Source: Deltaproteobacteria bacterium
GTDB lineage: Bacteria > Desulfobacterota > Binatia > Binatales > Binataceae
Direction of reading: 5' to 3'
DNA length: 40,726 nucleotides
Assembly (NCBI GenBank): GCA_021801125.1
Contig: JAJYYI010000093.1
Location: forward strand, 1 to 40,726
Below are positions 1 to 40,726 of this stretch, piece by piece (position 1 is the first letter of the stretch; each line of letters begins with the position of its first letter). A model generated the notes under the pieces. The model was not told where the DNA came from, did not search any database, and worked only from the letters and a program-made list of their open reading frames with translations. A program made the translations under genes and the position numbers.

Positions 1-125
1 GGGCGATCGCCTGCTGGCTGGCACACTGGAACGAAAATGCCCGACCGTTTCGCTGGACCAAATCGGCCGCTAAGATTAAACGCCGCATCCGCAATGCTGC
101 ACTTATTTACGAGACGCGACACTAG
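1..125 (+). mobile_element. IS630-family transposase, C-terminal remnant
   Basis: The reading frame beginning at base 3 is open from the window edge to a TAG at 123-125. It reads as the tail of a DDE transposase: an HWNEN segment, then PFRWTKSA, then a basic helix. IS630-type transposases typically end with a W-N-x-N/H...PF-x-W-T/K motif of this form. Only about 40 residues are in view, so it cannot be told whether the upstream part is intact. The next reading frame begins inside this one, which suggests the element landed in or beside an older gene. Family assignment is from motif memory only. Confidence 0.6.
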
Positions 126-445
126 AAATCGTTTCGGCGGAAATCAAGATCGATCCCCGAGCGCCGGTCGTCGCTTTTGGGCAAGCCGTTGCTTATCGAC
201 TTTTTTCTGCCAAAACCTATGTCGTCATGCTGAAAACCATGACCGAGGAAGATCAGGGCCGACTGGAATCGTTATTCATGCTGTTCGGAGTCGGTTTTGT
301 ATTGTTCGACGTTGATACGAACGATCCAGGCTTCTCCATCCGCGTCCGTGCCCAGCGCTTCTGGCCGGCCATGTTCTACGTCAACGAGTTTGCTGAGCGG
401 CTCAAATTGTATGATGCAACAGTGTTTCAGCAACTCTTCGGCTGA
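80..445 (+). pseudogene. 5'-truncated hypothetical gene next to the IS630 end
   Basis: This frame is open from just after a TAA at 77-79 to the TGA at 443-445. The first ATG is at 227, but codon use and protein-like composition run upstream of it (IDPRAPVVAFGQAVAYRLFS, then KTYVVM). The 'acidic strand, then AFGQAVAYRLF helix' pattern is reminiscent of restriction-endonuclease-like hypothetical proteins, where a sheet residue is followed by a Q-containing helix; that is only a guess. The C-terminal half (FVLFDVDTNDPGFSIRVRAQ) is a plausible folded domain. The reading frame overlaps the transposase tail, so I read it as the surviving 3' part of a gene cut by the insertion. No function can be assigned. 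Confidence 0.45.
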
Positions 446-991
446 ACTTGACAATGCCGATTGGCAGAAGGCAGAAACGCTAGTCCGTGTCTCACGGTTT
501 CAGGGACGAGCAGGACGTCTTTTATGCCGCGTGTTGCCTCACGTAAGCTTCGGTGCGCCGCGCCATGCCCAACGCCGAGCTGCTCTGCAAGAATAGTGAC
601 TGCTCACCCAATTTGCCAGGGGCCGGCCCACCCGAGCCACATGCTCACGCGTTCGATTTTTGGCGCGTTATAAGCCCGCGGCGTTGCAAGTGTTCAACGG
701 CAGCCTGCGAGAGCCTCGTTCGCTTGGCCGTTACGATGGGCTATCGGGTGGCGCGTGTCTACGATTAAACTGACGTTGGCTGCGTTAGCTCGCACTAAGC
801 GGCAGCGCGCGGTCGCCGCGTCGGCGTCGCGAAAGCGGTACCGTTTGATCGCGCAGCATCCGACTCAAAACAAACGCTCGGATCTGTCGGGGATCTCTCG
901 TTTCCGGTTGAATTAGCCACGCCGCCGGCTCCTGATTCCATAGAATGCGGGAGTTGGATAGAGTCGATTTGGCCGTGAACAAATCTAACCG
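446..991. other. Gene-free stretch before the malic enzyme
   Basis: Short overlapping frames occur in all three plus-strand phases (for example 461-673 and 553-768), but none has a convincing ribosome site, a recognisable motif or steady codon use. With the IS remnant to its left, this is most likely decayed DNA plus the maeA upstream region. No clear promoter or terminator is visible. Confidence 0.5.
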
Positions 992-2674
992 ATGACGGCA
1001 CTGGCCGCGAGCGCGCGAGAGCCGTCTCGAACCAAAAATTACGAGATGAACATGACGCTTAGAGGTGTGTTTTTGCTGCGCGATCCGCGCCTTAACAAGT
1101 CCACCGCTTTCAGCGAGGCCGAGCGCGAGGCTCTGGGACTTATCGGCTTGATGCCCGAAGGAATCGACACCGCGGAGATTCAGCTCCAGCGGGTGTTGCT
1201 CCAGTTGGAGCAGAAGCCGAGCAACCTCGAAAAATATATCTATCTGACCCAGTTGCAGGACAACGACGAGATGCTCTTCTACCGCCTGCTGATGTCCGAT
1301 CCCGCGCGTTTCCTGCCGCTCGTATATACGCCGACGGTCGGCGAGGCCTGTCTGGAGTTCGGGCATATCTTTCGCCGACCCAAAGGTTTGTATATCTCGA
1401 TCAAACGTAGAGGGCGCGTACGCGAAATTCTGCGGAACTGGCCGGAGCGCGACGTGCGCTTTATCGTCGTGACGAGCGGCCAACGTATTCTGGGGCTCGG
1501 CGACCTCGGCGCCAACGGCATGGGAATCCCGATCGGAAAGCTGGCGCTCTACACCGCGTTGGCCGGCGTTCCGCCTCAGCACACGCTGCCCGTTCTCATG
1601 GACTTCGGAACCAACAACGAGTCGCTTCTTAGCGATCCGCTCTACCTTGGGCTGCGGCAGACGCGGACGGCGATCAAGGACCTCGACGAGTTCGTGGACG
1701 AATTCGTGACCGCCGTTGAGGCCGAATTTCCCAACTGCTGCATCCAATTCGAAGATTGGGCGGGTTCCGACGCCGTCCGACTGCTGGCCCGTTACCGCGA
1801 CCGGATTTGCTGCTTCAACGACGATATCCAGGGCACGGCGGCCGTTGCTCTGGCGGGAATTCTCGGAGCGTTGCGCATTACCAAGGCAAGGCTCTCCGAT
1901 CAAACCTTCCTATTCCTGGGCGCGGGTTCCGCCGGCACCGGTATCGCGGACCTGTTGACGGAAGCGATGAGCCGGGAAGGAACTCCGATCGAAAAAGCTC
2001 GCGCGCGAATCTGGCTATTCGACGTCAACGGATTGCTGGAATCGACGCGCGGCGACCTGGCCGATTTCCAGAAGCCCTACGCGCATCCGCACCGGCCGAC
2101 CAAGGATTTTGTCGAGGCTATCGGCTCTATTAAGCCCAGCGCCATTATCGGGGTCAGCACGGTTGCCAAGGCCTTCAATCAGCGCGTGATCGAGACGATG
2201 GCTCGAATCAACGAGCGTCCGATTATCTTTCCCTATTCGAACCCGACCTCCCATTCCGAGTGTACCGCAGAGGAAGCTTACCAGTGGTCCGACGGCCGTG
2301 CGATCTTCGCGAGCGGCAGTCCGTTTCCACCGGTCAAATGGCGCGGTCGGACGTTCGTGCCGGGGCAGGGGAACAACGTCTATATCTTTCCCGCGATCGG
2401 GATGGCGGTTTATGCGACTTGTGCGAAGCGGATTACTGACGAGATGTTTATCGTCGCCGCTCGTGCCGTGGCGGAGCGCGTAACCAGGGAGGAACTGGAT
2501 GCGGGACTGATTTACCCGCCCCAGTCGGAAATCACGCTAACCGAGCTGCACGCGGCAGAGCGGGTGGCGGAGGTGATCTTCAAGCGCGGTCTTGCGGGCG
2601 TGCCGGAGCAGCCGGATATCGCTGCCTTTATCCAATCGCAAGTCTACAAGCCCGAATACCCCGCGCTGGTCTGA
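992..2674 (+). CDS. maeA: NAD-dependent malic enzyme (oxaloacetate-decarboxylating)
   Basis: The enzyme oxidatively decarboxylates malate to pyruvate, usually with NAD+, linking the TCA cycle to pyruvate. The 560-residue product matches the E. coli MaeA (SfcA) class in length (565) and order of motifs. The N-terminal domain has LNKSTAF and the VYTPTVGEAC motif with the catalytic tyrosine. GLGDLGANGMGIPIGKLALY carries the catalytic lysine. QFEDW (near residue 252) and CFNDDIQGTAA supply the metal-binding acidic residues, and FLGAGSAGTGIA is the dinucleotide-binding loop. The family's usual D-V/L-G-T-N-N stretch is DFGTNNE here. There is no strong ribosome site before ATG 992. An alternative ATG at 1046 would remove 18 poorly conserved residues and also fits. 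It stands alone, with 190 nt before the next gene. Confidence 0.96.
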   Translation: MTALAASAREPSRTKNYEMNMTLRGVFLLRDPRLNKSTAFSEAEREALGLIGLMPEGIDTAEIQLQRVLLQLEQKPSNLEKYIYLTQLQDNDEMLFYRLLMSDPARFLPLVYTPTVGEACLEFGHIFRRPKGLYISIKRRGRVREILRNWPERDVRFIVVTSGQRILGLGDLGANGMGIPIGKLALYTALAGVPPQHTLPVLMDFGTNNESLLSDPLYLGLRQTRTAIKDLDEFVDEFVTAVEAEFPNCCIQFEDWAGSDAVRLLARYRDRICCFNDDIQGTAAVALAGILGALRITKARLSDQTFLFLGAGSAGTGIADLLTEAMSREGTPIEKARARIWLFDVNGLLESTRGDLADFQKPYAHPHRPTKDFVEAIGSIKPSAIIGVSTVAKAFNQRVIETMARINERPIIFPYSNPTSHSECTAEEAYQWSDGRAIFASGSPFPPVKWRGRTFVPGQGNNVYIFPAIGMAVYATCAKRITDEMFIVAARAVAERVTREELDAGLIYPPQSEITLTELHAAERVAEVIFKRGLAGVPEQPDIAAFIQSQVYKPEYPALV

Positions 2675-2864
2675 ATGAAACGTCGCTCGCTGCCTCGCAG
2701 GAAACGAGAGCCGAAGCGACCAGCGATTAAAGGCTCGCCTTAAGCGGAAACGTCGCGCGCCTGAACCCTCGGTATCACGTCCCTTTCGACGCTACAGTTC
2801 TTGCCCCAAACATGGCAGGCTGTTAGCGAGCTCGCTTGTTTCGAGCGAGATCGATTCAACGAAA

Positions 2865-4346
2865 ATGGAAAAGACGGCGAAGCGCTGGCTTGTGTTGACG
2901 GTGGCCGGGGCGGGTCTGCTCGCGGTTTTTCTCGACTCCGCCGTCAATATCGCGTTTCCTGCGATAAGCGCGGCCTTCGGCCGTGGCGTCTCAAGCATCC
3001 AGTGGGTCGTTGTCTGCTACATGCTCACCAGCGCGAGCCTGTTGCTTACGTGCGGCCGGCTGGCGGACCTTTTCGGATGCCAGCGGGCGTTGCTGATCGG
3101 CTTGGTCGGCAGCGCGGCTGCTTTTGGACTATGTGGAGTGGCTGGCACCTTCGAGTCATTCTTGGCCTCGCGCGTCCTGCAGGGTGCCGCCGCCGCGCTG
3201 GTTCTGGCGAGCGCGCCCGCGGTGGTAAGCGCCAACTTCTCCCCTCGCGAGCTGGGGCGCGCGCTGGGGGTTCTCAACATGGTCGGGTTCGTCGGCTTCA
3301 CTTCTGGCCCGATTCTCGGAGGGTTGCTGGTTGAACATTTCGGATGGCGCGCCGTATATCTGTTCCGCGTCCCCCTGTCGCTGGGGACGATAGCGCTGGC
3401 GATGCTGCTGCCGCGCGAGGAGGTCCCACGCTCAAGCGATCGGGAATTCGACTTCTTGGGCAGCGTGGCTCTTGCGGCCGGAGTGGGGCTCGCCGGCGTC
3501 GGGCTCGCGCTGGCAGCCGTGAAGGGCCTGCATTCCAGCGCCTGGAAGTCGCCCCAGATGCTCGGGCTGGCATGCGGCTCCGCGGCCAGCTTTGCGTTGT
3601 TGATTACCATGGAGCGGCGGGCTCGCTATCCGCTGCTCGACCGCCGTTGGCTGGCGGCGGCGCTTGTATTCGCGAATGCCAGCAATCTGCTCTCCAACCT
3701 CGCGATGTTCGCGGTGTGGCTGCTGGTGCCGTATTACGTGGTGAACGTGCTGCGTTTTAAAGTCTCGGCGGGTGGCGCGCTGCTTGCGCCTTGTTCGCTA
3801 GGCATGGCATTGAGCGCGCCCTTCGCGGGTGCGCTCTCGGACCGTTTCGGTGCGCGATGGCCGCAGCTTCTCGGACTGGCGGTTGAGATGCTCGGGCTTT
3901 TGCTCGCCTCGCAGCGCGGTCTGCGATCGTCATTCGCGACGGTCGCGGTTCCGCTGCTGTTGGTGGGACTCGGGCTCGGCACTTTTGCTGTAGCGAATAT
4001 GCGTTTGGTGATGACTTCGATCGGGCGGGCGGACCAGGGGATAGCCGCGGGAGTCGTGGGGATGATGCGCACACTAGGAGTCGTGACGGGAGCCAGTTCC
4101 GCCGCGGCGGTGTTCGGCATGCGCCGGAAGGTGTACCAAGCCGCGCTGACGTCCGCCTCGCTCACTCCCCAAGCGCTTGCCGACCAAAGTTTCATTTCCG
4201 CCTTCCAGGACACCTTCCTGGTGTCGACCGCGCTCTGCCTGGTGGCCGTTGTTCTAGCGGCAATCCCCGTGCGCTACCGGGACGTTCTGGCCGCGGAGGA
4301 ACCTACCGAGGCCGAAAACCGCACCTGCCCCGTACAGCAGCCCTAA
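2865..4346 (+). CDS. MFS exporter, DHA2 (EmrB/QacA-like) type
   Basis: This is a 493-residue inner-membrane protein with about 13-14 hydrophobic segments, the size and layout of the 14-TM drug:H+ antiporter family. Helix 1 contains the typical FLDSAVNIAFPAI stretch with its acidic residue, followed by the WVVVCYMLTSASLL helix and the loop GRLADLFGCQRALLIG (motif A form G-x-L-x-D-x-x-G-x-x-x). A later SGPILGGLLVEHFGWRAVYL segment is the antiporter motif C region. The likely role is proton-driven efflux of a hydrophobic or drug-like compound; the substrate cannot be read from sequence. No dedicated regulator or membrane-fusion partner is adjacent. The region directly downstream is a broken ftsH fragment, so this may be a rearrangement junction. 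Confidence 0.9.
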   Translation: MEKTAKRWLVLTVAGAGLLAVFLDSAVNIAFPAISAAFGRGVSSIQWVVVCYMLTSASLLLTCGRLADLFGCQRALLIGLVGSAAAFGLCGVAGTFESFLASRVLQGAAAALVLASAPAVVSANFSPRELGRALGVLNMVGFVGFTSGPILGGLLVEHFGWRAVYLFRVPLSLGTIALAMLLPREEVPRSSDREFDFLGSVALAAGVGLAGVGLALAAVKGLHSSAWKSPQMLGLACGSAASFALLITMERRARYPLLDRRWLAAALVFANASNLLSNLAMFAVWLLVPYYVVNVLRFKVSAGGALLAPCSLGMALSAPFAGALSDRFGARWPQLLGLAVEMLGLLLASQRGLRSSFATVAVPLLLVGLGLGTFAVANMRLVMTSIGRADQGIAAGVVGMMRTLGVVTGASSAAAVFGMRRKVYQAALTSASLTPQALADQSFISAFQDTFLVSTALCLVAVVLAAIPVRYRDVLAAEEPTEAENRTCPVQQP

Positions 4347-4370
4347 TCGGCGATTTCCATCTCGCCGGCG

Positions 4371-4933
4371 GGCAAGCTAACCGGCCTCACTTCACGCGGC
4401 GCGTGAGAATCTAACCAGCGGCCAACCGAGGACCGATTTCTGATGAGCCAGCCGAAACTTGCCGACAAGATGGCCGTGCTTCTTGGCGGGCGGGTGGCCG
4501 AGACGATCGTCTTCAGTGAGATCTCGACCGGCGCCGCGGACGATCTAGTCAAGGTCACGGACATCGCCGAAGGCATGGTTACTCGTTTTGGCATGGCTCC
4601 GGCATGGGGACAGATTACCTACGAAGCCGAGCCGCGCAGGTTCCTCACCGCCATACCGACGCCCCGGTTCTGGAACGCCGCTCTAGCGAGGAGACCGCGC
4701 AGAAAATCGACCACGCTGTGCGCGAATTGGTTGAAAAGGCATTTGAACGGGCGCTGTCTGTCCTCAAAGAGAAGCGCGCCATTCTGGAAAAGGGCGCCAA
4801 GGAGCTGCTGCAAAAAGAGACCCTGGTGGCCGATGACCTGGCACGGCTTATCGGCCAGACGGCCCGGCATCGGTGTGCGGCCGCCGACTCGCCAGCGAGT
4901 TCGTCTCCCTCGGGCGCGTCGACGGCGCGTTAG
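4371..4933 (+). pseudogene. ftsH: ftsH 3' fragment, frameshifted (dead)
   Basis: The translation from about 4413 onward is unmistakably the end of the M41 protease domain of the ATP-dependent membrane protease FtsH: PTEDRFLMSQ, LLGGRVAETIVF, then TGAADDLVKVTDIAEGM and TRFGMAP. The homology stays in frame to about 4660 (EPRRFL). It then continues in another frame as VLERRSSEETAQKIDHAV, FERALSVLKEKRA and ETLVADDLARLIG, so there is a frameshift near 4660-4665. An in-frame TGA at 4404-4406 interrupts the same homology upstream (LTSRGA before it). The AAA+ domain, the HExxH zinc site and the membrane helices are all missing. It is a relic of a duplicated or rearranged ftsH, not a working gene. Confidence 0.85.
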
Positions 4934-5348
4934 TGCTCTTCGACCAGATAGCGGCGCGACTCCCAGCAGGCGGCGCGGGGCGATGCTGCGAACGGGTTGC
5001 GTCAGCTTCGGGTAGGTTGAGGCCTTGATAAGAGGATTCGGCCGAGATCGAGTCGCTCGGCACGGCGCGTTCGGCGGCTGCCTAACTGCCGGTGTCCATT
5101 CTATCTGATTTTTTCGCGCGTTCCTTCGTTGAGCCATCTCCGTTGGGCCTTCGTAGAGTTATCGTTTCTGGCCTCGCTGATCTTTTTGTCTTGTCCTATT
5201 GGTGGCTCAATTTGAAACGGAAAAGATAGAAAAGCACGGAGGTGAGACTTCAACCTGGCCGGGGCCGAAAGTTTGTGCTTATGCATCCGGTCTTGGCTGC
5301 GGTTTCGCCTTTAAGGAAAAACCTCGTGAAAGGAAAGGCCGTCAAAAA
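4934..5348. other. Intergenic region upstream of the flavoprotein
   Basis: No coding potential is convincing on either strand. The 5105-5200 part is T-rich on the plus strand and could hold promoter elements, but I cannot point to a clear -35/-10 pair. An in-frame extension of the next gene back to 5199 exists but looks non-coding. Confidence 0.4.
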
Positions 5349-6860
5349 ATGCGGGCTGATAACGTTGACGTGATTGTAGTCGGCGGCGGCGGAGCTGGGT
5401 TGATGGCCGCTTACACCGCTGCGCGTCTGGGGCGTGCCGTGATGCTGCTCGAAAAGGAGACCGCACTTGGCGGCACGACGGGTCTGTCGGTCGGGACGAT
5501 CTGCAGCAGCGCTACTGTGTATCAGAAAACTCTTGGCGTGGTCGACGGACCTGACGAGCATTTTGAAGACATGGGGAAGCTGGCGGGTCCGCTGGCGCCT
5601 CGCGATAATCTCCCGCTTCGCCGGATCCTGGTCGACGGCGTTCCGGAGACCATCCAGCATCTGGTCGACCTTGGAATCGACTTCGCCGGTCCTTTTCCGG
5701 AACCGCCCCATCGTGTTCCCCGCCTTCATGCGATAGTTCCCCACTCCAGGGGCTACATCTATCATCTGGCCAAAGCTTGCCGCCGGCTCGGCGTCGACAT
5801 ACGTCTCGGGGCGGCGGCGCGAAGGCTAATTGTCGAGGACGGCCTGGTCAACGGCGTGGAGGCGGGCCCGGAGGGCGCTGGCGCGCAAACGATCCGCGCT
5901 CGTAAAGCGGTTATCTTGGCCACGGGTGATTTCAGCGCCGCCGATCGTCCGTTCAAGGAAAAGTTCATGGCTGGGCCGCTCTTGGAGATTACCGGCATTA
6001 ACCGCGCGAGTACGGGAGACGGCCAGCGGATGGGCGAGGAGGTGGGTAGCGAGGTGATGAACGGCGATCTCGCCTGGGGTCCCGAGCTTCGCTTCCTGGC
6101 GCCGCCGAAGTCGACGCTGATCGCAAAGCTGCCGCCGTGGCGCGCCATTAGCAAGGCGATAACCGTTGCGATGCGGACGATGCCCCCTTCCGTGTTGCGG
6201 CCTCTCTTGATGGCCTATGTTACGACCTTTCTTGCTCCGTCACATCAATTGTTCCGGCAAGGGGCGATACTCGCGAACCTCGACGGCAAGCGATTCTGCG
6301 ATGAGCTGGACCGGCCGCAAGACAAGCTTGCATACGAGCGGCGTCAGTCCGCGTTTATTGTCTTCGATTCAAAAGTGGCGGCGAAATTTAACGAGTGGCC
6401 TAATTTTATTTCTACCGCGCCCGGCGTGGGTTATGCGTACCTGGCCGATTACAAGAAGTTTCGCAAAGACATTTTCTTCGAAGCTGATAGCTGGACGAGC
6501 CTCGCTGAAAAGATCAGCGTTCCGGCCGCGACATTGAACCAAGCGATCGCCGAGTACAATCATAAGGCTGCCATGCAGGGACGTCCGCCGCTGGTTGACG
6601 CCCCATTCTTTGCACTGGGTCCGGCGAGGGCCTGGATCGTCTTCACCGAAGGCGGCCTGAGGGTTGATTCGCGTCTTCGCGTCTTGGACAAGAACAACCA
6701 GCCGATCGGCGGCCTGTACGCCGCGGGCTCTGCAGGCCAGGGAGGATTGCTGCTCGAAGGCCACGGCCATCATTTGGCATGGGCGTTCACCTCGGGGCGG
6801 CTTGCCGGTCGCAATGCCAGCTTCGATGCGGCAGGCGGGTCGAAGACGGGAGCGGACTGA
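5349..6860 (+). CDS. FAD-dependent oxidoreductase (FAD_binding_2; fumarate reductase/KstD superfamily)
   Basis: The 503-residue soluble flavoprotein starts with the dinucleotide-binding fold GGGGAGLMAAYTAARLG (about residues 13-29) and has the second FAD contact GGTTGLSVGTI. The C-terminal FAD motif is GLYAAGSAGQGGLLLEGHG. The family reduces or dehydrogenates C=C bonds in substrates such as fumarate, urocanate or 3-ketosteroids. The ketosteroid-dehydrogenase signature with tyrosine (Y-P-G-P-G) is absent and replaced by LLEGHGHHLAW, so it is not a canonical KstD. No heme or covalent-FMN domain is fused. ATG 5349 is preferred because GAAAGGAAAGG lies just upstream and FAD binding begins 13 residues in; a longer frame from 5199 adds an unlikely leader. 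An SDR follows 105 nt downstream, so the pair probably acts on the same unknown alicyclic or steroid-like substrate. Confidence 0.85.
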   Translation: MRADNVDVIVVGGGGAGLMAAYTAARLGRAVMLLEKETALGGTTGLSVGTICSSATVYQKTLGVVDGPDEHFEDMGKLAGPLAPRDNLPLRRILVDGVPETIQHLVDLGIDFAGPFPEPPHRVPRLHAIVPHSRGYIYHLAKACRRLGVDIRLGAAARRLIVEDGLVNGVEAGPEGAGAQTIRARKAVILATGDFSAADRPFKEKFMAGPLLEITGINRASTGDGQRMGEEVGSEVMNGDLAWGPELRFLAPPKSTLIAKLPPWRAISKAITVAMRTMPPSVLRPLLMAYVTTFLAPSHQLFRQGAILANLDGKRFCDELDRPQDKLAYERRQSAFIVFDSKVAAKFNEWPNFISTAPGVGYAYLADYKKFRKDIFFEADSWTSLAEKISVPAATLNQAIAEYNHKAAMQGRPPLVDAPFFALGPARAWIVFTEGGLRVDSRLRVLDKNNQPIGGLYAAGSAGQGGLLLEGHGHHLAWAFTSGRLAGRNASFDAAGGSKTGAD

Positions 6861-6965
6861 GGGGGCCGAGACCGATCGGGCGTTGGCGCATCGCTGTATA
6901 GACCGTGCTCGTGCCAAGGGGATAGCTCGGGTAGGTCGCACTGACTATTGCGAGGAGGACAGGGT

Positions 6966-7718
6966 ATGAGACTTCAGAGCAAAGTCTGCATTATCACGGG
7001 AGGAGGTTCCGGAATCGGTGAAGCGGCGTGCAAGGTCTTCGCGCGCGAAGGCGCCGCCGTAGTCGTTGCGGACAAGTCGCTTGAGGCGGCGACGGCGGTT
7101 GCCGGAGAGATCGGCAATCGAGCCATTGCTCTCGAAGTTGACGTGGCGCAAAGCGATAAGGTCGCCAAAATGGTGCGTGACGCGGTCGCTCGCTTCGGCA
7201 GAGTCGATGTGTTGGTCAACAACGCCGGCTACGGGATTAGCGGAGACGTGGTAGAAACCGATGAAGAGGCGTGGAACGCGCTCATGGCGGTCAACGTGAA
7301 CGGCGTCTTTTTCGGTTGCAAGTACGCAATCCCGCAAATGCGAAAACAGGGCGGTGGCGTTATTATAAACACCGCGTCGGTCGTTGCCTCGATAGGAATA
7401 CGCAGCCGCGCCGCTTACTGCGCCTCGAAAGGCGCGGTGGCGGCGCTTACGCGAGCGATGGCGCTCGACCACGTCGGCGACAACATTCGTATCAACGCTG
7501 TGGCGCCTGGGACGATCGAGACTTCCTATTTCGACGCAATGATGCGGAAGTCCGAGCGGGCCGACGAGTTACGGCGCGAGCTTGCCGCGCGCCAAATAAT
7601 GAACCGGCTCGGCAGGCCCGAAGAAATCGCGAACGGGATGCTGTTCCTGGCCTGCGATGAATCCTCGTTCATGACCGGCGCGATATTGACGATCGACGGC
7701 GGTTGGACCGCGCAGTAG
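6966..7718 (+). CDS. SDR family NAD(P)-dependent oxidoreductase
   Basis: A classical short-chain dehydrogenase of 250 residues. It has the cofactor-binding TGGGSGIG near residue 11, then NNAG, a catalytic serine in NTASVVAS, and the YCASK active-site tyrosine/lysine pair. It ends in the usual GAILTIDGGW. An acidic residue in VVVADKS after strand 2 favours NAD over NADP. The start at 6966 is chosen because a perfect AGGAGG at 6953-6958 sits 7 nt before it; the in-frame ATG at 6948 has none. It follows the flavoprotein gene and points toward the oppositely oriented acyl-CoA dehydrogenase-like gene. The likely role is alcohol/ketone interconversion in the same catabolic route; the substrate is unknown. 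Confidence 0.93.
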   Translation: MRLQSKVCIITGGGSGIGEAACKVFAREGAAVVVADKSLEAATAVAGEIGNRAIALEVDVAQSDKVAKMVRDAVARFGRVDVLVNNAGYGISGDVVETDEEAWNALMAVNVNGVFFGCKYAIPQMRKQGGGVIINTASVVASIGIRSRAAYCASKGAVAALTRAMALDHVGDNIRINAVAPGTIETSYFDAMMRKSERADELRRELAARQIMNRLGRPEEIANGMLFLACDESSFMTGAILTIDGGWTAQ

Positions 7719-7794
7719 CCGCGTGGCTTTCGCGGCGCGGCCGGCTCGCGCCCGTGCTGTGCCGTGGTGCTTACTTTTCTTCGGGGCCGTTCGT

Positions 7795-9009
7795 TTAGCG
7801 CGAGGCGCTCTTATACAGATCCTTCGGGAGCAGGCGGGAGGCTATGAGGTTACGGAGAACCTGGGTTGTCCCTCCGCCAATCGCGTACATCCGTACGTCT
7901 CGTAGCATCCGTTCCAACGGAAGGTCGCATGAATAGCCCATCGCGCCGTGAATTTGCAGCGCGGTATTGACGACATCGATCGCGTCCTCCGCCGCAACAA
8001 GCTTGGCCACAGCGGTCTCCGTCGGATCGGGAAACGCATCGCCGGCGTTGCCCGCGGCCCTGTACACCAGGAGCCGCGCCGCCTCCAGTTTGACGTGCAT
8101 ATCGGCGAGCATCCATTGCACGCCCTGAAACTGGCCGATGTAACGGCCGAACTGCCTGCGCTGTTGAGCATATCCGAGCGCCTGGTCGAACGCGGCTTGG
8201 GCGACGCCCAGCGCGATCGCTGCCGCGCCCACGCGCTGTCGGTTATAGGCGCGCATCAGCTTCGGAAAGCCGCCTCCCGGCGGGACGAGGATCGCATCCG
8301 GAAGAACCCGGCAGTCATGCAAAGAGACGTCCGCCTCCGGCATGCCGCGCAGTCCCATGATCTTGCGCACGCGGTCAATCTTGAGCCCTGGATTAGCGCT
8401 CTCGACCAGCACGCCGCCTACGCCGTCGGCGCCAGGGCGATCTTCGAAGCGCGCAAAGATCAAATAAAGGCGTGATACCCCGCCGCCGCTAATCCAGCGT
8501 TTATGGCCGTTGAGCAGATAGACGTCTCCGTCGCGCTTGGCTGACGTCTCCAGTTCGCTGGCGGCCGAGCCCGTGTCAGGCTCGGTAATCGCTATCGCCG
8601 GCTTGTCTCCCTCCACGATCCACGGCAAATAGCGCCGCTTCTGGCTTTCGGTGCCATAATGGATTAGCGCGCCGGGAACTGCGGTGTTGGCGTCAACGAC
8701 GATCCGCGCCACGACCGCCGACGCTTTGGCGATTTCTTCAACGACGAGCGTGGCGCTGAGCAGGCTTGCCCCGCCGCCGCCGTAAGCCTCGGGAACGACC
8801 ATGCCCATAAAGCCCTGCTCGGCGAGCTTGCGCACGATATCGTGCGGGTACTCGTCGGTCTGGTCGATCTCGGCAGCCCGAGGTGCCACGACTTCTTCGG
8901 CGAAGCGACGAGCCTTGTCCTTAAGTTCGCGATGAGCTGGCGTGAGATCGAATAGTCGCGGTTGGCTGGCTCGCTCAGGCGACGCGGATGAAACAGCTTG
9001 GGTTGGCAT
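7795..9009 (-). CDS. Acyl-CoA dehydrogenase-fold protein, 3-sulfinopropionyl-CoA desulfinase-like
   Basis: This 404-residue protein has the full ACAD fold, with AITEPDTGSAASE (FAD/substrate loop), GHKRWISGGG, RRQFGRYIGQFQGVQWMLADM and LQIHGAMGYS. The Glu of medium-chain enzymes (E-G-T motif) is Gly here (AIGGGTTQVLRN). The alternative Glu of long-chain/isovaleryl enzymes is Gln (AYNRQRVGAA). From memory, this Gln/Gly pair, the SGGG loop and an Arg in VARIVVDAN (near residue 102) match Acd desulfinases such as AcdDPN7 of Advenella, which release sulfite from 3-sulfinopropionyl-CoA instead of oxidising it. The start at 9009 has GGAGAG about 9 nt upstream; a longer frame to 9060 lacks support. 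A perfect 16-bp palindrome lies 40 nt upstream. Confidence 0.8.
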   Translation of the reverse strand: MPTQAVSSASPERASQPRLFDLTPAHRELKDKARRFAEEVVAPRAAEIDQTDEYPHDIVRKLAEQGFMGMVVPEAYGGGGASLLSATLVVEEIAKASAVVARIVVDANTAVPGALIHYGTESQKRRYLPWIVEGDKPAIAITEPDTGSAASELETSAKRDGDVYLLNGHKRWISGGGVSRLYLIFARFEDRPGADGVGGVLVESANPGLKIDRVRKIMGLRGMPEADVSLHDCRVLPDAILVPPGGGFPKLMRAYNRQRVGAAAIALGVAQAAFDQALGYAQQRRQFGRYIGQFQGVQWMLADMHVKLEAARLLVYRAAGNAGDAFPDPTETAVAKLVAAEDAIDVVNTALQIHGAMGYSCDLPLERMLRDVRMYAIGGGTTQVLRNLIASRLLPKDLYKSASR

Positions 9010-9048
9010 CCAAATCTCTCCAGTGTCTGAAAGCATCTCCCAGGTCGG

Positions 9049-9064
9049 CGGTTTGATCAAACCG
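9049..9064. promoter_or_regulatory. 16-bp perfect palindrome, putative operator
   Basis: The sequence CGGTTTGATCAAACCG reads the same on both strands and sits 40 nt upstream of the start of the acyl-CoA dehydrogenase-like gene. Position and size fit a dimeric repressor site (TetR, FadR or GntR type). No matching regulator gene is adjacent, so its identity is open. Confidence 0.45.
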
Positions 9065-9375
9065 GTCCACGCAAACTCGGCGCCGTCAGGACCGTTTTCT
9101 CAACCAGGAATGATCGGTGTCCTCGCAATTCACGATTCTATCAAGTCAAAGCTCGCCTTCAAAAAGCTCCAGGGCCCAGCGCAGGACGGTTCCGAAGGAT
9201 ACCTGACGCTCGGCCCGGCCGGCTCGATATTGCGCGCGCCATTCGAAGCATCGCTTCCTCCCCCGGCGCTAAGGATGGCCGTTGGGAACGTGCTTGTCTC
9301 AGATTTCGCGAGGCGAAAAACTCCCGAGCGCGGGATGTCTGTAAATTAGTTTTGTAATACCGAACATGGTGGCTT
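9065..9375. other. Divergent intergenic region
   Basis: About 310 nt lie between the minus-strand acyl-CoA dehydrogenase-like gene and the plus-strand channel gene. A plus-strand reading frame (8942-9349) spans it but lacks protein-like composition and partly lies antisense to the dehydrogenase. The AT-rich patch at 9346-9360 could be a promoter for the channel gene. Nothing else is recognisable. Confidence 0.4.
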
Positions 9376-9882
9376 TTGCGCGCCTGGCGCGCTGGCTTCG
9401 AAAGGCGAGAAGATAATGTCTGCTCTGCCGCCTTTGTCGGACAACGTGGCCGTGCTGCTGCCTCTTGTCGTTGCGATCGACGCGACTATTTGCAGACTAT
9501 CATTCACGGCGTTGGCCTGTCCGCCATGTTCCATTTTGTTCGACATGAGCAAGCGCTAGGTCGAACTGGGATTAGGTTTTCGACCAACGCGATTATGGTG
9601 ACGGTTGCCATACTGTTCGCGCTCGCGGCGCATCTGGTAGAGATAGGCCTCTGGGCGTTAGCGCTGCAGGTATGCGGCGAATTCCACCACTTCGCCAGCG
9701 CGCTTTATCACTGCGCGATGAACTACGCCTCATTGGGCTACGGTGACGTTGTTATGTCGCCCTCTTGGAGGTTGCGGGGCTCCTTGGAAACGGTCAGCGG
9801 GATGCTGTTGTTCGGAGTTTCAACCGCGATGATTTTCACCGCGATCCATTGGGTTGTGCAGCCTGCACCCCGCGATCACTGA
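9376..9882 (+). CDS. Small two-TM ion channel (K+ channel-like, Ion_trans_2)
   Basis: The C-terminal part is a pore module: helix AIMVTVAILFALAAHLVEI, a re-entrant loop with NYASLGYGDVVMS, and a second helix GMLLFGVSTAMIFTAIHW. The GYGD filter is that of potassium-selective channels. The N-terminal part (VGLSAMFHFVRHE) fits the third helix seen in small soil-bacterial 'two-pore-domain-like' proteins. The start is doubtful. The frame begins at TTG 9376 with no ribosome site, and its first 40 residues (Cys/Arg-rich) look like out-of-frame translation. ATG 9416 in another frame gives a plausible hydrophobic N-terminus (VAVLLPLVVAIDAT) before hitting a stop, so a frameshift near 9450-9500 is possible. 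Confidence 0.7.
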   Translation: MRAWRAGFERREDNVCSAAFVGQRGRAAASCRCDRRDYLQTIIHGVGLSAMFHFVRHEQALGRTGIRFSTNAIMVTVAILFALAAHLVEIGLWALALQVCGEFHHFASALYHCAMNYASLGYGDVVMSPSWRLRGSLETVSGMLLFGVSTAMIFTAIHWVVQPAPRDH

Positions 9883-9943
9883 CGCTAGAGCGGGGACCGG
9901 GCGTTCCGAAGCCGGTCCGATTCGATTACCCCTAGCGCGAGCT

Positions 9944-10480
9944 CTACCCGTGACCGCGTTGCGCGTTATCGGGAGCGATTGCGCCCAGTCTTCTCTCTGA
10001 ACGCGGCGACAGGCGGCAGGTTTGCTCGACCCGCTTCGAACCAGGCGGGCGCGCGCGCAGCGCCCTGCGCAGACCCTCGCGGTGCCCGACGAGATCGGCA
10101 AGCGTGTAGCCGTCGAGCGTGGCAAAGAAATTGCCGCATGCCTGGGCGATCACTCTCGCCAGGCCGCACACATTCGCAATCAGGCAACGATTCCGTTCGA
10201 TATCGAAGCACTCCACAGGCTTAAGGGGTCCCTCGGTGTATCGAACTACGTCGCCGAGGTTGACCTCCTCCGCCGCCCGGGCTAGCACGATGCCGCCGCC
10301 CTTGCCGCGGCGGGTCTTGATGAAGCCGCCTCGGGCAAGGGCATGCACGACCTTGACGAGATGGTTGCGCGAGATACGATACCGCTCCGCAATCTCGGAG
10401 ATGTTCACCACGCGCTCGCGCTGGATGGCAAGATACATGAGGACGCGCAGCGAATAGTCGGTGTGATACGTAAGCTGCAT
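9944..10480 (-). CDS. nsrR: Rrf2-family NO-sensing repressor, NsrR-type
   Basis: The 178-residue protein begins MQLTYHTDYSLRVLMYLA, the standard Rrf2 opening. It has the winged HTH with ISEIAERYRISRNHLVKVVH and the wing RGKGGGIVLA. Three cysteines in the sensor loop (C-x7-C-x5-C, in ECFDIERNRCLIANVC) match the [4Fe-4S] ligand set of NsrR, which loses DNA binding when nitric oxide attacks the cluster. The DGYTLADLV segment near the C-terminus is also NsrR-like. The basic tail of about 30 residues after this is extra. The start at 10480 is set by homology; an in-frame extension to 10654 is not protein-like. The gene is transcribed away from the NO-type operon whose promoter carries the matching palindrome (10794-10824). 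Confidence 0.88.
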   Translation of the reverse strand: MQLTYHTDYSLRVLMYLAIQRERVVNISEIAERYRISRNHLVKVVHALARGGFIKTRRGKGGGIVLARAAEEVNLGDVVRYTEGPLKPVECFDIERNRCLIANVCGLARVIAQACGNFFATLDGYTLADLVGHREGLRRALRARPPGSKRVEQTCRLSPRSERRLGAIAPDNAQRGHG

Positions 10481-10781
10481 CACGGCTACATTTCGAACGT
10501 CCGAGGCAGCTACAACGGACTCGTCCCGTCGCGATGCCGGAACGCTCTGCCCCGGAGCCCGTAGCCGACAAAGTTGCTTCGGAGCAGACCGACGCGCAAT
10601 ACGCGAGCCTCCTGATAAATCGGCGCCACTGCGCGTCGGTTGCAAATTGTCCAAGGCGCCGCTCGCTCCGTCTCGGGGCGCAACGCTCCGAGCGCAACGT
10701 ACGCAGGAGCCCTCGGTTGAGCGGCAAAGCCAACCGCATGCAGCGCCCTTGCGAACGAATCCTTTCGTATCTTCATCACTC

Positions 10782-10809
10782 TTGACTGTCGCAACTGAAG
10801 ATGTAAATT
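10782..10809 (+). promoter_or_regulatory. Sigma-70-like promoter of the NO-response operon
   Basis: TTGACT at 10782-10787 and TAAATT at 10804-10809 are separated by 16 nt and lie about 85 nt before the first gene. The -10 box and part of the spacer fall inside the inverted repeat at 10794-10824, so a bound repressor would block RNA polymerase. Confidence 0.55.
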
Positions 10810-10824
10810 GAATACATCTTCAGT
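10794..10824. promoter_or_regulatory. NsrR operator: perfect 12-bp inverted repeat
   Basis: ACTGAAGATGTA and TACATCTTCAGT are exact reverse complements separated by the 7 nt AATTGAA. The core AAGATGTA...TACATCTT closely matches the known NsrR consensus (AAGATGYAT-type half-sites). It overlaps the -10 region of the promoter for the hemerythrin-led operon and lies 69 nt before its first start codon. An nsrR-type gene lies 314 nt away on the opposite strand. Confidence 0.85.
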
Positions 10825-10892
10825 CATGTGTTCGTAAAGGGCCCGCATCGGCCGCGTGCTTGGGCGCGCGGGCTGCGCAAGGAGAAGTGGCG

Positions 10893-11612
10893 ATGAACCC
10901 CTTAACCGAGGCAATCCGGAAGCATCATTCGTCTTTGGCGAACACCTTGAAAGCGCATGCACGCGGAGTTGGCGGCAACGAGCCGCAGCCGGAGCGCGAG
11001 GCGTTCGTGCGATTTTTGAAGGGAGACCTGCTGGCGCATGCGCAGGGTGAGGAACGCCATCTGTATCGCCTCGTCGATGAGCTGGTGCGTTCGTTCGCAA
11101 GGCCAACGGCGACGATGACAGTGGATCACGAATTCATCAACGACTACGTCGCGAAGATTGAACAAACCACCAGAGAACTAGCCGATGCGGCTGACGGCGA
11201 GCGTTCGCGGCTCTCGCTGCGCTTGCGCGAGTTGGCGCTGCAACTCGACGCGATTTTGGAGCTTCACTTGGCCAAGGAAGAGCGAATCTACCTGCCCTTG
11301 GTCGAGGCGCACGTTGACGAGGCGCGCCAGCGTGCTGTGCTGGAAGCCATTCATGGCGGCCGCGAAGAGGAAAAGAACGTGATTCAAGGTCGGCCGTTGG
11401 ACGTTCGCGAGATCGCACCGCGCGAGCGTCACAAACTCATCTTCGAGACCTTCGCTGCGCTCGAACCGGAGGAAGCATTTATTTTAATTAACGATCATGA
11501 TCCCAGGCCGCTGTATTATCAATTTGCCGCCGAACACGCCGGCGAGTTCACGTGGGATTACCTGGAACAAGGCCCGGAGGTCTGGCGGGTTCGTATCGGA
11601 CGGTCGGCTTAA
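10893..11612 (+). CDS. Hemerythrin (HHE) domain-DUF2249 fusion protein
   Basis: First gene of the putative NsrR operon (239 residues), with a clear GGAGAAG ribosome site 5-12 nt before ATG 10893. Residues 1-160 form a hemerythrin-type helical bundle; candidate diiron ligands are H11/H12, H49, E53, H79, H125 and E129 (LLAHAQGEERH, TVDHEF, LELHLAKEER). Residues about 168-236 are a DUF2249 domain (LDVREIAP, ending WRVRIGR), which often accompanies hemerythrin and denitrification genes. Bacterial hemerythrins of this kind (for example YtfE/RIC) are NO-induced and repair or supply iron to damaged Fe-S or diiron centres. The fusion and its lead position argue for an NO-damage repair or NO-binding role; catalytic NO reduction cannot be excluded. 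Confidence 0.9.
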   Translation: MNPLTEAIRKHHSSLANTLKAHARGVGGNEPQPEREAFVRFLKGDLLAHAQGEERHLYRLVDELVRSFARPTATMTVDHEFINDYVAKIEQTTRELADAADGERSRLSLRLRELALQLDAILELHLAKEERIYLPLVEAHVDEARQRAVLEAIHGGREEEKNVIQGRPLDVREIAPRERHKLIFETFAALEPEEAFILINDHDPRPLYYQFAAEHAGEFTWDYLEQGPEVWRVRIGRSA

Positions 11613-11677
11613 GACGCGAGGCTCTATGAACAAGAGCGGCCAACCGGCGGGCAGGAGCGCGGACCGGAAAGGAAATC

Positions 11678-11980
11678 ATGTTAACCGAACAACGAATCTT
11701 GGAGACCTTGCGTGCGGTGAACGATCCTGAGGTGGGCGTCAATATCGTCGACTTGGGACTTATCTATAGCGTGGAGATTCACGGCGCGAACGTGCGCGTG
11801 ACGATGACCATGACGACGCCCGCCTGTCCGATGCACTCATATCTGCGCGAGGAAGTGAGCGACACGATCCTGAGCCAGCACGAGGAAGTTGAAAGCGTGG
11901 ATGTGGACTTGGTTTGGGAGCCGCCGTGGTCGCCGCAAATGATTTCGGCGCAGGGCAGGCGGCAGCTCGGTTGGAGATAG
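11678..11980 (+). CDS. DUF59/MIP18-type Fe-S assembly factor (SufT/PaaD-like)
   Basis: A 100-residue single-domain protein: NDPEVGVNIVDLGLIYSVEI followed by the conserved TTPACPMHSYLREE with the invariant cysteine, and a C-terminal VWEPPWSPQMIS typical of the family. DUF59 proteins help insert or mature iron-sulfur clusters (SufT in Sus/Suf systems, PaaD for phenylacetyl-CoA oxygenase). No paa or suf genes are nearby. Placed between an NO-type hemerythrin and a ferredoxin, it probably helps rebuild Fe-S proteins hit by NO. GGAAAGGAAATC precedes ATG 11678. The gap to the previous gene is 65 nt. Confidence 0.9.
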   Translation: MLTEQRILETLRAVNDPEVGVNIVDLGLIYSVEIHGANVRVTMTMTTPACPMHSYLREEVSDTILSQHEEVESVDVDLVWEPPWSPQMISAQGRRQLGWR

Positions 11981-12004
11981 CCCCAGCGCCTTTAGGAGAG
12001 CAGG

Positions 12005-12880
12005 ATGGAACTGGTCACCGAATGGCTTTCGGGTCTGCGCGACAGTTACAGCGAGGAACCGCTGGTCAGCGATGTCCGCGTGGGCGTGTTCTACACAGCG
12101 GTTAAGATTTCGACCGGCGATGTGGGGGTCGCCTTCACGCCGCGTGATTTGGCCGACACGGTATGCTGCCCGAAAAGCGCCGCGGGCGCTCCTCCCGCCG
12201 GTCGTCTGGTCGGCGTGAATGCGTGGCAGATGGCCCAATACGCGTTGTCGCCGAGCGCTCTTAGGCGGTCGGTGGGCATTGCGACATTAAACGCTCTCAC
12301 CTACGCCGGAATTAAGCGCCATGGGTTGCCGGACGGGGTTTTTTGCGACGGAATCGATGCGCTCGACGCGGCCTGGGTTGGCCCCGACGACGAGGTCGCG
12401 ATGGTGGGCGCGTTCGTACCGTTCATCAAGGCGCTCAAGGGGCGCGTGGCGGGTATCAAGGTGATCGACAAACATCGCGACGCGCTCAAACCTGAGGAGC
12501 AGGCGCTGTGGATGGCGCCGGAGCGGGCGGCGGAAGCGCTGGAGCGCGCAAGTGTGGCCATTTTCTCGGGCTCGACGCTCGTCGAGGGCGCAGTCGAAGA
12601 ACTACTGAGCTTCGCGAAGGGCGCGCGCGTCCGCCTGATGGCCGGCCCGACCACGCCGCTTTGGCCGCGACCTTTTTTCCGACGCGGGATCGCGATCCTA
12701 GGTGGAATCAGGGTCTTGAACGGCGGAGAATTGCTTACGATCGTCGGCCAGGGCGGCTCGGGGTATTTCTTCGAGAGTACCGCCGTGAAAACCTGTGTGG
12801 TCGATCGGTCCGCCCGAGCCGGCCTGGCTCTCTCGCCTCGAGCGGGCTCTCGCATCGTATCGAGTATCGAAGTCAGCTGA
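12005..12880 (+). CDS. DUF4213/DUF364 protein (putative heavy-metal chelation domain)
   Basis: This 291-residue protein belongs to the DUF364 class. The N-terminal half has [14 protein letters not shown] and [15 protein letters not shown] (Cys54-Cys55). The C-terminal Rossmann-like half has [28 protein letters not shown] and [15 protein letters not shown]. The one structural study I recall, of a Desulfitobacterium member, suggested roles related to metal or siderophore handling; no activity is firmly proven. The last 35 residues (after [12 protein letters not shown]) are less conserved-looking. AGGAGAGCAGG precedes ATG 12005, 24 nt after the DUF59 gene. Tight linkage to DUF59 and ferredoxin genes suggests it handles iron or a metallocofactor during NO stress. 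Confidence 0.8.
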
Positions 12881-12911
12881 GAGCACTGCGAGGAAACAGG
12901 ACGGTCACCAA

Positions 12912-13271
12912 ATGCCTTGGGTGATTACACGCCTTTGCATAGATTGTCTCGATACCGGATGCGTCAGCGTTTGTCCGGTCGATTGTATATACGAGCCCGT
13001 TTCACCGGGCGACGACGGGCTGCCCAATCAGCTTTACATTCACCCTGACGAATGTATCGATTGCGGCGCTTGTGAGCCGGAATGTCCGTGGCAGGCGATC
13101 TACGAGGAACCGGCTGTGCCCGATCTCTTCAAGGACGACATCGCACTCAACGCCAAAACGGTCGCAGCGCCGGACCAATTCCGGGTCAAGCAGTACGAGG
13201 AAAAGCCCAGGCCTACGCCGGATCAAGTCGCCGCAAACAAGCGCAAGTGGGGACTTGATCCAAATTCCTGA
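12912..13271 (+). CDS. fdxA: Seven-iron ferredoxin (FdxA type)
   Basis: A 119-residue ferredoxin starting [12 protein letters not shown]. The cysteine pattern C9, C17 and C21 with C12 and C25, then C48-x2-C51-x2-C54-x3-C58, is that of bacterial 7Fe-8S ferredoxins ([3Fe-4S] plus [4Fe-4S]). The CPVDCIYE and [13 protein letters not shown] blocks match FdxA. A 45-residue basic/acidic tail follows the clusters. It carries electrons at low potential; candidate partners here are the hemerythrin, NnrS-like or DUF364 proteins. ATG 12912 is chosen because the family starts there, with GAGGAAA upstream; the frame is open to 12795 but that part overlaps the previous gene. Being a cluster protein, it is itself an NO target. 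Confidence 0.93.
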
Positions 13272-13394
13272 CGATGTTCGAACCGGCGGCTGCCGAAACA
13301 AGGCCCGCATGGGGATGAAAAAGTGCGCGACGCCAAGGGGGTTGCATCTAGACGCTTCGGTCCAATAGGGCGCTCGGTCAAGGAGATAGGTGCG

Positions 13395-13862
13395 ATGGGG
13401 GACTATACGCACGAATGGCTTTGCCGGCAGATTGTCGAGGGCGCCGCTGACGCAGTCATTTTCGGGGATGCCGAGGGAATAGTGCGGCTGTGGAACGCCG
13501 GCGCCGGGAGAATCTTCGGCTTTCGCGCCGACGAGGTTGTCGGCAAGCCGATGGATCTGATCATTCCCGTCAATCTTCGAGAAAGGCACTGGCAAGGATA
13601 CCGCCAGGCGATGCAAACGGGACGCACCGAGTACAATCGCGATCTGTTGGCCGTCCCCGCGATCCGCAAAGACGGTTCGCGGATCTCCATTGAATTCACG
13701 ATAGTCCTGATCCGGGACGCTGACGGGAATCTCTTGGGACCCGCGGCGATTCTTCGTGACGTAACGTCGCGCTGGAATCAGGACAAAGAGCTGCGCAAAC
13801 GTCTGACGGCGCTGGAAGCCGAGGTGGCTAAGCTAACCGGAGCACAGGGCTCGGATAAGTAG
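13395..13862 (+). CDS. Stand-alone PAS-domain protein, possible heme sensor
   Basis: 155 residues: one PAS fold (GDAEGIVRLWNAGAGRIFGF, then PMDLIIPVNLRERHWQGYR, RKDGSRISIEFTIVLI, AAILRDVTSRW) and a C-terminal helix (LRKRLTALEAEVAKL) that could dimerise. There is no kinase, GGDEF or DNA-binding domain. The His in LRERHWQGY sits where FixL-type oxygen sensors place their heme-ligand His (RSRHDSY-like), so heme binding is plausible but unproven. ATG 13395 has AAGGAGATAGG upstream; a longer frame to 13323 is less likely. It lies 123 nt after the ferredoxin gene in the same direction, so it may sense O2 or NO within the operon by protein-protein contact. Confidence 0.85.
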   Translation: MGDYTHEWLCRQIVEGAADAVIFGDAEGIVRLWNAGAGRIFGFRADEVVGKPMDLIIPVNLRERHWQGYRQAMQTGRTEYNRDLLAVPAIRKDGSRISIEFTIVLIRDADGNLLGPAAILRDVTSRWNQDKELRKRLTALEAEVAKLTGAQGSDK

Positions 13863-13889
13863 AGTAAGGTGAAGGAGCATATAAGAGAT

Positions 13890-13997
13890 ATGGCGTCATC
13901 ACCAAGCTTGCTAAAAGCTGCGACGCGCATCGGCCGGTGCCCAGCCCTGTCGGGTATTAGCGCGAGACGGGCCTGCGAAGACGGCACGGCAAGGTAA
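13890..13997 (+). CDS. Possible 35-residue peptide gene
   Basis: ATG 13890 is preceded by AAGGAGCATATAAGAG and opens a 35-codon frame ending TAA. The product is basic and Ser/Ala-rich without any known motif. Only its ribosome site and operon position support it, and it may be noise. Confidence 0.25.
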   Translation: MASSPSLLKAATRIGRCPALSGISARRACEDGTAR

Positions 13998-14111
13998 GTG
14001 CCGAGGCGTGCCGCTGGTAGTCCCCATATGACGGTCGCTGTGCGCCGCTCAGTTTGCCTTCGCCCTCGTCGGTCGTTTGCTCGGCCTGGGGCAAAGGATG
14101 CTGGTGGAGCG

Positions 14112-14312
14112 ATGAAACGCAAAGTGCGAACGAAGGTCGCTAATCGACCTGCTCGCCCGTCGAATTTCCGGCTCACTGACGCGGGGTGGCAAAGGCTCAA
14201 GTCGGCGGAGCCGATCCCGGCCGCCCCGGACGAGAGATTGCTCGAAAGGCGGGCCCTGATGCGCTGGGCAGACGACGGTGGTCGTTGGGTAGATTTACTG
14301 CAACCGCACTGA
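14112..14312 (+). CDS. Small basic hypothetical protein
   Basis: A 66-residue frame from ATG 14112 with GGTGGAG a few bases upstream; the frame extends back to 13998 but that part is Arg-rich and unlikely. It starts MKRKVRTKVANRPARP, has a middle FRLTDAGWQRLKSAEP and ends MRWADDGGRWVDLLQPH. I do not recognise the family. It sits 13 nt before the cupin gene and in the same direction, so it is likely a real member of the operon. Confidence 0.5.
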   Translation: MKRKVRTKVANRPARPSNFRLTDAGWQRLKSAEPIPAAPDERLLERRALMRWADDGGRWVDLLQPH

Positions 14313-14325
14313 GGGAGAAACAGGC

Positions 14326-14700
14326 ATGACGGCGCAAGAAGCCAGGCAAGCGCTGCGCCCGGGCGTCGGCGCAATGGTCTCGTTTACCATCAGTGAGCAG
14401 GTCGATGAGCTTAAGGCGAGACCCGAGTGGTCAGCTCGAGATCGACTGGGGGTGAGTCTGGTAAAGGATGACGCGCTAAATCTCCTACTGATGGTGCTCA
14501 AGAAAGGCGCGCATCTGAAGGAACATCGTACCAAGGGGCCGATCGCCGTTCACGTCCTGTCGGGAGCTATTCGCTTCTCGGTCGGGCCCCAAGTCGTGGA
14601 GCTTGCTTCGGGCAAGATTGCAGCACTCGACCGCGACATACCCCACTCCTTCGAGGCTTTGGAGGAAAGCGTAGTCTTGCTGATCACCGCAATTGACTGA
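14326..14700 (+). CDS. Cupin-domain protein
   Basis: 124 residues, a single beta-barrel cupin: HLKEHRTKGPIAVHVLSG (motif 1 with two His) then GKIAALDRDIPHSFEALEES (motif 2 with one His). The N-terminal 55 residues contain LMVLKKG, which leads into the barrel. Such small cupins bind a metal ion and often accompany hemerythrin/DUF2249 genes in denitrifier clusters; the substrate is not known. GAGGGAGAAACAGG precedes ATG 14326. It overlaps nothing and is followed after 67 nt by the NnrS-like gene. Confidence 0.85.
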   Translation: MTAQEARQALRPGVGAMVSFTISEQVDELKARPEWSARDRLGVSLVKDDALNLLLMVLKKGAHLKEHRTKGPIAVHVLSGAIRFSVGPQVVELASGKIAALDRDIPHSFEALEESVVLLITAID

Positions 14701-14767
14701 GTCGCGGCTCGCGCGGTCCGATGCGAATTGGGGGCAAAGCCCAAGCGCTGGAGGCGACGAACAAACT

Positions 14768-15949
14768 ATGAATCGGGCTGGTCTGACCAGTGTGGCGCCA
14801 CGCAGGCGGATCGGAGACACGCGCGTACCGACCCGGTCGAGGTTCAGGTATGAGCGGCTGCCGTTGCTGGCGTCGGCGATGTTGGCGCTGCTCGTGGCGA
14901 TGTGGGGCGGTCTAATTCGTCTGGGATGGCGCCTGCCTTTTCATCAACTGGGTCTACCGGTGGTGCACGGGCCACTTATCGTGTGCGGTTTTCTCGGCAC
15001 GTTAATCGGTCTGGAGCGAGCGGTCGCATTGGCGAAAAGCTTCGGTTACGTTGGCCCGGCGCTAAGCGGATTGGGAGCCCTGGCGCTAATCGCGGGCGTT
15101 CCCGATCCTATAGGCCCTTTGCTCATCGTCTTGGGGAGTGTCGGACTGGTCGCCGACGTGGTTGCAATTATCCGGCGGCAGCCGACCTTGTTCACGGTGA
15201 CGATGGGGCTGGGGGCAACGGCATGGTTTGTGGGCAATTGCTTGTGGCTTGCGCGTATTCCAATCCTCGAGATGTTTTGGTGGTGGGACGGGTTTCTGAT
15301 TCTCACCATCGTGGGCGAGCGGCTCGAGTTGAGCCGGCTTACCGGACTCGGCGAGCAGGGACGCTGGCTCGTTCTGCTGGGTGTCGGCGCATTTGTCTCG
15401 GGCGCAGCGGTCGGACTGCCCGAACCCGCCTTAGGTCTTCGACTTTGCGGCTTCGCGATGCTCGCTATGGCGCTGTGGCTTTTGCGCTATGACCTTGCGC
15501 GGCGCACCGCAAGACAGCGCGGTCTGACGCGTTTCATCGCGGTCAACCTGCTTGCCGGATACGGATGGCTTGGCGTTGGCTCCCTGGCGTGGCTTTGGTT
15601 CGGCGACGATCTGACGCTGTTTCATTACGATTTGATGCTCCACTCTATATTTCTCGGCTTTGTCTTTTCGATGATTTTCGCTCATGCGCCGATAATTTTT
15701 CCGGCAGTGTTGCAGCGGCCGTTGCCTTATCGCCCCATCTTCTACCTCCATTCGGTTCTGCTCCAATTGTCCTTGTTGCTGCGAGTCGGTGGGGACTTGG
15801 CCGGTTCGTACCCCGCGTACAAATGGGGTGGTCTGCTAAACGCCGTCGCGCTGCTGCTGTTTGTCGTGAGCACCGCAAGTGCTGTTGTCTCCGAAGTTCG
15901 CAAAGGGGCCAGATACGGTGTTGCCGAGTCCGGCGTCGCAGTTAATTAA
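14768..15949 (+). CDS. NnrS-like heme/copper membrane protein
   Basis: 393 residues with about 10-12 hydrophobic segments. Hallmarks of NnrS are the helix HSIFLGFVFSMIFAHAPIIF and the conserved early HQLGLPVVHGPLIVCGFLG with two His. NnrS proteins are NO-induced, bind heme and copper, and lessen NO damage (in Vibrio cholerae by limiting iron-NO complex formation). This fits an NsrR-controlled operon. I chose ATG 14768 because GGAGG lies 13 nt upstream and the extra 25 residues from TTG 14693 overlap the cupin stop and look random. The gap to the next gene is 14 nt, so translational coupling is likely. Confidence 0.85.
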   Translation: MNRAGLTSVAPRRRIGDTRVPTRSRFRYERLPLLASAMLALLVAMWGGLIRLGWRLPFHQLGLPVVHGPLIVCGFLGTLIGLERAVALAKSFGYVGPALSGLGALALIAGVPDPIGPLLIVLGSVGLVADVVAIIRRQPTLFTVTMGLGATAWFVGNCLWLARIPILEMFWWWDGFLILTIVGERLELSRLTGLGEQGRWLVLLGVGAFVSGAAVGLPEPALGLRLCGFAMLAMALWLLRYDLARRTARQRGLTRFIAVNLLAGYGWLGVGSLAWLWFGDDLTLFHYDLMLHSIFLGFVFSMIFAHAPIIFPAVLQRPLPYRPIFYLHSVLLQLSLLLRVGGDLAGSYPAYKWGGLLNAVALLLFVVSTASAVVSEVRKGARYGVAESGVAVN

Positions 15950-15963
15950 CGCATAGGCTTTTT

Positions 15964-16284
15964 ATGCACGGGCAGAATTCGCGCTTCGCCGCCGAAGAAA
16001 TCGAGATTGCTGAGCACCGTTGGCTTGCCGTTAGTTTCATATGGGTAATCCTCGGCGCTCTCGCTGCGGGACCGTTCGGCTCGGCAGCCAAGGTCGGACG
16101 AATGCTTTTTTGGTTTACGCTGACGGTTCACAGCGTCGAGGCGCTATACGGCGCGCTACGTGCACGCAAGGGCGGACTCGGCGCGTGGAAATGGTTTCTA
16201 CGGACGATCGTGCTGGGGCTTTTCGCGCTCTTGGTCCTTGAAAGGCATCTTCGGGATCTGTCCGCGTTGAGGCCATCGCGATGA
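15964..16284 (+). CDS. Small three-TM membrane protein (DUF4499/TMEM254-like?)
   Basis: 106 residues with hydrophobic segments at about 22-40 (AVSFIWVILGALAAGPF), 46-64 (MLFWFTLTVHSVEALYGAL) and 76-95 (WFLRTIVLGLFALLVL). The H-S-V-E-A-L-Y-x-A motif followed by a basic loop and W-x-x-x-T is reminiscent of the DUF4499/TMEM254 group, but this is from memory. Its stop overlaps the next start by 4 nt (ATGA), which shows tight co-translation with the CopD-like gene. The function is unknown; membrane position beside NnrS suggests a helper role. Confidence 0.7.
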   Translation: MHGQNSRFAAEEIEIAEHRWLAVSFIWVILGALAAGPFGSAAKVGRMLFWFTLTVHSVEALYGALRARKGGLGAWKWFLRTIVLGLFALLVLERHLRDLSALRPSR

Positions 16285-16760
16285 GAGGGTTGTGGTTCAT
16301 TGTCGCTCGCGCGCTCCATGTCCTTGCGGTTGTCGTCTGGATCGGCGGCGTGGCGGCGGTCACAACGGTGGTGTTGCCGACGATGCGCCGACTTGATTCG
16401 AACGAGCAGAAGCTTTGGCTATTCGAGCAGGTCGAGAGTCGTTTTCGGCCGCAAGCGCGGCTCGCGTGGTTAGTCGTGGGACTGACCGGGCTCTACATGC
16501 TCTACGCGCTAGGAGCGTGGGGACGCTTTATCGATGCTCGTTACTGGTGGATGCATGCGATGGTGGCGTTGTGGGTGGTCTTCGGCCTGATGTTGTTCAT
16601 CGTGGAGCCGCTGGTCGTCGGACCTCGTCTGCAGCGCAAGCTCAAGAGCGAACCCGGCAAGGCGGTGGCACGAATCGAAAAACTTCACTGGCTGCTTCTT
16701 GTTCTGAGTCTGTGCGTGATCTCGGCCGCCGTGGCCGGTGCTTACGGGTGGCTTGGATGA
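16281..16760 (+). CDS. CopD-like four-TM membrane protein
   Basis: 159 residues with four hydrophobic helices: the first contains ARALHVLAVVVWIGGVAAV with a central His, the third region WWMHAMVALWVVFGLML a second His, and the last LLVLSLCVISAAVAGAYG. The H-x-x-x-x-x-W-x-G-G pattern is that of CopD/YtfB-type and related heme- or copper-binding membrane proteins. In this context it may hold heme b or copper next to the NnrS-like protein. It begins inside the previous stop codon. No signal peptide is needed. The substrate or electron partner is unknown. Confidence 0.75.
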   Translation: MRGLWFIVARALHVLAVVVWIGGVAAVTTVVLPTMRRLDSNEQKLWLFEQVESRFRPQARLAWLVVGLTGLYMLYALGAWGRFIDARYWWMHAMVALWVVFGLMLFIVEPLVVGPRLQRKLKSEPGKAVARIEKLHWLLLVLSLCVISAAVAGAYGWLG

Positions 16761-16833
16761 AAGCGAAAGCTGAGGCGGTGCGGCGAGGGTCGCGATGAGC
16801 GCGCGGTGGTCAGATATGGCCGGAGTCTGAGAG

Positions 16834-17382
16834 ATGCAGCGCAGCGATTGGTCCGGCTCGCCGATTTCTGCCCTGATGGCGGCTGAACACACGCGCCTCG
16901 ACGACCTGCTGGTTCAAGCGGCCGGCCGTGACGGCGCGATCGACGTCAAGGCGTACGAAGATTTTCGCAGAGGGCTGCTTCGACATATTGCGATTGAGGA
17001 AAAAGTTCTGTTGCCGACGGTGCAGCAATATCGAAACGGCGAGCCGCTGGCGCTTGCGGGCAGGCTCAAGCAGGACCATGGCGCGCTGGCGGCCCTCATG
17101 ATGCTCCCGCCGCGCAGCGCTACCTTCAGGGTGACGCGCGCAGTGCTTCGCGCGCACAACCCGCTCGAAGACGCGCCCGGCGGGGTTTACGAAGCATGCG
17201 ATCTCCTGGTTGGTCAGGGCGTCGACGAGGTGCTCGCGCGATGCGCTGCCATGTCGGCGGTGCCGGTTTCGCCTTGGATCGACAGTCCGAAAGTTCTGGC
17301 CAGCGTGAGGCGCGTGCTGATGCGCGCCGGTTATGACGGTAAGCTGCTGGATCCTGCCTATGAGGATCTCGGTGAATGGTGA
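16834..17382 (+). CDS. Hemerythrin-domain protein (second copy)
   Basis: 182 residues forming a four-helix HHE bundle. Candidate diiron ligands are H19 (AAEHTRLDD), H51 and E55 (LLRHIAIEEKVLLP), H82 (KQDHGALAAL), H108 and E112 (RAHNPLEDAPG). It has no DUF2249 domain, unlike the first hemerythrin of the operon, and an unusual C-terminal extension of about 50 residues (SPWIDSPKVLASVRR). Its 3' end overlaps the NADH dehydrogenase start by up to 23 nt, so the two are probably co-translated. It could bind O2 or NO and take electrons from the neighbouring dehydrogenase, or serve as an iron donor. Confidence 0.85.
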   Translation: MQRSDWSGSPISALMAAEHTRLDDLLVQAAGRDGAIDVKAYEDFRRGLLRHIAIEEKVLLPTVQQYRNGEPLALAGRLKQDHGALAALMMLPPRSATFRVTRAVLRAHNPLEDAPGGVYEACDLLVGQGVDEVLARCAAMSAVPVSPWIDSPKVLASVRRVLMRAGYDGKLLDPAYEDLGEW

Positions 17383-18664
17383 AGCGCCTCGAGTGATCAT
17401 TGTCGGCGCAGGCTTTGGCGGCACCCACGCCGCTCACGCGCTGCGGCGAGCGCCGGTTCGCGTGACAGTGATCGATCGCACTAATCATTTTGTTTTCTCG
17501 CCGCTCCTATACCAGGTTGCCACCTGCGGCCTTTCCGGCGACGAGATTTCCGCGCCTATCCGCTTCCTGCTTCGTGGCCAGCAGAACGCGAGCGTCCAGA
17601 TGGCTGAAGTCACCGGATTCGGTCTGGAGAAACGGGAGGTCGTGGTCGGCGATCGGCGGCTCCCGTACGACTATCTGATCGTCGCGACCGGAACGCGGTA
17701 CAACTACTTCGGCCACGATGAGTGGCAGCGTTTCGCGCCGAGCCTCAAAAGCGTCGCCGATGCCGCCCGGATTCGGCGCGGAATTCTGCATGCGTTCGAA
17801 AACGCGGAAATGGAGACGGACCGCGAACGAATCCGCGCGCTGCTGACCTTCGTTCTGGTCGGCGCCGGCCCCACGGGCGTCGAATTGGCGGGGGCGCTGG
17901 CCGAGTTGGCGCGCTTCACTTTGCGCCGCGAGTATCGCCATATCAACACCAACAACACCCGCATCATTCTGCTCGACGCCGCCGCGCGAATTTTGCCGGG
18001 CTTTCCCCAGCCTCTGGCCGAGAAAGCCAAGGCCGAGCTGGAGCGCAAAGGTGTGCAAGTCATCACGAGCGCCTCGGTCACCGGAATCGACGCGGAAGGC
18101 GTGACTATCAACGGCCACGCCCAGCTCGCCAGCGGCAATATCATCTGGACCGCCGGCATCACGGCCACTCCGTTGGCTTCCGCGCTCGACGCGCCGACAG
18201 ACCGGCTGGGGCGAATCAAAGTGATGCCGGATTTGTCGGTTCCCGGCCGTCGAGAAGCCTTCGTGATTGGAGATCTGATGACGTTGGAGCGCGATGGCGC
18301 GGCGTTTTCACCAGGTTTGGCGCCGGTCGCGATGCAGCAGGGAGCGTACGTCGGCGACCTGATCTCGCGGCGCGTGACCGGTCAAAGCGACCCGCCGCCG
18401 TTTCGTTATCGAGACAAGGGAAAGCTTGCGACCGTGGGTCGCTCGTTTGCGGTCGCCGACTTCGGCCGCTTCAGATTTGCCGGTTTTATCGCGTGGATGC
18501 TCTGGTGGACGGTTCACATTATCTACCTGGCAAGTCTGTGGAACCGCTTTCAGGTACTCGCGACTTGGATGTGGGCATATCTGACGTATCAGCGGTCCGT
18601 TCGCGTCCTTACGCCTGAAAGCCCGGACCTACAGGAAACGGGGGGCCGCGCCGCGAAACGCTGA
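17360..18664 (+). CDS. ndh: Type II NADH dehydrogenase-like flavoprotein
   Basis: About 434 residues with two dinucleotide folds. VIIVGAGFGGTHAAHAL near the N-terminus binds FAD, and FVLVGAGPTGVELAGALAEL near residue 165 binds NAD(P)H. IWTAGITATPLA and FVIGDLM are family motifs, and the C-terminal region (FIAWMLWWTVHIIYLASLW) is the amphipathic membrane anchor of NDH-2. It passes electrons from NADH to quinone without pumping protons. ATG 17360 and GTG 17372 are both possible starts inside the hemerythrin gene; GAGG precedes the GTG. Being in an NO-type operon, it may replace NO-sensitive complex I or feed electrons to a hemerythrin or NnrS protein. Confidence 0.92.
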   Translation: MRISVNGEAPRVIIVGAGFGGTHAAHALRRAPVRVTVIDRTNHFVFSPLLYQVATCGLSGDEISAPIRFLLRGQQNASVQMAEVTGFGLEKREVVVGDRRLPYDYLIVATGTRYNYFGHDEWQRFAPSLKSVADAARIRRGILHAFENAEMETDRERIRALLTFVLVGAGPTGVELAGALAELARFTLRREYRHINTNNTRIILLDAAARILPGFPQPLAEKAKAELERKGVQVITSASVTGIDAEGVTINGHAQLASGNIIWTAGITATPLASALDAPTDRLGRIKVMPDLSVPGRREAFVIGDLMTLERDGAAFSPGLAPVAMQQGAYVGDLISRRVTGQSDPPPFRYRDKGKLATVGRSFAVADFGRFRFAGFIAWMLWWTVHIIYLASLWNRFQVLATWMWAYLTYQRSVRVLTPESPDLQETGGRAAKR

Positions 18665-18771
18665 GGTGCGCACGACCGCCACGGGGCGATAGGCCGCGGG
18701 CTTATGGGCCGAGCGAGCGGTCCGCCGCCGGCGGCACGGTTGAATCGGTAAGCGCCTGGGAGGAATCGGCC

Positions 18772-19134
18772 ATGGTTACGATCAAGCGAGTCTACGATCC
18801 CGCAGGCGCTTCGGACGGCGTTCGAATCTTAGTCGATAGGCTCTGGCCTCGTGGCGTGAAAAAGCAGAGCGCCCAGATAGAGCGGTGGATCCGAGAACTC
18901 GGCCCGAGCGACGAGTTGAGAAAGTTCTTCGGCCATGAACCCGCTCGATGGCGCGAGTTTCGCAACCGTTACATCGAGGAACTCAAACGTCCCGAAACGC
19001 AAGCGTGGTTGGCGGAGTTGGCTCGGATCGCCCGAGACGGAACCTTGACGCTCGTCTATGGCGCGAAGGATGAGCAGCACAATCAGGCTGTGGTCCTGAA
19101 GGAGTTGGTCGAGAAAAAGGTGCGGAAGATGTGA
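18772..19134 (+). CDS. DUF488 family protein
   Basis: 120 residues in full agreement with the short DUF488 class: VYDPAGASDGVRILVDRLWP, then RELGPSDELRKFFGHEPARW, YIEELKRPE and LTLVYGAKDEQHNQAVVL. Members are small cytosolic proteins of unknown biochemical role, often near redox or stress genes. GGGAGGAATCGG precedes ATG 18772. It lies 107 nt after ndh and 28 nt before the next small gene. The conserved D-R-L-W-P-R-G motif is present, so it is likely intact. Confidence 0.9.
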   Translation: MVTIKRVYDPAGASDGVRILVDRLWPRGVKKQSAQIERWIRELGPSDELRKFFGHEPARWREFRNRYIEELKRPETQAWLAELARIARDGTLTLVYGAKDEQHNQAVVLKELVEKKVRKM

Positions 19135-19162
19135 CGGCCCGGATGCGCAGGAGGTGGAGGTG

Positions 19163-19423
19163 ATGGTATCAATGCCCAGTCTCCGTCCGATCGGCAACGT
19201 TGGGGCGCGAGTCGGGATCATGGGGGCGTCCGCGATGGCGCCGATGCCTTTTCCTCGAAGTGTGCCCGTGCCGGGCGGCAACGCGATAGTCGGCGAGATG
19301 GAGCTTTCGGTTCCGCAGACGGTGAAGATTGTCGATCACGCCATAACGCGGGCGTTCAATAAGGGCGTGACGGCGGAGATTGAGGTGATCGGCCCGCCCA
19401 AACTTGAGGTCTTCAAGGCCTAA
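19163..19423 (+). CDS. Small hypothetical protein, Pro/Met/Gly-rich N-terminus
   Basis: 86 residues. AGGAGG at 19149-19154 sits 8 nt before ATG 19163, supporting this start over GTG 19154. The first half is rich in Met, Gly and Pro with no clear fold (GIMGASAMAPMPFP). The second half looks like one alpha/beta unit (SVPQTVKIVDHAITRAFNKG, then AEIEVIGPPKLEVFKA). I do not recognise it. The strong ribosome site and its place in the run of genes make it likely to be expressed. Confidence 0.55.
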   Translation: MVSMPSLRPIGNVGARVGIMGASAMAPMPFPRSVPVPGGNAIVGEMELSVPQTVKIVDHAITRAFNKGVTAEIEVIGPPKLEVFKA

Positions 19424-19587
19424 GCGGTCATTCAGCGGTAAGTCGCCTGTCTGTCTTGCGGCGCGAAGCCTGATACCGCCCAAAGCGTGCCTCTCGCTCG
19501 TGCCGCGAGTACTTGCGGCACGAGATGTCTCAGCGCGGTCACTTCGAAAAAGCGGGGGAATTAATCCGATCCCGCTGAGTTGGATGA

Positions 19588-20982
19588 ATGCGCCAATTGG
19601 TGTCGCGGATGGAAGCACGCAAGGACGATCGATTGCAGGAGGCAACGCCGGCCAACGAGATGGCGAGCGCGAATCCGGATCATTCTCGCCATGCCGCGGT
19701 GATCGCGCCGGGTACGATCCGCTTGCCGATCCACTTTTTTGTTTTCTGCGTGGTCTGCTTTGCGAGCGGATCGGCTGCCTTGCCTTGGGTTGCACCCAGA
19801 GCAGTTCGGTTCTTCTACCAACCGGCGGTGTTGAGCCTGGTTCACCTGTTCGCGCTGGGTTTTGTCACCCCGACGATCATGGGCGTTATGTACCGGTATG
19901 TGCCCGCACTCACGCATCGGCGGGTCGCCTTCCCGCGTCTTGGCGCGCTGCAGTTTGGATGCTACGTCGTGGGCGTGGCCGGCATGGTTGCGCATTTTGC
20001 TATCGGCGAATGGTCCGGGTTGTGGTGGGCCGCCGCGCTGGTGCTCGTGAGTGTAATCCTTTTCGCAATCAATTTATTTCCGCCGCTCTGGTCGAGAGTA
20101 GGACGCGCGGCCGTTGAAACTGGCATGTTCGCGGCGATCTGCTTTCTGCTGCTAGCAGCAGCGCTCGGCGTTCTGATGGGGTTGGAAGAGACGTACGGCT
20201 TTCGCTGGGGCAATCTCGTCACCCACCTGGGCGCTCATGTCACGTTTGCCGCGATCGGCTGGGTGACGCTCACCATTTGCGCAGCCTCGTTCCGATTCGT
20301 AAGCGCTTTTGTTCTGCCGCGAAGATCGCTCATGCGGTTTGCTCGTTGGCAAATCCTTGCGCTCGCGTTCGGAACGATCGGGCTTGGCGTCTCGCTTTTG
20401 TTGGATCGAGCCGCGGCAGGGGCGTGGAGCGCCGTCGTGGTCGCGGCGCTGCTTGGCTATATAGTCATCATGGCGGGTGTGGTGCATAGCCGCCGAGTGG
20501 CTATCGACTGGGATGTGGCTCACGCGCTGGCCGGGCTGCTTTGGCTAAGCGCGGCGGTCGTGCTTGGCGGGGTTGTGGCATGGTGTGGAGCCTGGAGCGC
20601 AACGGGTGCACCGTTTGCGGGAGCGCTGGGGGTTGCTGCGCTCCTCGGGTGGGCCGGCAATTTTATTATCGGCATGTCCTACCGCTTATTTCCTGGTTTC
20701 GTCGTCGGGGTGAGAGCGGCCCTGCAATATCCTCGACGGGGAGTGACCCACCTATCGGTCAAAAGCCGCCGTCCGCTGATCTTCCTGGTATTTAATGGTG
20801 GCGTACTCGCGCTCGGCGCGGCGTTCATCATTGGCGCGTCTCGGCTCGCCGCGTTCGGAGGATGGCTCGTGTTGTTTGCGGTTCTTCCTTACACTGTCGT
20901 TACCTGCCGGACGTTGAGCTACGCGTATAGACGGGCAGTCCGTATCGCGACTCAAACAGACCTCCAGGAAATGTCCGGTTGA
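19588..20982 (+). CDS. NnrS / heme-copper-oxidase-like 12-TM membrane protein
   Basis: 464 residues with about 12 transmembrane helices. Helix-borne His residues lie in SLVHLFALGFVTPTIMGVMY and THLGAHVTFAAIGWVTLT, with a later WAGNFIIGMSYRLFPGF. These motifs recall a little-studied branch of stand-alone proteins annotated as 'cbb3-type subunit I-like' or NnrS-like, which keep several heme-ligand His but no full heme-copper active site. From sequence alone I cannot tell electron transfer from NO sequestration. It ends the NO-type gene run. ATG 19588 is the longest start; ATG 19612 is equally possible, as neither has a good ribosome site. The 163-nt gap upstream could hold its own promoter. Confidence 0.65.
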   Translation: MRQLVSRMEARKDDRLQEATPANEMASANPDHSRHAAVIAPGTIRLPIHFFVFCVVCFASGSAALPWVAPRAVRFFYQPAVLSLVHLFALGFVTPTIMGVMYRYVPALTHRRVAFPRLGALQFGCYVVGVAGMVAHFAIGEWSGLWWAAALVLVSVILFAINLFPPLWSRVGRAAVETGMFAAICFLLLAAALGVLMGLEETYGFRWGNLVTHLGAHVTFAAIGWVTLTICAASFRFVSAFVLPRRSLMRFARWQILALAFGTIGLGVSLLLDRAAAGAWSAVVVAALLGYIVIMAGVVHSRRVAIDWDVAHALAGLLWLSAAVVLGGVVAWCGAWSATGAPFAGALGVAALLGWAGNFIIGMSYRLFPGFVVGVRAALQYPRRGVTHLSVKSRRPLIFLVFNGGVLALGAAFIIGASRLAAFGGWLVLFAVLPYTVVTCRTLSYAYRRAVRIATQTDLQEMSG

Positions 20983-21841
20983 GGCGAACCGTCTGATACT
21001 GCGGCGGACGGGTCGGAGCGCGCCGGCTACGCTATCGTTCGACGGGCGCGCGCCTCATTCGCAGTCCCGCGAATGCAACTTCCGCCTGGTTTCGCAACGC
21101 CCCGGCGGCTCAGAATTTACGCCGCGAGCAATTGCCAGAGTCGGCCTAGCGCCGCGCGGCGCCCTTACGTCCGTTCGTGCGCCCTGCTCAACGATGTTGC
21201 GGCGCAGCCGCTCCTGACTCTCGAGCGGCCAAACCTCGCTGATTTTATAGAAGGACTTGAACACGGGAACATTCTTGGGCAGATCGAGCCACGGAAGTTT
21301 GTTTCTGGTGAAACGGACACTTCCCGGCCCACAACTTATATCGCGTTCGACGTGGGGTTCGGCGATCTCCCGAGCTTCATCAACGCGTTTCGGAGGGAAG
21401 TCGGCTGCTCTCCGACGCAATGTCGAAAGTCAGGGACCGCACGGCCATTGAAGCGACCAACCAAGGCTGTGAGGTCGGACGCGTAGCGTTTCCCGGGCGG
21501 AGTTAGGCGCTTAGCCGCGCCTAAACGGGTAATCCTCTCATCGGTCTTTGCCTAAGCTTGTGGTTTGAATCGAAGCCGATTCGCTGCGTCCATTAAAAGC
21601 TACACCTGCAAGCTTTGCTGGGAATTAGGAGCGACGCCCCGACCGCGGTTAGCTCCTTTTCGGAGTGCGGGGCAGCGCTGGTGAGGCGTTTTAAGCTAGG
21701 CAAAGGTATAGTCTTTGGAGGGCCGTAAGCATCCGCTTGCTAAGGGGAAGCGGGATGGGTCCACCTGGTGAGGCACAGGCCTTGCTGGGTTGCGCCAGGC
21801 GCAATTTTCCGTCTAGAATCGCTAAAAAGGGAGATCCATCG
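20983..21841. other. Long intergenic region with a gene relic
   Basis: No complete gene is visible here. The only coding trace is an AraC-type fragment (21337-21432). The 3' part carries a TATAGT at 21707-21712 that could be the -10 box for the signalling island, with a poor -35 match. No tRNA or clear terminator was found. Confidence 0.45.
21337..21432 (+). pseudogene. AraC-family regulator C-terminal relic
   Basis: About 30 residues in the frame of an otherwise non-coding stretch read IAFDVGFGDLPSFINAFRRE then GCSPTQCR. This is the second helix-turn-helix and tail of AraC/XylS regulators (usual form A-x-x-V-G-F-x-D-x-S-x-F-x-R-x-F-R-R-x-x-G-x-S-P). The upstream frame gives no AraC homology and no start, so it is a remnant only. 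Confidence 0.5.
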
Positions 21842-23143
21842 ATGGCCGATCCGGTCGTTTTTGAAGCGCTCGTCAACCGCGAAAATGTGATGTCAAGCGC
21901 GGAAAACTTTGTGCTTCATCTGCTGCTTCAAGCCACCGCGCAAGCAAAAGGCGAAGGCGCAAACGGGGTCCGTCTGCCGCTCAACCTCGGTGTGGTCATT
22001 GACCGCTCGGGCTCGATGTACGACGAACGGCGCCTGGAATTCGTGGTTGATGCGGTAAAGTTTCTCGTCGATAACCTGGAGCCCGACGACCGCGTGGCGA
22101 TCGTGGCGTTCGCCGATTCGGCTCATCTCGTTGCCGGAGGCGACCAGATTCGCGACAAGGAAGCAGTCAAGCGGGCGATTGACGATATCGACATGTTGGA
22201 GATCGGTGGCGGGACGCAGATGGCCCTCGGGATGAAGGCCGCGATTGAAGAGGTGAAAAAGAACCTCGCGGCCAGCCGGCTTAACCGAGTGCTGGTGCTG
22301 ACCGACGGCCAGACGTACGAGGAAATGTCTTGCCTCGAACTGGCGCGCGCCAACAAAGATCAGATGTCGTTTTCTGCGATGGGCGTGGGCGCCGAGTTCA
22401 ACGAGAAGCTGCTGATGCAAATCGCGCAAGACAGCGGCGGCAAGTATCATTATATCGGCGATTCGGCGGAGATCCCGCAGATTTTCGAGGACGAGCTTCA
22501 AGGGCTAAGAGCGGTTACCGTGCGCAATGGGCGTTTCGACCTGACCCTTTCGCAAGGAGTACAGATTCGCGAGGCCTTTCGCGCTAGCCCCGAGATTTAC
22601 TCGCTGGGCGAGCCGCTTTTGGACGCAGACCGCAAGATCAGCTACGTGGTTGGGGACCTCGAAGGGGGTGTCCCAGCCGCGGTGTTGCTAAGCTTGGTCC
22701 TGCCGCCGCGCAAGCCAGGCGTGGTGCGGCTGGCCCAAGCGGCTTTTCGCTACGAGGTGCCGGGTGTCGGTGACCGCGTGATTTCCGGTGACGTTACCGT
22801 CAACTACACCCTGGACCGAGCCCAAGCGAGCAGCAAGCCCAACGGTCGCGTGATGAATCTGGTTGACCAGGTCGCGATCGCCAAGCTTCAGGCTAAGGCT
22901 GAAGAAGAATTCAAACAGGGCAACGTCGACCGCGCGACAAAGCTCCTGACCAATGCTATCGCTAGCACGCAAAAGGTCGGGAACGTCAAAGCGACTCAGG
23001 CGCTGGCCGGCTTCATGGACCAGATAAAGAAGACTCAGACGCTCGAGAGCAAAGCCGCGAAGACGACGCTGTTGCAAGCTCAGGCGGTGGTGCGCAAAAC
23101 TCAGATGCTCGACCCCGAGGCCCTTAAGGATCTCGAGCAATAG
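21842..23143 (+). CDS. VWA-domain protein, first gene of the phospho-signalling island
   Basis: 433 residues, no signal peptide. Residues about 46-230 form a von Willebrand A domain with an intact metal-dependent adhesion site: D54-x-S56-x-S58 (VVIDRSGSM), T125 (GGGTQMAL) and D155 (LVLTDGQT). A beta-rich middle (about 230-340) follows, resembling other VWA proteins of the YfbK/inter-alpha-inhibitor type. The C-terminus is a long helical region containing two TQ-rich repeats (KKTQTLESKA, RKTQMLDPEA) that could be kinase targets. GGGAGATCC precedes ATG 21842. FHA, kinase and PP2C genes follow on the same strand, so it may be an effector or adaptor controlled by threonine phosphorylation. Confidence 0.9.
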   Translation: MADPVVFEALVNRENVMSSAENFVLHLLLQATAQAKGEGANGVRLPLNLGVVIDRSGSMYDERRLEFVVDAVKFLVDNLEPDDRVAIVAFADSAHLVAGGDQIRDKEAVKRAIDDIDMLEIGGGTQMALGMKAAIEEVKKNLAASRLNRVLVLTDGQTYEEMSCLELARANKDQMSFSAMGVGAEFNEKLLMQIAQDSGGKYHYIGDSAEIPQIFEDELQGLRAVTVRNGRFDLTLSQGVQIREAFRASPEIYSLGEPLLDADRKISYVVGDLEGGVPAAVLLSLVLPPRKPGVVRLAQAAFRYEVPGVGDRVISGDVTVNYTLDRAQASSKPNGRVMNLVDQVAIAKLQAKAEEEFKQGNVDRATKLLTNAIASTQKVGNVKATQALAGFMDQIKKTQTLESKAAKTTLLQAQAVVRKTQMLDPEALKDLEQ

Positions 23144-23226
23144 GCGGGGGCGAAGTGTTTCCTTGGCCGTCTCAGACTTGGGTCTATGAGATCGGGAGAT
23201 TTACTTTGGGGTTTAAACCTTAGGCC

Positions 23227-23838
23227 ATGATCAAGTGCAGCGAATGTGGTTACGAAAATACCGAGGGTCTGGACTACTGCGATAGCTGCGGCGCCACGCT
23301 AAGCCACAGCGCTGGAGGGGCCGAGCCGGCGGCTGCCGAACCGGCGCCGACGGCACCCGCCGCACCGGCCGCCGAGGCCGAGCCCGCCGCGGCCGAAGCT
23401 GCCTCAGCAGAGCAAGCTCAGGAAGCTCCGGCGCTCGCCGCCGAGGAGCCCCCCGCAGCGCCGCCAGCCCAGGCTGCGGCACCAAGTCTTGCCCCGGGCG
23501 TCAAGGTTAAGCTCAAGATCGTGCGCGGTGGTCGCAAGGGACAGGAATTCCCGCTCGAGGATGGGAATAATCTCGTCGGACGTTTTGATCCCGAAAGCGG
23601 TGCGTTTCCGGAAGTTGACCTTGAGGCCGATGACCCCGAAGCAAAGATCTCGCGCAAGCATGCCTTGATTAGGGTCGAGAACGGCAAAATAACGATCGAA
23701 GACATGGGCAGCCTCAACGGTACTTACGTCAACCGCGCGCCGCGGTTGCAGCCTGGACAGCCGGTCGAGCTCAAGGGCGGGGACGAGATCATAGTCGGCA
23801 AGACGTTCTTTCAGGTAGTCGTCGAAGCCCCGAGCTAA
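23227..23838 (+). CDS. Zinc-ribbon plus FHA-domain protein
   Basis: 203 residues in three parts. A four-Cys zinc ribbon lies at the N-terminus (C4-x2-C7-x10-C18-x2-C21). A linker of about 70 residues made almost only of Ala, Pro and Glu follows. Residues about 94-203 are an FHA domain with GR (VGRFDPES), SRKHALI and GSLNGTYVN, the full phosphothreonine-binding set. FHA domains dock onto phosphorylated partners, here most likely the neighbouring VWA protein or kinases. The zinc ribbon has the same spacing as that of the pseudokinase-PP2C protein two genes on. It lies 83 nt after the VWA gene. Confidence 0.92.
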   Translation: MIKCSECGYENTEGLDYCDSCGATLSHSAGGAEPAAAEPAPTAPAAPAAEAEPAAAEAASAEQAQEAPALAAEEPPAAPPAQAAAPSLAPGVKVKLKIVRGGRKGQEFPLEDGNNLVGRFDPESGAFPEVDLEADDPEAKISRKHALIRVENGKITIEDMGSLNGTYVNRAPRLQPGQPVELKGGDEIIVGKTFFQVVVEAPS

Positions 23839-23936
23839 ACGCGTTCTCTCGGCAAAAAACCCGCTACAGCCGATGCGCTGGTGCCGCTTTGAGGCGCTGC
23901 CGCGCTTTGCGTAGAATCTTTGCCTAGGGTGCCTCA

Positions 23937-25568
23937 ATGGCGTTTGAACCGCTTCGCGCCGGCTATTTGCTCGACAATCGTTATCGAATTGAGAAGGTCC
24001 TCGGCGAAGGGGGTATGGGACGGGTTTATCTCGCCCGTGACACGCGCCTCTCCGACCGTGCAGTCGCAGTCAAAGAGATGCACGTCGGAGAGGGAATTCA
24101 AGAGCAGAAAGCGGTCGAGGATTTTAATCGCGAGCGCGATATCCTGGCGCGCCTCTCTCACCCAGGAATCCCCGGCATAATTGACTACCTAGCGCTGGAG
24201 CGCCGGCATTATCTGGTGATGGAATACATCCCCGGCGGCGACCTGCAGGGGCGTCTCGACAAGCTCGGTCCCAACGGCCGACTTCCGGAGAACGTTGTGC
24301 TACAATGGGGGAGCCAGATACTGGACGTCCTGAGTTTTCTCCACGCCCAGCAACCACCGATAATTTACCGCGATCTTAAACCCGCCAACATAATGATTGA
24401 CGAAAATGGGCGTGCGATGCTGATTGATTTCGGCATCGCGCGTTTCCTGCCGCCCGGAGGGCGCGGGACTCAGATAGGATCGGTGGGCTACGCGCCGCCC
24501 GAGCAGTACATGGGAAAGATTGAGCCACGCTCTGACCTCTATGCGTTGGCTGCGACGATGCACCATTTGCTGACCGGGCGCGATCCTCAGTTGGAGCCGC
24601 CGTTCAGCTTTCCGCCTGTGCGCCAACTGGCCCCCGCGGTGTCGGAGCATACCGAGCGTGTGCTCATGCAAGCGCTGGACAAAGACGTCAACAAGCGGCC
24701 GCCTTCCGCGCAAGCAATGCTTGCCGCGCTTCTTGATCCGCGCTTGGCGGGCGCACCGGGCGGTTGGCCCACAGCGACGCAGTCCTCGGCCAACCAACCT
24801 TTCGTGTTGCCCGCTGCCTCCGGTGCGGCACGCCGGCAGCTAAATACCAACGAGAACACCGCCGTCGTCACCGGACCGTCGAGCGGGCAGATAATCACGG
24901 CGCATGAGCCCACTAAGATCGTCGCCCCGTCGTCCTCTGCGCCGCCGGCTCCTCATGTCTCCCCCAACGCCAAGACGCAGGAGTTGCCCCATCTGCGCGC
25001 TTCGTCGCCGGCCCCCTCAACGGGTGCGGCGTCGCGGGTTGTCCCGCCGGCTCGTCCTGTTTCGCCAGGCACGCCGTCAGCGCGACCGGTTGTACGCCCC
25101 GCTCCGGCGGCTCCGACGGCGCCAGCCCCTAAGCCGCGGCCGATCCCGAGCCGCCCTGCGATGCCGCCGCCGGCTCCCAGGCGGCCGATGGCTTCACCCA
25201 ATGCGCAAAGTCAAAGGGCATCGACCCGGGCAACCGCAGCCGCGTCTGGCCAGGCCCGTCTGGTCGCGCATGGAGAGGCGATAGAGTTTGCGCTTCACGG
25301 CGATTGCACGATTATCGGGCGCAAGGATGGCAGCGCGGACCAGGTGGATGTCGACCTATCGCGCCTCAGGCGAAGCACGGGCCTTGTTTCACGGCGTCAC
25401 GCCGAGATCATCAAACGCGGAAGCGACTATTACATCCGTGATCTGGGCAGCCGCAACGGAACCTATCTGGTCGGCAAAGGACGGCTAGGCCGCGACCAGC
25501 TATATAAACTTAACGACCGCGATAAAGTGGCGTTCGCCGACACCGCCCTTGAATTTCGAAAGAGCTAA
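23937..25568 (+). CDS. Ser/Thr protein kinase with C-terminal FHA domain
   Basis: 543 residues. The Hanks-type kinase domain (about 10-270) is complete: GEGGMGRVY loop, K46 (AVKEM), E66, catalytic YRDLKPAN (D146, N151) and metal-binding DFG (D164). It is followed by a Pro/Ala/Ser-rich linker of about 160 residues and a C-terminal FHA domain (IIGRKDGSADQ, VSRRHAE, GSRNGTYLV). No membrane helix is present, so it is cytosolic. A kinase that carries its own FHA can bind its phosphorylated activation loop or substrates and so sustain a signal. The next gene starts 19 nt downstream, showing co-expression with a phosphatase. Confidence 0.95.
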   Translation: MAFEPLRAGYLLDNRYRIEKVLGEGGMGRVYLARDTRLSDRAVAVKEMHVGEGIQEQKAVEDFNRERDILARLSHPGIPGIIDYLALERRHYLVMEYIPGGDLQGRLDKLGPNGRLPENVVLQWGSQILDVLSFLHAQQPPIIYRDLKPANIMIDENGRAMLIDFGIARFLPPGGRGTQIGSVGYAPPEQYMGKIEPRSDLYALAATMHHLLTGRDPQLEPPFSFPPVRQLAPAVSEHTERVLMQALDKDVNKRPPSAQAMLAALLDPRLAGAPGGWPTATQSSANQPFVLPAASGAARRQLNTNENTAVVTGPSSGQIITAHEPTKIVAPSSSAPPAPHVSPNAKTQELPHLRASSPAPSTGAASRVVPPARPVSPGTPSARPVVRPAPAAPTAPAPKPRPIPSRPAMPPPAPRRPMASPNAQSQRASTRATAAASGQARLVAHGEAIEFALHGDCTIIGRKDGSADQVDVDLSRLRRSTGLVSRRHAEIIKRGSDYYIRDLGSRNGTYLVGKGRLGRDQLYKLNDRDKVAFADTALEFRKS

Positions 25569-25587
25569 AATAAGGCCGGAACTAATT

Positions 25588-27765
25588 ATGATCACGTGCC
25601 CTCAATGTGGCCAAAGCGCGGCGGACGGAACTCGCTTCTGCGAGCGATGTGGCCGTCAGTTGCTTGAGTCCGACAGCGGCCCGACCTTGCCTCCGCTTGA
25701 ATCCGGCCGCGAGCTTGGGCACGGCTACAAAATTGCCGAAGTCCTAAGCCAAACCAGCGCCGAGAACTGGTATCGCGCGGTTCAAAGCGAACCGCAAGGT
25801 TCCGAGCGCCGTGTTCTGATTCGCGAACGGCTCGGTCCGTCTACCACCGACTCGGTGCTACCCAAACAAGTCGTTGGCGAGGCTCCGGCAACGCCGGAAA
25901 CGGACCAAGAAGCGAAACGAGTTGACCCCAAGGCGCCAACCCGCGAACTCCCGCCTATCGCGGGGGCCGTGGCCAAGCCCGACGCAACCGAGACGACGCC
26001 CACGGAAGTCGAGGCCAAGCCTGCGGCGGTTGAAGCGAAGCCCGCGGCGACCGAGGCCAAACCCGAGGCGGACGAAGCTAATAATGTAGAACCCGCGGAA
26101 ACGGGCGAACCGGACTCCGAGACCGTTGAGTTGTCTCCCGCGGAAGCCGTTCAGAGCGAACCGCAACCGGGCGACGAGCCGTCCGTCCCTGACGAAGCGC
26201 CGGATGCTGAATCGGCTGAGACGGTAGCCGCGAAGGACGAGGGGTCGGCGCCGCAGGCCGATGCGCCTGCTAAGACGGAAGCAGAGCCGCCGGACAGCGC
26301 GGGCACCCTGGCGTCGGAGGCCGCGGTTGGCGCGGCTGCCCCGACCGAATCGGGACCGTCGGAGAATTTGGGCGAGCTGTTCGGCCGGGTGCGCGATCTT
26401 TCGCGTACGCTCACTCATCCAGCCTTCCAGCGGGCGCTGGATAGCTTCAGCAATGATGGGCGCGTTTATCTGGCGTATCCTGATGAAGCGCTGATCAAGC
26501 TTTCGGAACGGCCGCAGGGGCTAAAAATGAGCGAGCCGCGCGCGCTCAGCGTAGCGATTCAGGTATGTCAAGCGGTCAGCTTTATCCACAAGCGCGGCTT
26601 TCGGATGAACGATATCTGCCCGGATTCCGTGGCTATAGCGCCCGACGGCCGGGTGAAGCTCACCGGCCTGGACTGGATCACGAATGACAACGAGATAGCA
26701 GCGGATCCGCTGATAAGTGACGGGTACACGGCGCCCGAAGTCTATCGCGGCCGGCGGGTCGACAAGCGAGCGGATATTTTTTCCGTCGCTTGCCTGTTGT
26801 ACACGAGCCTGACCGGCGAGCGGCTCGAATGCGAGACATGGCTTGAAGAAAGTGCGCTGGTGCGCTTTTATCCACCCCATGTGGTGAGCCCGCCGCTGGA
26901 AAAGGTTGTGCGCCGTGCGTTAGCGTTTCGTCCCGAGGATCGCTATCCGACAATCGACGAGTTTAAGGCCGAACTGGTGAAGCTTAACTCAACCATACGT
27001 CTGCGCTCCGCCTCCATGACCGACGTCGGCATGGTCCGCGAGCTGAATGAGGATTCCATTTTGGCGCTGGAGTATTTCCGCGACTCTTTGATCGAGCCCG
27101 CGCAGTCCTTCCTTTACGTGGTGTCCGACGGGATGGGGGGAGCGGCAGCGGGTGAGGTCGCCAGTGCCATCGCTGTTGCCACCATCCGCGAATACGTCGA
27201 GGCGGCCCTCGGCAAGGAGACGGCTGAGAAGCCGTCGCTGGCCGAGACCGCAATCGGCGCTCTGGAAGAAGCCAACCGCAAGATCATCGAGTATCAAAAG
27301 GTCCATACGGAAGCGCGCGGCATGGGCGCGACCGGGGTGATTGCGTTGGTGCAGCCTCCGAAGGCGACCGTGGCCTGGGTGGGTGACAGCCGCGGGTATC
27401 TGCACGACGGAGGCCGGCTTCGCCAAGTCACGAAAGACCATGCTCTGGTGCAGCGCTTGGTCGATATCGGTCAGATCACGCCCGAGCAGGCGCGCCATCA
27501 TGAGCATAAGAACGTGATCCTGCGGTCGCTAGGAGCGCGCCAGAGCGGCGCGGCTGGGGCTGAAGCCGTCGATTTGATGCTCAAGCGCGGAGACCGGCTG
27601 CTGTTGTGCAGCGACGGCCTTATGGCGCACGTCGAAGACGGCGACATTAGCGAGATCATCGGCCGCCACAGCGAGCCCGCCGACGCTGCGCGCGAGTTGA
27701 TTGTTGCTGCCAACGCGGGCGGAGGTACCGACAATATCTCGGTGATCCTGGTGTTCGCGGAGTAA
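25588..27765 (+). CDS. Zinc ribbon-pseudokinase-PP2C phosphatase fusion
   Basis: 725 residues. A zinc ribbon (C4, C7, C18, C21) is followed by what looks like the first strands of a kinase N-lobe (GHGYKIAEVL, RRVLIRERL). Then comes an acidic Ala/Glu/Pro insert of about 180 residues, then the rest of a kinase fold (about 275-470). The catalytic HRDLKPxN is replaced by RMNDICPDS and the DFG by TGLDW, so the kinase part should be inactive. Residues about 475-725 form a PP2C phosphatase with all metal motifs: NEDS, SDGMGG, GDSRGYL, CSDGL and GGTDNISVIL. The pseudokinase probably senses or tethers, while PP2C removes phosphates set by the flanking kinases. The start at 25588 avoids overlap with the previous gene. 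Confidence 0.9.
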   Translation: MITCPQCGQSAADGTRFCERCGRQLLESDSGPTLPPLESGRELGHGYKIAEVLSQTSAENWYRAVQSEPQGSERRVLIRERLGPSTTDSVLPKQVVGEAPATPETDQEAKRVDPKAPTRELPPIAGAVAKPDATETTPTEVEAKPAAVEAKPAATEAKPEADEANNVEPAETGEPDSETVELSPAEAVQSEPQPGDEPSVPDEAPDAESAETVAAKDEGSAPQADAPAKTEAEPPDSAGTLASEAAVGAAAPTESGPSENLGELFGRVRDLSRTLTHPAFQRALDSFSNDGRVYLAYPDEALIKLSERPQGLKMSEPRALSVAIQVCQAVSFIHKRGFRMNDICPDSVAIAPDGRVKLTGLDWITNDNEIAADPLISDGYTAPEVYRGRRVDKRADIFSVACLLYTSLTGERLECETWLEESALVRFYPPHVVSPPLEKVVRRALAFRPEDRYPTIDEFKAELVKLNSTIRLRSASMTDVGMVRELNEDSILALEYFRDSLIEPAQSFLYVVSDGMGGAAAGEVASAIAVATIREYVEAALGKETAEKPSLAETAIGALEEANRKIIEYQKVHTEARGMGATGVIALVQPPKATVAWVGDSRGYLHDGGRLRQVTKDHALVQRLVDIGQITPEQARHHEHKNVILRSLGARQSGAAGAEAVDLMLKRGDRLLLCSDGLMAHVEDGDISEIIGRHSEPADAARELIVAANAGGGTDNISVILVFAE

Positions 27766-27770
27766 AGCTG

Positions 27771-30170
27771 ATGGCCGTCGGCTCGACAGGCGATCCGTCC
27801 AACACCGGACCGCTGCCTATCGGCTCGAAGCTGCAAGGCCGCTACGTCATCGAGCGCCTTCTCGGGGGCGGCGGCATGGGAGTAGTGTACCTGGCGCGCG
27901 ACGGGCGGCTGGCTAATCGTCCCTGCGCGGTCAAGGAAATGGTCGATCATTTCATCGACCCGCAGCAACGCCGCCAGGCCAGCGAATATTTCGCGCGCGA
28001 AGCCGACACGCTGGCGCGTCTCAAGCATCCCGCGATCCCCTCGATATTCGACCGCTTCGACGACCGCAATCGCCATTACCTGGTGATGGAGTACGTCGAG
28101 GGGCGCAACCTCGAGGAAGAGCTTGCCGCTCTCGGTCATCCGATGCCCGAGAGCACCGTGATCGACATCGCCCGCCAGCTATGCGACGTGCTCTCTTACC
28201 TGCACGATTTTAAGCCGCCGATCGTCTACCGCGACATGAAGCCGTCGAACGTCATGATGACGCCTAGCGGGCGAATCATCCTGATCGACTTCGGTATCGC
28301 GCGGCTGTTCAAGGGAGCCGGCAAGGGCACGATGATCGGCACCTTGGGCTTTGCCCCACCCGAGCAATACAAGGGCGAGGTGGACCCGCGCGCGGATATT
28401 TACTCGCTCGGCGCGACGCTGCACTACGTGGTGACGGGTCGCGACCCGGAGAAGTTTCCGCCCTTCAGCTTTCCGCCGGTTCATGACCTGCGCCCCGACG
28501 TGTCGAAACGATTGGCCGGAGCGATCGACCGCGCCTTGGCGTACAAAGTCGAGGAGCGTCCGCAAACGGTGCACGAGCTGCGCGACATGCTGCTCTACGG
28601 TGTCGGCCTCGAAACGCACGCTGCGCCGGCGGTCAGTCCTCGAAGCGGAACCGCCGAGTTAACCAAGAAGAGGGTCCAGCGGCGCGCCGCTCAGCCGCGT
28701 CCGCCGAAGCGGCGCCGATGGCGGCGCGTTGTCGTACTCGCGGCGGTCACCCTAACTATCGGCGCCGGAGCCTTCGGCGCGACGTACGTTTACCACGATC
28801 CGCAGCTCCAGGCGCAATTGGGGATCAAACCGCTGATCGACAACCTCCCCTGGAAACGCGCCCAGTTGCTGGCGCGAGCGCGGGCTGATCCGTTGAGCTT
28901 GCAGACTCTCTCGATACGGTTAACCTCGCGGGAGGGCTATCCGCTGTCGGTGCCGAAGACGTCCTTTCTGAACACCGACTTTGCCACCTCGCGCTATTTG
29001 GGTTGGACGGCGACGGTGAAGAACAACCTCGCTGGCCTTGAGGCGAGTTCGGAAACGCTTTCGGCGCGCATCTACAGCCCTACCGGGGTCGAGGTCGCGT
29101 CCAGCGAGGACAGCCGATTCATCGGTACGAACCAGAGCGTGGTCGATCTTGGCGGAGTTGCGCTGATGCCGGATTTGGCGGCGGGCCCTTTCGGGGAATA
29201 TCGCATTGCGCTTTACCGCGGCGATCAATTGCTCGGGGAACAGAATTTTTCCGTACAGGAAGATATCGAGGCGAAGGCCAAGGCTCAGGCTGAGCAGGCG
29301 GCGGCGCGCGCGGCGGCCGAGGCCGAGAAGAAGAAACAGCAAGCGGAGGAGATGCGCTTGGCCGCTATCGAGCAGGCGCGGCGTAAACCGCTGACGTTGC
29401 AAAGCCTCGAGTTTCTTAATACCACCAAGACCGGGACGCCGCTTTCCGGCTACAGCAGCACGTTCAACGCCTCAAAGGTGTTGTTCGTGGCGTGGGAGGC
29501 GAAGTTCAAAAACCACCTGTACAATCTCGACACCGGGCAGTACCGCGTCGATGCCGCGTACGTCGCTCCGGACGGGCGCGTGCTCGGTAGCGTCAGCGAT
29601 TACAAGGTAGTTCCTCCCAACGCCAAGTCGATTGATTTCACCGGCCGTATCGGCAATGCGGCCGGCGGCGCCTTTCTGCCCGGCACTTACACAGTGAATT
29701 TTTATCTCGACGGAAAGTTCCTGGCCGAGAAAAAGTTTCAAATTATCGCGGACACGGGCCCGCGCGGCAATTTCGCTATTCGCGGCGGAGGTCCCACGAT
29801 TCCTCGAGGCGGCGGAGGGGGCGTTGTTGGCGGCAGTGGTGGAGGTGGAAACGCCAGTGCTAGGCTCGACTCGCCTCTGGTTGCCAGCGGCAAAATCGAG
29901 GGTTTGGCCGGTACACAGGAGGCGCCAATCGAGGTGCGCCTAAGACCTCAACCGAACAGCTTCCTGCGCGGGGAGCTCGTGATTCATTATCCGGGGTACG
30001 GAGTTACGGCGCTCAGCGGCTTCGTGCGCGGCGAGCATATCGAGTTTGAAGTAGCCTACGGAAGCAGAATCCTCTATTTCGAGGGACGCAAATCCAACGG
30101 CACGCTGAGCGGGGTTTTTCAGTCGCAGCCGTCTGGGACCACGGGGACCTGGAGAGCCGATATCAATTGA
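27771..30170 (+). CDS. Transmembrane Ser/Thr kinase with duplicated outer domains
   Basis: 799 residues. Kinase domain at about 23-280: GGGGMGVVY, K55, YRDMKPSN (D155, N160), DFG (D173), all intact. A basic stretch and one membrane helix follow at about 320-341. Outside are two copies of a beta-rich domain (about 375-497 and 540-661), joined by an Ala/Glu/Lys coiled coil (498-538), then a Gly-rich stretch (671-694) and a C-terminal beta domain. The two copies share L-T/S-L-Q-S/T-L openings, a W-x-A-x-x-K-N-x-L-x-x-L core and G-x-Y-x-x-x-x-Y/F endings. This is a PknB-like layout with a new sensor. ATG 27771 lies 5 nt after the phosphatase stop, with GGAG overlapping that stop. Confidence 0.93.
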   Translation: MAVGSTGDPSNTGPLPIGSKLQGRYVIERLLGGGGMGVVYLARDGRLANRPCAVKEMVDHFIDPQQRRQASEYFAREADTLARLKHPAIPSIFDRFDDRNRHYLVMEYVEGRNLEEELAALGHPMPESTVIDIARQLCDVLSYLHDFKPPIVYRDMKPSNVMMTPSGRIILIDFGIARLFKGAGKGTMIGTLGFAPPEQYKGEVDPRADIYSLGATLHYVVTGRDPEKFPPFSFPPVHDLRPDVSKRLAGAIDRALAYKVEERPQTVHELRDMLLYGVGLETHAAPAVSPRSGTAELTKKRVQRRAAQPRPPKRRRWRRVVVLAAVTLTIGAGAFGATYVYHDPQLQAQLGIKPLIDNLPWKRAQLLARARADPLSLQTLSIRLTSREGYPLSVPKTSFLNTDFATSRYLGWTATVKNNLAGLEASSETLSARIYSPTGVEVASSEDSRFIGTNQSVVDLGGVALMPDLAAGPFGEYRIALYRGDQLLGEQNFSVQEDIEAKAKAQAEQAAARAAAEAEKKKQQAEEMRLAAIEQARRKPLTLQSLEFLNTTKTGTPLSGYSSTFNASKVLFVAWEAKFKNHLYNLDTGQYRVDAAYVAPDGRVLGSVSDYKVVPPNAKSIDFTGRIGNAAGGAFLPGTYTVNFYLDGKFLAEKKFQIIADTGPRGNFAIRGGGPTIPRGGGGGVVGGSGGGGNASARLDSPLVASGKIEGLAGTQEAPIEVRLRPQPNSFLRGELVIHYPGYGVTALSGFVRGEHIEFEVAYGSRILYFEGRKSNGTLSGVFQSQPSGTTGTWRADIN

Positions 30171-30180
30171 AAGGAAATGC

Positions 30181-30270
30181 CATGACGGACATCTGCGTCC
30201 CAGCTCGCCTTGCGCGCGGGCAGGAGCGCGCCCGCGGGCGCGCCGGGAGCCGTCGGCGACATCGCAGCTA
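30181..30270 (+). CDS. Possible 29-residue Arg-rich leader peptide
   Basis: ATG 30181 follows AAAGGAAATGCC and opens a short frame ending TAA directly against the ATG of the membrane-FHA gene. The product is Arg/Gly-rich and unlike any family. It may act as a translational coupler or be chance. Confidence 0.25.
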
Positions 30271-30271
30271 A

Positions 30272-31258
30272 ATGGCCAGCACGCTTTCCCGCGAAAAATT
30301 AGTTTTCTACGGCGCGGCCGGGGCCCTTGGCGGACTGGCCGCCTGGGGAGCGGCTGAGGCGTTCCTGGGTATTCGGAACGTATACGCCCGCGACCTCGTT
30401 TTGGGCGCGTTAATAGGCGCCTTCATCGGCGCTTTTTTGGCCTCGATCGAGGCGTTGAGCGTGGGACAGCGCCGGCTGGCGCTGCGCGGCATCCGTGTCG
30501 GCGGTTTGATCGGAGCCTTAGGCGGAGCGCTAGGCCTGTTGGTTGGCGAGATTGGCTTCGATGTGTTAGGCGGGCTGGTCGGACGTATCGTTGGTTGGGC
30601 GGTGCTCGGGGTGGTAGTCGGTTTCGGCACCGGTTGGGCGTCGCGATCCAACGCGCGCATTCGCAACGGCGCACTGGGCGGGTTGGTTGGCGGCGCTTTG
30701 GGCGGGTTCTTGTACCAGGCGCTCACGACTATCCTGCCGCAGCTGCTGGCGCGACCGATCGCGCTGGTGCTTGCGGCAAGCGGAGGGCCGGGTGGCGCGG
30801 GCGCGGCAGCGGCCGGCGCTGGCCTAAGCAGCGGCGACGTAATGAACGTGGCGCAGATGCTCGGGCGGGCGATAGCGATCATCGTGCTCGGCGCGCTGAT
30901 CGGCTTTTTCATCGGCTTGGTGAGTGAGCTGCTGAAGCAGGGATGGCTGATGGTCGTGCGCAGTCGAAGCCGCAACGCGCGAGAGGGCCGCGAATACTCT
31001 CTGCTTAAGCAGGTCATGTCGATCGGGCGTGCCGAGGAATGTGACGTCGGTTTGTTCGGCGACCAGACCGTCGCACCTCGTCATGCCGTGATACGGCGAG
31101 AGGGGCGCAACTTCTACATAACGCCGAGCGGAGGCGCCCAGGTGCTCATTAATCGGGCTCCGTTGAACGGTCGCCATATGCTGCGAAGCGGTGATAGGAT
31201 CGAGATAGGAGGCACCTTGCTGCTCTTTCGAGAGCGCGTCCAGAGCTCGGCACGGTGA
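30272..31258 (+). CDS. Glycine-rich membrane protein with C-terminal FHA domain
   Basis: 328 residues. The first about 215 hold five or six hydrophobic, Gly/Ala-zipper helices (GALIGAFIGAFLASIEAL, LGGLVGGALGGFLYQ, IAIIVLGALIGFFIGLV). The last 100 form an FHA domain: SIGRAEECDV, TVAPRHAVIRR, NGRHML. The usual N-G-T is N-G-R. It could anchor a phospho-threonine partner to the inner membrane or form a glycine-zipper pore. ATG 30272 directly follows the TAA of a 29-codon frame (30181-30270) that has a good ribosome site. The lipoprotein gene follows 10 nt later. Confidence 0.88.
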   Translation: MASTLSREKLVFYGAAGALGGLAAWGAAEAFLGIRNVYARDLVLGALIGAFIGAFLASIEALSVGQRRLALRGIRVGGLIGALGGALGLLVGEIGFDVLGGLVGRIVGWAVLGVVVGFGTGWASRSNARIRNGALGGLVGGALGGFLYQALTTILPQLLARPIALVLAASGGPGGAGAAAAGAGLSSGDVMNVAQMLGRAIAIIVLGALIGFFIGLVSELLKQGWLMVVRSRSRNAREGREYSLLKQVMSIGRAEECDVGLFGDQTVAPRHAVIRREGRNFYITPSGGAQVLINRAPLNGRHMLRSGDRIEIGGTLLLFRERVQSSAR

Positions 31259-31268
31259 CGCTAGTCAC

Positions 31269-32039
31269 GTGACGTTGAAGAGCCGTTATTGGGCTTACTT
31301 CGGATGGCTTGCCTGGGTGACATTGGCGGGCTGCGCGAGCGCCAAAGGCTCCCCGTCAGTTGCGAATATGCCCAACGCCTCGGTCGAGTCTATCCAATAC
31401 TACCCGCGCTTCGTGAAGGGTTACGAGGACAGTTTTCCGTTGCGTCCGATTATGGTGCTGCTTCCTGTCGACCAGCGAGAGTTCCCTGGGCGCTGGAGCA
31501 GGGACCACCAGCCCTTGAATGGAGACCCGGCGATCGGCGCGGTGTTGGACGCTAAAGGGGACGTTATCAAGAAGCTGTACAGCAAGCCGTTCCTGGACTT
31601 GGTGCAAAAGGCGCTGGGACACGCGGCTGCGGAGGCTGGGATGACCCCGGTCTTCTCGAACCAGACTTCGTACGAAAGCGTCCTGCCGTCTAGTCCACCA
31701 GCCTACGTTCTGGCCAGCCGCGTCACGCGATGCTGGGTGGAAAGAAAGCTGGATCCCAACGGCAATGGCCCAGGAGTCTGGCGCAGCTGGGCCGAATTCG
31801 ATCTGGAGGCGACGGTGTACAGAGTACCTTACCGCGTTCCGTTCTGGCAGACGAAGTCGGTGTCGGTATTCTACGACCCACCTCCTGACACCTTCGATCC
31901 GGGTTTGGCCAGTGAAACCGCGCTCTATGAGACGTCCGGAGAGGTTCTGTCGGTGGCCCTAACGCGAGCGGTCGCCGGAATCTTCAACCACTACCAATTG
32001 CGCAATCTCATTGCACAAGATCGCGTTCTGACACAGTAA
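31269..32039 (+). CDS. Predicted outer-envelope lipoprotein
   Basis: 256 residues from GTG 31269. The N-terminus is a lipoprotein signal (YWAYFGWLAWVTLAGC with lipobox L-A-G-C), followed by a Ser/Asn-rich spacer. The mature part has alpha/beta composition (IMVLLPVDQREFPG, AYVLASRVTRCWVER, YETSGEVLSVALTRAV) and resembles other uncharacterised lipoproteins that form a sheet with a helix, a layout seen in LPS or transport accessory proteins. I do not recognise a named family. It ends the signalling gene run with a 10-nt gap from the FHA membrane protein, so it may be the outer-envelope partner of the transmembrane kinase. Confidence 0.75.
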   Translation: MTLKSRYWAYFGWLAWVTLAGCASAKGSPSVANMPNASVESIQYYPRFVKGYEDSFPLRPIMVLLPVDQREFPGRWSRDHQPLNGDPAIGAVLDAKGDVIKKLYSKPFLDLVQKALGHAAAEAGMTPVFSNQTSYESVLPSSPPAYVLASRVTRCWVERKLDPNGNGPGVWRSWAEFDLEATVYRVPYRVPFWQTKSVSVFYDPPPDTFDPGLASETALYETSGEVLSVALTRAVAGIFNHYQLRNLIAQDRVLTQ

Positions 32040-32103
32040 ATGCAGCCGCGGCGAGCAATCGCCCTATCTAGGCTTAGCCTAAAGCATTGAGGAGAACATC
32101 CCG

Positions 32104-33027
32104 ATGACGGAAAAGGTCAAGGAGATCCTAGGCTGGTACGACGGGGCCAATCCAGGCGTGCTGACGAACTTGGCGCGCATGCTTAATCATGGCCGGCTCG
32201 GCGGAACCGGGAAATTTCTTATCCTTCCGGTCGACCAAGGCTTCGAGCATGGGCCTGCTCGCAGCTTCGCGCCGAATCCCCCGGCCTACGATCCGAACTA
32301 TCATTTCCGGCTGGCGGTAGACGCCGGCTGCAACGCTTACGCTGCGCCGCTGGGATTTCTCGAGGCCGGCGCGGCGCGGTTTGCCGGCGAAGTGCCGCTG
32401 ATCCTGAAGCTCAACAATCACGACTTGCTCTACGACGAGAACGATCCGATTCCGGCGGTGACCGGCAGCGTGAAGGACGCGCTGCGCTTGGGATGCGCGG
32501 CGGTAGGCTACACTATATATCCGGGCTCCGCGATGCGGCGGGAGATGTACGAGGCGCTGCGCGAGATTGCCGAAGAGGCCAAGGAGCATGGTCTTGCGGT
32601 CGTCGTATGGTCCTATCCGCGAGGCTCCGGGCTGAGCAAAGAAGGCGAGACGGCGCTCGACGTGATCGCCTACGCGGCGCAGATCGCGGCCCAACTTGGC
32701 GCGCATATCATCAAGGTCAAGCTGCCCACCTCTCACTTGGAGCAGCCGGAGGCGCGCAAAGTCTATCAGGCGCAGAACATACCGCTCGAGCCGCTCTCGG
32801 CGCGCGTGCGCCACGTCGTGCAGAGCGCCTTCGACGGACGGCGAATCGTAATTTTCTCGGGCGGTCCCAAGCATACCGATGAGGCTCTGCTGGAAGAAGT
32901 GCGCGCAATCGCCGAGGGCGGTGGCTTTGGCTCCATCATCGGTCGCAACTCGTTCCAGCGACCGCGCGGAGAAGCGCTGGAGCTGCTCTCCAAGATCGCC
33001 GACATATACATAACCCATCGCGCCTGA
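32104..33027 (+). CDS. fbaB: Class I fructose-bisphosphate aldolase, DhnA/FbaB type
   Basis: 307 residues. FLILPVDQGFEHGP is the family start of the barrel, followed by LGFLEAGAARFAGEVPLI, LKLNNHDLLY, VVVWSYPRGSGLS, IIKVKLPTSH with a candidate Schiff-base Lys, FSGGPKHTD and IIGRNSFQRP. The enzyme cleaves or forms fructose-1,6-bisphosphate from two triose phosphates. GAGGAGAACATCCC precedes ATG 32104. It stands 64 nt after the lipoprotein gene but is probably a separate housekeeping gene. Motifs and length match E. coli FbaB-like enzymes (about 300-350). Confidence 0.93.
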   Translation: MTEKVKEILGWYDGANPGVLTNLARMLNHGRLGGTGKFLILPVDQGFEHGPARSFAPNPPAYDPNYHFRLAVDAGCNAYAAPLGFLEAGAARFAGEVPLILKLNNHDLLYDENDPIPAVTGSVKDALRLGCAAVGYTIYPGSAMRREMYEALREIAEEAKEHGLAVVVWSYPRGSGLSKEGETALDVIAYAAQIAAQLGAHIIKVKLPTSHLEQPEARKVYQAQNIPLEPLSARVRHVVQSAFDGRRIVIFSGGPKHTDEALLEEVRAIAEGGGFGSIIGRNSFQRPRGEALELLSKIADIYITHRA

Positions 33028-33489
33028 GCCGGCGCCCGTAATCGGTCGGCAAAGAGCGCGAAGTCACGCCCGCGGCCGCCTGCGTACCGCTCGGCGGTCG
33101 GGAAAGCTGCGGTCGATCGGGAGACTCCTAGACCTGGGGATTCGTGCGCGTCGGAAACAGTGACGCAGGCCTGAGATATTATGCCTTTTTGTGCCTGTCC
33201 AGGGTCGCCAGGCGAAGTTGTGCGCGCGTTATTTTAAGTCTGCGTGATGCAAAATGTGTGGGGTCCCGGTTACGGTCAGGGCCGAAATGGAATAAAGTTT
33301 CAGTATGCGGGGATGCCGGTGGGGGATGGAGTTCTAGAGCTTCGCGGACTTGTCGTTGCACTTGAAACATTCCAGCAACTGCAAGGAGAGACGGGTGGAA
33401 CCTGCCAAATAATGGCAAATCGGCGGCCCGGGTCTTTAACCTACTAACGCTAGCCATCCGAAAGGAAGAGGCCGAAAGGAAGGGGCGAC
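33028..33489. other. Intergenic region, no gene seen
   Basis: About 460 nt between the aldolase and crotonase genes. Short frames (33144-33365, 33244-33447) lack motifs and ribosome sites. I found no convincing terminator, riboswitch core or tRNA. Confidence 0.4.
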
Positions 33490-34305
33490 ATGAACTACAG
33501 CGAATACCAGGGTCTGCGATTTGAGCGGCCCGAGGACGGCGTACTGCTCGTGACGATCAACCGGCCCGACGTGCTTAATGCCACCGACAAACGCACCCAT
33601 TGGGAGTTGAGCCGCGTGTGGAAGGATATCGATGAAGACGACGAAACCCGGGTCGTGCTGGTGACCGGAGCAGGCAAGGCGTTTTCCGCGGGCGGCGACC
33701 TCGACATGATCGCTAGCGACAAGGGCAACCCGGCGCGCGTTGCCGCTTCTCTGCGCGAGGCGGGCGATCTCGTCTATAACATGCTCAATTTCGAAAAACC
33801 GATCGTCTCGGCGATAAACGGCGTTGCCGTAGGCGCCGGCTTGGCCGTCGCGCTGATGGCCGATATCAGTATCGCCTCCGACCGGATGAGGATCACCGAT
33901 GGTCATCTGCGCCTCGGCGTGGCCGCCGGCGACCACGCGGTTATCATATGGCCGCTTTTGTGCGGGATGGCCAAGGCGAAGTATTACCTGCTGACCGCGG
34001 AATTCATTGACGGCCGCGAGGCCGAGCGAATCGGGCTGGTGAGCCTGTGCGTACCGCACGAGGAGTTGATGACGCGCTCGCTCGAGGTTTGCCGCAAGTT
34101 GGCGCGCGGCTCGCAGCTGGCCTTGCGATGGACCAAGCGCGCGCTCAACAACTGGCTACGCGTCGCCGGTCCGGCCTTCGACGCCTCGCTGGGATTCGAG
34201 ATGCTAGGATTTTTCGGCGACGATCTGGCTGAAGGGATCAAAGCGCTGCGTGAAAAGCGCGAGCCGAACTTCCCCAGCGCGATGAGCCCCACATCGAAGC
34301 GTTAG
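33490..34305 (+). CDS. Enoyl-CoA hydratase/isomerase family (crotonase)
   Basis: 271 residues with crotonase marks: oxyanion-hole stretches GKAFSAGGDLDMI and NGVAVGAGLAVALMAD, and the active-site loop LRLGVAAGDHAVIIWPLL. The Glu found at the second catalytic site of classic hydratases (P-E-x-x-L-G) is not evident; an Asp in AAGDHA is the nearest acidic residue, as in a branch often seen in soil-bacterial catabolic clusters. It hydrates or isomerises an unsaturated acyl-CoA of unknown nature. GAAAGGAAGGGGCG precedes ATG 33490. It stands alone between two intergenic gaps. Confidence 0.92.
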   Translation: MNYSEYQGLRFERPEDGVLLVTINRPDVLNATDKRTHWELSRVWKDIDEDDETRVVLVTGAGKAFSAGGDLDMIASDKGNPARVAASLREAGDLVYNMLNFEKPIVSAINGVAVGAGLAVALMADISIASDRMRITDGHLRLGVAAGDHAVIIWPLLCGMAKAKYYLLTAEFIDGREAERIGLVSLCVPHEELMTRSLEVCRKLARGSQLALRWTKRALNNWLRVAGPAFDASLGFEMLGFFGDDLAEGIKALREKREPNFPSAMSPTSKR

Positions 34306-34358
34306 CCGATTGCGACGCGGCTGTTGGTTTGTCGTTACGACGCTGTCTTCCTTTTCTT

Positions 34359-34395
34359 GCCGGTCGCTTTGTGCTAGCCACTTAAAGCGACCGGC
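34359..34395. repeat. 12-bp perfect inverted repeat (hairpin)
   Basis: GCCGGTCGCTTT and AAAGCGACCGGC are exact reverse complements separated by 13 nt. With one bulge the stem grows to about 16 bp. It begins 54 nt past the crotonase stop. No T-run follows on the plus strand, so an ordinary intrinsic terminator is not assured; it may still act as a 3'-end stabilising hairpin. Confidence 0.7.
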
Positions 34396-34536
34396 CAAGG
34401 GATCGGCTGAAGGTCGGAAAACCGGAGACTGGTGAAGCAAGGGAAGCTACAAGAGGCCGCATTGATACGCTGGAACTGAAACCGCGGTCTGACTTAGTTG
34501 CCTTTTAAGGCTGTTACTGCAGAGGAGGTAGGCAAG

Positions 34537-34815
34537 GTGAAGAAGAGGGTGCATTCGACGCTCGCGTTGGTCGTCGCACCGATTGTTTTAGTCGGTCTGG
34601 TTCTCATCAGGCCGGTCAATGCCCTGGCAGCGGGCAAAGTGGATTGCGACAAAGTAATGGAGTTGCTGAACTCGGGCAAAAAGACGCGAGAAGTTGCCTC
34701 CGAGATGCATATCTCACGTTCCTCCGTGTACCGTTGCCGCAAGAAGGCTCGTAAAGCGGCGAAGAAAGTCGAGGAGAAGGCGCCGGCCACTCCCGCCGCA
34801 TCCCCATCTCCGTAA
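34537..34815 (+). CDS. Small exported protein with a helix-turn-helix-like segment
   Basis: 92 residues from GTG 34537, preceded by AGAGGAGG. The N-terminus is a textbook signal peptide: KKR, a hydrophobic core (LALVVAPIVLVGLVL), and a likely cleavage site near ALA-AG. The mature part contains VMELLNSGKKTREVASEMH and ISRSSVYRCRKKARKA, which together look like the resolvase/transposase-type helix-turn-helix. Two cysteines are present, and a Pro/Ala tail closes the protein. A DNA-binding motif on an exported protein is unexpected. I recall similar small uncharacterised proteins in related uncultured genomes but cannot verify that. The function is unknown. Confidence 0.65.
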   Translation: MKKRVHSTLALVVAPIVLVGLVLIRPVNALAAGKVDCDKVMELLNSGKKTREVASEMHISRSSVYRCRKKARKAAKKVEEKAPATPAASPSP

Positions 34816-35228
34816 ACGAACGACGTTGAACGTTGCGCGACGCGATTCTTGACCGGCTGCGCCTGGATAAAAGGACGCGTCGCGCCAACACCGTTTCAAC
34901 CGTTGTCGGCAAGATGGCGTGCTCCGGCTTTGAGGCTATCGGGTTCTTGTGCAGTCTAGCCACGCGCTAGACAGGGGACGTTCGTTAAGTTCTGCCTTGG
35001 AGGCCTGAGGTTCGAGGCTTGCCTGTTAGACGTCAGGTGAGAAACGGCAGGGCTGTTGCGATACGGGGAGGCGTCTTATCTTCCTGACCGCGAGCCTGGT
35101 AGAGCGGCCGGAGCCGGATTGGCCGACGCGCCGCGCAGCGAGTTCTTCGTTTCCGAGCCTTCCTTCCGGAGACGCCGCGCCTCTGGATTTTCACGACACG
35201 CAGGATGGGATGCCCGCCGGTTTATCCG
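34816..35228. other. Intergenic region between exported-protein gene and selD
   Basis: About 410 nt between convergent genes. I searched it for a selenocysteine tRNA (acceptor pairing, TTCAAA anticodon loop, GGTTCGA T-loop) and found none. A GGCGTCT/AGACGCC pairing about 100 nt apart is likely chance. Confidence 0.4.
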
Positions 35229-36293
35229 CTAGATATATTTGACCGGGAAATTTCCGGCCGGCTCAACTCGGCCAATCATCGCCACGCTGGTATTGCCCTG
35301 GGCCTGTAAGTCACCCACCAGCGCGCGAGCGTCCTCGTCGGGAAGCGCGATCAGGAGCCCACCTGACGTCTGCGGGTCAAAGGCCAGTTGTAGCATCTCG
35401 TCGCCGACCTCCTCGCCGACCTGTACTTTGGGTCCGAAGAATTCGCGATTTCGCTGCGCGCCGCCGGGGCTCATCCCGGCCCTGCACCAGTCGACCACGC
35501 CGGGCAGCAGAGGCAGATACCACTCCTCGAGCACCAAGCATACACCGCTCGCTTCGGCCATCTGACAGGCATGGCCGGCAAGTCCGAAGCCGGTAATGTC
35601 AGTGGCTGCATGGACGTTATACTTGAGCATCGCGCGGGCGCTGTTGGCGTTAAGCGTGGTCATCGCCTCGACCGCCGCGTTGTATTGGTCGGGGGGCAGT
35701 TGGTCGCGCTTGAAAGCCGTCATCAGGAGTCCGGTGCCAAGCGGTTTGGTGAGCAAGAGCCTGTCGCCGGGGCGCGCTCCCGCATTGCGGATGATCCGGC
35801 GCGGGTCGATTATTCCGGTCACCGCCATTCCGTATTTAACCTCCTCATCAGCGACCGTATGGCCGCCGACGATCACCACACCCGCCTCGCGCGCCTTTTC
35901 AAGTCCCCCGCGCATGATCTCCGCCAGCATCTCATTGGACAGGCCGGACTGCGGCCAGCAGGCGATGTTCATCGCGGTCTTGGGCGTTGCGCCCATAGCG
36001 TAGACGTCGGAGAAGGCGTTGGCTGCGGCGATCTGGCCGAACGTGAACGGGTCATCCACGACCGGCGTAAAAAAGTCCACGGTGTTCACGATTGCGAGGT
36101 CGTCTCGCAAGCGATACACGCCAGCGTCGTCCGCGGTGGCCACACCCACCAGCAGATTAGGGTCGCCATCCAGGTCAAGCTTGGCCAGAGCTTCCTTAAG
36201 GTCCGCCGGACCCAGCTTGCCGGCTCAACCCGCCGCCTTGCATCGGGCGGTCAGTCTTATCAGCTCTGTGCGCGAGCGGTTATCCGAGTTCAT
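35229..36293 (-). CDS. selD: Selenide, water dikinase (SelD), selenocysteine-containing
   Basis: SelD makes selenophosphate from selenide and ATP, the donor for selenocysteine. The uninterrupted frame starts at GTG 36149 and lacks the catalytic N-terminus. Reading on upstream in the same frame passes one TGA (36227-36225) and reaches ATG 36293. The added part reads KAAG-U-AGKLGP, then ADLKEALAKLD and DPNLLVG. This is the SelD active-site region, with U at the position of Cys17 in E. coli SelD and the catalytic Lys following. The full length is 354 residues, close to the usual 347. Later motifs TADDAGVYRL, VDFFTPVVDDP, AFSDVYAMGA, GGHTV, TDITGFGLAGHA and DPQTSGGLLIA are all present. A GGTCC-GGC-GGACC hairpin follows the UGA. 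selB lies upstream on the same strand. Confidence 0.93.
36200..36212 (-). promoter_or_regulatory. Putative bacterial SECIS hairpin in selD
   Basis: On the minus strand GGTCC (36212-36208) pairs with GGACC (36204-36200) around a 3-nt loop GGC, extendable by a G-U pair. The loop begins 17 nt after the UGA codon and has G at its first positions. This fits the known limits for bacterial SECIS elements, which SelB binds to recode UGA. Confidence 0.65.
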
Positions 36294-36422
36294 CGTTTTC
36301 GGCCGCTTCCTGCCGCGTCAGCAAACACCGAATTGGCGCACCCAACAAGCCTGTACCCGGCTCGTCGGTTCGCCCGTGTCTCTCCTAAGCAATCCCTATC
36401 CGAACGCCGTGCGGCCATCAAG

Positions 36423-38381
36423 TCAGCCGGCGCTCGCCCGCAGACGGCGCATATCGCCCACCCGCAGGGTAAAGCCGGTGTGGTCGAAATAATCCAGCAG
36501 GGCGATGGCAAACTTGCGGGAAGCCTGAAGCAGGTCGCGAAAGGCCGCAGCGCTAATCTCGTTTTGCCCTTTGAAATAGTCCAGCAGTTTTGCCTGGGCC
36601 TGCTTTACCGCGCCGGCGGAGAAATAGAGGTCCTTGGCCACCTTGACAACCCGCTTTTCGCGCTCCAGCACGTCCAAAAGCTGGACGATCCGGGCCTCTG
36701 CGGCGGCGGGCGTCTTCAGCGCGCTGACCAGCTGGCGCAAGTCCGGCGGCGCGAAGCCCGCGGAGGCGAGCGCTGCCTCGATCGCCTTGGCAAGCTCGCG
36801 GTCTTGGCCGACCAGTTCGACGCGATGAGAGCGTATTCGGAGGATGCTGTCGTCGCGCTCTAGATCGGACTCGGTTGTCAGCCGGTCAATCAACGCGCGA
36901 AAACCTCGAGGCTGTGCCTGATACGGAGAGACGCTGCGCAGCGCTTCCATTTCCATGCCGGCGGCGAGGGGATGATCCCGGTGGAACGCGGCTACCGACT
37001 CCAGCACGAAGCGCCTGAACTCGTCCCACTTGGCCAGCGTGGTGAAGCCGACCTCGTCGCCCATGGCGATAGTAGCGAAGCCCGGGGCGTTGAGCGCCGC
37101 CTGAACCTCGGCAAGTGAAAGGTTCAGGATATGTGAAATCTGCGATGCGCTCAGCGCCAATGCCTCTTGCAGGTCGAGCAATGCTGCCACAGCCGCAGTG
37201 CCGGAACTGCCGTGCAGCGCCGCGAGCAGGTTGCGGTAGCGCGTCAACGGGTGGCGCGCGCGCCGGCCGAGCGGGTTAATTATCGCGCCACCGCCGATCG
37301 TGCGTTGGCTGGCGGCGTCGCGCACGACGAAACGGTCGCCGCGTAGCCCGACGATCGGTTCTCGCAACACGAACTGGACAACGCCGCTGTGTTTGGGCGC
37401 GATTTCCCCGCCTTCGTCCAGCACGATCGCCCGTCCCGGAGTCTCCGACGTGCCTAGAAAGAAATGCACGAGTTCGTTGGTCTTAAGCGGACGTTTGGCC
37501 AGCGGGCGCACCTCGAAAACGGCGTCAAGGCGGTCGGTGGTCAGTTCCAGGCGCTCGTCGACGATCACGTTCCCGCGCTTGACCCGGGTTCGCTCAGAGA
37601 CGCTCAGGTTCAGGGCGACGCGCTGACCTGATTCGGCGCGCTCAACCGGGGTCGAATGGACCTGGACGGACCGGACCCGCACCAACTCTCCCGCGGGCAG
37701 AAGCCTAAGCTTTTGACCGGCGCTGACTGTCCCGCCCATCGCGGTGCCCGTGACCACTACTCCGTGTCCCTTGATCACGAACGCTCGATCCACGGGCAGG
37801 CGAAAGAGGTCGCCGACGGGCTTGCCGTAAAAGCCTTCAAGTTGGCGCGTAATCTCGGCCTTCAGCTCGTCAAGACCTTCGCCGGTGACGCTCGAGACAG
37901 GAAGGATCGGCGCGCCTTGAAGGCCGGTGCCGTCCGCGAGCAGCTCGATCTCTTCTTTGACTTCCGCGAGGCGTTTCTGATCCACCAAGTCGGCCTTGGT
38001 GATGACAAATATTCCCCGACTCACTCCGAGCAAATGGAGAATATCGAGGTGTTCCTCGCTTTGCGGCATCACACCGTCATCGGCGGCAACGGTAAACAAC
38101 GCCAGATCGATTCCGTGGGCGCCGGCAAGCATGTTGCGGATAAACCGTTCATGCCCGGGAACATCGACCAGGCCGACTCGCTCGCCGTTGGGCAGCGTGA
38201 GATATGCAAAGCCCAGGTCAATTGAGATGCCGCGCTCTTTTTCCTCTTTGAGGCGGTCAGTATCCTGACCGGTCAGCGCTTTGACCAGAGCAGTCTTGCC
38301 GTGATCGATGTGGCCGGCGGTGCCGATGATCGAATGCCTAACTCGAACCGCCATGCTAACGCTTGAGTTTAGCTTATCCAT
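36423..38381 (-). CDS. selB: Selenocysteine-specific elongation factor SelB
   Basis: 652 residues. The N-terminal GTPase has [13 protein letters not shown] (P-loop), [12 protein letters not shown] (switch I), [12 protein letters not shown] and [10 protein letters not shown]-Tu-like domains II and III follow ([29 protein letters not shown]). The C-terminal third (about 380-650) holds the winged-helix repeats that bind the SECIS hairpin, ending in [17 protein letters not shown]. It delivers Sec-tRNA to UGA codons. ATG 38381 is the longest start; ATG 38354 ([11 protein letters not shown]) is about as likely, and neither has a strong ribosome site. It lies 129 nt upstream of selD. selA and the selC tRNA are not in the window. 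Confidence 0.96.
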
Positions 38382-38613
38382 AACGCCCCGTCATATCGGC
38401 TTCGGCACAAGGCCTGAGACGGCGTGATTGCAATAAGGTACCTTCGATCTCGGCCGTGTGGCCGCTAAAATGGACTTGGGTTGAGTTCGAAAGGCTTTTT
38501 TAGCCCAGGGCCGGGCCGGATGTGACCGCGAGAAGGAAAAGAAGAAGCGATTCGGGACCCGACCTGGGATTCAGCCGGCCGGCGCGAAAGATGCTGCCAG
38601 CGATACCGCCGTT

Positions 38614-40044
38614 TTGAAAGGAAGCTCTCTGAGGCCTTTTTTCATATACAACTCGCTCTCCCGCTCGGTTGAGGAGTTTACCCCGCTTGATCGAGACTGC
38701 GTCACGTACTACTCATGCGGCCCGACCGTCTACCTCCGCCAGCATCTCGGCAACATGCGCAGCTATATTTTCGTCGATACGCTCAAGCGGGCACTCGCCT
38801 TCAACGGGATGCGGGTGCGCCACGTGATGAATATCACCGACGTGGGGCATATGACCTCGGACGCCGACGGCGGGGAAGATAAGGTCGAGAAGACAGCGCG
38901 TGTCGAAGGACGTTCTCCGCAGGAGGTAGCGAGCTTTTACACTAAGCTTTTTCTTTCGGACCTAAAGGAGCTGAATGTCGAGACGCCCGACGTCGTATGC
39001 GCCGCAAGCGACCACATTGCAGACATGATCGCGCTGATCAAACGAATTCTGGAGCGCGGGTTTGCCTACGTCGTGCGCAGCGGGGTCTATTTCGATGTTG
39101 AGAAATATCGCGGTGAAAACCGCGTCGGGCGGCTTTCGCGCCAAAGCCTCGACGAACAGCACGCCGGCCAGCGCCTGGAGCACGCGCCGGACAAGAAGAG
39201 CCCGCACGATTTCGCGTTGTGGGTGCTTAATCAGCCGACGCATCTGATGCAATGGGACAGCCCGTGGGGACGCGGCTATCCCGGATGGCATATCGAGTGC
39301 TCCGCCATGGCGATGAGATACCTGGGCGAGACGATCGACGTCCATTCTGGCGGAATCGATCACATTCCGATTCACCACGAGAACGAAATAGCCCAGTCGG
39401 AAAGCGCGACCGGCAAGCCATTTGTGCGTTACTTCGTGCATAACGCGTTTCTCGTCGGAATGGAGGGGGCTAAAATAAGCAAGAGCGCGGGAAAGTTTCC
39501 CGTGCTCGAAGACCTCGTCGAGGCGCACGTCAACCCGCTGGCTTTCCGCCTTTTCTGCTTGGGAGCGAAGTATCGATCGGAGTTGGTGTTCAACATCGAC
39601 GCGGTGCGCGCGGCTGAACGCAATCTCTACTACCTTTACGGCTTTACCGCGAACGCGCGGCCCGAAGAAGAGGACAGCCCCTGGACGCAAGCTTACCGTG
39701 AGCGTTTCCATGAGGCGATCAATGACGACCTGAATACCCCGGAAGCGCTCGCGGTCGTGCTGGAGATGGTGAACAAGGCTTACCGAGAGGGCGACCATCG
39801 TGTCTGGGGCGCGCTCAGGGAGTTTGATAGCGTACTTGGATTGCGCTTGGCGGAGCAGCTTGAGTATCTGAGCAAATTGAAAGTCCCCGCCGACATCCAG
39901 GCGCTCGTTGAGCAACGGGCCCAGGCGCGGCGCGACAAGGACTTCCGCCGCTCCGACGAATTGCGCACGCAATTGCGCGCGCGTGGATGGGAAGCCAAGG
40001 ATCATCGGGACGGCACCTCGGAGTACGTTCCGCGTTGGAATTGA
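38614..40044 (+). CDS. cysS: Cysteinyl-tRNA synthetase
   Basis: About 476 residues charging tRNA-Cys. It has the zinc/active-site start [17 protein letters not shown] (HIGH-type motif HLGN), [33 protein letters not shown] with zinc Cys, [11 protein letters not shown] and the KMSKS-type loop AKISKSAGK. Its length fits the family. There is no ATG near the expected N-terminus. TTG 38614 is the longest start, but AAAGGAAG at 38617-38624 would better serve CTG 38629, which also fits the family start ([11 protein letters not shown]). The selB gene runs the other way upstream. Confidence 0.96.
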
Positions 40045-40142
40045 ACGAAACGTTAGCTACCACCGTATCGGCGCTTGGGTGACGCGCGCGGGTAACGCGG
40101 GTTTTGACATCATGGCCCGCCTCGGTGACGAAAGGAAGCTGA

Positions 40143-40726
40143 TGACAATCGAGTCGAAACAGTTCGATCCCTCCCAGCTGGGAACTCACGAAGGTCACGA
40201 GGTGAAGCGGCTGGATCCGGACAATCCGCCCTATTACCTGCCGATCGCTGACGAGGTGGAGATTTTTCGCGCCGCCTATCACGCGCGGCTTCCGGTGCTG
40301 CTCAAAGGCCCGACGGGATGCGGCAAGACGCGGTTTGTCGAGCACATGGCGCACAGGCTCGCCGGAGAGCGCAACGGGCCGAGCGAGCTTATTACGGTGG
40401 CCTGCCACGAGGACCTCACGGGCAGCGACTTGGTGGGACGCTACCTCATCCAGGCGGACCAGACCCTCTGGATAGACGGACCGCTCACCCAGGCGGCTCG
40501 CCGCGGCGCTATATGCTACCTCGATGAGGTTGTCGAAGCGCGCAAGGACACGACCGTGTTGATTCACCCGCTTTCCGATCATAGGCGGATGCTGCCGATC
40601 GAAAAGCGGGGAGAGCTCTTGACCGCGCATCCCTCCTTTCTGCTCGTGATCTCCTACAACCCCGGCTACCAGAGCATCCAGAAGAACCTGAAACACTCGA
40701 CGCGCCAGCGCTTCATAACGATCGAG
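40143..40726 (+). CDS. NorQ/CbbQ-type AAA+ ATPase (3' end cut by window)
   Basis: At least 194 residues from ATG 40143 (AAAGGAAG just upstream) running off the window edge. It has [14 protein letters not shown] (Walker A), [15 protein letters not shown] (Walker B and following family block), HPLSDHRR and [20 protein letters not shown] (sensor region). This group (CbbQ, NorQ, NirQ, GvpN) uses ATP to insert metals or activate enzymes such as Rubisco or nitric oxide reductase, always together with a VWA-domain partner (CbbO/NorD), which would lie beyond the edge. It lacks its C-terminal third here. The target enzyme cannot be told. Confidence 0.9.

Follow-up and report, generated by a model that had tools for sequence, protein, structure and literature searches.

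The window analysed here is a 40,726-nucleotide stretch of DNA from an uncultured member of the Binataceae, and its + strand carries a run of six genes encoding, in this order, a VWA protein (21842..23143), a zinc ribbon-FHA protein that is ArnA-like by Pfam and a structure-database match (23227..23838), a kinase with a C-terminal FHA domain (23937..25568), the zinc ribbon-pseudokinase-PP2C protein that is the subject of this work (25588..27765), a kinase with one predicted membrane stretch (27771..30170; Pfam), and a membrane protein with a C-terminal FHA domain (30272..31258; Pfam). The downstream kinase starts 5 bases past the end of the pseudokinase-PP2C gene. Both kinases have the Gly loop, YRDxKPxN, and DFG intact by pattern, and the VAIK lysine is present in both, as VAVK by pattern and as CAVK by eye. 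The window genome (96% complete) contains a single PP2C_2 match, seven Pkinase matches (this protein included), and seven FHA matches, three of which are at the locus.

The fourth gene begins with ATG and encodes 725 residues with no hydrophobic stretch above threshold; the features given below all lie on the + strand. Residues 1-26 (25588..25665; Pfam and alignment) form a zinc ribbon, which matches Zn_Ribbon_1 at residues 4-25 with 24.4 bits, just under the Pfam cut-off of 25, and whose Cys 4, 7, 18, and 21 are invariant in 23 aligned sequences. This zinc ribbon was absent from the first-pass annotation of the gene. At the other end, residues 472-725 (27001..27762; Pfam, VIA-align, and residue counts) form a PP2C domain (PP2C_2, E 1.6e-14), and residues 472..724 superpose on tPphA 2j86 with Z 30.8 in VIA-align, a re-examination of the Foldseek matches. 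Between the two, the Pfam Pkinase match (E 2.9e-14) is confined to residues 272-415, and the AlphaFold2 model of the whole protein (23 aligned sequences, mean pLDDT 72.5, pTM 0.58) contains a kinase fold in two pieces. The first piece, residues 38-85 (25699..25842; AlphaFold2, residue counts, and profile), holds beta1 (47-55), beta2 (60-67), and beta3 (73-82), with block pLDDT values of 87-92 across 41-80. A disordered insert, residues 87-257 (25846..26358; AlphaFold2 and alignment), follows with pLDDT below 50 at 87-226, 229-233, and 235-256. The remainder of the pseudokinase, residues 258-470 (26359..26997; Pfam, AlphaFold2, and VIA-align), comprises alphaC, beta4, beta5, and the C-lobe, and alphaC is found at 262-274, after disorder spanning about 87-256.

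Because beta1-beta3 are followed by disorder and then by alphaC in this model, the N-lobe is split, in agreement with the first-pass annotation, which had proposed an N-lobe broken by an insert. Structure prediction, the check suggested there, gives a kinase fold spanning residues 36..468, and these superpose on PknB 1o6y with Z 24.1 and rmsd 2.5 over 244 aligned residues, so the possibility that no kinase fold exists at 40-85 or 275-470 falls away. The kinase does resume after the insert, as had been claimed, but at about 258-262 and not at 275. The insert, by eye rich in Ala, Glu, and Pro, is 172 residues long in the window protein. With the insert columns removed, 247 columns of the family profile align at 99.95% with a profile built from 69 sequences of active-type kinases, and the N-lobe piece 38-85 alone matches the start of active kinases with 71.5% probability, compared with at most 0.3% for five column shuffles. 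In the sister family f5, the same protein has zero residues in the insert columns (8/8), and its kinase-like domain is contiguous, with 257-261 residues; the insert therefore sits at the beta3-alphaC junction of a kinase that is ordinary in other respects. We regard it as nearly certain that the protein is a pseudokinase-PP2C with a split N-lobe.

Catalytic residues were counted in 43 distinct sequences including the window protein, 35 from its own family (f1) and 8 from f5, at kinase and PP2C positions whose catalytic roles we take from the structures of the two enzymes. Excluded were L083, with its gene in two pieces, and L002, which represents only a fragment of the window protein; L051 lacks the N-terminus, and n = 42 for the beta3 and Gly-loop columns. 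The position of the beta3 Lys is occupied by Arg in 38 sequences and by Ala in 4, and by Lys in none (Arg79 in the window protein), while that of the alphaC Glu holds Val (34), Ile (1), or Leu (8), with V268 in the window protein. The catalytic-loop Lys is replaced by Cys in 35 sequences and Pro in 8, the catalytic Asn is retained in 4/43, and the DFG Asp is lost in all 43 (Gly 32, Ser 3, Gln 5, His 3). The third Gly of the Gly loop is Glu in 42/42 (Glu59 in the window protein), and the third DFG position is acidic in 42/43 (Asp 37, Glu 5, Asn 1; D362 in the window protein). HRDLKPxN and DFG had been reported as replaced, and the quoted letters NDICPDS (residues 341-347, 26608-26628) and GLDW (residues 360-363, 26665-26676) are indeed present, but the HRD position is still acidic throughout (Asp 36, Glu 7), and in the window protein its aspartate is retained as D342. 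APE is present in 43/43. Among the beta3 Lys, HRD Asp, and DFG Asp of active Ser/Thr kinases, the HRD Asp alone is kept. The PP2C part, described in the first-pass annotation as having all motifs intact, bears this out: 13 of 14 checked positions are invariant in the 43 sequences (residue 581 is Ala in 15 and Ser in 28), and both the PP2C fold and the conserved catalytic positions of bacterial PP2Cs of the Stp1/PstP/tPphA type are present, with a score of 224.1 bits against NCBIfam NF033484 (Stp1/IreP), below its curated cut-off of 230. The first-pass proposal is supported in that a kinase fold, which superposes on PknB, has lost most catalytic residues and is joined to a PP2C whose conserved residues remain. 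Mean pairwise identity in f1 is 0.67 in the C-lobe, only slightly below the 0.70 of the PP2C, with 0.48 in beta1-beta3 and 0.25 in the insert; this level of C-lobe conservation indicates that the pseudokinase is maintained.

A long match to the window protein is found in 32 of 34 relatives within its family (G011 and G031 are the exceptions, and in G020 it is in two contig pieces). In f5, pseudokinase and PP2C are matched together in 10/14 genomes (not in G070, G077, G098, and G112), a count that includes G057, with two pieces in one frame, and G108, with a partial match. In the other families searched, no match spans pseudokinase and PP2C, among the matches listed. The six-gene order is found in two families of the class, with f5 lacking the insert and the kinase-FHA gene. 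Across the 34 loci examined, we could assign the VWA protein in 28, the zinc ribbon-FHA protein in 29, the downstream kinase in 33, and the membrane FHA protein in 27, the gaps being mostly contig ends; at L045, enough DNA is present, yet no membrane FHA protein is found. A chance ORF or assembly artefact was rejected, given the 32/34 relatives and the neighbours recurring in order. The kinase-FHA gene is missing in 9/9 f5 loci, and in none of six f5 genomes do the kinase and FHA parts of this protein occur together, among the matches listed. That f1 has both the insert and the kinase-FHA gene while f5 has neither is one evolutionary contrast. By a strict pThr-site pattern, the membrane FHA protein fails in 27/27 loci; the same pattern also misses 13/29 zinc ribbon-FHA and 10/22 kinase-FHA proteins, and the window's own two match by eye.

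The insert varies from 85 to 172 residues among the other f1 sequences, with 41 in the truncated L051. Only ten of its columns reach at least 80% identity in f1, and nine of these lie at 110-121, around A-K/P-T-x-E/D-L; in the window protein, the motif is APTREL (residues 116-121, 25933..25950, by alignment; Thr118 codon 25939-25941). The pattern A[KP]Tx[ED]L occurs in 34/35 f1 inserts, against 0.23 expected when each insert is shuffled, and the sole miss is L051, with DKTAEL. As the sequences are related and the pattern was picked after the alignment was seen, 34/35 should be read as constraint and not as 34 independent events. Similar motifs are found in two neighbouring proteins. The linker of the kinase-FHA protein carries [AS][KR]Tx[ED]L in 22/22 loci with an ORF assigned (AKTQEL at 24969-24986 in the window; L040, assigned otherwise, is left out, and L050 and L066 represent a single protein), and the C-terminal tail of the VWA protein carries three KTxxL-type sites in 28/28 loci, f5 included (23027-23044, 23054-23074, and 23093-23110 in the window). 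TxxL-type motifs are found in 0/33 downstream kinases and 0/27 membrane FHA proteins, and a looser pattern occurs in 15/29 zinc ribbon-FHA linkers, the window's own having no match. FHA domains bind phospho-Thr, with pTxxD and pTxxI ligands known and the +3 rule disputed in the available text of PMC4037201. From one conserved TxxL stretch in an otherwise unconserved insert, we infer a candidate FHA-docking phospho-site, and we consider the chances even that the insert has this docking role.

As a plausible mechanism, the pseudokinase-PP2C may serve a phospho-threonine signalling operon of six genes as its eraser, docked via its phosphorylated insert, a model which we judge could equally prove right or wrong. 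The operon kinases would phosphorylate Thr118 and its counterparts in the linker of the kinase-FHA protein and in the VWA tail, and the operon FHA domains would bind the phosphorylated TxxL sites, so that the phosphorylated insert would dock the phosphatase onto the kinase/FHA/VWA complex. The PP2C would then strip phosphates from the complex, its own docking phosphate included, as negative feedback, with the pseudokinase serving as a non-catalytic scaffold. This assignment of kinases that write, FHA domains that read, and an insert-docked PP2C that erases is made because of the FHA ligand data and the ArnA-ArnB and MviN-FhaA precedents described below. The insert motif, conserved in nearly all f1 sequences, the similar motifs in neighbours, the gene order, and the single PP2C_2 all favour this model. 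Against it speak f5, which gets by with neither insert nor motif, the dispute over the +3 rule, the failure of the membrane FHA protein in the pThr-site pattern, and the missing linker motif in the window's zinc ribbon-FHA protein. In addition, the zinc ribbon might dock on the VWA protein, as the ArnA zinc finger does on ArnB, although this step, proposed by analogy, is doubtful. If docking is correct, the insert would be an FHA-docking arm in one family, co-occurring with the kinase-FHA gene.

The kinase part had previously been cast as a sensor, and the conserved insert motif points to a docking scaffold at least as much. In its nucleotide form, which is compatible with docking, the sensor reading holds that the pseudokinase, though non-catalytic, still binds ATP or some other nucleotide and switches the PP2C, and that an R79-D362 salt bridge would replace the lost Lys-Glu pair. 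The beta3 Arg (38/42) and the acidic third DFG position resemble DYD pseudokinases, for which ATP binding has been modelled (PMC12599244, available text), and the acidic HRD position fits as well; the Gly loop, however, has become a conserved Glu-Asn, and the DFG Asp is gone from every sequence, leaving this reading rather unlikely. Co-variation of R79 and D362 was considered and rejected, since four f5 sequences with Ala at the beta3 position still have Asp362.

Less probable still, the kinase fold could be a scaffold free of phospho-docking, pairing with the operon kinases and so aiming the PP2C, in which case the insert motif would have another partner or little importance. The retention of pseudokinase and PP2C by all eight insert-free f5 proteins agrees with this reading, as does the closest kinase in the protein's own genome being the adjacent one (31% identity, nearly tied with another elsewhere at 30%), but it leaves aside the conserved insert stretch and the similar motifs in the two neighbouring proteins. 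We consider it very improbable that the domain is a still-active atypical kinase and that the protein thus has both kinase and phosphatase activity: the HRD Asp (as Asp in 36/43) and APE are kept, and bifunctional PP2C-kinases are discussed in the available text of PMC12088040, but no scored sequence retains the beta3 Lys, alphaC Glu, catalytic-loop Lys, or DFG Asp, and the catalytic Asn is rare. A decaying remnant without a role, carried along by the PP2C, would account for the lost catalytic residues but hardly for a strongly conserved C-lobe and a former active site with invariant residues, and has very little probability.

A general question in bacterial Ser/Thr signalling is how broad-specificity PP2Cs are targeted. 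With one PP2C_2 against seven kinase-domain matches, a short docking candidate, and its presumed kinases and readers alongside, this question becomes directly testable here. The wider reading, a self-limiting phospho-circuit in which a single PP2C_2 phosphatase would be recruited by FHA readers via the insert of its own pseudokinase, together with zinc ribbon-pseudokinase-PP2C proteins as an unrecognised phosphatase class arisen more than once (here and in cyanobacteria), is one we put forward only tentatively.

The cyanobacterial proteins in question belong to PRK14559 (NCBIfam NF011149, 'serine/threonine phosphatase'), which, like the window protein, have N-terminal zinc ribbon(s), a middle that is kinase-like by profile, and a C-terminal PP2C; they differ in having a double zinc ribbon and a middle far more decayed than the window pseudokinase. 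The window protein scores 127.5 bits against this model, below its curated cut-off of 374, which is exceeded in 21/59 cyanobacterial genomes and, in a control, by the family member of Synechococcus elongatus. In the three proteins put through Pfam, two relatives and one member above the cut-off, the middle gives no kinase match. By profile, the middles match kinases at 95.7% for 23 sequences, 64.9% for the 17 over-cut-off loci, and 93.5% for the six others (L100, L101, and L103, with too little before the PP2C, are left out), whereas ten column shuffles each give at most 0.1% for the 23-sequence set and 0.3% for the 17-sequence set; the direct match to the window-family pseudokinase reaches only 5.4-5.6%. 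PRK14559 thus seems to hold a degenerate, more decayed kinase domain, which suggests that the unannotated middle of this phosphatase family derives from a kinase. A kinase gene follows PRK14559 in 4/8 loci examined. PP2C trees put the window fusion and PRK14559 in separate clades with modest backbone support, and a common origin is disfavoured (one clade, p-AU 0.023, 44 rows).

These proteins, together with PP2C-kinase fusions and kinatases, were already known, so the layout is not as rare as the first-pass annotation had it. Bacterial PP2C-kinase fusions have been known since 2005 in Pseudomonas and others (PMC1262709, available text); they likewise combine PP2C and kinase domains in one protein, but with the PP2C first and a domain described as a kinase, whereas the window protein has the reverse order and a dead kinase. 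Kinetoplastid kinatases (PMC2175518, in the part available) also join a pseudokinase to an active phosphatase but are eukaryotic proteins in which leucine-rich repeats accompany two pseudokinase domains and the phosphatase is of the dual-specificity type, not PP2C. A 2025 survey records zinc-ribbon and Pkinase domains among PP2Cs (PMC12088040, in part), no kinase-PP2C fusion is found in the available text of PMC2887360, and the protein of PMC9430166, considered as a precedent, is GAF-PP2C according to the accessible portion of that paper. Our literature search, covering titles and abstract openings with most subscription journals outside it, shows no bacterial pseudokinase-PP2C fusion and nothing joining ArnA/ArnB-like pairs with PP2C among the records listed, a weak sign of novelty.

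In the available part of a 2025 review of bacterial pseudokinase families (PMC12599244), where the word PP2C occurs 0 times, the DYD family shares the beta3 Arg, absent alphaC Glu, and third-position Asp seen here as R79, V268, and D362, but is membrane associated, unlike the window protein with its lack of a hydrophobic stretch. ActPs2 shares the beta3 Lys to Arg change and has a 32-aa disordered insert between beta3 and alphaC, but is membrane associated with the HRD Asp changed to Asn, a position that is Asp or Glu in the window family. The substitutions resemble DYD and the insert position ActPs2, while the other defining features of both fail. In the same source, MviN (CwlM-independent) of Mycobacterium tuberculosis (ActPs3 family) offers a precedent for docking, in that its pseudokinase tail is phosphorylated by PknB and bound by FhaA, although the phospho-site is in a C-terminal tail and MviN is a membrane protein without a phosphatase.

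The neighbours can be compared with Sulfolobus ArnA and ArnB. According to the available texts of PMC6509490 and PMC12852372, the ArnA zinc finger contacts the unphosphorylated VWA protein ArnB, and the ArnA FHA domain contacts ArnB once the kinase ArnC has phosphorylated the ArnB C-terminus. That system combines a zinc finger-FHA protein and a VWA protein whose C-terminus is phosphorylated with Hanks-type kinases, and the neighbours here match both proteins; its phosphatase, however, is PP2A, and no pseudokinase-PP2C appears there in those texts. The zinc ribbon-FHA protein matches ArnA 5a8i at residues 3-176 (E 1.9e-11), over zinc finger and FHA at full length, with OdhI/GarA slightly better across its FHA portion (E 1.2e-12). 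ArnB 8s05_A is among the matches of the VWA protein (E 6.3e-10; best match 4fx5, E 1.7e-11), and Pfam lists no ArnB_C match in the latter. On the low-confidence model of the VWA protein (pLDDT 56.7), Foldseek ranks 5a8j second and 8s05_A third, and ArnB, which consists of a VWA domain, a beta-sandwich, and a C-terminal helix bundle, superposes with rmsd 11.9 at VIA-align rank 19, tied with many VWA domains. These findings suggest a candidate ArnAB-like VWA/FHA pair in bacteria. At four cyanobacterial loci with ArnB-like VWA proteins, a zinc ribbon-FHA gene adjoins in L123, L124, and L126 but not in L125, and all four VWA tails end SKT[VMI]LQ.

Two bacterial systems bring the same kinds of parts together. 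In the available text of PMC11090510, TerY-P triads combine genes for a VWA protein, a PP2C, and a Ser/Thr kinase and also feature a zinc ribbon, as found here. In the triads the ribbon sits at the kinase C-terminus, whereas at this locus the FHA and PP2C proteins carry it; membership was rejected, as Pfam gives no zinc ribbon match in either kinase of the operon. The T6SS PpkA-PppA-Fha system, which has no pseudokinase in the part of PMC3953482 available and whose secretion genes have no counterpart recognised by Pfam among the neighbours examined, nevertheless unites a kinase, a PP2C-type phosphatase, and a phospho-Thr FHA reader, as this locus does.

The membrane FHA protein that closes the operon (window 30272-31258) lacks the usual phosphothreonine-site pattern in its FHA domain, an absence that a regular expression returned for all 27 of the 27 loci, which suggests that this domain may not bind phosphothreonine. 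At one operon locus (L045), the membrane FHA gene is missing beyond the operon's downstream kinase gene, despite approximately 4 kb of DNA beyond the latter. After the operon lies a gene encoding a 256-residue protein (31269-32039), for which no Pfam or NCBIfam match was obtained at an E-value of 1; this gene follows the operon in many loci of the window's own family. Upstream of the operon, a protein with numerous hydrophobic stretches is encoded at 19588-20982, its sole match being to COX1, below the cut-off.

In the cyanobacterial PRK14559 phosphatases and their relatives (L084-L109), the middle region looks like a heavily decayed kinase domain; Pfam detected no kinase domain there in the three proteins scanned.

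The VWA and zinc ribbon-FHA genes, which adjoin at window 21842-23838, resemble archaeal ArnB and ArnA, respectively. The same pair is also adjacent in three of the four cyanobacterial loci read (L123, L124, and L126), and the VWA tails of these cyanobacterial loci carry the motif SKT[VMI]LQ.
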